Positions 1 through 34,863 of a DNA stretch of 34,863 bases are shown here, piece after piece. The stretch comes from Bacteroidota bacterium (lineage in GTDB: Bacteria; Bacteroidota; Bacteroidia; UKL13-3). Each line of letters opens with the position of its first letter. Positions within the stretch are counted from its first letter, which is position 1. The translations under genes and the position numbers were made by a program. The stretch lies in contig CANGGG010000032.1 in the NCBI GenBank assembly GCA_947453415.1, positions 1-34,863 of the forward strand, read 5' to 3'. The notes beneath the pieces were generated by a model, which was not told where the DNA came from, did no database searches, and worked only from the letters and a program-made list of their open reading frames with translations.

Positions 1-911
1 CAAAAGTGCTTTACTTTACGGCAAATCCTAATAGTGAAGCTGAAATAGTAAGTGTAACTTTAAGTCCATTGAGCAACGCTCGTAAATTAGTTTTTGATTA
101 TAATTTTGCAGAATTGGCAATCAAAGGAAGAGGAGTTCAAGGCAATACATTATCAAAATATTTAGTAAAATCAATTAAGCAAAAAACCAAAGGAATTAGC
201 ACCATTGGTGGAAGAAATATTTGGTATGACGATGTAATAGGTAGGTTAAATAGTGATGGAAGAGGTAAATCAATTGGAAGTTATACCAACGATGATTTGA
301 TTTTGGTGATTTATAAAGATGGAAATTATGAATTAACAAATTTTGAACTAACCAATCATTATGACGCTCCGCACGTTTTGTTTATTAATAAATTTAAAGC
401 AGATAGACCTTTAAGTGCCGTTTATTATGATGCGAAGCAAAAAACATATTATGTAAAACGATTTTTGATAGAAACTAAAACCATTAATTCTAAATTTTTA
501 TTTATAACTGAAGGTGATAAAAATATGTGCTTAGTAGCTACTGATTTAAAGTTGCCGGAAATTACTTTATTAACTGGAAAAACTAAAAAAGATTCAACCG
601 AACAAACCATCAATTTAGCTGAATTTATTGACGTAAAAGGTTGGAAAGCCATAGGTAATAAATTAGGAAGTAATGAAATTTTAAGCATTGAATTAATAGC
701 TGCTGAAGAAGAAATAGAGGAAGAAATAAAACAGGAAGAAAATATTGAAGATGCAATTATTCAAGCCGAATTATTCAATGATGAATTTATAAAAGAAGAG
801 CAAGAGTTGGTGAAAAAATTATTGGCAGATGATGAGGAAGATGAAAAACCAGCTGTTCCAAAAGTGAAGAAAAAAATAATTACTAAACCCGATCAACCTA
901 CTTTATTTTAA
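1..911 (+). CDS. DNA gyrase/topoisomerase IV subunit A, C-terminal part (5' end outside window)
   Basis: The reading frame is open from the window edge and ends at TAA 909-911, so the GTG at 6 is an internal codon and the N-terminal catalytic part lies upstream. About 300 residues are visible. They resemble the C-terminal DNA-wrapping beta-pinwheel of type IIA topoisomerase A subunits, with degenerate repeats of the type 'KGRGVQG', 'GRLNSDGRGKSIG' and 'DLILVIYKDGNYELTNF'. An acidic tail (about residues 235-285) is followed by a Lys-rich end closing in 'PTLF', a common ending in Bacteroidota topo IV A subunits. The family introduces double-strand breaks and passes DNA through them together with the GyrB/ParE ATPase subunit. 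I favour ParC-type topo IV over GyrA because the gyrase GyrA-box is not evident, but the N-terminus would be needed to decide. Confidence 0.85.
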   Translation, partial: KVLYFTANPNSEAEIVSVTLSPLSNARKLVFDYNFAELAIKGRGVQGNTLSKYLVKSIKQKTKGISTIGGRNIWYDDVIGRLNSDGRGKSIGSYTNDDLILVIYKDGNYELTNFELTNHYDAPHVLFINKFKADRPLSAVYYDAKQKTYYVKRFLIETKTINSKFLFITEGDKNMCLVATDLKLPEITLLTGKTKKDSTEQTINLAEFIDVKGWKAIGNKLGSNEILSIELIAAEEEIEEEIKQEENIEDAIIQAELFNDEFIKEEQELVKKLLADDEEDEKPAVPKVKKKIITKPDQPTLF

Positions 912-921
912 ATAAATTACC

Positions 922-1623
922 ATGCACGAAGAAAAACATTTTGAAGGCAGCCAATTGGTTCGCGATATAGTTATAGGAATGAGTGATGGTTTAACTGTTC
1001 CTTTTGCTTTAGCAGCGGGTTTAAGTGGCGCTGCTAATGCTGCCAACATAGGGAATAACATTATTGTAACTGCAGGCATTGCTGAAATTGTGGCTGGAAG
1101 TATAGCCATGGGTTTGGGCGGATATTTAGCAGGGAAAACAGAAATAGATCATTATAAAAGTGAGTTGCAGCGCGAGTATTTTGAAGTAGATAATTATCCT
1201 GAAAGAGAAAAACAAGAAGTAGCTGAAGTTTTTGCTGATTATGGTTTAAGTATTGAGCATCAAAATTTGATTGTTGACGATATTTCAAAAGATAAAGACC
1301 GTTGGGTTGATTTTATGATGAAATTTGAACTTGGACTTGAAAAACCAAATTTGAATGCTGCTAGAAATAGTGCTGCGGCAATTGGTATTGCTTATATTGT
1401 TGGAGGAATTATTCCATTGTCTGCATACTTTCCCATTTTTGGTTTAAGTACCAATGCTGCATTAATTTATAGTTGTATCATTACAGCCATTAGCCTTTTT
1501 ATATTTGGATATTTTAAAACAAAAATAATCGGTCAGCCTCCTGTTTTTGGAGCTTTTAAAGTTTTAGGAATTGGTGCAGCTGCAGCCGCAAGTGCATATT
1601 TTATAGCTCATCTATTGGTTTAA
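922..1623 (+). CDS. VIT1/CCC1-family Fe2+/Mn2+ transporter
   Basis: A 233-aa membrane protein of the vacuolar iron transporter (VIT/CCC1) family, which moves Fe2+ or Mn2+, generally out of the cytoplasm, and protects against metal overload. The family signature 'GMSDGLTVPFALAAGLSG' is at residues 19-36. A second small-residue helix follows ('EIVAGSIAMGLGGYLAGKTE', about 55-74), then a charged cytoplasmic metal-binding region (about 75-150) rich in Glu, Asp and Met, then three C-terminal hydrophobic helices. Length and helix pattern are typical of bacterial members. It starts 10 bp after the topoisomerase gene and is followed after 1 bp by the next gene, so co-transcription is likely. Metal specificity cannot be read from the sequence. 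Confidence 0.9.
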   Translation: MHEEKHFEGSQLVRDIVIGMSDGLTVPFALAAGLSGAANAANIGNNIIVTAGIAEIVAGSIAMGLGGYLAGKTEIDHYKSELQREYFEVDNYPEREKQEVAEVFADYGLSIEHQNLIVDDISKDKDRWVDFMMKFELGLEKPNLNAARNSAAAIGIAYIVGGIIPLSAYFPIFGLSTNAALIYSCIITAISLFIFGYFKTKIIGQPPVFGAFKVLGIGAAAAASAYFIAHLLV

Positions 1624-1624
1624 A

Positions 1625-2104
1625 ATGATTAGAAATTATTTACTTATTTTCATTATTATTTTTGCGATAAAACAATCGTTTTGCCAGCAAATTGCTATTG
1701 GTACCATCAGTTCAAATGATAAAATTGAAATGAACGATAAAAGCAAACGAGCATTGAAAGTTGCCTATTTGCGTACGTTTGGAGATGGAAGAAAATTGGA
1801 TACTTTTTTTATTGATAAAGTAGGTCAGGTAAAATATTTAATTTTATTAGGTTCCAAAGTAAATGTAAAAAGTAAATCAGCAGTAAGTATTACTATAGTA
1901 AATAATACCGTTCATTTAAATTCAAATTCAGAAATGAAAACTTGCAGTAATGGTGCTTGTGCTGAGTGTAATTTTTTTACAGAAAACAATAAAGTTGTTG
2001 CTTGTAAATGTGAATCAAATGGTTCAATTAGTAACCATTGTACTTATAAAATTAACGATGGAAATTATTTTTACTCTTTAGTCTCAAAAATTATTGAGGA
2101 GTAA
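1625..2104 (+). CDS. secreted Cys-rich hypothetical protein
   Basis: A 159-aa protein I do not recognise. The N-terminus (residues 1-20) is a clear signal peptide with a long Ile/Phe-rich core, cleaved probably after 'SFC' or 'CQQ', so the mature protein is periplasmic or exported. The middle is hydrophilic with beta character. The C-terminal third has six cysteines (about residues 107, 112, 115, 127, 129 and 139) in a compact cluster, suggesting disulfide bonds or metal binding. It begins 1 bp after the VIT-family transporter stop and probably shares its mRNA. That proximity makes a metal-related role possible, but this is only a guess from context. Confidence 0.6.
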   Translation: MIRNYLLIFIIIFAIKQSFCQQIAIGTISSNDKIEMNDKSKRALKVAYLRTFGDGRKLDTFFIDKVGQVKYLILLGSKVNVKSKSAVSITIVNNTVHLNSNSEMKTCSNGACAECNFFTENNKVVACKCESNGSISNHCTYKINDGNYFYSLVSKIIEE

Positions 2105-2157
2105 TTAAACGTAAAAAATATATTAAGCTTAATCCTTATGTTTTATTGGAATTTAAA

Positions 2158-2748
2158 ATGCAAAAAATAGGTATTACTGGAAGTATTGGATCGGGTAAAA
2201 GTATCGTATGTAAAATATTTGAACAGCTTGGTGTGCCAATATATAATGCCGATGAAAGAGCAAAATTACTAATGATTTCGAATGCTGAAATTATTAGAAA
2301 AGTAAAATTGCTTTTTGGTCATGAAAGTTACACAGAAACAGGCGAACTGAACCGAAAGCATATTTCAAATATTGCATTTAATAACAAAAATTTATTAACT
2401 CAATTGAATCAAATTGTTCATCCAATAGTTTTTAAAGATTTTGACAATTGGATTCTAGCAAAAGAGCAGTTAAACATTAAATACATTATAAAAGAAGCGG
2501 CATTAATGTTTGAAACGGATAGTTATAAAAAAATAGATAAATTTATAGTTGTAACTGCTCCAATGGAATTAAGAATTAACAGAACCATGCAAAGAGATTC
2601 CATTTCAAAAGAACAAGTAATATCAAGAATGAATAATCAATTGAGCCAAGAAGAGAAACTAGCTAATGCTGATTATGAAATAATAAATGATGAGCAAATT
2701 TCACTCATTGAACAAGTTTATACTTTGCATCAGCAATTAAATAAATAA
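2158..2748 (+). CDS. coaE: dephospho-CoA kinase
   Basis: CoaE phosphorylates the 3' hydroxyl of dephospho-CoA with ATP, the last step of coenzyme A synthesis in the cytoplasm. The protein begins 'MQKIGITGSIGSGKS', containing the P-loop GxxxSGKS, and continues with the conserved 'NADERAKLL' segment that contacts dephospho-CoA, 'HPIVFKDF', and 'APMELRINRTMQRD' in the lid/adenine-binding region. At 196 aa it has the normal length. The ATG at 2158 is preferred to an in-frame TTG at 2146 because the family starts directly at the beta strand before the P-loop. It lies 53 bp downstream of the Cys-rich protein gene and probably ends the unit that begins with the topoisomerase. Confidence 0.93.
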   Translation: MQKIGITGSIGSGKSIVCKIFEQLGVPIYNADERAKLLMISNAEIIRKVKLLFGHESYTETGELNRKHISNIAFNNKNLLTQLNQIVHPIVFKDFDNWILAKEQLNIKYIIKEAALMFETDSYKKIDKFIVVTAPMELRINRTMQRDSISKEQVISRMNNQLSQEEKLANADYEIINDEQISLIEQVYTLHQQLNK

Positions 2749-3128
2749 GAAAAATATTTTTCAATTACTTCAATTTTTGTTTTTTAATTTTAAAACATTT
2801 GATTTCAAATTAATTTTATATTTAATGCAATAAATTAACACAAGAAATAATAGATTTTAGTGCATTTTTAATTCCAACAAACAATATTATTAAATTAAAT
2901 AAAATTGAAATATTTTCATTTAATTATCTCTCTATTTATTCTAAAAATTTTATTCTATTAATACTTATTATTTCTTTTTAGTAATAAAATATCAGCTTTT
3001 CAAATCATTATTATATTTTATTCCTGTTTTTAAAATCAATGATTTACATGCTATTATTAAACTATATTTTTTTATTAATTAATATGTTTTGATGGATTAA
3101 TTGCATAAAATTTTGATTAGAATTGAAT

Positions 3129-3142
3129 TTGACTATTATCAT
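3129..3142. promoter_or_regulatory. FNR/CRP-type operator-like palindrome (box 1)
   Basis: TTGACTATTATCAT matches the FNR-family consensus TTGAT-N4-ATCAA at 8 of 10 fixed positions. Its centre (3135.5) is 58.5 bp upstream of the last base of the -7 TTTG at 3194, identical to the spacing of box 2 and its promoter in front of the second operon. This puts it near -62 to -65 of the inferred start, the class I activator position for CRP/FNR proteins. Confidence 0.6.
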
Positions 3143-3166
3143 TTATACATCATCCTACAGTCATAT

Positions 3167-3194
3167 TTTGGTCATTAGATGTTGCTCACCTTTG
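3167..3194 (+). promoter_or_regulatory. promoter of the haem-lipoprotein operon
   Basis: A -33-like TTTG (3167-3170) and a -7 element CACCTTTG (3187-3194), close to the Bacteroidota form TAnnTTTG. The sequence around the -7 element (CACCTTTGTGAGGTAA) matches 13 of 16 bases of the corresponding sequence at 6055-6070 before the second redox operon. The expected transcript starts near 3200, about 37 nt before the first ATG. Confidence 0.6.
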
Positions 3195-3236
3195 TGAGGT
3201 AATTTTAAACAAAAAACAATTAAAATATCAAACATC

Positions 3237-4556
3237 ATGAAAAAAAAGTATTTCTATGGAGCTGTAATTTTAGCATCAATGTTAAGTTTCAGCTGTAAAC
3301 AAACAGATCAAATAGTAGATACCAATGTAACACCTGGACCAGAAATAGCTGCTCCCTCAGTAAATGAACTATTCACTTATTATGGTGCACCATCCGATCC
3401 TACCAACGCGCAAGTATTAGATGCCATGTGGGCAAAAGCTGAAGTGTTAACAGTTACTGCAACTGTGCCAAATCCAGCACCACCAAAATTGTTTCAAGGA
3501 TATTGGGGTAATACTTATAATGTAAGTTTAAAATCAATAACTGATACCATCGGTGGAAATATTTATTTCTTAGCAGAATGGAATGATCCTACAAAAGGAA
3601 TGGATCAAGCTCCATATTATTTCAATAGTACAACTCATCTTTGGGCAAAAGAATCAAGTAATCCGGTATATGATACTATTAATGGGGTGATGACTCGTAA
3701 AGGTTTTAACGAAGATAAGTTTGGCATTTTATGGAATATTTCAAGTGCAGAATTTGCAGCACAGTCATGTTATGGTACTTGCCATACTTATTATAGCTCA
3801 GCTACAAATCCTAACACTGGAACTGGAAACCATTGGACAAAAAGTTATTTAGATAAAGTTGACCAATGGCATTTCTATATGATGCGTGGAAATTATTATA
3901 AACAATGTTCAGATGAATTTCAAGATGATGGATATAGCGGTGCAAGTCCAACAACTTATACAGCTAGTGCTACTAATGGTCGTCACGTAGATGCAATTGG
4001 AAGTACCGCTTCAAGTAAAGGAACTTATAACAATGCTCAAACATTGAAACTTTCGAATAAAACTACAGTGAGTACTTCAGTTCCATTATGGATTTATTTA
4101 AATCCAACTGGTGATCAAATTTATTATATGTTGGATAAAGATACTTTGAATACTACAAATGCAAAATTTATTTTGTCTGTAGATTCAATGGGAGTTTTAT
4201 CTTATGGAAGTTCAAGAGGCGGAAGCGTTGAGGGAACAATTGATCCAAATGCATCAACAGATTATGCGCAACGTCCAAACAGTGTTTTACCAATTAAAAC
4301 ATTCCCAAGTTTAATTGTGTCTGCATATGAAGGTGGAAGAGCAGATGTTGGTGGATATACTTATCATGATGGTACAAAATGGCATATGATTTTCTCTAGA
4401 AAATTAAAAACTGGTGATATGTTAAATCAAGATGTTGATTTCTCAGATCGCGCTGATAAACAATTTGGAATTGGTTTCTTTGATAATGCAAACAACCAAC
4501 ATGCCATTTGCCCAGGATTAGTATTAAAATTCAAAAAACCAGTTTTATCTAAATAA
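3237..4556 (+). CDS. ethylbenzene-dehydrogenase-related haem-binding lipoprotein
   Basis: A 439-aa lipoprotein. Residues 1-20 are a signal peptide ending in the lipobox 'LSFSC', so Cys20 should be lipidated and the protein anchored facing the periplasm or the cell surface. Residues about 85-420 look like the EB_dh family, a beta-sandwich haem domain first known from the gamma subunit of ethylbenzene dehydrogenase. Typical blocks are 'IYFLAEWNDPT' (109-119), 'EDKFGILWNIS' (159-169) and 'DKVDQWHFYMMRGN' (206-219). A covalent haem motif is present in expanded form, CYGTCH at 178-183 (CX3CH). It is first in an operon with a cytochrome-like lipoprotein (25 bp gap) and a beta-barrel. Electron transfer is the likely role; the redox partner and any substrate are unknown. 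No catalytic alpha or Fe-S beta subunit of the ethylbenzene dehydrogenase type lies beside it. Confidence 0.8.
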   Translation: MKKKYFYGAVILASMLSFSCKQTDQIVDTNVTPGPEIAAPSVNELFTYYGAPSDPTNAQVLDAMWAKAEVLTVTATVPNPAPPKLFQGYWGNTYNVSLKSITDTIGGNIYFLAEWNDPTKGMDQAPYYFNSTTHLWAKESSNPVYDTINGVMTRKGFNEDKFGILWNISSAEFAAQSCYGTCHTYYSSATNPNTGTGNHWTKSYLDKVDQWHFYMMRGNYYKQCSDEFQDDGYSGASPTTYTASATNGRHVDAIGSTASSKGTYNNAQTLKLSNKTTVSTSVPLWIYLNPTGDQIYYMLDKDTLNTTNAKFILSVDSMGVLSYGSSRGGSVEGTIDPNASTDYAQRPNSVLPIKTFPSLIVSAYEGGRADVGGYTYHDGTKWHMIFSRKLKTGDMLNQDVDFSDRADKQFGIGFFDNANNQHAICPGLVLKFKKPVLSK

Positions 4557-4581
4557 TTAAACCCAATTAATTTTCAAGATT

Positions 4582-4992
4582 ATGTCAAGAAAAATAGCAA
4601 TTGGGTTATTACTAGCAAGCACCATTGTTTTATTTGGAATGTACAGTTGCACCAAGGACGTAACTGTAATCATTGAACCCTCACTAAGTTCAATACCCAC
4701 CAATAAAACAATCAGTTTTGCAAGTGATATAGTCCCAATCATATCAAAAAGTTGTGCAATGACTGGTTGTCATGTAACAGGAGGAAAATCTCCCGATTTA
4801 TCAGAGGGAAAAGCATTTGGATCTTTAAGTAGTGGAGGTTATTTAAATATTGCTAATCCTAAAAGTAGTAAAATATATCTTTCATTAACAGGCAAAGGAG
4901 GTTTACTTATGCCAATTGGTTCAGTCAATAACCCATCAAATTTAAATAATTTGATACTAATGTGGGTTCAACAAGGTGCCAAAAACAATTAA
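4582..4992 (+). CDS. small c-type-cytochrome-like lipoprotein with CX4CH motif
   Basis: A 136-aa lipoprotein. The signal peptide ends in 'GMYSC' with lipidated Cys23. The mature part resembles a single cytochrome c fold with the expanded haem motif CAMTGCH at 58-64 (CX4CH), and 'GGLLMP' at 107-111 offers Met110 as a sixth ligand. The C-terminus 'NLILMWVQQGAKNN' is the terminal helix usual for class I cytochromes ('W...GA'). Proteins with CxxxGCH motifs of this kind occur in Bacteroidota and Planctomycetota. It sits 25 bp after the EB_dh lipoprotein and 11 bp before the beta-barrel gene, so all three should share one mRNA. Single-electron transfer at a membrane surface is inferred. Confidence 0.75.
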   Translation: MSRKIAIGLLLASTIVLFGMYSCTKDVTVIIEPSLSSIPTNKTISFASDIVPIISKSCAMTGCHVTGGKSPDLSEGKAFGSLSSGGYLNIANPKSSKIYLSLTGKGGLLMPIGSVNNPSNLNNLILMWVQQGAKNN

Positions 4993-5003
4993 ATAATATT
5001 TAT

Positions 5004-5906
5004 ATGAAAAGCGAAAGAATAAATAAAATAGGCATTCAGAAAATTAAATTACTAATCATATTTAGTTTTCTGTTAAACATAGCCTTCAATGCAAATGCAC
5101 AAGAAGCTTTACCTAAACCCGAGCCTGTAAAATACACTTTTGAAGGAAATTATATGGGCGATAATCAAACAACAAGTTCTTTGTTTAAAAACAGTTTAGA
5201 ATTTATAATTCAACATCGTTTTGGAACAGTGAATAATGGATACAAAGATTTTTATGGCATTTATGCTCCATCTAATATTAGATTAGGTTTGAATTATGGA
5301 ATAACCAAAGACCTAATGATTGGTGCTGGATTCTGTAAAGACCGTTTGTTATGGGATGGAAATATTAAATATGCTATCATTAAACAAACGCCAAAACGAT
5401 CCCCTGTTAGTGTTTCCTATTATGCAAATTTTGCAGTAGATACAAGAGATGGAAAAGAAGTTACTTTTGTAAGTGATTTAGATAGGGTTTCATACTTTAA
5501 TCAAATACTTATTTCTAGAAAAATAAATAAGCATTTGTCATTACAAGTTGCTCCTAGTTATACTCATTTAAATAATGTAGTTGGTTACATTTCAAATAAA
5601 GAAGTTAAACCAACAATGTTAAACGATCATTTTGCAATAAGCTTTTTGGGTCGTTATAAATTATCGAGTGTAATGTCAATATTTGCTAATTATGACCAAC
5701 CATTAACTGTTCATCCCAAAAATAATTCACAACCTAATATTTCGTTTGGCTTAGAGATGAGTACTGGTTCACATACATTCCAAGTTTTTGCAGGAAATTA
5801 TAGTTATATTTTACAACAAAATAATAATTATTACAATATGAACGACTACAATGCTGGTCAGTTTTTAATTGGATTTAACATTACCCGTAGATGGGATTTT
5901 GAATAG
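5004..5906 (+). CDS. DUF5777-type outer-membrane beta-barrel protein
   Basis: A 300-aa protein with a signal peptide (residues 1-33, ending 'NANAQ'), followed by alternating amphipathic strands with turns such as 'HRFGTVNNGYKDFYG', 'NIRLGLNYGITKDLMIGAG' and 'HTFQVFAGNYSYILQQN'. It ends in aromatic/hydrophobic strands ('QFLIGFNITRRWDFE'), as expected for an outer-membrane barrel. The overall pattern matches DUF5777. A longer frame starts at 4962 inside the previous gene, but the ATG at 5004, 11 bp after the upstream stop, gives a proper signal peptide. It is the last gene of the operon before the hairpin at 5934. DUF5777 proteins have no established function. Together with two lipid-anchored haem proteins, a role at the outer membrane in the same electron pathway is plausible. 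Confidence 0.75.
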   Translation: MKSERINKIGIQKIKLLIIFSFLLNIAFNANAQEALPKPEPVKYTFEGNYMGDNQTTSSLFKNSLEFIIQHRFGTVNNGYKDFYGIYAPSNIRLGLNYGITKDLMIGAGFCKDRLLWDGNIKYAIIKQTPKRSPVSVSYYANFAVDTRDGKEVTFVSDLDRVSYFNQILISRKINKHLSLQVAPSYTHLNNVVGYISNKEVKPTMLNDHFAISFLGRYKLSSVMSIFANYDQPLTVHPKNNSQPNISFGLEMSTGSHTFQVFAGNYSYILQQNNNYYNMNDYNAGQFLIGFNITRRWDFE

Positions 5907-5933
5907 TAAATAGTTAGTTTTTTTTTGAAAGAG

Positions 5934-5962
5934 AGCAGTCAAATTTTTGGCTGCTTTTTTTT
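5934..5962 (+). terminator. Rho-independent terminator after the beta-barrel gene
   Basis: AGCAG-T-CAAA pairs with TTTG-G-CTGCT (5934-5955, one G-T wobble, short T loop), followed directly by a run of T to 5962. It separates the haem-lipoprotein operon from the Fe-S/NrfD operon. Confidence 0.8.
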
Positions 5963-5974
5963 AATTTTTTTTAA

Positions 5975-5988
5975 GTGACCATAGTCAT
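5975..5988. promoter_or_regulatory. second FNR/CRP-type palindrome upstream of the Fe-S operon (box 3)
   Basis: GTGACCATAGTCAT contains the perfect inverted repeat TGAC-N4-GTCA. Its centre (5981.5) is 22 bp, about two helical turns, upstream of box 2. The half-sites resemble those of boxes 1 and 2. It may be a second binding site for the same regulator. Confidence 0.45.
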
Positions 5989-5996
5989 TGCATTAA

Positions 5997-6010
5997 TTGA
6001 AAACTGTCAA
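5997..6010. promoter_or_regulatory. FNR/CRP-type operator-like palindrome (box 2)
   Basis: TTGAAAACTGTCAA is a perfect TTGA-N6-TCAA palindrome, matching the FNR consensus TTGAT-N4-ATCAA at 8 of 10 fixed positions. Its centre (6003.5) is 58.5 bp from the last base of the -7 TTTG (6062), exactly as for box 1 at the other operon. Confidence 0.6.
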
Positions 6011-6033
6011 GAAAGCGAGTGCCTCCAATCATT

Positions 6034-6062
6034 TTTGAAAAACCATTCACTTTACATCTTTG
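6034..6062 (+). promoter_or_regulatory. promoter of the Fe-S/NrfD operon
   Basis: A -33 TTTG (6034-6037), a 17-bp spacer and the -7 element CATCTTTG (6055-6062). The surrounding CATCTTTGTAAGGCAA is nearly the same as at the haem-lipoprotein promoter. Transcription should start near 6068, leaving a leader of about 70 nt. Confidence 0.6.
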
Positions 6063-6139
6063 TAAGGCAAAATAACATTTTCTATTAAGTAATATTTTAA
6101 GTAAAAATCAAAAAAATAATTATCAAACATATTTTGATT

Positions 6140-7075
6140 ATGAAAAACGAAAACGAAGAATCAAGTAGGAGGAATTTCTTAAAAATTGGCTTATTATCAA
6201 GCGGTGCTGTAATAGCAGGTGCAAGTATAATAAGTGCAATTACAAAGGAGGAAAGTAAAGAAACAGGTAAAAGGGTAAAGGTTTTAACAGCGGATGGTAA
6301 ATTAATAGAAGTTGACAGTTCACATATTCTAAATGGTAAATTCGAAGATATTGCAAAACGTGAAATTAGAGATGGAATAGATGGTAGAAAGTTTGTAATG
6401 GTTATTGATTTGGCTCGATGTGCAAATGAAAGAAAATGTATTACAGGTTGTCAAAAAATGCATTTTAAACAATCACCAACTGAATGGATTAAAGTAAAAA
6501 AAATGCAAGATACTGCATCCACCGCTCCCTATTGGATGCCTCAGCCATGCTTTCATTGCGATAATCCACCATGTACAAAAGTTTGCCCTGTAGATGCCAC
6601 TTTTAAACGTAAAGATGGTATTGTTTTAATTGATAATGATAGATGCATTGGATGTCGTTTTTGTATGGCTGCTTGTCCTTATAATTCTCGTTCATTTAAT
6701 TGGGGCGAAAATTGGGGGCAATCTCACGAACAAGCCGTTGCAAGTTGTAATTCACATTACACGCCTGAAACTAGCACACCTTCCAAAATGGGAACTGTAG
6801 AAAAATGTGATTTTTGTCCAGATATGGTAAAAGAAGGCAAATTACCTGATTGTGTAACTTCATGTCCTAATGGAACAATATTTTATGGTGATGCAAATGA
6901 AGACACTGTGTCTAATGGTGAAGAAACATTTAGATTAAGTGAACTTATTAAAAATCGTGCTGGTTATCGTTTTATGGAAGAATTAGGAACAGAGCCACGT
7001 GTTTATTATTTACCTCCAGTAAAACGTAATTTTCCTTTCGAAGATGATCTTGAAGTTCATAATACTCACGAATAA
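6140..7075 (+). CDS. Tat-exported 4x[4Fe-4S] ferredoxin-like subunit (NrfC/PsrB/DmsB family)
   Basis: A 311-aa periplasmic electron-transfer protein. The N-terminus has a twin-arginine motif 'SRRNFLK' (residues 9-15) before a hydrophobic stretch, so it is exported folded by Tat. Four cysteine groups follow: 94/100/104, 137/140/145/149, 169/172/175/179 and 223/226/238/242. In NrfC/DmsB proteins these bind four [4Fe-4S] clusters in a cross-paired way. The first group lacks the usual CxxC spacing (Cx5Cx3C). Such subunits take electrons from, or give them to, an NrfD-type membrane partner, here encoded 19 bp downstream. The ATG at 6140 is preferred to an upstream TTG at 6134. The usual molybdopterin catalytic partner is not encoded in the window. 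Confidence 0.88.
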   Translation: MKNENEESSRRNFLKIGLLSSGAVIAGASIISAITKEESKETGKRVKVLTADGKLIEVDSSHILNGKFEDIAKREIRDGIDGRKFVMVIDLARCANERKCITGCQKMHFKQSPTEWIKVKKMQDTASTAPYWMPQPCFHCDNPPCTKVCPVDATFKRKDGIVLIDNDRCIGCRFCMAACPYNSRSFNWGENWGQSHEQAVASCNSHYTPETSTPSKMGTVEKCDFCPDMVKEGKLPDCVTSCPNGTIFYGDANEDTVSNGEETFRLSELIKNRAGYRFMEELGTEPRVYYLPPVKRNFPFEDDLEVHNTHE

Positions 7076-7094
7076 TTAAAAAAAAACAATTAAA

Positions 7095-8462
7095 ATGGAA
7101 CATTCAAATTTAAATATAGAAGAACAAAATAATGAACGTCAAAGATTACGTGATGCAGTTTTAAAACCATTGCGCACTTCTACATTATTAAGCAAATTAT
7201 GGATTGCTTTTTTAGTATTTATAATTTGCATTGGTTTATATGCATATTATATTCAATTAACAAATGGTTTAAAAGTAACCGCACTTAGAGATTATGCCTC
7301 ATGGGGAGTATATATTTCAAATTTTGTTTTTTTTGTTGCTATTAGTCTTTGCGGTTCATTGATTTCATCAATCTTAAGATTAACAAATTTTACTTGGCAT
7401 TGGCCGATAACTCGTATTGCTGAAATCATTGCAGTAGCCGCCATTATGTTTGCAGGGCTCATTATTATAGTTGACATGGGAAGACCAGATAGAATTTACT
7501 ATTTATTCATGTACTTCAGAATTCAGTCACCAATTGTTTGGGACGTAGTTGTTGTAATGACCTATTTTACTGTTAGTTTTTTGTTTTTATATTTTCCACT
7601 TCTACCAGGAATTGCTATGTGTCGTGATTTACTTACAGAAAAACCACTTTGGCAAAGAAAAATGTATAAAATACTAGCGCTAGGTTGGAATGGAAATCAT
7701 AGTCAATGGAAAATAGTAAAAAAATGCGTAAATATTTTAAGTGTATTAGTTATTCCATTAGCAGTGTCAATTCATACTGTTACAGCTTGGTTATTTGCTA
7801 CAACCTTACGACCAGGATGGGATAGTACTAACTTTGGTCCGTACTTTGTTGCCGGTGCATTTTTAGCTGGAACAGGTTGTGTAATATTAGGTATGGCAAT
7901 TTTTAGAAAAGCATATCATTTAGAAGAATTTATTACAGAACAACATTTTAATTTTATGGGTAAATTGATGGTTTTTTTATGTTTAATATATGCATATTTT
8001 AACATCAACGAATATTTAGTACCTGCATATAAAATGAAAGTTGCAGAAGCACATCATTTAAGAGAATTGTTTTCAGGTAGTGAGGCTTGGCTATATTGGT
8101 CAGTTCAAATCATTGGAATGGCTTTACCAGCACTTCTATTGTTATTTAAGCCATTTAGAAAACCAATTCCTATAACAGTAATTGCTTTTGTAGTTGTAGT
8201 TGGTGCATGGTTGAAAAGATATTTAATCGTTTCACCTATTATGCTTAATCCTTATTTACCTATTCAAAATGTACCAGAAAATTGGAAACATTATTTTCCT
8301 TCATGGGTCGAAATATCAATCATTTCAGCATCACTTGCAGGTGTTTTATTGGTTATTACAATGTTCTCAAGATTTTTTCCAATTATGTCGAATTGGGAGG
8401 TGTTAGAAGGGCAAGGAATTGATTTAGAAATGCTTGATGATAAAAAAAATATTAAATTATAA
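7095..8462 (+). CDS. NrfD/PsrC-family membrane quinol oxidoreductase subunit
   Basis: A 455-aa integral membrane protein of the NrfD/PsrC family. Short hydrophilic ends flank about nine or ten hydrophobic helices. Family landmarks include 'ALRDYASWGVYISNFVFFVAIS' in an early helix, 'VDMGRPDRIYYLFMY', and 'PLAVSIHTVTAWLFATTLRPGW'. These proteins hold the quinol/quinone site at the periplasmic side and pass electrons to or from the neighbouring 4x[4Fe-4S] subunit, here the gene just upstream. In this phylum the quinone would be menaquinone. The next gene starts 5 bp after the stop, so translation is probably coupled. Whether electrons run from quinol outward or the reverse cannot be decided from sequence. 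Confidence 0.9.
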   Translation: MEHSNLNIEEQNNERQRLRDAVLKPLRTSTLLSKLWIAFLVFIICIGLYAYYIQLTNGLKVTALRDYASWGVYISNFVFFVAISLCGSLISSILRLTNFTWHWPITRIAEIIAVAAIMFAGLIIIVDMGRPDRIYYLFMYFRIQSPIVWDVVVVMTYFTVSFLFLYFPLLPGIAMCRDLLTEKPLWQRKMYKILALGWNGNHSQWKIVKKCVNILSVLVIPLAVSIHTVTAWLFATTLRPGWDSTNFGPYFVAGAFLAGTGCVILGMAIFRKAYHLEEFITEQHFNFMGKLMVFLCLIYAYFNINEYLVPAYKMKVAEAHHLRELFSGSEAWLYWSVQIIGMALPALLLLFKPFRKPIPITVIAFVVVVGAWLKRYLIVSPIMLNPYLPIQNVPENWKHYFPSWVEISIISASLAGVLLVITMFSRFFPIMSNWEVLEGQGIDLEMLDDKKNIKL

Positions 8463-8466
8463 TATC

Positions 8467-9024
8467 ATGAAAAATATTAAAATAAAACATTTAATGCTTT
8501 GTATAAGCTTTGTATTATATACTATCACTGCTTTTGCTCAAGATGAAACTCTAACGAGTGTACTAACTTTAAAACTGATAAAAAATGACACTATAAATAC
8601 ATGTGAAGCCACACTGATGGGCAATAATAAACCTGTTTCAGAAGTTAGTGTTCAATTCTATATTAAACGACAATTTAGTTTATTGCCCATTGGCAATCCT
8701 CAAACTACTGACGATTATGGAATAGCGAGTGTAGAATTCCCAAATGATATTCCAAAAGATTTAAATGGAACTGTTACTGTCATTGCAAAAATTGAAGATG
8801 ATGAAAAAGTGGGTTCTATTGATGCTCAAACAATTACTAATTTAGGAGCTAATCGATTAAATGATATAGATGAATGGAGTGTTAGATCTTTATCCTCTTC
8901 ACGAGAAAAAGCACCATTGGTTTTAATAATAATATCATTTTCTATAATATTTGGTATATGGGGAACAATTGTTTATGTAGTTTTTCAATTGGTTAAAATA
9001 AAAAAACTACAAAAAAATAATTAA
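8467..9024 (+). CDS. membrane-anchored periplasmic hypothetical protein
   Basis: A 185-aa protein I do not recognise by name. Residues 1-24 form a signal peptide ending 'AFAQ'. Residues about 28-125 are beta-rich with the look of an Ig-like or FixH-like sandwich ('NKPVSEVSVQFYIKR', 'DDYGIASVEFPND', 'NGTVTVIAKIEDD'). A single helix at about 152-176 anchors the C-terminus, which ends in a Lys-rich cytoplasmic tail. The frame is open from 8434, but that overlaps nrfD; the ATG at 8467 gives the signal peptide. Lying between the NrfD subunit and a cytochrome c, it may be an accessory or assembly subunit holding the periplasmic carriers near the membrane complex. This is inference from context only. 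Confidence 0.7.
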   Translation: MKNIKIKHLMLCISFVLYTITAFAQDETLTSVLTLKLIKNDTINTCEATLMGNNKPVSEVSVQFYIKRQFSLLPIGNPQTTDDYGIASVEFPNDIPKDLNGTVTVIAKIEDDEKVGSIDAQTITNLGANRLNDIDEWSVRSLSSSREKAPLVLIIISFSIIFGIWGTIVYVVFQLVKIKKLQKNN

Positions 9025-9055
9025 TTTAAACAATCATCTAATCATTAAAAACAAA

Positions 9056-9463
9056 ATGAAAAATCTAAAAAATCTAGTTGCAGGTGTAGTATTAACAACA
9101 TCTTGCTTATTAATCAGCCAAACAGCATTTGCGCAAAAACCAGCTGGAAAACCTTGGAATGCTCCTGAGTCAGCTATTAAAATAAAAAATCCTACTAAAG
9201 GCGATGATGCAGTAAAAGAAGGAAAAGACATATTTAATCAAAATTGTAAATCATGCCATGGCGCAAAGGGTAAAGGCGATGGAACTAAAGCTGAAAAAAT
9301 TGATATTTCATGTGGTGATTTTACTTCGGCTGAAACTGCTAAAAAAACTGACGGTGAATTATTTTGGAAAGCTACTGAAGGTAGAAAACCTATGCCTTCA
9401 TATAAAGAAAAATTAAGTGACAGCGAAAGATGGAAAGTAATAAGTTATATCCGCACATTGTAA
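9056..9463 (+). CDS. periplasmic monohaem class I cytochrome c
   Basis: A 135-aa protein with a signal peptide cut near residue 26 ('TAFAQ') and a class I cytochrome c fold. The canonical haem motif CKSCH is at 64-68, 'GKGDGT' follows, Met113 in 'KPMPSY' is the likely sixth ligand, and the C-terminal helix is 'ERWKVISYIRTL'. It is the last gene of the Fe-S/NrfD operon, 31 bp after the membrane-anchored protein. The small soluble carrier is the obvious link between the inner-membrane NrfD complex and the lipid-anchored haem proteins of the neighbouring operon. Note the contrast between its normal CX2CH motif and their CX3CH and CX4CH. Confidence 0.9.
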   Translation: MKNLKNLVAGVVLTTSCLLISQTAFAQKPAGKPWNAPESAIKIKNPTKGDDAVKEGKDIFNQNCKSCHGAKGKGDGTKAEKIDISCGDFTSAETAKKTDGELFWKATEGRKPMPSYKEKLSDSERWKVISYIRTL

Positions 9464-9490
9464 TTAATTAATTTAAAATCTTCATCAATA

Positions 9491-9523
9491 AAAAAGGCAG
9501 ATTCAATTTGAGTCTGCCTTTTT
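9491..9523. terminator. bidirectional terminator between cytochrome c and the CNNM transporter
   Basis: AAAAAGGCAGA (9491-9501) and TCTGCCTTTTT (9513-9523) form a perfect 11-bp stem around an 11-nt loop. The A and T tracts serve both convergent transcripts. Confidence 0.88.
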
Positions 9524-9554
9524 ATTAATATTAACTATAATTCAAAAATTAAAT

Positions 9555-10826
9555 TTATTCTGATTTGGCTAATACTTTTAAAATCACTTCTTCCACTTTT
9601 GCACCGCTCGATTTTTGAATAATAAATTCAAAATTATCAATTACAATTCTTTCCCCTTTTTGAGGAATATCCTCATGATTTGCAGTTATAAATCCACCTA
9701 AAGTATTGTATTCACCTTCGGGAATTAATAAGTCATATTTGGTGTTTAGTAAATGAATTTCAAGTCTGGCAGAAAACAAATATTCATTTTCGCCTAAAAC
9801 TTTTTCTGTTAAAGTTTCAGTATCATGTTCGTCATCTATTTCGCCAAAAATTTCTTCCATTACATCTTCAATGGTAACAATTCCGGCAGTTCCGCCTAAT
9901 TCATTTACAACTAATGCAATGCTGCTACGGGTTTTACTAAACCTATTTAAAACATCCATTACAGAAGTAGTTGCGGGCACAATTTCAATTGGAAAAACAA
10001 TTTCTTTTATTGAATCTACTTTTTTAAAAACTTCTTTTTGATGAACATAACCTATAATATTATCAGGTGTTCCTCCATAAACTAATATTTTTGATAATCC
10101 TGTTTCAACAAATTTGTTATATAAAATTTCTGGGGTTTCAGTAATGTCTATAATTTCTAAATCAGTTCTTGGTGTCATACAATCACGAACTTTTAATTTT
10201 GAAAAATCCAATGCATTTTTAAACATTTCAGTGTCCACTTCTACATCGTCATCTCTATCATTATCACTTACTTGATTGATATAATCATCTAAATCAATTT
10301 TACTAAAAACAGGATTTGATTCTATATATTTTATTTTTAAAAGGCTATTTAATATTATTTTTGAAAGCCAAATTATGACATGAACAATTGGCCAAAAAAG
10401 ATAATAAAACAACAAAAACGGCAGTGCTAATATATTCAAAACCAAATCTGGATTAATGCGGAAAAGTACTTTTGGTATAAATTCAGCGGTAAAAAGAACA
10501 ATTAAAGTTGAAATGATAGTTTGAGAAAATAGCAAAAGGAAATGATGAGTTTCTAAATATGGAACTAAATTTTTAAGAATAGGATCTAAAACTTCAGCCA
10601 TTGAAATACCATAAATAACTAAGCCTATATTGTTTCCAACCAGCGTAGTACTTATAAATTTGGAAGGATTATTTACAAAATTAGATAGAATATTAGCTGT
10701 AACGCTTCCTTGTTTGCTTTTTAATTCTATTAATAATTTGTTTGATGATATAAATGCTATTTCAGTGCCTGCAAAAAAAGCAGAAAACAAAATGCTGATT
10801 ATAATGATTGTATAATTTGGATCCAT
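9555..10826 (-). CDS. CNNM/CorC-family transporter with CBS domains (HlyC/CorC type)
   Basis: A 423-aa membrane protein with the CNNM order. An N-terminal DUF21 transmembrane domain (about 1-190, with 'FFAGTEIAFISSNK' and 'TLVGNNIGLVIYG') is followed by a CBS pair (about 205-325, 'VRDCMTPRTDLEIID' and 'ELGGTAGIVTIEDVMEEIFGEI') and a CorC_HlyC C-terminal domain (about 345-420, 'ARLEIHLLNTKYDLLIPEGEYNT' region). Family members are linked to Mg2+ or other cation export. The Bacteroidota gliding protein GldE is a relative, so a gldE identity is possible but not shown. The ATG at 10826 lies 16 bp downstream of a perfect TAnnTTTG element. Confidence 0.85.
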   Translation of the reverse strand: MDPNYTIIIISILFSAFFAGTEIAFISSNKLLIELKSKQGSVTANILSNFVNNPSKFISTTLVGNNIGLVIYGISMAEVLDPILKNLVPYLETHHFLLLFSQTIISTLIVLFTAEFIPKVLFRINPDLVLNILALPFLLFYYLFWPIVHVIIWLSKIILNSLLKIKYIESNPVFSKIDLDDYINQVSDNDRDDDVEVDTEMFKNALDFSKLKVRDCMTPRTDLEIIDITETPEILYNKFVETGLSKILVYGGTPDNIIGYVHQKEVFKKVDSIKEIVFPIEIVPATTSVMDVLNRFSKTRSSIALVVNELGGTAGIVTIEDVMEEIFGEIDDEHDTETLTEKVLGENEYLFSARLEIHLLNTKYDLLIPEGEYNTLGGFITANHEDIPQKGERIVIDNFEFIIQKSSGAKVEEVILKVLAKSE

Positions 10827-10841
10827 TAATTAAATAAAGTA

Positions 10842-10849
10842 CAAATGTA
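10842..10849 (-). promoter_or_regulatory. -7 promoter element of the CNNM transporter
   Basis: On the minus strand TACATTTG exactly fits TAnnTTTG. Its end is 16 bp before the start codon at 10826. No clear -33 TTTG was found. Confidence 0.5.
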
Positions 10850-10947
10850 ATTATATTTCCGATTATTTGAAAGTTGTCTAATTTCTTATTAATAAAAGGT
10901 CTGTTTTTTTCTATCTTTTTTCAGCTATGAAATGTGAAAAATAAACA

Positions 10948-10955
10948 TAGTTTTG
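10948..10955 (+). promoter_or_regulatory. -7 promoter element of leucine dehydrogenase
   Basis: TAGTTTTG fits TAnnTTTG exactly. It overlaps an in-frame TTG at 10953, which argues that translation starts at the ATG at 10980 instead. Confidence 0.55.
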
Positions 10956-10979
10956 CAGCCTTTAAAATTTAATATAAAC

Positions 10980-12047
10980 ATGTCAGATATTTTCTCTCAA
11001 TTGCAACAGCACGATCATGAGCAAATAGTTTTTTGCCAGGATGAGTACACAGGATTAAAAGCAATTATTGCTATTCATAATACTGTTTTAGGACCGGGTT
11101 TAGGTGGAACACGCGTATGGAATTATACAAGTGAAGCAGATGCGGTAAACGATGTTTTGCGTTTAAGTAGGGGAATGACTTACAAAGCCTCTATTTCAGG
11201 ATTGAATTTGGGCGGTGCAAAAGCTGTAATTATTGGAGATGCAAAAACGCTTAAAACTGAGGCTTTAATGCGTAAGTTTGGCCGTTTTGTTGAAAATTTA
11301 AATGGTAAATACATTACCGCAGAAGATGTTAATACTACTACTCGCGATATGGAATATGTTAACATGGAAACTAGCCATGTGGTTGGTTTACCAGAAAGCA
11401 TGGGCGGAGGAGGAGATCCTAGTCCTGTAACTGCTTATGGTGTTTTTGTAGGTATGAAAGCAGCTGCAAAACATGCTTTTGGATCTGATAGTTTATCAGG
11501 TAAAAAAATTGCAGTTCAAGGTGTTGGAAAAGTTGGTGGTCATTTAATTGAATATTTACACAAAGAAGGTGCTAAATTATTTATTACTGATATCAATGAA
11601 GAAATTCTAAAAAAATATAGCAAAGATTTTGGCGCAACTATCGTAACTGGTGAAGAAATTTATGGTTTAGATGTGGATGTTTTTGCACCTTGTGCAATGG
11701 GAGCAATATTAGATTCAGTAAATATTAACAGATTAAAATGTAAAGTAATTGCTGGTGCAGCAAATAATCAATTAGCTGACGAAAACATTCATGGTCCAAT
11801 GATTATGGAAAAAGGTATTGCTTATGCTCCTGATTTTTTAATTAATGCAGGTGGTTTAATCAATGTTTACCAAGAACATATTGGCTATAACCGTGAAACG
11901 GCTTTTGCTAATACTGAAAAAATTTATGATACTACTTTAGCTATTTTTCAAAAATCGGAAAAGTACAAAGTTCATACGCAAAAAGCAGCCACTGAATTAG
12001 CAGAAAAACGCATCAAAGACATGATGCGAGTTGGTTCAACTTACTAA
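10980..12047 (+). CDS. ldh: leucine dehydrogenase (Glu/Leu/Phe/Val dehydrogenase family)
   Basis: A 355-aa cytoplasmic enzyme that reversibly deaminates leucine and other branched-chain amino acids to 2-oxoacids with NAD+. The N-terminal domain has the glycine-rich 'GPGLGGTRVWNY' segment (about 39-50) and 'RGMTYKASISGLNLGGAKAVI', where the Lys in 'TYKAS' binds the substrate carboxylate and the Lys in 'GGAKAVI' is catalytic. The dinucleotide-binding fold shows 'VQGVGKVGGHLIEYL' (GxGxxG) with Asp at the end of the second strand ('ITDIN'), favouring NAD+. 'GAANNQL' and 'NAGGLINVYQE' are typical of leucine dehydrogenase. It is monocistronic, between its own promoter and a strong terminator. Confidence 0.9.
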   Translation: MSDIFSQLQQHDHEQIVFCQDEYTGLKAIIAIHNTVLGPGLGGTRVWNYTSEADAVNDVLRLSRGMTYKASISGLNLGGAKAVIIGDAKTLKTEALMRKFGRFVENLNGKYITAEDVNTTTRDMEYVNMETSHVVGLPESMGGGGDPSPVTAYGVFVGMKAAAKHAFGSDSLSGKKIAVQGVGKVGGHLIEYLHKEGAKLFITDINEEILKKYSKDFGATIVTGEEIYGLDVDVFAPCAMGAILDSVNINRLKCKVIAGAANNQLADENIHGPMIMEKGIAYAPDFLINAGGLINVYQEHIGYNRETAFANTEKIYDTTLAIFQKSEKYKVHTQKAATELAEKRIKDMMRVGSTY

Positions 12048-12054
12048 TAAAATT

Positions 12055-12093
12055 AAAAAGCTAAGTTTAGCATTTTGCTAAACTTAGCTTTTT
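12055..12093 (+). terminator. strong terminator after leucine dehydrogenase
   Basis: A perfect 18-bp stem (12055-12072 with 12076-12093) with a 3-nt TTT loop, A-rich on the left and ending in TTTTT. It is nearly symmetrical and could work in both directions, although the next gene is co-directional. Confidence 0.88.
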
Positions 12094-12191
12094 ATTATAA
12101 TAAAATTGTTCTTTAGGTAAATTAAAAAAAATTGTATTGCTAAGCCTAGTGAATTTTTACATCAATTAGCATACATACACAAATAATAGCT

Positions 12192-13136
12192 ATGCTATTC
12201 AGACGTTTTTTAAGGATTAAAACTTTCCAAGCATTATATGCTTACAAACAAGATCAAAGCTCAAGTAGAGCTGTTGCACAAAAGAATCTTGTTAAATCAC
12301 TAGACAAAGCTTACGATGTTTACATTTTTTTATTGTCGTTTATTATTGAATTCAAATTTTTTTTAGGAAAAGAAATTGAAATTCAAGAAAACAAACACAT
12401 TCCTCAGCCAGAACAATTGGCTTTTATCAAAGCTATTCACGATAATGGTGCAATTGCCATGTTTGAAAATGACTTGAATTTACAAGAAAAAATAAAAGCG
12501 AGTAAATTTGATTGGAGTAAAAGTTCAGATTTCTTCCGTCAAATATTTACAGAGATAAAAGAATTAGAAACCCTTGCAGCGGCAACAAAAGATGGTGACT
12601 TTTCTATTTTTGCCGAAAAACAAATTTTACTTGAAATAGTTGAAAGTTTGGTTGCTGATAGTGAAGTTTTTAACGATTACATGGAACAACAATTCATTAA
12701 TTGGGAAGACGATGATGTGATGGCTTTAATGGCTTTTCAAAAAACGCTTTCTACCATTAAACAGAACAAACAACCAGAAATATTAAATGGGTTTTATAAC
12801 GATAAATTTGAAGACACTAATTTTGTGTCTGATTTGTTTTTTAAAACCTTGGAACACGAAGATCATTTAACAGAATTAATTAGCTCTAAAACTCAAAATT
12901 GGGATGCGGATAGGATTGCAACTGTTGACATGCTTTTAATGAAAATGGCCATGTGTGAAATTACCCTATTTAGCCAAATTCCAGTTAAAGTAAGTATCAA
13001 TGAATATTTAGAAATAGCCAAAATTTATAGTAGTCCAAATAGTCATACTTTTATGAATGGAGTTTTGGATAAAATTCAATTGGATTTACGCAAAGAAGAT
13101 AAAATAAACAAATCGGGTAGGGGTTTAATGGAATAA
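12192..13136 (+). CDS. nusB: transcription antitermination factor NusB (long Bacteroidota form)
   Basis: A 314-aa protein, about twice the size of E. coli NusB, as is usual in Bacteroidota. It begins 'MLFRRFLRIKTFQALYAYKQD', the RNA-binding first helix of the NusB fold. A family-specific insertion follows, and the conserved C-terminal half is at about 215-305 ('QNWDADRIATVDMLLMKMAMCEI', 'VSINEYLEIAKIYSSPNSHTFMNGVLDKI'). NusB with NusE (S10) binds boxA RNA and supports antitermination of rRNA operons. The downstream order DUF1573 lipoprotein then yajC is also common in Bacteroidota. Confidence 0.92.
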   Translation: MLFRRFLRIKTFQALYAYKQDQSSSRAVAQKNLVKSLDKAYDVYIFLLSFIIEFKFFLGKEIEIQENKHIPQPEQLAFIKAIHDNGAIAMFENDLNLQEKIKASKFDWSKSSDFFRQIFTEIKELETLAAATKDGDFSIFAEKQILLEIVESLVADSEVFNDYMEQQFINWEDDDVMALMAFQKTLSTIKQNKQPEILNGFYNDKFEDTNFVSDLFFKTLEHEDHLTELISSKTQNWDADRIATVDMLLMKMAMCEITLFSQIPVKVSINEYLEIAKIYSSPNSHTFMNGVLDKIQLDLRKEDKINKSGRGLME

Positions 13137-13150
13137 TTTTGTGGTTCCTT

Positions 13151-13183
13151 GCGCTTGTCGGTCATTGAGCTTGTCGAAATGCA
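13151..13183. repeat. interspersed CTTGTCG/GAGCTTGTCGAAATG repeat fragment
   Basis: In the gap after nusB, the octamer GCTTGTCG occurs at 13153-13160 and 13169-13176, the second within GAGCTTGTCGAAATGC. It is richer in G and C than its surroundings and resembles a dispersed intergenic repeat seen in many Bacteroidota genomes. Only one copy is in this window, so the assignment rests on memory of that repeat. Confidence 0.4.
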
Positions 13184-13242
13184 AATTGATAATCAAAAAC
13201 AAAAAAAATCTATTAATATTGTAAACGATAACAAAATACTTT

Positions 13243-13719
13243 ATGAAAAGAATTCTTATTTCAACTTTAATTTTAACAACTATTGCTTGCAATAGCAATA
13301 CAGGAAATCAAGCAGGAACTGAAATTGTAACCAATCCAGCAACGGCCGAAAATCCCAATGCTGAAAATGTAAATGCAACCGAAATTACTTTTGAACAAAA
13401 CATGTTCGACTTTGGTACTATTAAAGAAGGAGAGTTGGTAAACCATAAATTTAAATTTACAAACACAGGTAAAAATCCTTTATTAATTACCAACGCATCG
13501 GCTAGCTGCGGATGTACTGTTCCTAATTGGCCAAAAGAACCCATTGCACCCGGGAAAAGTAGCGAAATAGATGTTACTTTTAACAGTGAGGGAAAACCAA
13601 ATCATGCAGAAAAAACAGTAACTGTTGTGGCTAATACTTCACCAACTAATACCATGCTTTTAATTAAAGGAGAAGTAACACCAGCTAATACATCGCCTAC
13701 AACACCAATAACTCATTAA
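13243..13719 (+). CDS. DUF1573 domain lipoprotein
   Basis: A 158-aa lipoprotein. The signal peptide ends at the lipobox 'TTIAC' (Cys16), followed by a Thr/Asn/Ala-rich linker to about residue 45. A single DUF1573 domain follows, an Ig-like beta-sandwich ('FDFGTIKEGELVNHKFKFTNTG', 'LLITNASASCGCTVPNWP', 'PGKSSEIDVTFNSEGK'). The 'SCGC' motif in the middle is the family signature; its role is not known. It starts 106 bp after nusB and 33 bp before yajC. Anchoring on the periplasmic side of a membrane is expected. Confidence 0.88.
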   Translation: MKRILISTLILTTIACNSNTGNQAGTEIVTNPATAENPNAENVNATEITFEQNMFDFGTIKEGELVNHKFKFTNTGKNPLLITNASASCGCTVPNWPKEPIAPGKSSEIDVTFNSEGKPNHAEKTVTVVANTSPTNTMLLIKGEVTPANTSPTTPITH

Positions 13720-13752
13720 TTTAAACCAAACAAAAACATAAATAAACACAAC

Positions 13753-14076
13753 ATGAATTTTACTTTATTACAAGCACCCGCTAATGGCGGAGGATGGAGC
13801 CTATTGATATTTTTTGTTCCAATGATTGCTATTTTTTACTTCTTTATGATTCGCCCTCAAATGAAGAAACAAAAAGACCAAAAGAAACTAATTGATTCCA
13901 TTGCCAAAGGCGATAAAATTGTTACCTTAGGTGGAATTCAAGCTAAAGTTACTGAGGTAAACGATAATTATTTAATTATTGAAAGCGAAGGTACTAAGTT
14001 AAGAATTAACAAAAGTGCAGTGAGCTTAGAAGCTACTCAAGCTGTGAATCCAGCTAAAAAGGAAGAAACCAAATAA
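13753..14076 (+). CDS. yajC: preprotein translocase subunit YajC
   Basis: A 107-aa protein with one N-terminal transmembrane helix (about 17-35) followed by the signature 'FYFFMIRPQMKKQKDQKKLIDSI' region and a cytoplasmic beta domain 'GDKIVTLGGIQAKVTEVNDNYLIIE'. YajC associates with SecDF and the Sec translocon. It lies 33 bp after the DUF1573 gene and is closed by a hairpin terminator. Confidence 0.95.
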   Translation: MNFTLLQAPANGGGWSLLIFFVPMIAIFYFFMIRPQMKKQKDQKKLIDSIAKGDKIVTLGGIQAKVTEVNDNYLIIESEGTKLRINKSAVSLEATQAVNPAKKEETK

Positions 14077-14098
14077 TAATTAAACATCATTATTTAAT

Positions 14099-14129
14099 AA
14101 AAAAGTCAGGCTCAGGTCTGACTTTTTTT
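14099..14129 (+). terminator. terminator after yajC
   Basis: AAAAAGTCAG (14100-14109) pairs with CTGACTTTTT (14118-14127) around an 8-nt loop, followed by more T. Confidence 0.85.
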
Positions 14130-14166
14130 GTTTTTTATAAAATTAGTATTTACTGATTATTTAAAA

Positions 14167-14174
14167 TATGTTTG
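14167..14174 (+). promoter_or_regulatory. -7 promoter element of the DUF898/M48 pair
   Basis: TATGTTTG fits TAnnTTTG exactly and lies 29 bp before the ATG at 14204. No good -33 box was seen. Confidence 0.45.
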
Positions 14175-14203
14175 ATGAATAATTTATTAAAAACATAAAA
14201 CTT

Positions 14204-15163
14204 ATGGAAGAAACAACTACAGCAGAAAAAAACTACAAGCTTGATTTTTATGGTAAAGGAGGAGAATTCTTTGGAATTATCATTGTTAATTGGCTGTTAA
14301 CTATTATTACATTAGGATTTTATTATCCTTGGGCAAAAGCAAAACAATTGAATTTTTTATATGGTTCTACCTCATTAAATAATGATCGATTTTCGTTTCA
14401 TGGAACTGGAAAAGAAATGTTTATTGGCTTTATTAAGGCAATTTTAGTTTTTGCTATAATTTATGGCTTATCTATCATGTTCATTTATATGCAAATGCCA
14501 ATAACCGGTATTTTAATATTATACGCGGGTATTTTAGGAATTATACCTTTGGCAATTCACGGCTCTTATCGTTACCGCATGTCTAGAACATCGTGGAGAG
14601 GAATTCGTTTTGGATACAGAGGAAATAGGAATGAATTTATGGTAAGCTTTTATAAATGGATTTTATTCACTTTAGTAACATTAGGAATTTATGGTGCTTG
14701 GCTTAGTATAAATGTAAGACGTTACGTTATGAGTAATGTAAAAATGGGAGATGTTTCTTTTAAATATGAAGCTAATGGTGGAGATTATTTTTGGTTAAAT
14801 TTTAAAAGCTATTTTCTTTCAATCATTACATTAGGAATCTATTCTTTTTGGTGGTACAGCGATTTATTGGCATTTTATGTAAACAATTTAAGTTTAGAAA
14901 AAGGAGAGGAGAAAATTACTTTAAAATCAACTGCTACTGGTGGAGATTTTTTTGGTTTATTAATAGTAAATTTGCTAATTATAGTTTTTACCTTAGGACT
15001 TGGTTATGCTTGGGTGGTAACTAGAACTATGAAGTTTTTAACTGATCACATTCAAATGGAAGGTAATATTGATTTAGATACAATCAATCAAACTGAAGAA
15101 GATTTTAACGATGCAACGGGTGAAGATATAGGCGACTTTTTAAATTTAGACTTTGCTTTATAA
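14204..15163 (+). CDS. YjgN-like DUF898 membrane protein
   Basis: A 319-aa membrane protein with three to four copies of the DUF898 repeat. Each copy is a 'GKGGEFFGI'-type segment followed by a hydrophobic 'NWLLTIITLGFYYPWAKAK'-type helix pair; similar blocks start near residues 16, 140, 195 and 245. It ends in an acidic tail rich in Asp and Glu. The function of DUF898 is not established. The stop codon overlaps the ATG of the M48 protease gene by one base (TAATG), so the two are translationally coupled, and this pairing recurs in other bacteria. A membrane partner for the protease is the natural inference. Confidence 0.85.
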   Translation: MEETTTAEKNYKLDFYGKGGEFFGIIIVNWLLTIITLGFYYPWAKAKQLNFLYGSTSLNNDRFSFHGTGKEMFIGFIKAILVFAIIYGLSIMFIYMQMPITGILILYAGILGIIPLAIHGSYRYRMSRTSWRGIRFGYRGNRNEFMVSFYKWILFTLVTLGIYGAWLSINVRRYVMSNVKMGDVSFKYEANGGDYFWLNFKSYFLSIITLGIYSFWWYSDLLAFYVNNLSLEKGEEKITLKSTATGGDFFGLLIVNLLIIVFTLGLGYAWVVTRTMKFLTDHIQMEGNIDLDTINQTEEDFNDATGEDIGDFLNLDFAL

Positions 15164-16227
15164 TGCTTAAAAACAATGCGGTATTATATGATGGATTATC
15201 ATCAACTTCTCAAAATATTGAATTAATTATAGACGAAAAAAATAATTTATTAGTTTTTAGCTCATCTGCTATTGGCCTCACAAAATGGCCAATAGCAGAT
15301 GTTTCGTTTTATAAAAGCAGTGACGTTTTAAATATTCATTATGGCTCAAACCCTGTGCAAATTGTTAAACTGCAAGACGAACAATTGATAACATATTTAA
15401 ACGATTATTTGAAAGAAAACGGACAACTTGGTTGGTATCAAAAATTAATTAATTTAGGTGTAAAAGTACATGTTATTATTGCCTTAGCAATTTTAGGAAT
15501 TATTATATTGGGTTATTTGTATGTGCTTCCATTTATTGCAGAAAAAGCAGTAGTTCTTATTCCTGAATCTTATGACATTGAAATGGGAGAACGTTTTTAT
15601 TCAGAATATATTGATTACAATGAAATAGATTCTACAAAAACAGTTGCGCTAAATTTATTTGCTAAGCAATTAAAATTAAATAATTCCAAAAAACTAAAAT
15701 TTACTGTTGTGGAGTCAGAAACTGTCAATGCTTTTGCGCTGCCAGATGGTAATATCATTGTGTTTACTGGACTGTTAAAATTAATGGAAAATTATGATGA
15801 ATTAGCTGGATTAATCGGACACGAAGTTACACACGTTAATCAGCGTCATTCTATGAAAATATTATGTAGAAATGTATCAGGATATTTATTCGTGTCGGCT
15901 GTTTTAAGCGATGTGAATGGAATAATGGCAACTATTGGCGACAATATTAACAATTTGAATTCATTGTCTTATTCTCGTAGTTTTGAGCAACAAGCCGATG
16001 AAGAAGGGTTGGATTTAATGCTTCAAAATAATATAAATCCAAAGGGAATGACCAATTTATTTAAACGTTTACAAAGTGAAAACAATATTGATATCCCTCA
16101 ATTTTTAAGTTCTCATCCAGTTACTGAAAACAGGATTGATTATATTCAAAATTTAATAAAAGAAAAGAATTTTAAAAACATTGAAAATCCTATTCTGAAA
16201 GGATATTTTATTAAACTAAAAAAATAA
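15163..16227 (+). CDS. membrane-anchored M48-family zinc metallopeptidase
   Basis: A 354-aa protein. Residues 1-100 form a small beta-rich domain, one transmembrane helix lies at about 108-128, and the peptidase domain spans about 150-345. The zinc motif HEVTH (about 226-230, in 'GLIGHEVTHVNQRHS') and the third ligand in 'FEQQADEEGLDLM' mark family M48. 'SHPVTENRIDYIQ' near the C-terminus is also typical. M48 members such as BepA and HtpX-like proteins act in envelope quality control. The start codon overlaps the stop of the DUF898 gene. A perfect 15-bp inverted repeat lies inside the early coding region and is listed separately. Confidence 0.88.
   Translation: MLKNNAVLYDGLSSTSQNIELIIDEKNNLLVFSSSAIGLTKWPIADVSFYKSSDVLNIHYGSNPVQIVKLQDEQLITYLNDYLKENGQLGWYQKLINLGVKVHVIIALAILGIIILGYLYVLPFIAEKAVVLIPESYDIEMGERFYSEYIDYNEIDSTKTVALNLFAKQLKLNNSKKLKFTVVESETVNAFALPDGNIIVFTGLLKLMENYDELAGLIGHEVTHVNQRHSMKILCRNVSGYLFVSAVLSDVNGIMATIGDNINNLNSLSYSRSFEQQADEEGLDLMLQNNINPKGMTNLFKRLQSENNIDIPQFLSSHPVTENRIDYIQNLIKEKNFKNIENPILKGYFIKLKK
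15263..15301 (+). repeat. perfect 15-bp inverted repeat inside the M48 gene
   Basis: CATCTGCTATTGGCC (15263-15277), a 9-nt spacer, and GGCCAATAGCAGATG (15287-15301). In mRNA this would be a stable hairpin about 100 nt after the start codon. It encodes residues 34-47 of the protease, so it is constrained by coding as well. Confidence 0.75.
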
Positions 16228-16300
16228 AAAAGTTTGAAATAAGCCAATCGCTTTAAGGATTTATCCTCCTTTGGTATTATCATCAACTGAATTTGAGAAG

Positions 16301-16325
16301 TTAGTGAGGACACCAACCTCGGACA
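16301..16325 (+). repeat. copy of the GTGAGGACACCAACC interspersed repeat (one arm intact)
   Basis: The 25-bp arm beginning TTAGTGAGGACACCAACC and ending CGGACA is almost the same as the right arm of the hairpin at 31137-31160. A poorly matching left arm can be traced at about 16259-16287, so this looks like a decayed hairpin copy. It lies between the M48 gene and the convergent endonuclease-like gene. Confidence 0.65.
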
Positions 16326-16331
16326 ATAAAA

Positions 16332-17176
16332 CTATTTTATTTTAAAAATTGCTTCCACAGCTAAGTGGTCTGAAGGATAATATTCGCCATTATTATCGTT
16401 AATAATTTGGTAGTTTTTTAGCTTAAAATTTTTATCGTAAAATATAAAATCTATCCTTTTACATATATTACTTTTTACTTCAAATCCTGTAAAAGTACAA
16501 TCCTTATTTTTACTTTTTATATAACTGTCTTTGAATGGATGATTGTTGTAATTAGTAATGTTACTATAAGCTACTGAGTTTGGTTCTGAGTTAAAATCAC
16601 CAGATAAAATTACAGCATCATTGCCCGCTATTTCAGTTATTTTATTTAAAATAAGCTTCGCACTTTCTTGTCTAGCTGTTTCCCCAATATGATCAAAATG
16701 AGTATTGAAAACAAACAACGATTTGTTAGTTTTTTTTAGCTTCACTTTTCCATAACTACAAATTCTGGTAATGGCCGCATCCCAACCTTTACTTCCTGCT
16801 ATTTCGGGAGTTGGCGATAACCAAAAAGTGTTAGAGGTTACTAATTTAAACATGTTTTTTTGAAAAAAATAGCCGAAAATTCTCCTTTTTCATTTCCGTC
16901 ATCTCGTCCAACGCCCACATAAAAATAGTTGGATAACATGGTTTGTAAATCCAATATTTGGTTATATAAACCTTCTTGAATGCAAAGTACATCGGGCGAA
17001 TGTTTTTTCAATAATGAGTCAACTGCATTGGTTCTTTTTCCCCATTGATTTGCTCCATCTATCGCCACATCTAACCTAATATTATAGGTAATTACTTTTA
17101 TTTGTTGAGCAAAAATTGAATTTATTCCAATTATAAAAAGAATGAAAAAGAATAGAAAATTTTTCAGATTTAGCAT
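16332..17176 (-). pseudogene. endonuclease/exonuclease/phosphatase family protein, split by a frameshift
   Basis: Two minus-strand frames, 17176-16841 and 16853-16332, together make one secreted EEP-family protein (DNase I-like metal-dependent phosphoesterases). The first part has a signal peptide ('NSIFAQ'), 'VITYNIRLD' and the catalytic 'CIQEG'. The second has 'NTHFDHIGETAR', 'LSGDFNSEPNS' and 'SDHLAVEAIF', so every catalytic motif survives. The break is at 16855-16869, where the coding strand reads T7-C-A7; one missing base in either run, or a -1 slip, restores the frame and gives continuous homology ('FSAIFFKK' to 'NMFKLV'). It may be a recent pseudogene, a homopolymer sequencing error, or a gene expressed by polymerase slippage. 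Confidence 0.75.
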
Positions 17177-17228
17177 GGTTTAAATAGATAAATATTTGAG
17201 TAAAATGATTGAGTAAAATAATTTAAAA

Positions 17229-17416
17229 GAAAGGTCGGCTTTTGAATAAAATCCGTAAATGAATAGGATTTAGCCTCCACAGGAGTCGCAACCTTCTAAC
17301 GTTTTCAGTAACAAGTTACCAAAAATCCCCGAGGGTAAAAAAGCCTGATTTTGACAAAGCGGTTCAGCTGTTTATTAAATGGTATTAATTTTTTTCAAAT
17401 ATTACACCGACCTTTC
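17229..17416 (-). ncRNA. 188-nt structured RNA, 6S RNA-like
   Basis: The minus-strand RNA begins GAAAGGUCGG and ends CCGACCUUUC, a perfect 10-bp closing stem. Further pairing supports a long rod: UUUGAA with UUCAAA next to the closing stem, AACC with GGUU further in, and an apical UUACC/GGUAA hairpin close to the middle. On the 3' side CUCC-UGU-GGAG (17275-17285) forms a small hairpin like the one in the central bubble of many 6S RNAs. Length (about 185 nt is usual) and architecture fit 6S RNA, which binds the RNA polymerase holoenzyme by mimicking an open promoter. A perfect -7 element lies 6 nt before the 5' end. The primary sequence alone does not prove the family; a structured leader of the endonuclease-like gene 53 bp downstream is the alternative. 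Confidence 0.55.
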
Positions 17417-17421
17417 AATGG

Positions 17422-17429
17422 CAAATATA
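17422..17429 (-). promoter_or_regulatory. -7 promoter element of the structured RNA
   Basis: TATATTTG on the minus strand is an exact TAnnTTTG. Its end is 6 nt upstream of the first base of the closing stem at 17416, just where transcription should begin. Confidence 0.6.
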
Positions 17430-17491
17430 GGTTTTAAAAACAAAATGATTGGTAAAGTTAAAATGAATTTTATTATTAAAAATGATTACTG

Positions 17492-17510
17492 CTTAGCGCC
17501 AATTGCTAAG
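17492..17510 (-). other. small hairpin after the 62-aa gene
   Basis: CTTAGC (17492-17497) pairs with GCTAAG (17505-17510) around a 7-nt loop, 9 bp beyond the stop of the 62-aa protein. A TTTTT run follows only some bases later, so it is at best a weak terminator separating that gene from the structured RNA. Confidence 0.3.
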
Positions 17511-17518
17511 TCTAAACA

Positions 17519-17707
17519 CTACCAATTAAAAATTCCTTTGGCAGCCAAATAAGGTAAAATGATCCAAACGGTAATTCCCTTAATCAAGAAAAACATAAAG
17601 CCCCAAAAGCCTAGTTTTTTTATATAACCAAACCACTTCCATCTTTTGCCATGAGGAACAGGGCATTCAAGCGGTTTTGTATTTGTTTGGTTAATTATTT
17701 CTTCCAC
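17519..17707 (-). CDS. small membrane protein, 62 aa
   Basis: The frame starts with GTG at 17707 and encodes a short soluble N-terminus with 'CPVPHGKRWKW', then one or two hydrophobic helices ('KLGFWGFMFFLIKGITVWIILPYLA', about 31-56), and ends 'KGIFNW'. The composition (Trp, Gly, Phe, basic residues before the helix) is that of a genuine small inner-membrane protein, and I recall similar short Bacteroidota proteins without known function. It lies downstream of accC in the same direction with a 72-bp gap. No function can be assigned. Confidence 0.55.
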   Translation of the reverse strand: MEEIINQTNTKPLECPVPHGKRWKWFGYIKKLGFWGFMFFLIKGITVWIILPYLAAKGIFNW

Positions 17708-17779
17708 GATGCAATTTTAGGTATTGTTTTTTTAATTCTGTACTGATTTTTATTTGAAAACAATTTTACTTCAAAATTC

Positions 17780-19258
17780 TTATGCTTTTCTATTTTGTAA
17801 CCAATTGCTATTTTTTTCTACTGTAGCTTGTTGTTTTGAATTTGCTTCATTTGCAAAAAACAATTCACCAGCAGCAAATGCATATGCTTCATTGTAATTA
17901 TTTAATTCCTTTAAATTTTCTGGATTGAAATGCTTTTCAATGAACTTGGTATCAAAATTACCACTGATAAATGCTTCGTGTTTCATAACAAATTTGCCAA
18001 ATGGCAAAGTAGTTTCTATTCCTGTTAATTGGTAATCGTCAATGGCGCGAATCATACGTTTTATAGCTTCTTCACGGTCTTTTCCAAAAGTGATTAGCTT
18101 AGCAATCATTGGGTCGTATTGTATTGGAATTTCCATTCCCGCCTCAAAGCTATCATCCACTCGAACACCATAGCCTTGGGGTGTTTTATAGGTTATTAAT
18201 TTACCTATATCTGGTAAAAAATTATTGGCAGGATCTTCGGCACATACACGTAATTCTATGGCATGTCCGTTAATTTTCAAATCACTTTGCGCATATCCTA
18301 ATGTTTCGCCTCTGGCAATTCTGATTTGCTCTTTTACTAAATCTAAGTTTACTATTTGTTCCGTTACCGGATGTTCTACTTGCAAACGAGTATTCATTTC
18401 TAAGAAATAAAAATTTAATTTATCGTCTACTAAAAACTCTACCGTTCCTGCACCAACGTAGTTACATGCCTTGGCCACATTTACGGCTGCTTCACCCATT
18501 TTTTGTCTTACCTCTTCGGTTAAACAGCTGCTAGGCGCTTCTTCCACCAATTTTTGATGTCTGCGTTGAATACTGCATTCGCGTTCAAATAAATGAACGA
18601 TATTTCCATGTGTATCACCTAATATTTGAAACTCGATATGACGAGGAGCACCCACATATTTTTCTATAAAAACTGAGTCATCGCCAAAGGCACTTTTTGC
18701 TTCTGATTGTGCTAGTTTAATTTGTTCTTCAAATTCACTTTCAACTTCTACCACTCTCATTCCTTTTCCGCCACCACCCGCACTTGCTTTAATTAAAATT
18801 GGATAGCCAATTTCTGCAGCAATTTTTTTAGCAGCATTTACATCTGTTAATGCATCCTTGGTTCCCGGAACCATAGGAACATTAAACATTGCTACCGCAT
18901 TTTTAGCTGAAATTTTTCCACCCATTAGCTCCATACTTTCAGCACTTGGCCCTATAAATGTAATGCCTGCCTCTTTTACTTTGCGAGCAAAATGAGCATT
19001 TTCACTTAAAAAACCATAACCAGGATGAATGCCATCCACACCTAATTGCAAAGCAACTTCTATGATTTTATCACCAAGTAAATAACTTTGATTACTTGGC
19101 GGGGGACCAATACAAACTGCTTCATCGGCATAACGAACATGTAATGCTTTTCTATCGGCTTCACTAAAAACGGCAACTGTTTTAATTCCCATTTCTTTAG
19201 CAGTGCGCATTACACGTAAAGCTATTTCTCCTCTGTTTGCAATTAGTATTTTTTTCAT
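17780..19258 (-). CDS. accC: biotin carboxylase subunit of an acyl-CoA carboxylase
   Basis: A 492-aa enzyme that carboxylates biotin on its carrier protein using ATP and bicarbonate. It begins 'MKKILIANRGEIALRVMRTAKEMG', the biotin carboxylase N-domain, followed by 'GYGFLSENAHFA', the ATP-grasp glycine loop 'KASAGGGGKGMRVV', 'ECSIQRRHQKLVEEAPS', and the catalytic 'FLEMNTRLQVEHPVTE'. A C-terminal extension (about 450-492) goes beyond the core. A frame extends upstream to 19321, but a promoter element at 19273-19280 lies inside it and the family begins at this ATG. No biotin carrier or carboxyltransferase gene is adjacent, so acetyl-CoA versus propionyl-CoA use is undecided. Confidence 0.92.
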   Translation of the reverse strand: MKKILIANRGEIALRVMRTAKEMGIKTVAVFSEADRKALHVRYADEAVCIGPPPSNQSYLLGDKIIEVALQLGVDGIHPGYGFLSENAHFARKVKEAGITFIGPSAESMELMGGKISAKNAVAMFNVPMVPGTKDALTDVNAAKKIAAEIGYPILIKASAGGGGKGMRVVEVESEFEEQIKLAQSEAKSAFGDDSVFIEKYVGAPRHIEFQILGDTHGNIVHLFERECSIQRRHQKLVEEAPSSCLTEEVRQKMGEAAVNVAKACNYVGAGTVEFLVDDKLNFYFLEMNTRLQVEHPVTEQIVNLDLVKEQIRIARGETLGYAQSDLKINGHAIELRVCAEDPANNFLPDIGKLITYKTPQGYGVRVDDSFEAGMEIPIQYDPMIAKLITFGKDREEAIKRMIRAIDDYQLTGIETTLPFGKFVMKHEAFISGNFDTKFIEKHFNPENLKELNNYNEAYAFAAGELFFANEANSKQQATVEKNSNWLQNRKA

Positions 19259-19272
19259 AAAATTCAGTGGAC

Positions 19273-19280
19273 AAATATAA
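19273..19280 (-). promoter_or_regulatory. -7 promoter element of accC
   Basis: TATATTTG on the minus strand, an exact TAnnTTTG, 14 bp before the ATG at 19258. It supports that start over one at 19321. Confidence 0.55.
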
Positions 19281-19379
19281 ATTGTTTTTTGAGTATTTCT
19301 ATTGCTTTTAGCAACTAACATTTTATTAAATTTGTATGGTTTTAAAACATTTTAGCGCATTTAATTATTTATATATTTA

Positions 19380-20255
19380 ATGATAAAAACAGTAAGAGTT
19401 GGTGGTGTTCCTGAACATTTTAATTTGGCTTGGCATTTGGCCATTGAAAATGGAAAGTTTGCTGAAAAAGGTATTCTCATTGAATGGATAGATGTTCCAG
19501 GTGGAACTGGCTCCATGTGTAAAATGCTTAGAAATGGTGAAATAGATATTGCCATTGCTTTAACCGAAGGTGTTATTGCTGATATTACACATGGAAATCC
19601 GAGTAAAATAGTTCAGTTTTATGTTAACTCACCATTGCGTTGGGGCATTTTTGTGAATGCAAAATCGGCTATTAATAGCATTGCAGACATGCAGGGAAAT
19701 AAATATGCAATAAGTAGGTTTAATTCTGGTTCACATTTAATGGCTTATGTAAATGCAGCTAATAACGGATTGACCATAAACGATGATAAGGATTTTGAAG
19801 TAATTGGAAATTTGGCTGGAGCAAGAAAAGCTTTAGCCGAAAATACTGCACAACTTTTTATGTGGGAAAAATTTACAACCAAACCATTTGTTGACAATGG
19901 TGAATTTAAAATGATTGGTGAATGTAAAACTCCTTGGCCTTGTTTTGCGGTAGTAGGTACTAACGAATTTATAAACACTCAGCCTGTTACTTTAGACGAA
20001 GTTTTAGCCATTGTAAATGATAGCTGCAACGATTTGAAATTTAATGATGAAGCTATTGATTTAATTGCTTGGCGCTATCAAATAAAACTATCCGATGCCA
20101 TGAAATGGTTTGGGGAATTGGAATATGCTGCTAAAGCAGAAATAAATGAAGTGGAAATGCTTGAAATATTTTCAAAATTAGTTCAATTTAACATATTGAA
20201 AACAATACCTAATATTTTTGATGTTTGTTATAATAAAACGTTGGAATTGGTTTAA
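19380..20255 (+). CDS. cytoplasmic periplasmic-binding-protein-like protein (Ca3427/NMT1-like)
   Basis: A 291-aa protein with the type 2 periplasmic-binding fold of the NMT1/THI5/SsuA group: 'VRVGGVPEHFNLAWHLAIENGKFAEKG', 'DVPGGTGSMCKMLRNGEIDIAIALTEG' and 'SRFNSGSHLMAY'. It has no signal peptide or lipobox and no ABC permease or ATPase gene nearby, so it should be cytoplasmic and not part of a transporter. The pattern resembles the Ca3427-like group of such proteins, known in fungi and bacteria, whose ligand is unsettled. The alternative is a pathway enzyme derived from this fold, like THI5 in pyrimidine synthesis. It is monocistronic and ends at a bidirectional terminator. Confidence 0.75.
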   Translation: MIKTVRVGGVPEHFNLAWHLAIENGKFAEKGILIEWIDVPGGTGSMCKMLRNGEIDIAIALTEGVIADITHGNPSKIVQFYVNSPLRWGIFVNAKSAINSIADMQGNKYAISRFNSGSHLMAYVNAANNGLTINDDKDFEVIGNLAGARKALAENTAQLFMWEKFTTKPFVDNGEFKMIGECKTPWPCFAVVGTNEFINTQPVTLDEVLAIVNDSCNDLKFNDEAIDLIAWRYQIKLSDAMKWFGELEYAAKAEINEVEMLEIFSKLVQFNILKTIPNIFDVCYNKTLELV

Positions 20256-20284
20256 TTACTTATAAAAAAGGGATCAATTTTCAT

Positions 20285-20319
20285 AAAAAAAGCCATTCGG
20301 ATTTCGAATGGCTTTTTTT
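20285..20319. terminator. bidirectional terminator between convergent genes
   Basis: An A-rich arm ending GCCATTCG (20285-20299) pairs with CGAATGGC plus a T run (20305-20319) around a 5-nt loop. It serves both the binding-protein-like gene and the T9SS cargo gene. Confidence 0.9.
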
Positions 20320-20341
20320 ATTTTATAAGTTAATTGCTTAA

Positions 20342-22249
20342 TTATTCAGCAATCATTTTACCAGTAGTTTTAAAACCATTGGCTTCAATGCTGTAGAAAT
20401 AAACTCCAGCAGCAACGTTACCTAAATTGATTTCTAAATTATTTAAACCAGCAGCAATTTTATTGAAGTTTTGATTATATACTTCTTGTCCCATTACATT
20501 GATTACTTTTACAGTAGCATTGGTACTTTGAGCAAAGTTTACTTCAATATTTGTAGTTCCTTTGAAAGGATTTGGGTAATTGCTAACAATATTAAATAAA
20601 TCATTTTTAGCATTGATTACACCAACATTTCCAGCTAAAATATTTACAATTGGAACACTTAAATGAATAATTTCGTAATTTGTGTTACCAGCATCAGTAT
20701 TGTCAGTTGCATCATAACCACCAATGATTGTACTTTGAGAAAAAGTTAAATGAATATTTTCATCACTAGTTGGTGAAATACTAGCAAAAACTTGCTCTTG
20801 GTTAAAACCTAAAAATTCTGTTAAGTTCAATATTTTTGTACTCCAAGTTGTTCCTAAATCAGTTGAATATCTTAAATATACATCTCTATAGTTTTTACCA
20901 TTGGCATCAACATCACCTTCTGTCATTCCAGAAAAAATCATGTAAATAGAATTATCAACACTCATGGCATGAGGCATAGTAGTAATAGAATTACTAAAGT
21001 AACGAGTACCAGCAGCATTCCAGCTTGTTCCTAAATCTAAATTACCATTACCATCTACGTCAGGTGATTGACCAACAACATTTATACTATCTAAAGAAGT
21101 TCCTTCTTTCCAATACAATATTTCATTTTGACCAGGATAATAGTTTACAGTTCCACTAGTAGATGAAATCATTCTAGCTAAAGCCCAAAAACAATGTGCC
21201 TTACCGTTTTTGTCTAATGTAACACTTAAACTTCCATCGTTTGAATAAGTAGTATCTATAGTTTTAATTCTATCAAATGCAGGAACTGGAAATGAATCAA
21301 TGATAGTACTTGTCCAATTTGAACCGTTGTCGCTCGATTTGTATAAAGTTAAATCGTCAGTTAAGCCACCAAATAAAATAGCAACATTTGAACCTTTTGC
21401 ATCAATAGCATAATTATCGCTACCACCACTAAAAACTCTTTCTTTGGTGTAACCTGGTAAAATCATTTTCTTTACTTCCCAAGTATTGTTTGTTAAGTTC
21501 AAGCGTGAATAAACTTGTGGAGATTTGATTCCATTTATAGTCACACTATTAGGTTGTGCTGAACCAGAATCTGTAAATGAAGCAATCACATGTAAGTAAT
21601 TTCCAGATACAACACTTCTATTCCATAAAATTCCTGGAATCAAAATATTAGAACTATCTAGTACCGCAGTTCCTGTCCATGTGCCAGCACCTAAGCCAGT
21701 TTTACGATTCAACATAATACCTGTTGCCGCACCTGCATTAGGAGTACCTGATGCTTTTACAATATGAGAAAGAACCATTTCTTCATTTGTTGAAGCGCTA
21801 TAAGCATAATTAGGAAAACCGGTACGTTCAGGATCTATTCTTAAAGATGACTGAATTGGATTTCCCCATGATGTTCCGTTAAAATGGTTGTAACCAGCAC
21901 CTCTTGAACTTGAACCAGCAGGAATTCCTTCTTGTGCCGAAGTCCAAGTTGCAGATACCTTACCACCTGCATGCGCATAAACCCTGGTATAAATAGAACC
22001 ATTTGTTTGTTGGTTGTTCATCGTTTCACCAATTTTGGTTGCTTTTGAATATGATCCTTTACCCAAACTTGTAGTTGATAATTTTTTACTATTATCCGTT
22101 CTTACAACTGAAGGTTTGTCAGTATCCGCTGTTTTCTTAACAGTGTTTACTTCCGTATTGTAATTTGTTGGTAGTACTCTGTTTTTTTGTGCTTGAGCAA
22201 ATGCTGCACTACTAGCAATTGCAAAACCTAATAGGAAAATTCTCTTCAT
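20342..22249 (-). CDS. secreted protein with T9SS type A sorting domain
   Basis: A 635-aa exported protein. The signal peptide is at residues 1-20 ('AIASSAAFAQ'). The large middle (about 65-540) reads like repeated beta-propeller/sialidase-type blades with Asp-box-like pieces ('SSDNGSNWTST', 'YSTDLGTTWSTK'). The last 75 residues are a typical T9SS sorting domain: 'NYPNPFKGTTNIEVNF', 'VKVINVMGQEVYN', 'LGNVAAGVYFYSIEANG' and the basic end 'KTTGKMIAE'. It should cross the outer membrane by the type IX system and be attached or released. No active-site set for a glycosidase could be fixed, so an adhesin or structural role is equally possible. Confidence 0.85.
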   Translation of the reverse strand: MKRIFLLGFAIASSAAFAQAQKNRVLPTNYNTEVNTVKKTADTDKPSVVRTDNSKKLSTTSLGKGSYSKATKIGETMNNQQTNGSIYTRVYAHAGGKVSATWTSAQEGIPAGSSSRGAGYNHFNGTSWGNPIQSSLRIDPERTGFPNYAYSASTNEEMVLSHIVKASGTPNAGAATGIMLNRKTGLGAGTWTGTAVLDSSNILIPGILWNRSVVSGNYLHVIASFTDSGSAQPNSVTINGIKSPQVYSRLNLTNNTWEVKKMILPGYTKERVFSGGSDNYAIDAKGSNVAILFGGLTDDLTLYKSSDNGSNWTSTIIDSFPVPAFDRIKTIDTTYSNDGSLSVTLDKNGKAHCFWALARMISSTSGTVNYYPGQNEILYWKEGTSLDSINVVGQSPDVDGNGNLDLGTSWNAAGTRYFSNSITTMPHAMSVDNSIYMIFSGMTEGDVDANGKNYRDVYLRYSTDLGTTWSTKILNLTEFLGFNQEQVFASISPTSDENIHLTFSQSTIIGGYDATDNTDAGNTNYEIIHLSVPIVNILAGNVGVINAKNDLFNIVSNYPNPFKGTTNIEVNFAQSTNATVKVINVMGQEVYNQNFNKIAAGLNNLEINLGNVAAGVYFYSIEANGFKTTGKMIAE

Positions 22250-22339
22250 TTTTTTTATGGTTTATTTGTTTTTTTTTATTTTTAACAATTGCATAATTAA
22301 TAATTAAGTAACAATAATGCAAACAAATTTATTTTTTAA

Positions 22340-23350
22340 TTACAATATTTTTATTAATATTTCTTTTAACATTTCTTGGTTTGTCATAGCTACGCTATTG
22401 ATGCCCTTACTTTTTAAGTCGTATTGCGAACAAATAGAAATTACTTTTTCAATTTCACTCAAACTGAATTTTTTTACCAAATTTACATAATCATCTGCTG
22501 AAAAATAATTTAAACCAAAAGCCCTCATGATAGTATTTTTATCTGTAGTATTTGTTTTTTTTATTATATAACCCTTTGAAAACATACCGCTTAAAACGGC
22601 TACAAATGGAATAATAGAAAAGTCTTTTGCTTTGGCTAAATGATGTCCAATTTTAAATGCTCTTTGCGAATTTTTATCTGCAATAGCACTTAGTAATTCA
22701 AATGAATTAAAGTCTTTACTAATACCAATATAAGTTTCAATGTCTTTATCAGAAATGTTTTTGTCGCCACCTGATTTATTGATAAAAAGCTTGTCTAATT
22801 CATTCGATATTTTTGACAAATCATTACCTAAAGAATCCGCAATTATTTGAACCGATTTATCTCCAATGGAATAACCCTCCGTTACAACATAATTTTTTAT
22901 CCAAGGCATTAAATCCTTCTCGTATAATTTAGCGCTTTCAAAAACTACATGTTTTGCAGCTTCTTTGTAAAATTTAGTTCTTTTATCAATTTTTTTGCCT
23001 TTAACGGCAATAACTAAAATGGTACTTGGAACAGGTTTGAGCAAATATTTTTCAAAACCTTCTAAATTTTTAAATCCTTGTGCTTCTTTTACGATAATTA
23101 CTTGTTTATCGGCCATCATTGGAAAGCGTCTTGCTGCTTCTATCACTTGGTTTGGATCCACATCTTTGGCATAAAAAATTGTTTGGTTAAAACCTTTTTC
23201 ACTTTCGTTCAGAGCATGTTGTTCTATGTAGCTACTAATTGCATCTACAAAAAAAGTTTCCTCACCATGCAAAATATAAATAGGAGCAAATCGCTTTGCT
23301 TTTAAATCTTGCATTATTTTGCCATATTGATTTGATAATTCTGTAGCCAC
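22340..23350 (-). CDS. holA: DNA polymerase III subunit delta
   Basis: A 336-aa clamp-loader subunit that opens the beta sliding clamp. The N-terminal domain shows 'KRFAPIYILHGEETFFVDAI' and 'YAKDVDPNQVIEAARRFPMMADKQVIIVKEA', typical of HolA. The central 'LIPWIKNYV'-like segment and 'IADSLGNDLSKISNELDKL' follow, and the C-terminal collar domain has 'SFELLSAIADKNSQRAFKIG'. Translation begins with GTG at 23350. The gene is divergent from the HsdR_N-domain gene, a neighbourhood I recall in other Bacteroidota. Confidence 0.92.
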   Translation of the reverse strand: MATELSNQYGKIMQDLKAKRFAPIYILHGEETFFVDAISSYIEQHALNESEKGFNQTIFYAKDVDPNQVIEAARRFPMMADKQVIIVKEAQGFKNLEGFEKYLLKPVPSTILVIAVKGKKIDKRTKFYKEAAKHVVFESAKLYEKDLMPWIKNYVVTEGYSIGDKSVQIIADSLGNDLSKISNELDKLFINKSGGDKNISDKDIETYIGISKDFNSFELLSAIADKNSQRAFKIGHHLAKAKDFSIIPFVAVLSGMFSKGYIIKKTNTTDKNTIMRAFGLNYFSADDYVNLVKKFSLSEIEKVISICSQYDLKSKGINSVAMTNQEMLKEILIKIL

Positions 23351-23436
23351 TTTTTTATGATTATTAAATATTTTCGCAAATAATTAAATTTATTCGAGCC
23401 TTTTTACTTCTTTTGTGAACATTTGTATAAAAAACT

Positions 23437-23865
23437 TTGCACCTTAACCTACCAACATATCAAATAAAAATTACTAAACAGCTAAATAAACCATTTATTT
23501 ATGATGAAATTAGGAAAAAATATGTAAGCTTAACACCAGAAGAATGGGTGCGGCAGCATATTTTAAATTATTTAATAAATCATAAAAAATTGAGTAAGTC
23601 GCTCATTGCTGTGGAAAGGAAACTTACTTATTTAAATTCTTTTAAAAGATTTGATATTTTAGTTTTTAACAACCAAGCAAAAGCTGATATTCTAATTGAA
23701 TGCAAAGCACCTAATATAAATTTAACAAGCGAAACTGCTTTGCAATTGTCATTATATAACCAACAGTACAAAGCAAATATAATAATTATAAGCAATGGAT
23801 TGAAACATTTTTCTTGGAAATTAGATGAAAATATGGAATATCAATCATTTTCTTTTTTTGAATAA
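23437..23865 (+). CDS. stand-alone HsdR N-terminal (HSDR_N_2) domain protein
   Basis: A 142-aa protein resembling only the N-terminal nuclease domain of type I restriction subunit HsdR: 'FIYDEIRKKYVSLTPEEWVRQHILNYLI' at the start, 'RFDILVFNNQAKADILIECKAP' with the PD-(D/E)xK pattern D..(E)xK at about 75-91, then 'ALQLSLYNQQYKANIIIISNG'. There is no helicase domain and no hsdM or hsdS gene nearby, so it is not a restriction system as encoded here. The start is uncertain: TTG at 23437 gives the usual family N-terminus, and there is no in-frame ATG nearby. The function of these short, widely conserved Bacteroidota proteins is unknown. Confidence 0.8.
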   Translation: MHLNLPTYQIKITKQLNKPFIYDEIRKKYVSLTPEEWVRQHILNYLINHKKLSKSLIAVERKLTYLNSFKRFDILVFNNQAKADILIECKAPNINLTSETALQLSLYNQQYKANIIIISNGLKHFSWKLDENMEYQSFSFFE

Positions 23866-23890
23866 ATAGTAACATTGGTCTAAAATAATT

Positions 23891-23898
23891 TAGATTTG
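23891..23898 (+). promoter_or_regulatory. -7 promoter element of the glycosyltransferase
   Basis: TAGATTTG fits TAnnTTTG exactly, 22 bp before the TTG start at 23921. A TTGG 13 bp upstream is too near to be a normal -33 box. Confidence 0.45.
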
Positions 23899-23920
23899 CT
23901 CTTCAAAATAATAGTAAATA

Positions 23921-25054
23921 TTGAAAGTTAAAGTCTGTCATTTTTCATCTGTTCACTCCATTACCGATACACGTGTTTTTTATCGTGAATGTGTTAGTAT
24001 GGCTTTGCATTTTCAAGTAGTTTTAATAGCAATTGGAGATTTTACAGGCACAAAAAATGGCGTAGAAATTATAGGTATTGCTAAAGCTAAGAGTCATTTA
24101 CAACGTGCATTTATAACTATTTTTAAAGTGTTTGCTATAGCCATCAAACAAGAAGCCGACATTTACCACATTCATGATGCGGAAATGCTTCCATTTGGTT
24201 TAATTCTATCTTTATTAGGTAAAAAAGTTATTTATGATATTCATGAAAACACCAAGCAAGATATTTTATTAAAACCATGGATTCCTGCTAAACGCAAAGC
24301 TTTTATTGCCGGTTTATATAATCAATTATTAAAGTTTTCGAGTAATTTTATACATTATATTCCTGTAGTAGCAAATGAAAGTTTTTTACCTATTTTCCAC
24401 GTAAAAGAAAATCAATTTACAGTAATTCAAAACTTTGCTGATACGCAGCAAATGAATAATTACAAAGTTACTGAAAGAAGTATTTTACCAGGCAATCATA
24501 TTTTTTATATTGGAATGATAAAAGATATGTATTACGACATTAATCAATTAATTGATGCGTTGGTAATTTTAAAAAATCAAGGAAAAACTTATTATTTACA
24601 TTGTGTTGGCTATTTTGGTTCAAGAACTGATAAAGGTTTTGAAAGCAATCCAAATTATGAATTGGTGAAAAATCAAATACATTTTTATGGATTTTTGGAC
24701 ATTGATACCGCTTATAAAATTAGCATGCAGTGTAAAATAGGAATTTGCTTAAAAAATCAACCGGAAACCATGTTGGTAAGCCACGAGCGTAAGTTTTTTG
24801 AATATATTTCTATAGCTTTGCCATCAGTTTTTTGTGACAGTAAAATTTATACCGATGTATTAGAAAAATATCCAGTTGGAATAGCTGTAAATTTAAAAAA
24901 CTCCAATGAAATAGCTACCGCAATTGATCAATTATTTAACAATATTGAATTTTACAATAATTGTATAATTGCTTGTGAAAAAGCAACTAATGAAACTTAT
25001 AATTGGCAAGGCCAATCAATGAAGTTACAAAATTTATATAATAATATTGTATAA
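23921..25054 (+). CDS. GT4-type glycosyltransferase
   Basis: A 377-aa cytoplasmic glycosyltransferase of the GT-B fold. The N-terminal half has 'CHFSSVHSITDTRVFYRECVSMA' and 'ADIYHIHDAEMLPFGLILSLLGKKVIYDIHE'. The C-terminal half has 'NHIFYIGMIKDMYYDINQLIDAL', a degenerate nucleotide-sugar site 'VSHERKFFEYISIALPSVF', and a final helix 'NWQGQSMKLQNLYNN'. Proteins of this kind extend surface polysaccharide or glycan chains. Donor and acceptor cannot be read. It starts with TTG, and no other polysaccharide gene adjoins it, so it appears to be a single gene. Confidence 0.8.
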   Translation: MKVKVCHFSSVHSITDTRVFYRECVSMALHFQVVLIAIGDFTGTKNGVEIIGIAKAKSHLQRAFITIFKVFAIAIKQEADIYHIHDAEMLPFGLILSLLGKKVIYDIHENTKQDILLKPWIPAKRKAFIAGLYNQLLKFSSNFIHYIPVVANESFLPIFHVKENQFTVIQNFADTQQMNNYKVTERSILPGNHIFYIGMIKDMYYDINQLIDALVILKNQGKTYYLHCVGYFGSRTDKGFESNPNYELVKNQIHFYGFLDIDTAYKISMQCKIGICLKNQPETMLVSHERKFFEYISIALPSVFCDSKIYTDVLEKYPVGIAVNLKNSNEIATAIDQLFNNIEFYNNCIIACEKATNETYNWQGQSMKLQNLYNNIV

Positions 25055-25124
25055 AAATATTTAATAATTAAAAAACATAGCGAATATAAATTAACATTTA
25101 TTTTTGCTTTTTTATTTAAAGAAA

Positions 25125-26261
25125 ATGGAAAGAATATATTTTGATAATGCAGCTACAACGCCTTTAGATAAAGAAGTTGCCGATGCAATGTACCAAGTTA
25201 TGATACACGAGTTTGGAAATCCGAGTAGTACGCATACCGAGGGTAGAAATGTAAGAACAATTATAGAAGAATGCCGCAGGTCAATTGCTAAATTAATAAA
25301 CTGCTCACCAGGTGAAGTTTTTTTTACATCGGGTGGAACTGAAGCCGATAATATGGCAATAAGAAAAACGGTTGAAACTTATGACATAAAAAATATCATT
25401 ACTTCTGAAATTGAACACCATGCGGTTTTGCATACCATTGAAGAGTTAACAAAAAATGGGGATGTAAAGCTACATTTTGTAAAATTAACATCAAACGGCC
25501 ATGTAAATTATGATGATTTGGAATTGATTTTGCAAAATAACCCCAATGCATTGGTTAGTTTAATGCATGCAAATAATGAAATTGGAAATTTATTAGATGC
25601 TGAATTAGTTGGGAATTTATGTGAAAAATACCAAGCATTTTTTCACAGTGATACAGTTCAAACCATTGGACATTATCCAATTGATGTACAAAAATTAAAA
25701 GTGCATTTTATAGCTTGTGCAGCTCATAAATTTCATGGCCCAAAAGGAGTTGGTTTTATCTATATTAGTAGCAATGCCAAAATTCATCCATTTGTAACTG
25801 GTGGTGCACAGGAAAGAAATATGCGTGGTGGAACTGAAAATTTGTATGGAATAGTTGGTTTAACTAAAGCCATTGAAAATGCATATGCAAATTTAGAAAA
25901 GGAAATGACGCATATTAGTTCATTAAAAAATTACATGATTGAGCAACTAAAATCAAACATTAATGGAATTATATTCAATGGAGATGCGGAGGGAAATTCA
26001 CTTTATACCGTTTTAAATGCTTCTTTTCCTCCAAGTTCAATTGGTGAAATGTTATTGTTTAAATTAGATATTGCAGGTGTTTCGGTTAGTGGTGGTAGTG
26101 CTTGTAGCAGCGGTTCTGAAGTTGGAAGCCATGTTTTAAGTGCTTTAAAAACTGACAGAAATAGGGCAGCTGTTCGGTTTTCATTTGCAAAACAAAATAC
26201 TAAGTCTGAGGTTGACAAGGTTTTAGCAATTTTAGTAGAAATGTTAAACAAGTCAAAATAG
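25125..26261 (+). CDS. cysteine desulfurase (IscS/NifS family)
   Basis: A 378-aa pyridoxal-phosphate enzyme that takes sulfur from cysteine for Fe-S clusters and other thio-cofactors. It begins 'MERIYFDNAATTPLDKEVADAMY'. 'FTSGGTEADNMAI' binds the cofactor phosphate, 'SEIEHHAVLH' stacks on the ring, 'HSDTVQTIGH' carries the conserved Asp and Gln, and the lysine is in 'CAAHKFHGPKGVGF'. The catalytic cysteine is in 'SGGSACSSGSEVGSHVL'. It lies 97 bp upstream of nuoA, a fitting neighbour for the Fe-S-rich complex I, but this spacing leaves room for a separate promoter. The ATG at 25125 is chosen over a frame open from 25104. Confidence 0.92.
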   Translation: MERIYFDNAATTPLDKEVADAMYQVMIHEFGNPSSTHTEGRNVRTIIEECRRSIAKLINCSPGEVFFTSGGTEADNMAIRKTVETYDIKNIITSEIEHHAVLHTIEELTKNGDVKLHFVKLTSNGHVNYDDLELILQNNPNALVSLMHANNEIGNLLDAELVGNLCEKYQAFFHSDTVQTIGHYPIDVQKLKVHFIACAAHKFHGPKGVGFIYISSNAKIHPFVTGGAQERNMRGGTENLYGIVGLTKAIENAYANLEKEMTHISSLKNYMIEQLKSNINGIIFNGDAEGNSLYTVLNASFPPSSIGEMLLFKLDIAGVSVSGGSACSSGSEVGSHVLSALKTDRNRAAVRFSFAKQNTKSEVDKVLAILVEMLNKSK

Positions 26262-26332
26262 CTTCAAATATTTTCGGGTAAATCATGTTAATAATTAAAA
26301 ACTATCAGTTTTTAAAAAACAATAAAACAAAT

Positions 26333-26340
26333 TAGATTCG
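26333..26340 (+). promoter_or_regulatory. possible -7 element of the nuo operon
   Basis: TAGATTCG matches TAnnTTTG at all but one fixed base, 18 bp before the nuoA start. The -33 region has no clear TTTG. Confidence 0.3.
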
Positions 26341-26358
26341 CAAATTAAAATAAGGAAA

Positions 26359-26721
26359 ATGGGAATATCAATAGATTATATAGCAATATTTATACAGTTT
26401 TTAGTAGGATTTGGGTTTGTAGCGCTGGTAATGGCGGTAACGCATTATGTTGGTCCTAAGCGAAAAACAGCCGATAAGTTAGAAATTTTTGAGTGTGGAA
26501 TTGACAGCCAAGGAAATGCTCGTTTACCCTTTTCAATCAAGTATTTTTTAACTGCTATTCTATTCGTTATGTTCGATGTGGAAGTAATATTTATGTATCC
26601 TTGGGCAGTTAACTTTAAAGAATTAGGAAGTACAGGATTTATAGAAATGTTAATTTTTATAGGAACTTTACTAATTGGTTTTGCATATATCATTAAAAGA
26701 GGCGCTTTAAAATGGGAATAA
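26359..26721 (+). CDS. nuoA: NADH-quinone oxidoreductase subunit A
   Basis: A 120-aa membrane subunit of respiratory complex I with three helices. The conserved loop 'KRKTADKLEIFECGIDSQGNARLPFSIKYFLTAILFVMFDVEVIF' region includes the ECG cysteine next to the quinone channel. It opens the nuo cluster; nuoB follows after 55 bp. Confidence 0.95.
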   Translation: MGISIDYIAIFIQFLVGFGFVALVMAVTHYVGPKRKTADKLEIFECGIDSQGNARLPFSIKYFLTAILFVMFDVEVIFMYPWAVNFKELGSTGFIEMLIFIGTLLIGFAYIIKRGALKWE

Positions 26722-26776
26722 ACATCCTTTCCAATTTATTTAATTAATTAACCGCCCAAATCAAAAAAACAGAATA

Positions 26777-27319
26777 ATGTCAAATATAAAAATTGTACAA
26801 GCACCACCAAATATAGAAGGACCAGGATTTCAAGCAACTTCATTAGACAAAATTATAGGACTAGCCAGAGCAAATTCACTTTGGCCTCTTCCTTTTGCCA
26901 CTTCATGTTGTGGAATTGAGTTCATGGCTACTATGGGGTCAAATTACGATTTAGCTCGTTTTGGTTCTGAACGCATTAGTTTTTCGCCACGCCAAGCCGA
27001 TGTTTTATTGGTGGCGGGAACTATTTCAAAAAAAATGGGTCCTGTTTTAAAACAAGTTTATTTGCAAATGGCAGAACCACGTTGGGTAATTGCCATTGGT
27101 GCTTGCGCTTCTAGCGGTGGAATTTTTGATACTTATTCAGTATTGCAAGGAATTGATAAAGTGATTCCCGTAGATGTTTACGTTCCTGGTTGTCCTCCTC
27201 GCCCTGAACAAATTATAGATGGTATTGTAAAACTACAAGAAATTGTAAAAAACGAATCGTTACGAAGAAGAGAATCTGATGAATATAAAGCACTTTTAGG
27301 AAGTTACGGAATTCAATAA
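26777..27319 (+). CDS. nuoB: NADH-quinone oxidoreductase subunit B
   Basis: A 180-aa subunit carrying the N2 [4Fe-4S] cluster, the last one before ubiquinone or menaquinone. Tandem cysteines in 'ATSCCGIEFMA', one in 'IAIGACASSGG' and one in 'VPGCPPRPEQI' supply its four ligands. The stop overlaps the nuoC start by one base (TAATG). Confidence 0.96.
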   Translation: MSNIKIVQAPPNIEGPGFQATSLDKIIGLARANSLWPLPFATSCCGIEFMATMGSNYDLARFGSERISFSPRQADVLLVAGTISKKMGPVLKQVYLQMAEPRWVIAIGACASSGGIFDTYSVLQGIDKVIPVDVYVPGCPPRPEQIIDGIVKLQEIVKNESLRRRESDEYKALLGSYGIQ

Positions 27320-27825
27320 TGGTACAAATAGATAATCAATATATTTTAACAGAATTACAAGATAAATTTGGTGAAAGAATTTATAATTCTTATGAACCTT
27401 ATGGCTTGTTAACAATAGAATTAGATAAGAACAGTATAAAAGATGTTTTACAGTTTTTATACAATCATAAAGAATTACAAATGCAATTTCTGACTGATGT
27501 TTGTGGCATTCATTATCCGCATGTTGTTGGTAAAGAATTAGGTGTAGTTTACCATGTTCATAGTTTAATTAATAATATTCGTTTGCGTATAAAATGTTTT
27601 ATGCCAATTGAAAATCCTGCTATTGACTCAGCTACATTTTTATTTAGTTCTGCTAATTGGCAAGAGCGTGAAACCTTTGATTTTTATGGTATCATTTTTA
27701 TTGGTCATCCAAATTTAAAGCGCATTTTAAATGCCGATGAAATGGATTATTTTCCTATGAGAAAAGAATATCCATTAGAAGATGGAACAAGAACTGACAA
27801 AGACGATAGTTATTTTGGACGATAA
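27319..27825 (+). CDS. nuoC: NADH-quinone oxidoreductase subunit C
   Basis: A 168-aa peripheral-arm subunit of complex I, separate from nuoD (the two are fused in some bacteria). Signature segments are 'LTDVCGIHYPH', 'ERETFDFYGIIFIGHPNLKRIL' and 'PMRKEYPLEDGTR'. It is translationally coupled to nuoB. Confidence 0.95.
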   Translation: MVQIDNQYILTELQDKFGERIYNSYEPYGLLTIELDKNSIKDVLQFLYNHKELQMQFLTDVCGIHYPHVVGKELGVVYHVHSLINNIRLRIKCFMPIENPAIDSATFLFSSANWQERETFDFYGIIFIGHPNLKRILNADEMDYFPMRKEYPLEDGTRTDKDDSYFGR

Positions 27826-27856
27826 GAACCTTTGGGTTTTAAATGATATAAGTTAA

Positions 27857-29059
27857 ATGATTGAATCATTAGAATTAAACAATAAAAGCGAGAAAACAGA
27901 TTATAATATCTTAAATCTTGGACCAACTCATCCTGCCACACACGGGGTTTTTCAAAATATTTTGAAAATGGATGGGGAAATTATTCACGAAACCACTTCT
28001 ACTATTGGTTATATTCACCGTGCATTTGAAAAAATTGCAGAGCATAAACCTTTTTATCAAATTACTACTTTAACTGATCGATTGAACTATTGTTCATCGC
28101 CCATCAATAATATGGGTTGGCACATGACAGTAGAAAAATTATTAGGTGTGGAAATTCCCAAACGCGTTGATTATATGCGTGTAATTATCATGGAATTTGC
28201 CCGAATAGCCGATCATTTGGTTTGTAATTCAATTATTGGTGCTGATACCGGAGCGTTAACAGGTTTTACTTATGTGTTCCAATGGCGCGAAAAAATTTAC
28301 GATATTTTTGAAGAAGTTTGTGGCGCTAGGTTAACTACTAACATTGGTAGAATTGGTGGAATGGAAAGAGATTTTAGTCCTGCATGTATGAAAAAAATGC
28401 ACGATTTTTTAAATGATTTCCCTAAATATTTTGATGAATTCACTTTGTTATTAGAACGTAACAGAATTTTCATGGAAAGAAATATTGGCGTTGGAGCAAT
28501 TAGTGCTGAACGTGCTTTAAATTATGGCTTTACCGGTCCTAACTTACGCGCTGCTGGTGTTGATTACGATGTAAGAGTCATGAATCCTTATAGTTCATAC
28601 CAAGATTTTGATTTCATGATTCCATTAGGTACACAAGGCGATACTTATGATCGTTTTGTAGTTCGTCAGCATGAAATAAGAGAAAGTTTAAAAATTATCA
28701 AACAAGCTTTAAATAATATTCCTGAAGGTAAGTTTTTTGCCGATGTTCCTGATTTCTTTTTACCTCCAAAAGAAGAAGTTTACAACAACATGGAAGCTTT
28801 AATTTTTCATTTTAAAATAGTTATGGGTGAGGCAACAGTTCCTGTTGGTGAAGTTTACCATTCGGTAGAAGGTGGAAATGGTGAACTTGGTTTTTACATG
28901 GTGAGCGATGGTGGTAGAACACCATACAGATTGCATTTCCGCAGACCATGTTTTATTTCATACCAAGCTTATCCCGAAATGATAAAAGGCTCGATGCTTT
29001 CTGACGCTATTTTAACCATGAGTAGCATGAACGTAATAGCTGGAGAATTAGACGCTTAG
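27857..29059 (+). CDS. nuoD: NADH-quinone oxidoreductase subunit D
   Basis: A 400-aa subunit forming the quinone-binding pocket with NuoB. It is related to NiFe-hydrogenase large subunits but lacks their metal cysteines. Conserved stretches include 'LNLGPTHPATHGVFQ', 'IGYIHRAFEKIAEHK', 'RIGGMERDFSP' and 'GGRTPYRLHFRRPCF'. The 139-bp gap to nuoE is filled with dispersed repeats. Confidence 0.96.
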   Translation: MIESLELNNKSEKTDYNILNLGPTHPATHGVFQNILKMDGEIIHETTSTIGYIHRAFEKIAEHKPFYQITTLTDRLNYCSSPINNMGWHMTVEKLLGVEIPKRVDYMRVIIMEFARIADHLVCNSIIGADTGALTGFTYVFQWREKIYDIFEEVCGARLTTNIGRIGGMERDFSPACMKKMHDFLNDFPKYFDEFTLLLERNRIFMERNIGVGAISAERALNYGFTGPNLRAAGVDYDVRVMNPYSSYQDFDFMIPLGTQGDTYDRFVVRQHEIRESLKIIKQALNNIPEGKFFADVPDFFLPPKEEVYNNMEALIFHFKIVMGEATVPVGEVYHSVEGGNGELGFYMVSDGGRTPYRLHFRRPCFISYQAYPEMIKGSMLSDAILTMSSMNVIAGELDA

Positions 29060-29060
29060 A

Positions 29061-29191
29061 AATTATGAATTATGAATTATGAATTTTGAATGAGTTAATT
29101 CAATTTTTTATATTCATTTACCATATAAAAATAACTTAATAAGAAAAGAAGTTTTGAATAATTCAACATTCAAAATTTAACATTCAAAATT
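29061..29191. repeat. AATTATGAATT / CATTCAAAATT interspersed repeats between nuoD and nuoE
   Basis: Tandem AATTATG units run from 29061, leading into AATTTTGAATG (29082-29092). Two copies of the reverse complement, CATTCAAAATT, are at 29167-29177 and 29181-29191. They could pair to give a long stem-loop in the nuo mRNA. Similar AT-rich units are common between genes in Bacteroidota. Confidence 0.6.
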
Positions 29192-29198
29192 TAAAAAG

Positions 29199-29735
29199 AT
29201 GAGTGAAATAAAATTCGATGATAATTCCCTTGCACTCGTGCAAAGTATCATTAAACGTTATCCAGAAGGAAAACAAAAGTCGGCATTATTACCATTATTA
29301 CATTTGGCACAAGCCGAATTTGATGGTTGGTTAAGTGTTCCAACCATGGATTATGTAGCTTCATTGCTAAGCATCAAACCAATTGAAGTATATGAAGTAG
29401 CTTCATTTTACAGCATGTTTAATTTAAAACCTGTAGGTAAATGTTTAATAGAAGTATGTAGAACTAGCTCATGTTGGTTACGTGGCGCAAACGAAATTGT
29501 TGACCATATTGGCAATAAATTAGGAATAAAACCTGGTGAAACTACTGCCGATGGAAAGTTTACTTTAAAAACTGTAGAATGTTTGGGTAGTTGCGGTACC
29601 GCACCCATGTTACAAATTGGCGATAAATTCCACGAAGATTTAACTTTTGATAAAGTAGATTCGTTAATTAACGAATGGAGCAATAAAACTGAACATAGTA
29701 AATACTTAGACGTAAATACTTTTAGAAAAAACTAA
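29199..29735 (+). CDS. nuoE: NADH-quinone oxidoreductase subunit E
   Basis: A 178-aa thioredoxin-fold subunit with the N1a [2Fe-2S] cluster. The ligands are in 'CRTSSC' (Cx4C) and 'CLGSC' (Cx3C) in the C-terminal half. The helical N-terminal part 'IIKRYPEGKQKSALLPLLHLAQ' is typical. nuoF follows after 5 bp. Confidence 0.95.
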   Translation: MSEIKFDDNSLALVQSIIKRYPEGKQKSALLPLLHLAQAEFDGWLSVPTMDYVASLLSIKPIEVYEVASFYSMFNLKPVGKCLIEVCRTSSCWLRGANEIVDHIGNKLGIKPGETTADGKFTLKTVECLGSCGTAPMLQIGDKFHEDLTFDKVDSLINEWSNKTEHSKYLDVNTFRKN

Positions 29736-29740
29736 AAGAA

Positions 29741-31084
29741 ATGAGTAAAAAAATATTATTAGAACATATTAACGTTCCCGGAATTGAAACATTGGAAGTT
29801 TATCGCTCAAAAGGTGGTTATTCTTCGGTTGAAAAAGCTTTAAAAACAATGACACAAGATGCCATTGTAGAAGAAGTAAAAAAATCAGGATTACGAGGTA
29901 GGGGTGGAGCTGGATTTCCAACTGGAATGAAATGGAGTTTTTTGGCCAAGCCAGAAGGTGTTGCTCGTTACCTTGTTTGTAATGCCGATGAGAGCGAACC
30001 TGGTACTTTTAAAGACAGGTATTTAATGGAAAAAATTCCTCATTTATTAATTGAAGGAATGATTACTTCTAGTTATGCATTGGGTGCCAACACTTCTTAT
30101 ATTTATGTAAGAGGTGAATATTTTTACATTATTAAAATATTGGAAAAAGCCATTGATGATGCTTACAAAGCTGGTTTGTTAGGGAAAAATATTTTAGGAA
30201 CTGATTACTCTTTAGATTTATATGTGCAAGCTGGAGCTGGTGCATATATTTGTGGTGAGGAAACTGCTTTGTTAGAAAGCTTAGAAGGCAAACGTGGAAA
30301 TCCTAGAATTAAACCTCCATTTCCAGCCATTGCAGGTTTGTTTGCTTGCCCAACTATTGTAAATAACGTAGAAACTTTAGCAGCTGTTCCTTCCATTGTA
30401 AATAATGGTGGCGAATGGTATACAGGAATTGGAATTGGTCGTTCTACTGGAACTAAATTAATTTCAGCATCAGGGCATATCAATAAACCTGGTGTGTATG
30501 AAATTGAAATGGGAATTACTGTAGAAGATTTTATTTACAGTGATGAATATTGTGGCGGAATAAAAAATGGTAAAAAACTAAAAGCAGTGGTTGCTGGAGG
30601 TTCTTCAGTTCCTATTTTACCAGCTGATTTAATACTAACAACTGCCAATGGCGAAAAACGTTTGATGAGCTATGAAAGCTTAGCAGATGGTGGTTTTGCT
30701 TCTGGTACTATGTTAGGTTCTGGTGGATTTATAGTAATGGATGAAACCACAAGTATTGTTGAAAATCTATACACTTTTGCTCGTTTTTATCACCATGAAA
30801 GTTGCGGACAATGTAGCCCTTGCCGTGAAGGAACTGCTTGGATGGAAAAAATATTGCACAAAATTAAAGATGGACATGGCACCTTAGCTGATGTTGATTT
30901 ATTATGGGAAATTCAAAGTAAAATAGAAGGAAATACCATTTGTCCGCTTGGCGATGCAGCTGCATGGCCAGTAGCAAGTGCCATTCGCCATTTCAGAAAT
31001 GAGTTTGAAGAATATGTAAAAAATCCTTCAACTATTAATAAAGTGAAACATTACCATAATATGCATAACTTAGCAACAGCATAA
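29741..31084 (+). CDS. nuoF: NADH-quinone oxidoreductase subunit F
   Basis: A 447-aa subunit that binds NADH, FMN and the N3 [4Fe-4S] cluster. The nucleotide site is in 'GLRGRGGAGFPTGMKW' and 'GAGAYICGEETALLESLEGKRG'; the cluster ligands are in 'ESCGQCSPCREGT' with the fourth Cys in 'TICPLGDAA'. It is followed by repeats and two inserted small genes before nuoG. Confidence 0.96.
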   Translation: MSKKILLEHINVPGIETLEVYRSKGGYSSVEKALKTMTQDAIVEEVKKSGLRGRGGAGFPTGMKWSFLAKPEGVARYLVCNADESEPGTFKDRYLMEKIPHLLIEGMITSSYALGANTSYIYVRGEYFYIIKILEKAIDDAYKAGLLGKNILGTDYSLDLYVQAGAGAYICGEETALLESLEGKRGNPRIKPPFPAIAGLFACPTIVNNVETLAAVPSIVNNGGEWYTGIGIGRSTGTKLISASGHINKPGVYEIEMGITVEDFIYSDEYCGGIKNGKKLKAVVAGGSSVPILPADLILTTANGEKRLMSYESLADGGFASGTMLGSGGFIVMDETTSIVENLYTFARFYHHESCGQCSPCREGTAWMEKILHKIKDGHGTLADVDLLWEIQSKIEGNTICPLGDAAAWPVASAIRHFRNEFEEYVKNPSTINKVKHYHNMHNLATA

Positions 31085-31098
31085 ATGTAAGCCACTGA

Positions 31099-31164
31099 TT
31101 CTGTCCTCGGTTGGTGTCCTCACCAATCGAATGTAGTTGGTGAGGACACCAACCACGGACAGAA
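31099..31164. repeat. near-perfect 28-bp inverted repeat of the GTGAGGACACCAACC family
   Basis: The left arm 31099-31126 and right arm 31137-31164 match at 26 of 28 positions around a 10-nt loop. The core is TTGGTGAGGACACCAACC, itself partly palindromic. A related copy with one intact arm lies at 16301-16325, so this is a dispersed family and not a simple terminator; no T run follows it. Confidence 0.8.
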
Positions 31165-31194
31165 AAACAAATAAATTTAACCCTTAAAAAAATA

Positions 31195-31524
31195 ATGAAA
31201 ACAATTAAAATAACCATTGGAATTAAACTTATAATAATTGCAGTAATTACTATAACTGGTATTTCGTTATTTAGTGCTTTTAAACAAAGCGAAGGTTCTA
31301 AAAAGTATTTGAATTTAGTGGTTAATTTTAAACAAATAGTGATCATTGATGAAAATAATAAAATAGAATCTGTTATAAATGCTGATCGCGAATATGGTGC
31401 TTACTTTCAACAAATAAATTTAGAAATGAATAACATTTCTCGAAATGGATTTAAGTTGGTGAACTCAAGTCCAGTTGGAATTTTGGGCGGAGGATCAAGT
31501 GTAGTTTACACTTTTGAAAAGTAA
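31195..31524 (+). CDS. small exported hypothetical protein, paralogue 1 (inserted between nuoF and nuoG)
   Basis: A 109-aa protein I do not recognise. An N-terminal hydrophobic segment (about 8-28, 'LIIIAVITITGISLFSAF') serves as a signal or anchor, followed by 'KQSEGSKKYLNLV' and a small beta-rich domain ending 'VVYTFEK'. It is paralogous to the gene 49 bp downstream. Residues around 'GISLFSAFKQSEGSKKYL' are the same in both, and 55 bp of DNA (31258-31312) are identical to 31616-31670. The later halves keep only a pattern ('IIDENN', 'I.S.NGF.L', 'Y.FEK'). It is not a complex I subunit by any feature visible, despite its place in the operon. Confidence 0.65.
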   Translation: MKTIKITIGIKLIIIAVITITGISLFSAFKQSEGSKKYLNLVVNFKQIVIIDENNKIESVINADREYGAYFQQINLEMNNISRNGFKLVNSSPVGILGGGSSVVYTFEK

Positions 31525-31565
31525 AAATCGCCTAAAATTACTCGAAATAATCAGTAGCTAAAAAA
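31525..31565 (+). repeat. CGCCTAAAATTACTC repeat, degenerate copy
   Basis: AATCGCCTAAAATTACTC followed by AATCAGTAGCTAAAA, directly after the first paralogue. It is a diverged copy of the two units at 31885-31984. Confidence 0.6.
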
Positions 31566-31573
31566 TAAAAATT

Positions 31574-31876
31574 ATGAAAACAAAACTTATACTAATTGCA
31601 GTAATTACCATCATTGGTATTTCGTTATTTAGTGCTTTTAAACAAAGCGAAGGTTCTAAAAAGTATTTGATGATGACAATTAGTAATAAGGATTTATATA
31701 TCATTGATGAGAATGGAATTATTACTCAAAAGAACATTACAAGTGCTAGTAGCTTTAATTTTAAAGGTAGTTTGATTGAATTGAATAAAGAAATTAATTC
31801 AATTTCTTCCAAAGGTTATCGTTTGATCACTCACAATAGTCCAGGAACTCAATATTTTATTTTCGAAAAAGAATAA
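31574..31876 (+). CDS. small exported hypothetical protein, paralogue 2
   Basis: A 100-aa relative of the preceding gene. The N-terminal hydrophobic segment (about 4-22) is followed by 'FKQSEGSKKYLMMTI', then 'LYIIDENG', 'ELNKEINSISSKGYRLI' and the end 'YFIFEKE'. The latter half has the look of small Bacteroidota exported proteins with an 'INxIxSKGYxL' motif. The first part is nearly identical in DNA to paralogue 1, while the rest differs strongly, as expected of a duplication followed by fast divergence or partial gene conversion. No function is known. Confidence 0.65.
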   Translation: MKTKLILIAVITIIGISLFSAFKQSEGSKKYLMMTISNKDLYIIDENGIITQKNITSASSFNFKGSLIELNKEINSISSKGYRLITHNSPGTQYFIFEKE

Positions 31877-31884
31877 AAAAAAAC

Positions 31885-31984
31885 TGCCTAAAATTACTCA
31901 GTGAAATCTGTGTAATCTGTGGCTAAAAAGAATAAAAAAAAATCGCCTAAATTACTCAGTGAAATCTGTGTAATCAGTGGCTTA
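31885..31984 (+). repeat. two direct repeats of a GCCTAAATTACTCAGTGAAATCTGTGTAATC unit
   Basis: Unit 1 is about 31886-31925 and unit 2 about 31945-31983. Both contain TTACTCAGTGAAATCTGTG followed by TAATC(T/A)GTGGCT, with A-rich spacers between. A degenerate third unit follows paralogue 1 (31525-31565). Such units are common dispersed repeats in Bacteroidota intergenic DNA. There is no CRISPR-like spacing. Confidence 0.75.
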
Positions 31985-31997
31985 TATAAAAATATAA

Positions 31998-32984
31998 ATG
32001 GCAAATATAACTATAGACGGACAAACAATTGAAGTGGCAGATGGAACTACCATTTTACAAGCCGCACGTATGATAGGACCAGAAGTGGCTCCGCCAACAA
32101 TGTGTTATTACAGCAAACTAAAAACCAGTGGTGGTTATTGCCGCACTTGTTTGGTAGAAGTGAGTAAAGGTTCAGAAAAAGATCCAAGACCAATGCCTAA
32201 ATTGGTGGCAAGTTGCCGTACTGCGGTAATGGATGGAATGGAAGTAAAAAATATTACATCTGCTAAAGTAATTGAAGCACGCAAAAGTGTGGTAGAGTTT
32301 TTATTGATCAATCATCCTTTAGATTGCCCAATTTGCGATCAAGCAGGCGAATGTCATTTACAAGATTTGGGTTACGAACATGGTTCTGCTAAAACGCGTA
32401 CTGATTTTGAACGCAGAACTTTTGAAAAAATTGATATTGGTCCAAAAATTCAATTACACATGACCCGTTGTATTCTTTGTTTCAGGTGCGTAAAAGTAGC
32501 TGAACAAATTACTGATGGTAGGGTTCATGGTGTAATGAATAGAGGCGATGTTTCTGAAATTTCAACTTATATTGAACAAGCCATCGACAATGATTTCAGC
32601 GGAAATATCATTGATGTTTGTCCAGTTGGCGCATTAACCGATAAAACTTTCAGGTTCAAAAGCAGGGTTTGGTTTACTAAGCCAATGAATGCTCACCGCA
32701 ATTGTGATAAATGCAGTGGTAAAACTGTAATTTGGTACAAAGGCGATGACGTAGCTCGTGTTACTGGGCGTAAAGATCAGTGGGGAGAAGTAGAAGAATT
32801 TATTTGTAATACTTGTCGTTTCGATAAAAAATTAACGAGCGATTGGACCATTGAAGGTCCAAAAGAAATCAGTCATCAATCAGTAATTTCGGCTAATCAT
32901 TATCCTGCAAATATGGTAAAACCACGCGAGTTAACTTTGAATAATATTAAACCAATCACACTAATAGAAGGAGAAAATAAATAA
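31998..32984 (+). CDS. nuoG: NADH-quinone oxidoreductase subunit G (short form)
   Basis: A 328-aa subunit, less than half the size of E. coli NuoG. The N-terminal [2Fe-2S] domain has 'GGYCRTCLVEV' with further Cys in 'VASCRTAV'. A His-Cys cluster domain shows 'HPLDCPICDQAGECHLQDLG', and a [4Fe-4S] pair region has 'CILCFRCVKVAEQI' and 'VCPVGALTDK'. The C-terminus keeps a piece with 'NCDKCSGKT' and 'ICNTCRFDKK', but the large molybdopterin-like domain is missing. Short NuoG proteins are usual in Bacteroidota, so this is lineage-typical and not a truncation. The stop overlaps the nuoH start (TAATG). Confidence 0.93.
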   Translation: MANITIDGQTIEVADGTTILQAARMIGPEVAPPTMCYYSKLKTSGGYCRTCLVEVSKGSEKDPRPMPKLVASCRTAVMDGMEVKNITSAKVIEARKSVVEFLLINHPLDCPICDQAGECHLQDLGYEHGSAKTRTDFERRTFEKIDIGPKIQLHMTRCILCFRCVKVAEQITDGRVHGVMNRGDVSEISTYIEQAIDNDFSGNIIDVCPVGALTDKTFRFKSRVWFTKPMNAHRNCDKCSGKTVIWYKGDDVARVTGRKDQWGEVEEFICNTCRFDKKLTSDWTIEGPKEISHQSVISANHYPANMVKPRELTLNNIKPITLIEGENK

Positions 32985-34045
32985 TGGCAATTCTTATATT
33001 TAAAATAGCGCTCATATTAATTTTATTTCTAATTAGTTTAGGAGTTGCTGCTTATGCAACATATGGCGAACGTAAAGTTGCCGCTTTTATGCAAGATAGA
33101 ATTGGGCCAGATAGAGCAGGTCCTTTTGGATTATTGCAACCCATTGCCGATGGCACAAAAATGTTTATGAAAGAGGAAATTATTCCAAATGTTTCCGATA
33201 AATTATTATTCATTTTAGGTCCTTGTATTTTTATGGTAACCTCACTAATGACCAGCGCAGTAATTCCTTGGGGAACTGCTATGGAATTTGGCGGAGTTAA
33301 ATATGCCATGCAAGTAGCCGATATCAATATTGGAATTTTATACGTTTTTGGTGTAGTAAGTTTAGGTGTTTATGGAATCATGATTGGAGGTTGGGCTTCT
33401 AATAATAAGTTTGCGTTACTAGGTGCAGTGCGTGCTTCAAGCCAAATGATCAGTTATGAATTAGCCATGGGCATGTCGTTAATTGCTGTAATCATGATGA
33501 GTGGTTCATTGAGTTTAACCGATATTGTAACTTCTCAAGGCGATGGAAAATTATGGGGTTTTATTCCTGTTTCAGGTTTAAATTGGAACATTTTTTACCA
33601 GCCAATGGGTTTTATTATTTTCCTAATTTGTGCTTTTGCTGAATGTAACAGAACGCCATTTGATTTACCTGAATGCGATACGGAATTAATTGGTGGATTT
33701 CACACAGAATATTCATCCATGAAATTAGGTTTGTATTTATTTGCCGAATACATCAATATGTTTATTTCTGGTGCCATTATTTCTTGCTTATATTTTGGTG
33801 GTTATAATTTTCCAGGACTCACTTATTTAAGCACTGTTTTAAATCCAAATATAGTTGCATTATTAAGCTTTGGAGCTTTGTTTGCTAAAGCAATATTCTT
33901 TGTGTTCTTTTTCATGTGGATTCGTTGGACAATTCCTCGTTTCCGTTACGATCAATTAATGAAATTAGGATGGCAAATTTTATTACCTTTATCAATAATA
34001 AATGTGTTGTTAACAGGTGGTGTTTTAACAATTTTCAATAAATAA
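32984..34045 (+). CDS. nuoH: NADH-quinone oxidoreductase subunit H
   Basis: A 353-aa membrane subunit at the junction of the peripheral and membrane arms, helping to form the quinone chamber. Signatures are 'YATYGERKVAAFMQDRIGPDRAGPFGLLQPIADG' and 'AFAECNRTPFDLPECDTELIGGFHTEYSSMK'. It is translationally coupled to nuoG; a 92-bp repeat-filled gap precedes nuoI. Confidence 0.96.
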   Translation: MAILIFKIALILILFLISLGVAAYATYGERKVAAFMQDRIGPDRAGPFGLLQPIADGTKMFMKEEIIPNVSDKLLFILGPCIFMVTSLMTSAVIPWGTAMEFGGVKYAMQVADINIGILYVFGVVSLGVYGIMIGGWASNNKFALLGAVRASSQMISYELAMGMSLIAVIMMSGSLSLTDIVTSQGDGKLWGFIPVSGLNWNIFYQPMGFIIFLICAFAECNRTPFDLPECDTELIGGFHTEYSSMKLGLYLFAEYINMFISGAIISCLYFGGYNFPGLTYLSTVLNPNIVALLSFGALFAKAIFFVFFFMWIRWTIPRFRYDQLMKLGWQILLPLSIINVLLTGGVLTIFNK

Positions 34046-34055
34046 CTGAATAAAA

Positions 34056-34120
34056 TTCGAAATTCGAAAAAGGAAATTCGAATATAAAAAATGTAGAGAC
34101 GTTGCATACAACATCTTTTA
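34056..34120. repeat. TTCGAA units and a TAGAGACGTTGCAT palindrome between nuoH and nuoI
   Basis: Three TTCGAA-containing units lie at 34056-34083. At 34093-34120, GTAGAGACGTTGCATACAAC and the following ATCTTTTA form a slightly decayed palindrome. Palindromes of the TAGAGACGTTGCATGCAACGTCTCTA type are a dispersed family in Bacteroidota and cyanobacteria, recalled from general knowledge. Confidence 0.6.
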
Positions 34121-34137
34121 AAATATAAAAATATAAA

Positions 34138-34674
34138 ATGATACAATTAACCAGTAGATCAAAAGTTGTAGTTGACAAAAAAATGAGTTTTAAAGAAAAA
34201 CTTTATTTGCCAGCTATAGCAAAAGGAATGGCTATTACTTTTATGCATATGTTTAAAAAAGCGGCTACGCTTCGTTATCCTGAAGTAAAAAGAGAATTTG
34301 CTCCAGTATACAGAGGAATGCATGTTTTGAAACGTGACGAAGAAGGAAGAGAAAATTGTACTGCCTGCGGACTGTGTGCTGTTGCTTGTCCTGCTGAAGC
34401 CATTACAATTGATGGAGCTGAAAGACAAAAAGGGGAAGAAAAACTATATCGTGAGGAAAAGTATGCTGCTAAATATGAAATAAACATGTTGCGTTGTATA
34501 TTCTGTGGATTATGCGAAGAAGCTTGTCCTAAAGATGCCATTTACTTAACCGATAGAATTGTAGAATCATCATACACTAGAAATAGTTTTGTATTTGGTA
34601 AAGATTTATTAGTAGAAAAAATGGATGATAGAATTGATATTTCTAAACGTAAAAAAGAATATCATATTGACTAG
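34138..34674 (+). CDS. nuoI: NADH-quinone oxidoreductase subunit I
   Basis: A 178-aa subunit with two [4Fe-4S] clusters (N6a and N6b) that bridge NuoG and NuoB. Two ferredoxin motifs are present: 'CTACGLCAVACP' (about 78-89) and 'CIFCGLCEEACP' (about 121-132). An N-terminal amphipathic helix rests on the membrane. It is the last nuo gene here: a strong terminator and a convergent gene follow, so nuoJ-N must lie elsewhere or be absent. Confidence 0.95.
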   Translation: MIQLTSRSKVVVDKKMSFKEKLYLPAIAKGMAITFMHMFKKAATLRYPEVKREFAPVYRGMHVLKRDEEGRENCTACGLCAVACPAEAITIDGAERQKGEEKLYREEKYAAKYEINMLRCIFCGLCEEACPKDAIYLTDRIVESSYTRNSFVFGKDLLVEKMDDRIDISKRKKEYHID

Positions 34675-34708
34675 TTTTTAGTGAATATGTTCTAACTTGA
34701 AATGAAAT

Positions 34709-34745
34709 AAAAAGCTGTGATAATTATACTTATCACAGCTTTTTT
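34709..34745. terminator. bidirectional terminator closing the nuo cluster
   Basis: AAAAAGCTGTGATAA (34709-34723) and TTATCACAGCTTTTT (34730-34744) form a perfect 15-bp stem around a 6-nt loop, followed by T. A and T tracts serve both converging genes. Confidence 0.9.
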
Positions 34746-34771
34746 ATTATTAAGTACATCAAATTCATTTT

Positions 34772-34863
34772 TTATTTAAACGTAAGTTCCAAACCATCAT
34801 AAGCCAAATTGATGTTTTCTGGAAGTTCTGCATTTACTTCATCGTGCAAACCTAACTGGTGAC
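34772..34863 (-). CDS. 3' end of an unidentified minus-strand gene
   Basis: The minus strand is open from the window edge to a TAA at 34772-34774, giving about 30 codons that end 'LPENINLAYDGLELTFK'. The gene converges on nuoI with the terminator between. The fragment 'HQLGLHDEVNAELPENI' has a possible likeness to the C-termini of metallo-beta-lactamase-fold hydrolases, but it is too short to assign. Confidence 0.55.
   Translation of the reverse strand, partial: HQLGLHDEVNAELPENINLAYDGLELTFK

Follow-up and report, generated by a model that had tools for sequence, protein, structure and literature searches.

Quinol dehydrogenases of the NrfC/NrfD type that have no catalytic subunit and feed cytochromes are already described, namely SirCD in Shewanella and CbcSTU in Geobacter (PMC11434368), and with these precedents a catalyst-free NrfC/NrfD pair is not unusual in itself, contrary to the initial annotation of the DNA studied here. 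Alternative complex III (ACIII, ActABCDEF) provides the second comparison. The window analysed comprises 34,863 bases of a Bacteroidota MAG (a lake bacterium; contig CANGGG010000032.1; whole genome 2.9 Mb) and carries a seven-gene cluster at 3237-9463 (Table 1), with all genes on the plus strand (open reading frame check and Pfam) and arranged as two transcription units, one at 3237-5906 and the other at 6140-9463. The seven reading frames lie as first annotated and their families are backed by Pfam (weakly, below cut-off, for the Ig-like protein), except for the CX4CH protein, which has no Pfam match and is assigned by profile. The gene order and both FNR-type boxes recur in a second MAG, 96.2% identical to this one over 14 kb, and a chimeric assembly of the locus can therefore be discounted.

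As in SirCD and CbcTU, NrfC and NrfD are linked to cytochromes and to no catalytic subunit (116 NrfC gene runs), but the present cluster is set apart from the descriptions of those systems by its monohaem CX4CH and EB_dh lipoproteins, its 12-strand barrel and its Ig-like anchor. The likeness to ACIII concerns NrfD (ActC), NrfC (the Fe-S part of ActB) and cytochrome c (ActE), together with the quinone-site Ser/Asp and the gate Arg retained in NrfD; the cluster differs in having no pentahaem ActA, MoCo-like ActB domain, ActD or ActF, and in adding outer-membrane haem genes. No description of a system of this composition was found in the literature searched, in agreement with the initial annotation, and this is apparently an undescribed, conserved respiratory gene cluster. 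We read it as a stripped-down relative of ACIII, a quinol:cytochrome c oxidoreductase that would feed an outer-membrane haem port whose ends can be swapped, and give this reading a probability of about 0.5. Gene content, conservation, kinship with ActC, the retained Ser/Asp and Arg, an altered distal cluster, an exchangeable position X and the FNR-type boxes are all evident from the sequences.

Table 1 Features of the seven-gene cluster and its upstream regions (positions refer to the window).
Feature	Coordinates	Strand	Evidence and remarks
FNR/CRP-type box TGACTATTATCA	3130..3141	+	5' of EB_dh operon; perfect TGAYNNNNRTCA match; kept in L066
EB_dh-fold haem lipoprotein, exchangeable X position	3237..4556	+	PF09459 3e-19; alignment; 7b04_C profile match
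CX4CH monohaem lipoprotein, FoxE / hydrazine-synthase-alpha / cytochrome c6 type	4582..4992	+	alignment; FoxE 5mab profile match
DUF5777 outer-membrane beta-barrel, 12 predicted strands	5004..5906	+	PF19089 2e-75; AlphaFold2; Foldseek
Tandem FNR-type boxes, 22-bp pitch, 5' of nrfC	5976..6031	+	pattern search
NrfC-type Fe-S protein, twin-arginine signal, N-terminal extension, 15 cluster Cys	6140..7075	+	Pfam/NCBIfam; alignment; PDB relatives
NrfD/ActC-like quinol-interacting membrane subunit	7095..8462	+	phmmer to ActC; NrfD Pfam 1e-32
Ig-like (Big_1) protein, signal peptide, C-terminal membrane anchor	8467..9024	+	Big_1 1.7e-4, below cut-off
Periplasmic monohaem class-I cytochrome c, ActE-like	9056..9463	+	PF13442 3e-14

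The quinol-side core

NrfC relatives are encoded by 26 of the 247 Bacteroidia genomes, and a one-per-species collection contains at least 559 NrfC loci; many loci come from oxygen-stratified boreal lakes and Lake Pavin (PMC8121793), and cultured bearers include Eudoraea adriatica DSM 19308 and Niastella vici. The initial annotation would have been refuted by a lack of co-occurrence of the families, but they co-occur strongly in other genomes, and 81 of the 116 NrfC gene runs also contain NrfD, the Ig-like protein and cytochrome c. The seven genes are not, as first supposed, a fixed set: there are two stable cores (NrfC-NrfD-Ig-cytochrome c and CX4CH-DUF5777), and the EB_dh position is exchangeable.

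By sequence, NrfD is a relative of ActC rather than closest to the NrfD of nitrite reductase. Its closest solved relatives in phmmer searches are ActC chains of ACIII (four chains, E 3e-50 to 9e-56, full length). Ser145 and Asp150 (ActC Ser164/Asp169, quinone site) are present in 106/106 sequences and Arg375 (the ActC Arg395 gate) in 104/106, the roles of these residues being taken from PMC8076601; two of the four listed quinone-site residues differ (ActC His139 is replaced by Asp/Cys, and Asp253 by Leu/Ile). The ACIII marker TIGR04519 is found in this genome on a different contig (C29), and 20/23 other genomes have the marker as well; with a housekeeping ACIII encoded separately, the module is an additional complex.

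The PDB relatives of NrfC are ArrB, PsrB and ActB. The initial annotation described it as a 4x[4Fe-4S] protein: its Fe-S ferredoxin domains were confirmed, but it has 15 cluster cysteines, not 16. Position 97, the second Cys of the first motif, is Cys in only 6 of 33 relatives and otherwise Ala, Leu or Glu. In NarH-type proteins this residue ligates the distal cluster, nearest the catalytic subunit, and its loss in 27/33 NrfC proteins would be expected if there is no catalytic subunit. The best NCBIfam scores of NrfC and NrfD are those against DsrOP from DsrMKJOP; membership of that complex was rejected, since neither equivalog cut-off was reached (NrfC against DsrO, 177.3 bits, cut-off 200; NrfD against DsrP, 128 bits, cut-off 350) and no DsrMKJ genes were seen. 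The Ig-like anchored protein, found in 99/116 NrfC gene runs, is probably a scaffold, and the PDB matches of the cytochrome c include cytochrome c552 and the ActE of ACIII.

Regulation and candidate catalytic partners

FNR-type boxes, named in the initial annotation, were confirmed. Perfect TGAYNNNNRTCA sites occur just twice in the window (3130-3141 and 5976-5987), each in front of one transcription unit, and the chance of both falling at the two promoters is about 4e-4. An extra GTCA half-site lies about 22 bp downstream of the first. The boxes in front of nrfC start at 5976, 5998 and 6020 (8/8, 7/8 and 7/8 matches); behind them lies a Bacteroidetes-type promoter, with TTTTG at 6033 and a TTTG that ends at 6062. 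Across all 2.9 Mb of the genome this tandem ranks first, with 1 mismatch in 16; only this top match is meaningful, because the genome-wide total of 100 is not above the reversed-pattern control (108). Scanning with the consensus TTGAY...RTCAA gave little signal over shuffles, whereas the core TGAYNNNNRTCA gave signal. Other upstream regions in module loci are box-enriched as well (1.3 against 2.6 sites per kb), and the 22-bp spacing recurs there too (29/123 against 18/50), indicating that boxes of this kind are not confined to the module. Genes of the CRP/FNR family lie near the module in many loci, most of them with an N-terminal Cys motif.

The locus has no catalytic subunit and none is nearby, as the initial annotation stated, and the module is conserved in this form. 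The proposed check for an orphan molybdoenzyme elsewhere in the genome returned a single PF00384 protein, apparently a cytoplasmic formate dehydrogenase to judge from its sequence and its neighbour. The searches thus gave no periplasmic PF00384 catalytic subunit, as a molybdoenzyme complex of the Psr/Dms/Ttr/Arr type would need, and no NrfA (PF02335, present in 2/72 genomes searched), as an NrfABCD nitrite reductase would need. NirS gave no match above cut-off in this genome, and a PF13435 search of it found nothing. Both nosZ (with its own cytochrome c) and nirK are present and unlinked to the module, and one perfect TGAYNNNNRTCA-type box lies about 60 bp upstream of the nos operon. NosZ is commoner in module genomes (17/24, against 67/223 others, p 1.4e-4), more weakly so when genomes of the same family are compared (17/24 vs 19/46, p 0.02).

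The NosZ distribution and the box at the nos operon mean that a periplasmic acceptor also fits. The module could then be a dedicated quinol:cytochrome c oxidoreductase that supplies soluble reductases in the periplasm, chiefly the clade II nitrous oxide reductase, with the outer-membrane genes accessory; we consider this unlikely, although it is the best of the alternatives. Three module genomes that are 99-100% complete (G100, G109, G143) have no NosZ, NirS, NrfA or NirK above cut-off, neither nos nor nir genes were seen within the module loci, the cell already has ACIII, and the linked CX4CH, DUF5777 and X genes would be left unexplained.

The outer-membrane genes and the exchangeable position

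Both haem lipoproteins have a conserved lipid-box Cys. The CX4CH family profile matches FoxE (5mab, 7e-7), hydrazine synthase alpha and cytochrome c6, and some family members have CX2CH instead, indicating a genuine haem-c family; in an alignment of 20 sequences P52, C58, C63, H64 and W128 are invariant and C23 is conserved in more than 90%. CX4CH is followed by DUF5777 in 65/74 cases in the operon map, and no CX4CH-DUF5777 or long DUF5777 fusion occurs among the sampled genomes. In Bacteroidia genomes the pair also turns up beside YceI genes where NrfC is absent, and DUF5777 is present in 220/247 of these genomes, indicating another, older use of the pair. No paper naming DUF5777 was found in the literature searched. 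The AlphaFold2 model of the barrel (mean pLDDT 86) retrieves small porins and channels in Foldseek, e.g. FapF, NanC and COG4313.

Lipoprotein cytochromes beside an outer-membrane barrel recall porin-cytochrome conduits (MtrCAB, OmcB type) and Cyc2. The 12 predicted strands make this barrel far smaller than MtrB, a 26-strand porin, and its partner is monohaem whereas the MtrA held inside MtrB is multihaem; that the modelled barrel holds a cytochrome is hypothetical. Unlike in Cyc2, haem protein and barrel are separate genes.

The gene 5' of CX4CH-DUF5777 is, by sequence comparison, exchangeable between EB_dh, MtrC-like hexahaem lipoprotein, YceI-like and T9SS-secreted types. EB_dh lies directly upstream of CX4CH 24 times, the hexahaem protein 11 times and a YceI-like protein 8 times, and supported branches of the NrfC tree force at least 11 gains or losses of EB_dh. 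The hexahaem protein matches the MtrC/MtrF outer-membrane domains above the Pfam cut-off, a further likeness to MtrCAB conduits; a Reeler-like CTSCH protein has a C-terminal T9SS sorting domain; and the YceI-like proteins are not haem proteins by sequence. The EB_dh protein shares the haem-binding fold of the ethylbenzene dehydrogenase gamma subunit and nitrite oxidoreductase subunit C (7b04_C, E 6e-6), but adds a lipid anchor (Cys20, invariant) and a CX3CH motif (C178-H183) invariant across seven aligned sequences, and has no molybdenum alpha subunit near its gene. Because CX3CH is invariant, the protein may carry a haem c in addition to the b haem typical of the fold. Its structure prediction is of low confidence (pLDDT 51) and gives X no structural support.

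Repeated exchange of X while the rest stays constant, and the unusual haem protein formed by EB_dh with CX3CH, would also suit a terminal reductase in X itself, acting on a small molecule (NO, peroxide, an organic acceptor), with each swap a change of substrate. This is improbable: YceI-like and Reeler-like proteins are unlike enzymes of small-molecule reduction, and in the enzymes from which EB_dh domains are known they serve as electron-carrier subunits.

Proposed electron path

The ActC-like NrfD and the two lipoproteins beside the barrel bear out the quinol-linked module with an outer-membrane haem part first proposed. For topology, electron order and direction, acceptor and any ion pumping we infer what follows from the ACIII-relative reading. 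Menaquinol would be oxidised at the periplasmic face of NrfD, and electrons would pass to the clusters of NrfC, with the Ig-like anchor protein as the holder, and from there to the monohaem cytochrome c, which would accept them in place of a catalytic subunit. The CX4CH lipoprotein, on the inner leaflet of the outer membrane and adjoining the DUF5777 barrel, would come next, and the exchangeable haem protein (here EB_dh/CX3CH) would deliver electrons to the final acceptor. This would most likely lie on the outer membrane or beyond it, as with humic substances and ferric iron, or else be a low-specificity acceptor in the periplasm. An FNR-type regulator would turn on both operons at low oxygen or with nitrogen oxides. 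Inward flow, in which a donor outside the cell, for instance Fe(II), would lose electrons at the outer membrane and quinone would receive them, as it does in Qrc-type complexes, is very improbable, since the kinship of CX4CH with the Fe(II) oxidoreductase FoxE and the reduction of menaquinone by QrcCD, also of NrfCD type (PMC8076601, PMC13059093), are countered by a FoxE match to a general cytochrome domain, by the likeness of NrfD to ActC, which oxidises quinol, and by FNR-type boxes suggesting anaerobic use.

Lakes, soils and sludge that are poor in oxygen harbour abundant Bacteroidota. Genes putatively for extracellular electron transfer have been reported in Bacteroidetes of a humic lake (PMC6344600), and such hints have come without a defined path from the quinone pool. 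Tentatively, and at somewhat less than even odds, the cluster may represent an undescribed extracellular or outer-membrane respiration of Bacteroidota, in which an ACIII-derived quinol oxidoreductase and a port made of monohaem cytochrome and barrel, with haem proteins plugged in as its terminus, would serve humics, iron or further large acceptors where waters and soils are poor in oxygen. It is a concrete candidate path that can be tested in cultured strains, and it would show an ACIII-type core that has lost its catalytic head and gained a new use with outer ends that can be exchanged.

Genes of the module and their co-occurrence

The seven open reading frames that the initial annotation had placed at 3237-9463 were all found at these coordinates by an ORF check of the window, and Pfam names were obtained for EB_dh, DUF5777, a multi-cluster ferredoxin, NrfD and cytochrome c, the Ig-like match being weak. 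The small CX4CH protein had no Pfam family in the search of the window's proteins; the profile built from its alignment hits FoxE, hydrazine synthase alpha and cytochrome c6, and some of the aligned relatives carry CX2CH instead. The EB_dh profile matches nitrite oxidoreductase subunit C, and its CX3CH motif and lipid-box cysteine are both invariant (alignment of 7 sequences). At its N-terminus NrfC has a twin-arginine signal and an extension; the extension recurs in many other loci as a stand-alone protein encoded directly upstream of nrfC, which may be an additional subunit or assist export. The window also encodes a VIT-family protein (iron/manganese transporter type), followed by a small secreted protein without a Pfam family, bearing a cysteine-rich CSNGACAEC motif.

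Relatives of NrfC were present in 26 of 247 Bacteroidia genomes yet in none of the 8 sampled genus and family neighbours, which suggests horizontal spread of the module. At least 559 NrfC loci turned up when a single genome per species was scanned; the best 80 of these, which were retrieved, include named isolates (Flavobacterium soyangense, Eudoraea adriatica, Niastella vici, Pinibacter aurantiacus, Pelagihabitans pacificus) and records labelled Chlorobiota, Myxococcales and Spartobacteria. A lack of co-occurrence in other genomes would have refuted the idea of a module, but the families do co-occur: among 116 distinct NrfC gene runs, 58 of them truncated by a sequence end, we found NrfD in 111, the Ig-like gene in 99, cytochrome c in 85, DUF5777 in 60, CX4CH in 56 and EB_dh in 23, with the four-gene core (NrfC-NrfD-Ig-like-cytochrome c) in 81 and all seven families in 20. 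CX4CH is followed by DUF5777 in 65/74 cases, and EB_dh occurs in 14/24 strong module genomes vs 8/223 others (p 2e-11). The families therefore belong together. One further NrfC, 66% identical to that of the window and with no adjoining NrfD, Ig or cytochrome c gene, is a putative orphan or decayed copy (L033).

No description of the cluster was found in the open-access literature searched; the claim of a composition without precedent holds to that extent, but not for catalyst-free NrfCD pairs as such, which the module shares with the known SirCD and CbcSTU (PMC11434368). Extracellular electron transfer genes were proposed earlier in lake Bacteroidetes (PMC6344600).

Coordinates of the features (L numbers, loci examined; G000, genome of the window; other G numbers, compared genomes; C numbers, contigs)
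Feature	Locus	Position
VIT-family gene, then small secreted protein	window	922-2101
EB_dh, CX4CH, DUF5777	window	3237-5906
NrfC, NrfD, Ig-like, cytochrome c	window	6140-9463
Perfect TGAYNNNNRTCA box, ~60 bp upstream of first nos-operon gene	L064 (G000:C5:18000-37900)	13241-13252
Clade II nos operon (cytochrome c, nosZ, then nos-type genes)	L064	13310-19682
Second DUF5777 copy: dihaem protein, two CX4CH lipoproteins, DUF5777, YceI	L065 (G000:C8:2500-22400)	9330-12071
NirK with one CXXCH, carbonic-anhydrase-like gene, moaA and further molybdopterin-biosynthesis-type genes	L174 (G000:C54:1-10000)	2852-10000
Separate ~85-residue protein, twin-arginine-like start, resembling the NrfC extension	L049	10111-10377
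Same	L046	10617-10874
Same	L118	9694-9933
Same	others	
NrfC without adjoining core genes	L033 (G195:C21)	9137-10078
Heptahaem anchored protein and cytochrome b561	L119	456-1460
Same	L098	1560-2177

FNR-type boxes and the search for a catalytic partner

The 34.9-kb window holds just two copies of the box core TGAYNNNNRTCA, one upstream of each transcription unit, and both are accompanied by extra half-sites or sites at a 22-bp pitch; the tandem site upstream of nrfC was the best match in a tandem-pattern scan of its own genome. The upstream DNA of the module at other loci holds 68 boxes in 26 kb, vs 1.7 expected from mononucleotide shuffling, an enrichment also present in other upstream regions of the loci bearing the module. 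Of 50 module regions, 18 have a second half-site precisely at +22 (every other offset, 0 to 4). Many loci have CRP/FNR-family genes near the module, most with an N-terminal cysteine motif.

An orphan molybdoenzyme or nitrogen-oxide reductase under the same box had been proposed as a partner encoded elsewhere. The first was not borne out: the only PF00384 protein of the genome looks, from its own sequence and neighbour, like a cytoplasmic formate dehydrogenase, although molybdopterin-biosynthesis-type genes are present at L174. As to the second, the nos operon has a perfect box upstream of it. NirK and NosZ are encoded on other contigs than the module, whereas NrfA, and NirS above the cut-off, were absent from the genome. 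Genomes with the module carry NosZ more often than others do (p 1.4e-4; against same-family genomes, p 0.02). Near-complete module genomes exist without NrfA, NirS, NirK or NosZ above cut-off; hence the module has no fixed partner among these nitrogen-oxide enzymes.

Probable quinol-side and outer-membrane components

The nearest relatives of NrfC are ArrB, PsrB and ActB. Cys97 is absent in 27 of 33 sequences; in NarH-type proteins, the motif to which it belongs ligates cluster FS1, adjoining the catalytic subunit. Among solved structures NrfD is closest to ActC of alternative complex III (ACIII), four chains of which are its best matches. When compared at the quinone-site residues and proposed gate arginine of ActC (PMC8076601), 106/106 NrfD retain the strictly conserved serine and one aspartate, and 104/106 the arginine, whereas His139 and Asp253 are replaced. 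An ACIII marker is present on another contig of the same genome and in 20/23 other module genomes; the module therefore adds to ACIII and does not replace it.

The position directly upstream of CX4CH is exchangeable: it is occupied by EB_dh (24 times), a hexahaem lipoprotein (11), a YceI-like lipoprotein (8) or, elsewhere, a Reeler-like CTSCH protein with a T9SS tail. Against MtrC/MtrF outer-membrane domains the hexahaem lipoprotein scores 33.6 bits, above the Pfam cut-off of 30, although short haem-rich profiles can score through the motif alone. On the NrfC tree (53 rows) the EB_dh label requires 14 changes, at least 11 of them forced by well-supported branches. In some Bacteroidales a heptahaem anchored protein and cytochrome b561 precede the module, as if forming a second quinone-linked arm.

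For DUF5777, whose function appears undescribed, structure prediction gives a 12-strand barrel with good confidence; its fold resembles that of small porins and channels and not that of the large barrel MtrB. Since DUF5777 is near-universal in Bacteroidia (220/247 genomes) and stands with CX4CH and YceI outside the module, at L065 and in several other genomes, the module appears to have taken over an outer-membrane haem-barrel pair that is older than itself.

Proposed electron path

In the best-supported reading, electrons would pass from menaquinol to NrfD, to NrfC, to the monohaem cytochrome c, to CX4CH at the barrel, and through the exchangeable protein to an acceptor; the parts and their linkage are read from the DNA, and we infer the topology, the acceptor, and the order and direction of transfer. 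A periplasmic acceptor is favoured by the link to nos. That some of the exchangeable proteins are of a surface or MtrC-like type favours instead an outer or extracellular acceptor, as does the origin of many module loci in oxygen-stratified lakes (PMC8121793), within a biased database sampling.
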